Shown here: one piece after another, positions 1 through 6,010 of the stretch
Position numbering within the stretch: the stretch's first letter is position 1
Layout: each line of letters starts with the position of its first letter
The notes under the pieces: generated by a model
Database searches by the model: none
Seen by the model: only the letters and a program-made list of their open reading frames with translations
Told to the model about the DNA's origin: nothing
Assembly: GCA_019894875.1 (NCBI GenBank)
Contig: JAGXNR010000154.1
Location: 1-6,010, forward strand
DNA length: 6,010 nucleotides
Direction of reading: 5' to 3'
Source: Promethearchaeota archaeon
Lineage (GTDB): Archaea; Asgardarchaeota; Lokiarchaeia; Sigynarchaeales; SOKP01
Translations under genes and position numbers: made by a program

Positions 1-401
1 GATGTATATCGGGAGAAAGTGTATTTAGGGAAGCTGAAATTATAACTGATCTTTGTGGAGGTATTCCAGCTACTTTTCCACTTGAAAAAGATTTTATCAA
101 TCCTGATACTAAGGATTATCTAAATAAATACATAATGAGAAATCCTAATATTTCACCTGAAAATGCAGCTCAATTCTGGCGGTACATTGGTGATGTTTCC
201 GTTTCTGCGACGTCAGGAGTCTCCCTCTTTGGAAATTATCATGGAGGTGGTTCCCCTGTAATGGAAAGTATCGCAATAACGAGTCAATATGATATCGAAT
301 CCAGGAAAGAAATAGTCAAAAGAATTGCTGGAATTAACGATGAATTAAATGAAGAAATGAAAAAAGAGAAAAATGTAATTTTAGAAACAAAACTAGCATA
401 A
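1..401 (+). CDS. HpaB / 4-hydroxybutyryl-CoA dehydratase family flavoprotein, C-terminal part
   Basis: This frame is open from the window edge (first full codon at 3) to a TAA at 399-401, so it is the last ~132 codons of a longer gene. Visible marks are DLCGGIPATFPLEKDF at about residues 17-32, then a helix with WRYIGDVSVSATSGVSLFGNYHGGGSP, then a basic end containing KEIVKRIAGINDEL. The GGI-x-TxPxEKD segment and the HGxGSP segment are, from memory, typical of the C-terminal helical domain of 4-hydroxybutyryl-CoA dehydratase and related acyl-CoA dehydrogenase-fold flavoproteins. The aromatic hydroxylase branch (4-hydroxyphenylacetate 3-monooxygenase) usually lacks HGxGSP, so the dehydratase-like branch is favoured by inference. 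The Fe-S and most flavin ligands would lie upstream of the window, so substrate cannot be judged. It converges on the minus-strand array and stands outside it. Confidence 0.75.
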   Translation, partial: CISGESVFREAEIITDLCGGIPATFPLEKDFINPDTKDYLNKYIMRNPNISPENAAQFWRYIGDVSVSATSGVSLFGNYHGGGSPVMESIAITSQYDIESRKEIVKRIAGINDELNEEMKKEKNVILETKLA

Positions 402-418
402 AAGCTATTTTTTTTTAT
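402..418 (+). terminator. T-run terminator after the HpaB-family gene
   Basis: A run of nine T (408-416) begins seven bases after the stop codon. Archaeal RNA polymerase commonly ends on such oligo-T tracts without a hairpin, and none is obvious here. Confidence 0.5.
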
Positions 419-532
419 TAAATAATAATTCTCTAAACAGTCGTCGAAAACCATAGAATTTGAAAACGTTTCTTAAAAGCCTTTGGTACTTTAATTTAGA
501 TTTAACAATTTTTTATCTTTTCAAAGAAATTT

Positions 533-755
533 TTATTGAAATCAGACGCTGAATTTACTTTTCAAATAAAAAAGAAAAAGTTAAATCTAAGCTCTAGAAC
601 ATACTCCCCCATTTCTTGCCTTCCAATTCCTTCAGTCTCAATCCAATCTTATCATCTTTTACCAGCCAAAATACGACCACCACCCTCAAGTTCTAAGCCT
701 GAATCCTGTAATCCCCTTTCGGCTGCCACACACTCGTGCTATTGAGAGTAGCAGG
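533..755 (-). repeat. rRNA-tail repeat, copy 1 (full length)
   Basis: Read on the minus strand this holds, in order: the 23S 3'-end sequence (713-755, with the stem gcta...tagc), the ~110-nt trailer, the conserved core (586-607, with TAAGCTC and AGAACATACTCC), a T-rich tract (565-585) and a ~30-nt tail ending in the near-palindrome TTATTGAAA. It matches copy 5 beside the 23S gene but is more diverged, for example CTCAAGTTC for CTCACGCTC. It lies 170 bp downstream of the aminopeptidase stop in the sense direction, so it could serve as that gene's 3' UTR and terminator. The plus-strand ORF at 536-745 is only the shadow of this repeat. Confidence 0.9.
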
Positions 756-793
756 ATATCACTAATCTCAAAAATTTTGGAAACATTATTATA

Positions 794-925
794 TTATAGA
801 ATAAAAAATAGAACTGATATTAGCATCATCACTATAATGCATAAACTCATTGACATTATCCAATTTGGAAACTCTCTTTCAGATTCCCCAAAAACTAGAG
901 TTGGTAATATTTTAATTAAAAGATT
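794..925 (-). other. Open stretch with a hydrophobic end, in frame after the aminopeptidase stop; possible gene remnant
   Basis: Between the aminopeptidase and repeat copy 1 the same frame stays open for about 43 codons after the TAA, ending at a TAA at 794-796. The translation ends SMSLCIIVMMLISVLFFIL, which looks like a transmembrane tail. No good early ATG is present; the first ATG would give only about 20 residues. Hydrophobic translations arise easily in T-rich DNA, so chance is possible. The small membrane proteins elsewhere in the array make a decayed neighbour of the same kind plausible. This stretch (756-925) shows nothing else I can name. Confidence 0.2.
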
Positions 926-2035
926 TTAAATTTTCCACTGTCCTTCTTCATAAATGACTTTTCCATCAGCAATAACTTTTGATCCTGATGGCTTCATATC
1001 TTTCAAAATATCCCAATGTATCGCACATTTATTCTTAGAACCAGTCTCTTCTAAACCTGCTCCTAGTGCGCAATGTAATGTTCCTCCAATCTTTTCATCA
1101 AATAACATGTTTTTCGTAAATTGAGTTATGCCATAATTAGTACCTATCGCAAATTCTCCCAATTTATCCGCATTTTCAATCGTTAAAATTTCCTGGAGCA
1201 GATTTTCACCTTTACTTGCTCTTGCATTAATTATTTTTCCATCTTTAAATTCTAAATAAACATTCTCTATTTCAATCCCTTGGTAGATTCCAGGATATGT
1301 AAACCGAATATGTCCATTTACAGAATCTTCGATTGGTCCAGTAAATACTTCGCCATCAGGTAAATTTAACCTACCACAACAGTTTACCCAAATTCTTCCT
1401 TTTACAGAAAGAGTTAAATCGGTATCTTCGCCTATAACGTGGATTTTATCAGCACTATTTAGAAATTTACAAATGCCTTCTTGTTGTCTTTCTATATCTA
1501 ACCATTCTTTAACTGGATCTTCTTTATCTAAAAATAGTGCCTTTTGTACTAATTGAAAATAAGAAAATAAATCCATATTAGCCTCTTGAGCAAATGAATT
1601 GCATGGAAATGGTAAGGCAAGATAATTTAATTCCTTTTTGCCAATTCTGTCCATTAAAATCTCCCATACTTCCCGTTGAGCAGGTGATCCTCTCGATTTA
1701 GATATTAATTTGGGATCAATTAAACTCAATTTACGGGTATTGTAATCTGCTGCGATCTCAACATAAGAATCAAAATCTTTAAGTGTTTGTTTAACAATCG
1801 GATCTACATATACCAATTGCTTTTCAGATGCGTATTTGAAGAATAATTCTTGGGTTCCTTCTATCATCGGATGGAGCATTGGATGCCCCTCGGCCTTAAG
1901 AACTTCAGCATATAGAGCTTGAAAAAGCTCTTTTGCAAGAGTAGGTCCTGCAATATAGACTCTATCTCCTTCCTTAACTTTAAGAGAATAGTTTACCGCT
2001 AACTTTGCTAATTTTTCATAGAAAGCATTAATCAT
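926..2035 (-). CDS. M29-family metallo-aminopeptidase (AmpS / aminopeptidase II type)
   Basis: The 369-residue product has the layout of peptidase family M29, cytosolic dinuclear-metal exopeptidases that remove N-terminal residues from peptides. The N-terminal part carries VKEGDRVYIAGP (residues 20-31). The C-terminal catalytic half has NLPDGEVFTGP with E229, GEF with E294, GGTLHCALG with H321, and IHWD with H340 and D342. Order and spacing agree with the ligands known for the Thermus enzyme (two Glu, two His, one Asp), so the enzyme is probably active. Typical bacterial members run about 400-410 residues; this one is slightly shorter, mostly between H321 and H340. The ATG at 2033-2035 is chosen because a TATA box lies 27 bp upstream, which implies a leaderless mRNA. 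It is the largest gene of the array, followed by repeat copy 1 and preceded by the 23S-end fragment (copy 2b). Its link to the rRNA repeats appears positional, not functional. Confidence 0.9.
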   Translation of the reverse strand: MINAFYEKLAKLAVNYSLKVKEGDRVYIAGPTLAKELFQALYAEVLKAEGHPMLHPMIEGTQELFFKYASEKQLVYVDPIVKQTLKDFDSYVEIAADYNTRKLSLIDPKLISKSRGSPAQREVWEILMDRIGKKELNYLALPFPCNSFAQEANMDLFSYFQLVQKALFLDKEDPVKEWLDIERQQEGICKFLNSADKIHVIGEDTDLTLSVKGRIWVNCCGRLNLPDGEVFTGPIEDSVNGHIRFTYPGIYQGIEIENVYLEFKDGKIINARASKGENLLQEILTIENADKLGEFAIGTNYGITQFTKNMLFDEKIGGTLHCALGAGLEETGSKNKCAIHWDILKDMKPSGSKVIADGKVIYEEGQWKI

Positions 2036-2057
2036 AGTCTAATTAAATGGTTAATTT

Positions 2058-2066
2058 GATATAAAC
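2058..2066 (-). promoter_or_regulatory. TATA box of the aminopeptidase gene
   Basis: The minus strand reads GTTTATATC, centred 27 bp before the A of the start codon. This is the distance expected for an archaeal TATA box when transcription starts at the ATG. It lies just 20 bp downstream of repeat fragment 2b. Confidence 0.55.
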
Positions 2067-2085
2067 TAGTTACAATAATAAATTT

Positions 2086-2146
2086 GAACCCTGTGATCCC
2101 CTTTCGACGGCCACACACTCGTGCTATTGAGAGTAGCAGGCTAAAT
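2086..2146 (-). repeat. rRNA-tail repeat, copy 2b (23S-end half only)
   Basis: This 61-bp stretch matches the 23S 3' end in copy 5, including CGACGGCCACACACTCGTGC and the gcta...tagc stem, followed by AGGCTAAAT. The trailer, core and T-tract are absent; the match stops at GAACCCTG. It begins exactly at the stop codon (2147-2149) of the small basic protein, in the sense direction. With copy 2a it makes up nearly one whole repeat, but in swapped order. Confidence 0.9.
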
Positions 2147-2347
2147 TCAATCACTCCTTCTATGTTTGAATAAATATTTTGATAATTCATCAAAGAACTC
2201 TAAATCTATATCACGTATTTTCCATTTATTTCTTTTTGATCTCATTAATGCTTTTCCATACACTCTCCATAATTTTAATGCGTATTTTCTTGGTAAATAT
2301 TTGTATCCATCATTCATTTTCATTGAATTCAACCGTACTAATGACAA
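2147..2347 (-). CDS. Small basic protein of unknown function
   Basis: I do not recognise this product. From a TTG at 2345-2347 it is 66 residues; from the ATG at 2321-2323 it is 58. The TTG start has a weak T-rich TATA-like stretch about 26 bp upstream (2369-2377), which the ATG lacks, so both remain possible. The protein is rich in Lys, Arg and aromatics (PRKYALKLWRVYGKALMRSK), with a helical end DLEFFDELSKYLFKHRR, suggesting a nucleic-acid or protein contact role, but no family motif is visible. It lies between repeat copies 2a and 2b, with the stop directly against 2b. An opposite-strand ORF (2166-2372) covers the same DNA but has a less protein-like composition. It may be a real cassette gene or a chance ORF. 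Confidence 0.4.
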   Translation of the reverse strand: MSLVRLNSMKMNDGYKYLPRKYALKLWRVYGKALMRSKRNKWKIRDIDLEFFDELSKYLFKHRRSD

Positions 2348-2370
2348 TAAAGAAGTAGTGGTTTTGACTT

Positions 2371-2517
2371 AAAAATGTTTATCCTCTCATTGAAATTAGA
2401 CTCTGAATTTACCTTTCCATTAAAAAATAAAAATAAAATCTAAGCTCAAGAACATACTCCCCCCTTCTTTCCTATTACTTCATTCTCAATCCAATCTTCT
2501 TGTACCAACCAAAACAT
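2371..2517 (-). repeat. rRNA-tail repeat, copy 2a (trailer and terminator half only)
   Basis: This copy holds the tail with TCATTGAAAT, the T-tract (2421-2437 on the plus strand as an A-rich run), the conserved core (2439-2460) and the first part of the trailer up to TGTACCAACCAAAA. The 23S-end part is missing. Its upstream edge lies about 13 bp from the stop codon of the 76-aa membrane protein, so it can act as that gene's terminator. Similarity to copy 3 extends a little past the tail (TTAAAAATGTT). Confidence 0.88.
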
Positions 2518-2530
2518 GATTTCACAATAG

Positions 2531-2761
2531 TTATTTATTTCTCAACCTTCCGCTTATGAAGAAGCCAATTAAAAGGATCGAGCCACTTAAATATAAATAG
2601 TTAGCTACATTTCCCAACACGGATAATAGAGTAGTCCAATTTGGATATATCGACAATTTGGCATCATAGGAGACAAAGACAAATATGATTAAGTAAGTCG
2701 CAGCAACATACATCAGTACAGCCAAGATTAAAGGGTAATTTTGTTTAATTTTTATATTCAT
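2531..2761 (-). CDS. Small two-helix membrane protein, unknown function
   Basis: The 76-residue product has two hydrophobic segments, at about residues 10-31 and 47-70, joined by a short polar loop (SYDAKLSIYPNW) and ending in GRLRNK. The basic ends on both sides suggest that both termini are cytoplasmic, with the loop outside. I do not recognise the family. The ATG at 2759-2761 is supported by a TATA box about 26 bp upstream. It lies between repeat copies 3 and 2a, and its stop is about 13 bp from the edge of copy 2a, so it fits the one-ORF-per-interval pattern. Confidence 0.6.
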   Translation of the reverse strand: MNIKIKQNYPLILAVLMYVAATYLIIFVFVSYDAKLSIYPNWTTLLSVLGNVANYLYLSGSILLIGFFISGRLRNK

Positions 2762-2780
2762 TTTCTTAAAGATTCCTATT

Positions 2781-2794
2781 TTTTATTTAAAATT
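2781..2794 (-). promoter_or_regulatory. TATA box of the 76-aa membrane protein gene
   Basis: The minus strand reads AATTTTAAATAAAA, with TTTAAATA centred about 26 bp before the start codon. That implies a leaderless or nearly leaderless mRNA. The DNA is generally AT-rich, so the box is suggestive, not proven. Confidence 0.45.
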
Positions 2795-2834
2795 ATCAGA
2801 CATTTTGTTAAAAATGTTATTCTTTCACAGGAAG

Positions 2835-3039
2835 TTTCATTGAAATCAGACGTTGAATTTACCTTTCTAATAAAAAAATAAAAAAGTAAAATCTAAGCTC
2901 AAGAACATACTCCCCCATCTTTCCTATTACTTACCATCCCAATCTTATCCATTTCTGTACCAATCAAAATACGACCACCACCCTCACGCTCTAAGCCTGA
3001 ACCCTGTAATCCTCTTTCGACTGCCACACTGTGCTATGA
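2835..3039 (-). repeat. rRNA-tail repeat, copy 3 (nearly full)
   Basis: Over 2921-3029 this copy differs from copy 5 (4788-4896) at only 2 of 109 positions, so the two are recent duplicates or are kept alike by gene conversion. It has the tail (TTTCATTGAAATCAGACG), T-tract (about 2870-2890) and core (2892-2913). Its 23S-end part is shortened: after GCCACAC it goes straight to TGTGCTATGATCCC, losing part of the terminal stem. The 230-aa gene reads into this copy and stops inside it, at 2991-2993. Confidence 0.93.
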
Positions 3040-3683
3040 TCCCTTTTAAGTATCCTTTTGTAATAAACGCCACTTATCAAAATTAATACGAATATTATAT
3101 TTACAACCAAATATCCAGGGATTCCAGGATTTGATTCGGGGTAAAAAAATTCGTTAAAATTAATTTCTTCACTAGTTATTGAACCAGACTTTTCAGTTAT
3201 AAATATCTCAGTACAAGAACCTGTACATGTTGGATATCGATATATATACTCTAAATGGAATTGAAATATTGAATCATTATAGGGTGAAATTATCAAATTC
3301 GTTGATGGGACAATCGCAGAACTATTTATTAAATTACCATTTTCAAAAACATCTACTCTTGTTTGGACACTGAAATTTCCATACTGCGTACCGGAGTCGT
3401 AAAGATATCTAACAGCTATATCCAGAAAATCATAAAATATTGTAATATCAAAAGTCGCTCTAACCAAACAAGAGTATTGTGAACATATCGCCTGACTACA
3501 TTCAAAAGTATAAAAGAAGTCTTGTAGTGAGACGGAACTAGTGAAGTTTGTTTGACTACTTACCCTTAAATTATCTGATTTATTAATTATGTTTTTATGA
3601 TAAGAAACTTGTTCAATTAGATTAACAGCTAGAATTGAACTAAATATTATTGAAATAAGAAGAAAAATGTTTAATCTTTTCAT
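2991..3683 (-). CDS. Secreted/membrane-anchored protein with PGY-type C-terminal membrane tail, unknown function
   Basis: The 230-residue product starts with a signal peptide or anchor (KR then hydrophobic residues 5-20). An extracellular part of about 170 residues follows, with five Cys (62, 67, 72, 153, 157) and five N-glycosylation sequons (N34, N46, N103, N120, N136). It ends NPGIPGY, a membrane helix (about 190-208) and YYKRILKR. This end resembles the PGF/PGY-CTERM tails recognised by archaeosortases, so processing or lipid anchoring is possible (inference). Such proteins normally end a few residues after the basic cluster; here HSTVWQSKEDYRVQA follows, encoded entirely by repeat copy 3, so the native stop seems lost. 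The ATG at 3681-3683 has TATAAATA 26 bp upstream. I do not recognise the ectodomain. Confidence 0.7.
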   Translation of the reverse strand: MKRLNIFLLISIIFSSILAVNLIEQVSYHKNIINKSDNLRVSSQTNFTSSVSLQDFFYTFECSQAICSQYSCLVRATFDITIFYDFLDIAVRYLYDSGTQYGNFSVQTRVDVFENGNLINSSAIVPSTNLIISPYNDSIFQFHLEYIYRYPTCTGSCTEIFITEKSGSITSEEINFNEFFYPESNPGIPGYLVVNIIFVLILISGVYYKRILKRDHSTVWQSKEDYRVQA

Positions 3684-3704
3684 AATAACTCTTAGATTTT
3701 TGAA

Positions 3705-3714
3705 TTATTTATAC
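3705..3714 (-). promoter_or_regulatory. TATA box of the 230-aa gene
   Basis: The minus strand reads GTATAAATAA, centred about 26 bp before the ATG. This is a close match to the archaeal TATA consensus at the leaderless distance. Confidence 0.6.
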
Positions 3715-3751
3715 AACATTTTTTTTAAAGTTTATTGAATGAAAAAATTAT

Positions 3752-3773
3752 ACTCGTCTCATCCCCATGGTTC
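3752..3773 (-). repeat. 22-bp fragment of 23S rRNA sequence
   Basis: ACTCGTCTCATCCCCATGG plus TTC matches 23S positions 4988-5009 of this window at 20 of 22 bases, in the same orientation. In the rRNA this segment contains GAGATGAG, about 60 nt upstream of the repeat's boundary. Here it sits just upstream of the promoter of the 230-aa gene. It may be the remnant of a longer rRNA copy. Confidence 0.6.
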
Positions 3774-3801
3774 AAAATAATATTCCACCTAATATCATGT
3801 C

Positions 3802-3821
3802 CTTGAAATAATTAATTCAAG
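3802..3821. promoter_or_regulatory. AT-rich palindrome between divergent genes
   Basis: CTTGAAATAATTAATTCAAG agrees with its own reverse complement at 18 of 20 positions. It lies between the 230-aa gene (minus) and the 76-aa RPA-like gene (plus), about 30-50 bp upstream of the latter's TATA box. It could be an operator or a chance feature of AT-rich DNA. The rest of 3774-3900 shows nothing else besides the plus-strand TATA box. Confidence 0.25.
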
Positions 3822-3852
3822 ATAATAATATAAGAAATAGACTTATAATTGA

Positions 3853-3860
3853 GTATATAG
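3853..3860 (+). promoter_or_regulatory. Possible TATA box of the RPA-like small gene
   Basis: GTATATAG lies about 45 bp before the ATG at 3901, which would leave a leader of roughly 18-20 nt. No clear ribosome binding site is visible before the start. Confidence 0.35.
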
Positions 3861-3900
3861 AAGAGTGATATTCTCATCTAAAGAATTTAAATGATAAAAT

Positions 3901-4131
3901 ATGGGAAAAATGCAAAAGGATTTATTTGGAAATGTGGTTCCTGAACTCAAAGAGGAAAAAAAAGCACACTTCAAAAAGATTAAAAAGATAATTGAAGATT
4001 CGACTGGGATTTCCAAAGAAGAATTACACCATTTATTAGAAGAGAAAAAATATGAGTTAAGAAATCCAATTTCAGACGAAGGAGCATTGTTACAAATAAG
4101 CGATTTATTAGAAAGGATTTCTATTTCTTAG
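3901..4131 (+). CDS. Small protein with a helical segment like archaeal RPA; possibly truncated
   Basis: The 76-residue product has a short N-terminus with DLFGNVVPE (residues 7-15), a Lys-rich stretch, then a helical segment with TGISKEELHHLLEEKKYEL (35-53) and ISDEGALLQISDLLE. From memory, archaeal replication protein A subunits carry a similar segment (TGxSxEEhxxxhEEKxxELxGhISxEGAxxhhAxxLG) before their first ssDNA-binding OB fold. No OB fold follows: the frame stops at TAG 4129-4131. Another frame is open from before this stop to 4310, running into repeat copy 4, but its sequence does not resemble an OB fold. The gene may be a free-standing regulator with this helical domain or a truncated RPA fragment. 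It is the only gene running against the array and so may not belong to it. The ATG at 3901 is the only good start. Confidence 0.55.
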   Translation: MGKMQKDLFGNVVPELKEEKKAHFKKIKKIIEDSTGISKEELHHLLEEKKYELRNPISDEGALLQISDLLERISIS

Positions 4132-4140
4132 AGAGGAGTG

Positions 4141-4198
4141 ATGTCTCGGCTTACCCCAAAGAATCTGTCGAGATTGTAAACTACATCATATTCCTGGA
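4141..4198. other. Gap region with a weak inverted repeat
   Basis: Between the RPA-like gene and repeat copy 4 (4132-4276) there is no convincing gene. GATGTCTCG at 4140-4148 can pair with the separated CGAGA and ACATC further on, giving a bulged stem. No tRNA or known RNA pattern was recognised. A frame without a start codon is open across this gap up to 4310. Confidence 0.15.
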
Positions 4199-4276
4199 TT
4201 TCAAATTCGTTGAAAAAATTATAGTAGATACCTTTTATGAGAAGATCTATTTTGTAGCTCAGAATAATGATACAAA

Positions 4277-4370
4277 CCTTTCCATTAAAAAAAGAAAAAA
4301 GAAAATCTAAGCTCTAGAACATACTCCTTCCTATTATTTCAATCTCAGCCTTTATCATTTTTGCTATGAT
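4277..4370 (-). repeat. rRNA-tail repeat, copy 4 (internally deleted)
   Basis: This copy has the T-tract (A-run at 4286-4305), the core (4306-4327, with the CTCTAG variant shared with copy 1) and a shortened trailer. After TTTATCATTTT it jumps to TGCTATGAT, the same junction bases as in copy 3, so about 100 nt of trailer and 23S end are missing. The stop codon of the 83-aa gene (TAG, 4364-4366) is made from this repeat sequence. In the sense direction it can end that gene's transcript. Confidence 0.8.
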
Positions 4371-4615
4371 AAATAAATTACCACAGTTACTATAACAAGC
4401 ATGATAAACAAAGGACATATTAACAACCATCTAAATCTGTCATGCCCAATCAAAACTTCTTTTTTTTCAGAACTTAATCGCTCACCACATCTCGGACAGT
4501 ATACAGGAATGGAATCACGCCACATTATCGGACTGTAAGGACTATGAGTCCGATAAATTCGCTCTCCACAGCTCTCACATTTAGGTCTTAATGATATTTT
4601 CCTTCCCAACCTCAT
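4364..4615 (-). CDS. Small zinc-ribbon protein with C-terminal membrane helix
   Basis: The 83-residue product has CESCG (C13, C16) and CPRCG (C40, C43), two knuckles that would hold one zinc ion in a zinc-ribbon fold, followed by a basic linker and a membrane helix at about residues 62-82 (LLICPLFIMLVIVTVVIYL). It is therefore probably tail-anchored with the ribbon in the cytoplasm. Small proteins of this layout are common in archaea and mostly uncharacterised; no partner can be named. The ATG at 4613-4615 has TATAAAT about 30 bp upstream. The last helix residues run straight into repeat copy 4, which supplies the stop codon. It is the first ORF downstream of the 23S gene and its trailer, with a promoter of its own. 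Confidence 0.65.
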   Translation of the reverse strand: MRLGRKISLRPKCESCGERIYRTHSPYSPIMWRDSIPVYCPRCGERLSSEKKEVLIGHDRFRWLLICPLFIMLVIVTVVIYLS

Positions 4616-4640
4616 CTTATTTTAAGTCTATGTCTCTCAA

Positions 4641-4650
4641 CATTTATATG
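4641..4650 (-). promoter_or_regulatory. TATA box of the zinc-ribbon gene
   Basis: The minus strand reads CATATAAATG, centred about 30 bp before the ATG. It lies downstream of the 23S terminator tract, so the gene need not rely on read-through from the rRNA promoter. Confidence 0.5.
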
Positions 4651-4721
4651 GATTATTCATAATTAAAGATAAAATAGGATATAAAAATATTCGTCAATTT
4701 AGAGTAGAGTTTCACTATTTA

Positions 4722-4926
4722 ATACCTATCCAATAAAAAAGAAAAAAGAAAATCTAAGCTCAAGAACATACTCCCCCATTTCTTGCCTTCCTATTACTTA
4801 CCATCCCAATCTTATCCATTTCTGTACCAATCAAAATACGACCACCACCCTCACGCTCTAAGCCTGAATCCTGTAATCCTCTTTCGACGGCCACACACTC
4901 GTGCTATTGAGAGTAGCGGGCTAAAT
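4722..4926 (-). repeat. rRNA-tail repeat, copy 5 (at the 23S gene itself)
   Basis: This is the presumed parent copy. It holds the last ~40 nt of 23S rRNA (from about 4926 down to 4885) with the stem gcta...tagc, the trailer, the core (4753-4774) and the T-tract. It is the only copy continuous with the body of the 23S gene. The tail beyond the T-tract matches copies 1-3 only partly (TTTCACT...TACCTATCC). The strongly conserved core with GGAGTATGTTCTTGAGC on the minus strand could be a processing or termination signal of the rRNA precursor. Confidence 0.93.
4732..4752 (-). terminator. T-rich terminator of the 23S transcript
   Basis: On the minus strand this is TTTT-C-TTTTTT-C-TTTTTT, about 150 nt beyond the probable mature 23S end. 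Long T tracts of this kind are the usual archaeal termination signal. Equivalent tracts occur in copies 1, 2a, 3 and 4. Confidence 0.65.
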
Positions 4927-4999
4927 AGGTCGCCCGAAAGCTCCCTACGTACACCCCTACCTCACCAACCCCGTCTTTTACGGGTGCACTCGTCTCATC

Positions 5000-5232
5000 T
5001 CCGTGGTTCGCGTCACCGCGCCCCACTCTCGTCAGTACCTTATACCAATCATTTATACTATGACTCACGCAGCCTACGAACACTTTCACGACCGCTTTCA
5101 CGACCGCTTCCATGCCCGCTCTGCGATACAGTTGATCCCAACTTTCACAGGAAAGTCTTCTCAACTAATCAGTATAAACACCCAATATAAAGCCCAACTA
5201 TTATGAAATAAGATTGGCTGATTATTTTCGGG
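5000..5232 (-). other. Expanded H98 / ES39 region of 23S rRNA
   Basis: Between GUCGGACCCG (ending near 5230) and GGAGAUGAGACGAGU (near 5000) the rRNA has about 230 nt where bacteria have a short helix 98. It contains a clean hairpin (5130-5166: AGTTGA pairs with TCAACT, ACTTTC with GAAAGT) and a 12-bp tandem repeat. Very large ES39 segments are known in Asgard archaea, which supports the lineage call. Confidence 0.65.
5083..5118 (-). repeat. 12-bp tandem repeat inside the 23S expansion
   Basis: CTTTCACGACCG occurs twice in tandem (5083-5094 and 5095-5106), followed by the degenerate third unit CTTCCATGCCCG (5107-5118). It lies in the ES39 insert and suggests growth of the segment by slippage or unequal exchange. 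Confidence 0.7.
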
Positions 5233-5461
5233 TCCGACTTCGTGCTTAGATGCTTTCAGCACTTATCCGTTAGCGCGTGGCTGCCCGGCGATACCTTGTC
5301 AGATAACCGGTACACTAGAGGCGCCGGCAAAATGTTCCTCTCGTACTGATTTTCCCTTACCCTCAATCAACCTACAAGCCCAGCAGATAGAATCCGACCT
5401 GACTCACGTCGGTCTAAACCCAGCTCACGTTCCCTTTTAATGGGCGTACAGCCCCACCCTT

Positions 5462-5509
5462 GGGAGTTATGCGCACCGCTCCGAAACCGAAACGATTATG
5501 TGCGCTCCC
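5462..5509 (-). other. Lengthened helix 91 of 23S rRNA
   Basis: The stem GGGAG / CTCCC (5462-5466 with 5505-5509), which in E. coli closes a short hairpin (helix 91), is here extended by a second stem CGCAC / GTGCG (5472-5476 with 5500-5504) and a ~23-nt apical part with two CCGAAA units. The flanking universal sequences are intact on both sides, so this is an insert in a real rRNA. Confidence 0.65.
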
Positions 5510-6010
5510 AGGATAGGAAGAGCCGACATCGAGGAAGCAAGCCACGAGGTCGATAGGAACTCTTACTCGTGACAACTCTGTTACCCCCGGGGTAATTTTT
5601 CTATCACCTCAACCAGCCACACGAGCACAGTTAAGGATCGCTAGACCAGGCGTTAGCCTCAGGATTCCTTGGTAATCAGAATCCAGTCAGGCCAGCTTTT
5701 GCTCTTAAACTCTTCAGCGGATTCCTGACCCGCCTGAGCTGACCTTTGGTTTCTCTAGATATCTTTTCTAGAGAGAGCCGCCCCAGCCAAACTGCCCACC
5801 TGCGGGTGTCCGACACTTTCGTGCCGTTAGTGATCCCAAGAAAGAAAGCCGGTATTCCAAAGTTGCTCCACCGTAACCGAAATTACGGCATCTACGCTCC
5901 CGACTACACTCTGTATCTAGCTCAAGACCACAGCAACAGGCTGCAGTAAAACTCCACGGGGTCTTCTCGTCCCACCAGGTATCTCCGGACCGTTCGCCGG
6001 AGTGTAATTT

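Follow-up and report, generated by a model that had tools for sequence, protein, structure and literature searches.

The window analysed here is a stretch of 6,010 nucleotides (contig JAGXNR010000154.1) from a Promethearchaeota archaeon. Its minus strand carries the 3′ part of a 23S rRNA gene (4887..6010; Rfam RF02540, 728.7 bits). Since the Rfam match places the 23S 3′ end at 4887, the repeat found in this region consists of the last ~40 nt of the 23S rRNA, a trailer portion of ~150 nt and a T-tract. The resident 23S 3′ end, with trailer, trailer box (4758-4773) and T-tract (4723..4926, minus), terminates in the left arm alone (GGATAGGT) of a second conserved site, B, and the DNA beyond is unrelated. 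A blastn comparison of the 23S end and trailer (query 4935-4700, minus strand) with the window returned five copies downstream of the 23S gene, all on the same strand, as a sequence-only reading of the window had described; the best match on the opposite strand reached an E value of only 2. All five copies lie on the minus strand. The one at 4276..4363 (blastn 4327-4276, 92% identity, E 1e-16) is a trailer-only copy with box (4311-4326), T-tract and B left arm (GGAAAGGT). The copy at 2817..3029 (3029-2860, 92%, E 2e-69) comprises 23S end, trailer, box (2897-2912), T-tract and B (core 2842-2863), and the copy at 513..758 (758-556, 85%, E 8e-63) has the same composition (box 591-606, B core 538-559). 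Trailer, box (2444-2459), T-tract and B (core 2392-2413) are present at 2387..2514 (2514-2410, 80%, E 1e-22), so three copies run beyond the T-tract into B, while 2085..2146 (2146-2085, 94%, E 3e-23) is a 23S portion alone, with neither box nor B. The earlier figure of 2 differences in 109 positions was reproduced (2921-3029 versus 4788-4896, 98% identity), and the copies are of different ages, as had been proposed. A sixth 23S-derived piece, absent from that reading, lies at 3752..3773 (minus) and matches 20/22 bases of 23S 4988-5009, ~100 nt upstream of the 23S end; the next best non-overlapping stretch scored 16, as did the maximum in one shuffled control. An Rfam search of the intergenic copies, with E values as high as 5 admitted, was negative.

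Most window copies are preceded by a small ORF. The copy at 4276..4363 directly follows the stop of an 83-aa ORF (unit 1; 4364..4615, minus), whose zinc-ribbon matches are weak and all under the Pfam cut-off. A DNA relative of this ORF (73%) was found on contig C42 of genome G068, which carries B sites, and it is antisense to the sites there. The copy at 2387..2514 begins ~16 nt past the stop of a 76-aa ORF (2531..2761, minus), the stop of a 66-aa ORF with a putative TTG start (2147..2347, minus) abuts the copy at 2085..2146, and a 230-aa ORF (2991..3683, minus) reads its final codons from the copy at 2817..3029. Another 76-aa ORF (3901..4131, plus) is antisense to the copies. The region also includes an aminopeptidase M29 gene (926..2035, minus; Pfam PF02073, 252 bits), which occurs elsewhere without these repeats, and, outside the array, the C-terminal portion of a gene for an HpaB-type hydroxylase (3..401, plus; Pfam PF03241, 91 bits). 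Among the DNA matches listed for other genomes, no unit of the window was recovered in full. This result, the antisense position of the 83-aa relative and the repeat-free M29 gene are observations that count against reading the locus as an array.

Site B is dyad-symmetric and ~45 bp long. A search of 19 genomes located 163 B matches, spread over 17 of them, against 0 for the control; the sites are arranged in co-oriented runs (57/57 adjacent pairs). In the window, B or its left arm follows every one of the five copies that reach the T-tract, the resident copy included, against backgrounds of 0.5% and 1.5%. Across all copies reaching the T-tract, B follows only 16/81, another observation against an array reading, and the left arm alone follows 3/81. 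B recurs after unrelated upstream families and at hot spots, and one of its downstream flanks (the D2 family), which also adjoins the outermost B of the window, is shared by sites whose upstream families differ; the downstream flank of the copy at 513..758 (to 480) recurs in other genomes after different upstream sequences. A tRNA origin for the commonest upstream family (GGTTCGAGCC) was considered and dropped, as it reads as a hairpin terminator. An exact search for B in IMG/VR gave 0 matches.

The trailer box corresponds to the 3′ strand of a predicted pre-23S processing stem. The trailer strand is complementary to a strand in the 23S leader; the leader partner is single-copy, whereas the trailer strand is dispersed. 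The fold obtained for G002 (12 bp, a small loop, GCTC/GAGC and a second small loop) is not exactly a textbook bulge-helix-bulge, which has two 3-nt bulges and a 4-bp helix. The leader was located first in other genomes and then by pattern; the stem folds omit G005 (locus cut inside the 23S) and G007 (insert in the 23S), and a duplex-scan candidate for the G004 leader was discarded because the match was protein-coding DNA. Exact box patterns gave 0 matches in the genome collection (23 letters, a pattern that is too narrow because it is partly window-specific) and 0 in IMG/VR (20 letters). At one gene family present in G002, G003 and G005 the box is kept (exact, exact and with 2 changes, respectively) and the flanks differ.

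All compared genomes are metagenome-assembled genomes (MAGs), and DNA-match counts from the genome-collection search are to be read as "at least". The trailer box had 64 matches in 29 Lokiarchaeia-type genomes versus 4 for a reversed control, and adjacent boxes were co-oriented in 40/40 pairs. Subtraction of 11 resident 23S ends and one match at a contig end from 91 model matches left 79 dispersed copies, among which two close to contig ends (L170 9345 and L171 6921) may be resident ends. A common 3′ end is shared by 72/79, and 16/79 are 5′-complete; many loci were retrieved by a box or B match, which inflates the common 3′ end, so that the 72/79 is partly a selection effect, but does not inflate co-orientation. 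Copies begin ≤50 nt from a sense stop in 30/79 cases (random, 9.1%), and 30 of the 75 with an upstream ORF come after an antisense one; the automatic ORF picker leaves two window cases uncredited, the 66-aa ORF that abuts a copy and the ORF that reads into one. In G004, whose chromosome is a scaffold joined across 100-N gaps, copies lie away from the 23S gene, at 728 kb, 933 kb and 1.715 Mb (plus) and 1.60 Mb (minus). A split 23S in this genome was rejected, since the breaks are 100-N scaffold gaps. The sequence-only reading had taken the shared direction of the copies as a sign of repeated events at one site. The co-orientation of boxes and B pairs argues for directional insertion, but the single site does not survive, as copies are also found away from the 23S gene and accompany units that bear genes at a number of hot spots along the chromosome. 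Genome-wide scatter in both orientations, which that reading had named as evidence against itself, does exist in part, but it is ordered, with a constant orientation in each cluster.

Units in the related genomes change neighbours. A 1292-bp B-to-B unit in G009 and G050 and a 921-bp unit in G011 and G003 are 93-94% identical between genomes, with no blastn match between their flanks within 500 bp on either side; flank matches were lacking in 5/5 of the listed unit pairs, by a blastn test in which diverged homology could go unseen. Among the matches listed for 83 genomes, homology to the 921-bp unit starts at query 364-378 in G003, G004 (twice), G069, G028, G009 and G068; its end lies at 1312-1335 in G003, G004, G069 and G009, and these borders coincide with B sites. 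The left neighbour of this unit alone matches G002 (1-371), and the right neighbour matches G063 (1296-1701). For a second unit, the class-wide search matched 399-1729 in G050 and 464-1613 in G063. The breaks in homology fall at the arms of B. Units of the relatives bounded solely by 23S-derived copies likewise switch neighbours, and one backbone interval holds different cassettes, or none, across genomes. The f3-f4 unit common to G002 and G007 sits in a colinear region and thus shows insertion and a neighbour change at the copies rather than a move. Some bounded gene families are in sense and others in antisense (19 families with at least two bounded members, one of spurious ORFs inside copies being left out). 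Co-oriented sites around units that recur with unrelated flanks, as in integron-like arrays, were found for units of the relatives, not for those of the window.

Comparison of the relatives showed that the end modules occur repeatedly in a single orientation and that units sit beside varied neighbours, the homology breaking off where B or a 23S-derived copy is reached. B-to-B units look mobile, and the data suggest that the rRNA-tail repeats mark the borders of gene cassettes shuffled among places and species. From their anatomy, we infer that the units in the window itself belong to this class of cassette. The locus is probably an integron-like gene-cassette array behind the 23S gene of a Lokiarchaeia-type Asgard archaeon, with cassette ends built from the 23S 3′ end. 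Each cassette would hold a small gene, or two, and behind it an end module. The module would start with a stretch of 23S that varies in length and continue with the trailer, which includes the 3′ stem strand, the T-tract and, in part of the cases, the dyad site B. Recombination close to GGAAAGGT (the B left arm), where the module has its 3′ end, would exchange cassettes, probably via circles, so that insertion would keep the orientation and add one rRNA tail. The broader proposal that the Lokiarchaeia possess an undescribed cassette recombination system based on the 45-bp dyad B, different from IntI/attC, with one branch grown from a 23S gene, in which captured genes gain an rRNA-type 3′ end with a stem half and a terminator, and several hot spots as platforms, has about an even chance of being correct. 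The cassettes may be moved by a XerA-like recombinase of the kind that acts on bacterial dif modules, or the repeats may undergo homologous recombination with one another. Family searches of 9-12 genomes found no dedicated recombinase, which also weighs against the array reading. A search for PF00589 in 9 genomes found a protein of 308-318 aa in 8, the B-less G018 and G024 included, with extra PF00589 proteins in G007, G011, G020 and G054; the XerA-like protein was the only widespread candidate found. Y1 (REP-like) and serine recombinases were dropped, the families being present in 1/12 and 2/12 genomes.

That no dedicated enzyme was found is also what would be expected if no dedicated system existed, the trailer having been copied beside genes by chance and the intervening DNA then shuffled by homologous recombination or gene conversion. 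The copies are 80-98% identical across 60-200 nt, and the likeness within genomes (a window-specific CTTAGATTTT after the box, a G011-specific GAGATGGTAAGAAGGG) is as gene conversion predicts; however, B measures merely ~45 bp, recurs behind unrelated families and at hot spots, and its arms coincide with the breaks, making this explanation rather unlikely. A similarly low probability was given to a functional RNA 3′ end, in which the box would base-pair in trans with the leader of the 23S or, together with the T-tract, act as a shared mRNA processing or termination signal. The complementarity to the single-copy leader, the excess of copies close to sense stops and the retention of the box at one family despite differing flanks agree with such a role, which could coexist with cassette mobility. 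It leaves B, the co-orientation with genes lying either way and the exchange of units unexplained, and so many copies behind antisense ORFs do not fit.

Two other explanations are disfavoured. Eukaryotic rRNA- and tRNA-derived SINEs are dispersed, 5′-truncated copies of the end of a stable RNA, and the present copies resemble them in this respect. Reverse-transcribed 23S trailers inserted at terminators would account for the common 3′ end and the few 5′-complete copies, but these copies are perfectly co-oriented inside clusters and travel with neighbouring genes, and a reverse transcriptase (PF00078) is missing from most searched genomes (present in 4/12, and in 3/10 of those carrying B), although its absence is weak evidence in MAGs. 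Such retroposition is very improbable. Misassembly of rRNA repeats is the least probable explanation; the data are metagenome-derived and rRNA assembles poorly (the G004 23S is interrupted by N gaps), but the same architecture was found in many separately assembled genomes, which also have units in common.

The integron attC site is recognized by the boxes GTTRRRY and RYYYAAC. A canonical integron cluster without integrase (CALIN) with ordinary attC sites would explain the form of the array, and integrons are enriched in Asgard archaea according to PMC9668308. Nevertheless, GTTRRRY was present in 6/94 and RYYYAAC in 9/94 B sites (≤60 nt from the core) and the genes occur in both orientations rather than mostly in one, as in integrons, so that a CALIN is hardly credible. 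The B core as a single strand appears to fold weakly (mean z −1.3 for the top and −1.6 for the bottom strand, mononucleotide shuffles), in contrast to the hairpin of attC.

Searches of the open-licence literature listed no repeat family of archaea that derives from the 23S 3′ end, in agreement with the sequence-only reading. If the cassette-array interpretation is true, there is a second kind of cassette, without attC motifs, that shows how genes are swapped singly among Asgard archaea. Where a cassette end comes from, to our knowledge an open question for integrons, would be traceable here to a known gene, that of 23S rRNA, and the action of rRNA-processing signals on mRNAs becomes testable. 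The archaeal gene cassettes that we found described are IntI/attC integrons (PMC9668308). As in the integron arrays and CALINs covered there, short-gene units lie in tandem between co-oriented repeat sites and change neighbours, and many clusters have no integrase nearby; the present arrays differ in that B and 23S-derived copies without attC motifs bound the units, the orientation of the genes varies, the chromosome has several hot spots and the end module comes from the 23S. In the archaeal pre-23S processing stem with bulge-helix-bulge (PMC7038931), leader and trailer strands pair around the 23S; the pairing is alike here, but the 3′ strand is additionally dispersed and the 5′ strand is not. 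The Xer-mobilised dif (pdif) modules of Acinetobacter (PMC11705084, PMC7399989) are similar in having single genes between short dyad sites and no recombinase of their own, a housekeeping XerA-like protein being present here in most genomes; they differ in that here all sites are co-oriented and B is at most a candidate Xer site.

The 23S rRNA gene of the window lies on the minus strand and has its 3′ end at 4887. Five further copies of this 3′ end and trailer follow downstream, all in the 23S orientation, which confirms the repeats described in the sequence-only reading. Its five copies are real, but its list lacks a 23S fragment at 3752-3773 (minus strand, 22 nt) that agrees at 20 of 22 bases with 23S sequence about 100 nt upstream of the 3′ end (shuffled maximum, 16). 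Similar pieces seem to be present in two copies of another genome, G004 (loci L114 and L115). The window copies start at various points within the 23S or the trailer, and four of the five reach the T-tract. Those at 2817-3029, 2387-2514 and 513-758 run on in the same orientation into a second conserved site, B. Only the left arm of B is retained at the resident trailer (GGATAGGT) and at the 4276-4363 copy (GGAAAGGT), with unrelated DNA beyond. Small minus-strand ORFs sit between the copies: the stops at 4364 and 2147 directly abut their copies, the stop at 2531 is about 16 nt from its copy, and the ORF ending at 2991 reads into its own. The stop of the M29 aminopeptidase gene is 168 nt from a copy, and a 76-aa ORF runs in the opposite direction, on the plus strand.

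Of 29 Lokiarchaeia-type genomes, 21 matched the window's 23S 3′ region; the matches include incomplete pieces of the 23S end, which lie behind 23S as well as at other places and occupy either strand. The earlier proposal of repeated events at one site was replaced by that of a Lokiarchaeia cassette system in which one branch uses the 23S 3′ end as the cassette end, a reading we consider probable. The box, the trailer-side strand of the predicted pre-23S processing stem (GAGTATGTTCTNGAGC), gave 64 matches at ≤1 mismatch in 17 of the 29 genomes, resident 23S boxes included, versus 4 for the reversed pattern. A 17-letter form was matched in 20 of 83 genomes of the class, some perhaps by chance, and at ≤2 mismatches the box was absent from all 44 loci fetched for another gene (L001-L044). 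A profile built from eight resident 23S ends produced 91 hits in the fetched loci, or 79 dispersed copies after dropping 11 resident ends and one hit at a contig end. Sixteen of these are 5′-complete and 72 extend to the model's T-tract end, a shared 3′ end that is partly a selection effect because part of the loci were chosen by the box. A sense stop codon lies no more than 50 nt from the copy start in 30 of 79 cases, compared with 9.1% at random intergenic points, and no more than 20 nt away in 20 of 79 (4.0% at random); for an antisense ORF the figure at 50 nt is 3 of 79 (10.1% at random).

A leader motif, GCTCATARGAACATACTCCC, is a near-complement of the box. It was found in ten genomes and precedes the 23S 5′ end wherever the leader locus extends to 23S. 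In the predicted fold of G002, leader motif and trailer pair over 12 bp, followed by a small loop and a GCTC/GAGC pairing. This fold resembles an archaeal 23S processing stem, although it is similar rather than identical to the textbook bulge-helix-bulge as far as described in PMC7038931. Ten of 13 genomes contain a single mismatch-free leader motif and the other three contain none; in two further matches there are two mismatches, as in the control matches. Since the leader motif is single-copy, only the 3′ strand of the stem has been dispersed. In G002, G003 and G005, copies that follow members of one gene family retain the box while their flanks differ, and selection may therefore act on the box.

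Site B (TGGAAAGGTAAATTCAGAGTCTGATTTCAATGAAAATTCCTTTGAAAA) constitutes a second repeat family, with 163 matches in 17 of 19 genomes (22-mer, ≤3 mismatches; control, 0) and none in G018 and G024 at that threshold. Across 94 sites of the fetched loci most core columns exceed 85%, and the site is an imperfect dyad with 13-bp arms matched at 10 of 13 positions. Its upstream flanks group into families, one being the 23S-trailer ends (15 of 94 sites) and the commonest a hairpin-terminator type (23 of 94). The latter reads AGAGACACAAGGTTCGAGCCTTTTTAAATTTTGTCCCAATTT... and is a terminator-like end common to these sites, with its hairpin adjoining B. Downstream flank families (D2 to D5) each recur behind more than one upstream family, and the window's outermost B is among these cases; its downstream flank also matches three genomes (G054, G052 and G016) at 86-87%. 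Directly before a B site in G054 (L190, 4861-6726) is a 621-aa ORF whose start resembles GIY-YIG, as judged by eye; in L191 a B site is preceded by a 135-aa piece from that family.

The DNA between adjacent sites forms units with recurrent boundaries, co-oriented sites and reuse. All 57 pairs of neighbouring B sites with a spacing of <8 kb have both sites in one direction and enclose units of 0.37-6.2 kb; the same uniform direction was seen in all 40 pairs of neighbouring boxes. Genes between sites may be sense or antisense, and orientation relative to the sites is constant in 17 of 18 families with at least two bounded members (exception, f7); the members of some of these families occupy corresponding loci in related genomes. 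Two B-to-B units, of 1292 bp (G009/G050) and 921 bp (G011/G003), are 93-94% identical between genomes with no match in 500 bp past either B site, and flank matches were absent in all five listed unit pairs. In a search of 83 genomes, homology to the 921-bp unit begins at query 364-378 in G003, G004 (twice), G069, G028, G009 and G068 and stops at 1312-1335 in G003, G004, G069 and G009 (the G004 "chromosome", CP070831.1, loci L111 and L182, has 100-N gaps that also break 23S, and positions need care). G021, G015 and G058 match only its inside, and its neighbours match elsewhere alone, the left in G002 (1-371) and the right in G063 (1296-1701). The second unit was matched over query 399-1729 in G050 and 464-1613 in G063. 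Units with 23S-derived copies as boundaries number 51. Fifteen pairs of them have at least 100 bp in common, and in 13 of these pairs neither side matches within the outer 800 bp. The match spans nearly the whole f37-f38 unit (G002/G003, 84%) and extends up to the copy in a G007/G050 unit (93%). The f3-f4 unit (G002/G007, 96%) is less clear: left neighbours differ, the right side in G002 contains 0.8 kb of additional DNA with tRNA-Pro, and colinearity returns past it. At that place G002 (L124, 4034-4902) has a shortened 23S-derived copy before the insert of about 0.8 kb; in G007 the copy is longer and the tRNA-Pro insert is missing.

One backbone interval hosting different units by genome was seen at several places: behind the uS11 operon, a name assigned by eye (G011, G020, G012); between f52 and f5 (10.5 kb in G007, 4.1 kb in G001; backbone 87-90% identical); and between f17 and f47 (G009, G006), where G005 is missing 3.8 kb of the G009 sequence and contains an isolated box copy. 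Such platforms include the region downstream of 23S. None of the window's own units was found whole in the class-wide search, so the case for the window as a cassette array rests on its anatomy and its relatives, and confidence in the cassette reading is lowered accordingly. The M29 gene has matches at many places that lack the repeats, its protein having its best matches in named genomes among Lokiarchaeia MAGs (72%), and the 83-aa gene has a 73% relative, antisense to the sites, on a contig carrying B sites (G068:C42).

In the proposed mechanism, recombination would occur close to the 3′ end of each end module (23S part, trailer, T-tract and, where present, B), each insertion would preserve orientation, and every insertion would add one end module. 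The two window junctions nearest 23S break within B's left arm, as this proposal predicts. A tyrosine recombinase of 308-318 aa, labelled XerA-like from length and spread only, is present in 8 of 9 genomes, two of them lacking B; four of the 9 have additional tyrosine recombinases. Serine recombinases occur in 2, Y1 transposases in 1 and reverse transcriptases in 4 of 12 genomes. Retroposition seems an improbable source of the copies; XerA-type or plain homologous recombination ranks first among the candidates. A 211-aa ORF inside the 23S gene of G007 (L129, 15652-16287) resembles a LAGLIDADG homing endonuclease by eye.

No description of 23S-derived archaeal repeats or of a B-like site was found in searches of the open-licence literature. 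PMC8813620 mentions repeats and a mobile element adjoining 16S, and its text contains neither "integron" nor "cassette"; PMC9668308 describes Asgard archaea as enriched in archaeal integrons. Arrays of the window type work like an integron array but depart from it in two features: the two integron attC motifs are found at 6 and 9 of 94 B sites, and genes lie both ways here while those of integrons are mostly one-way.
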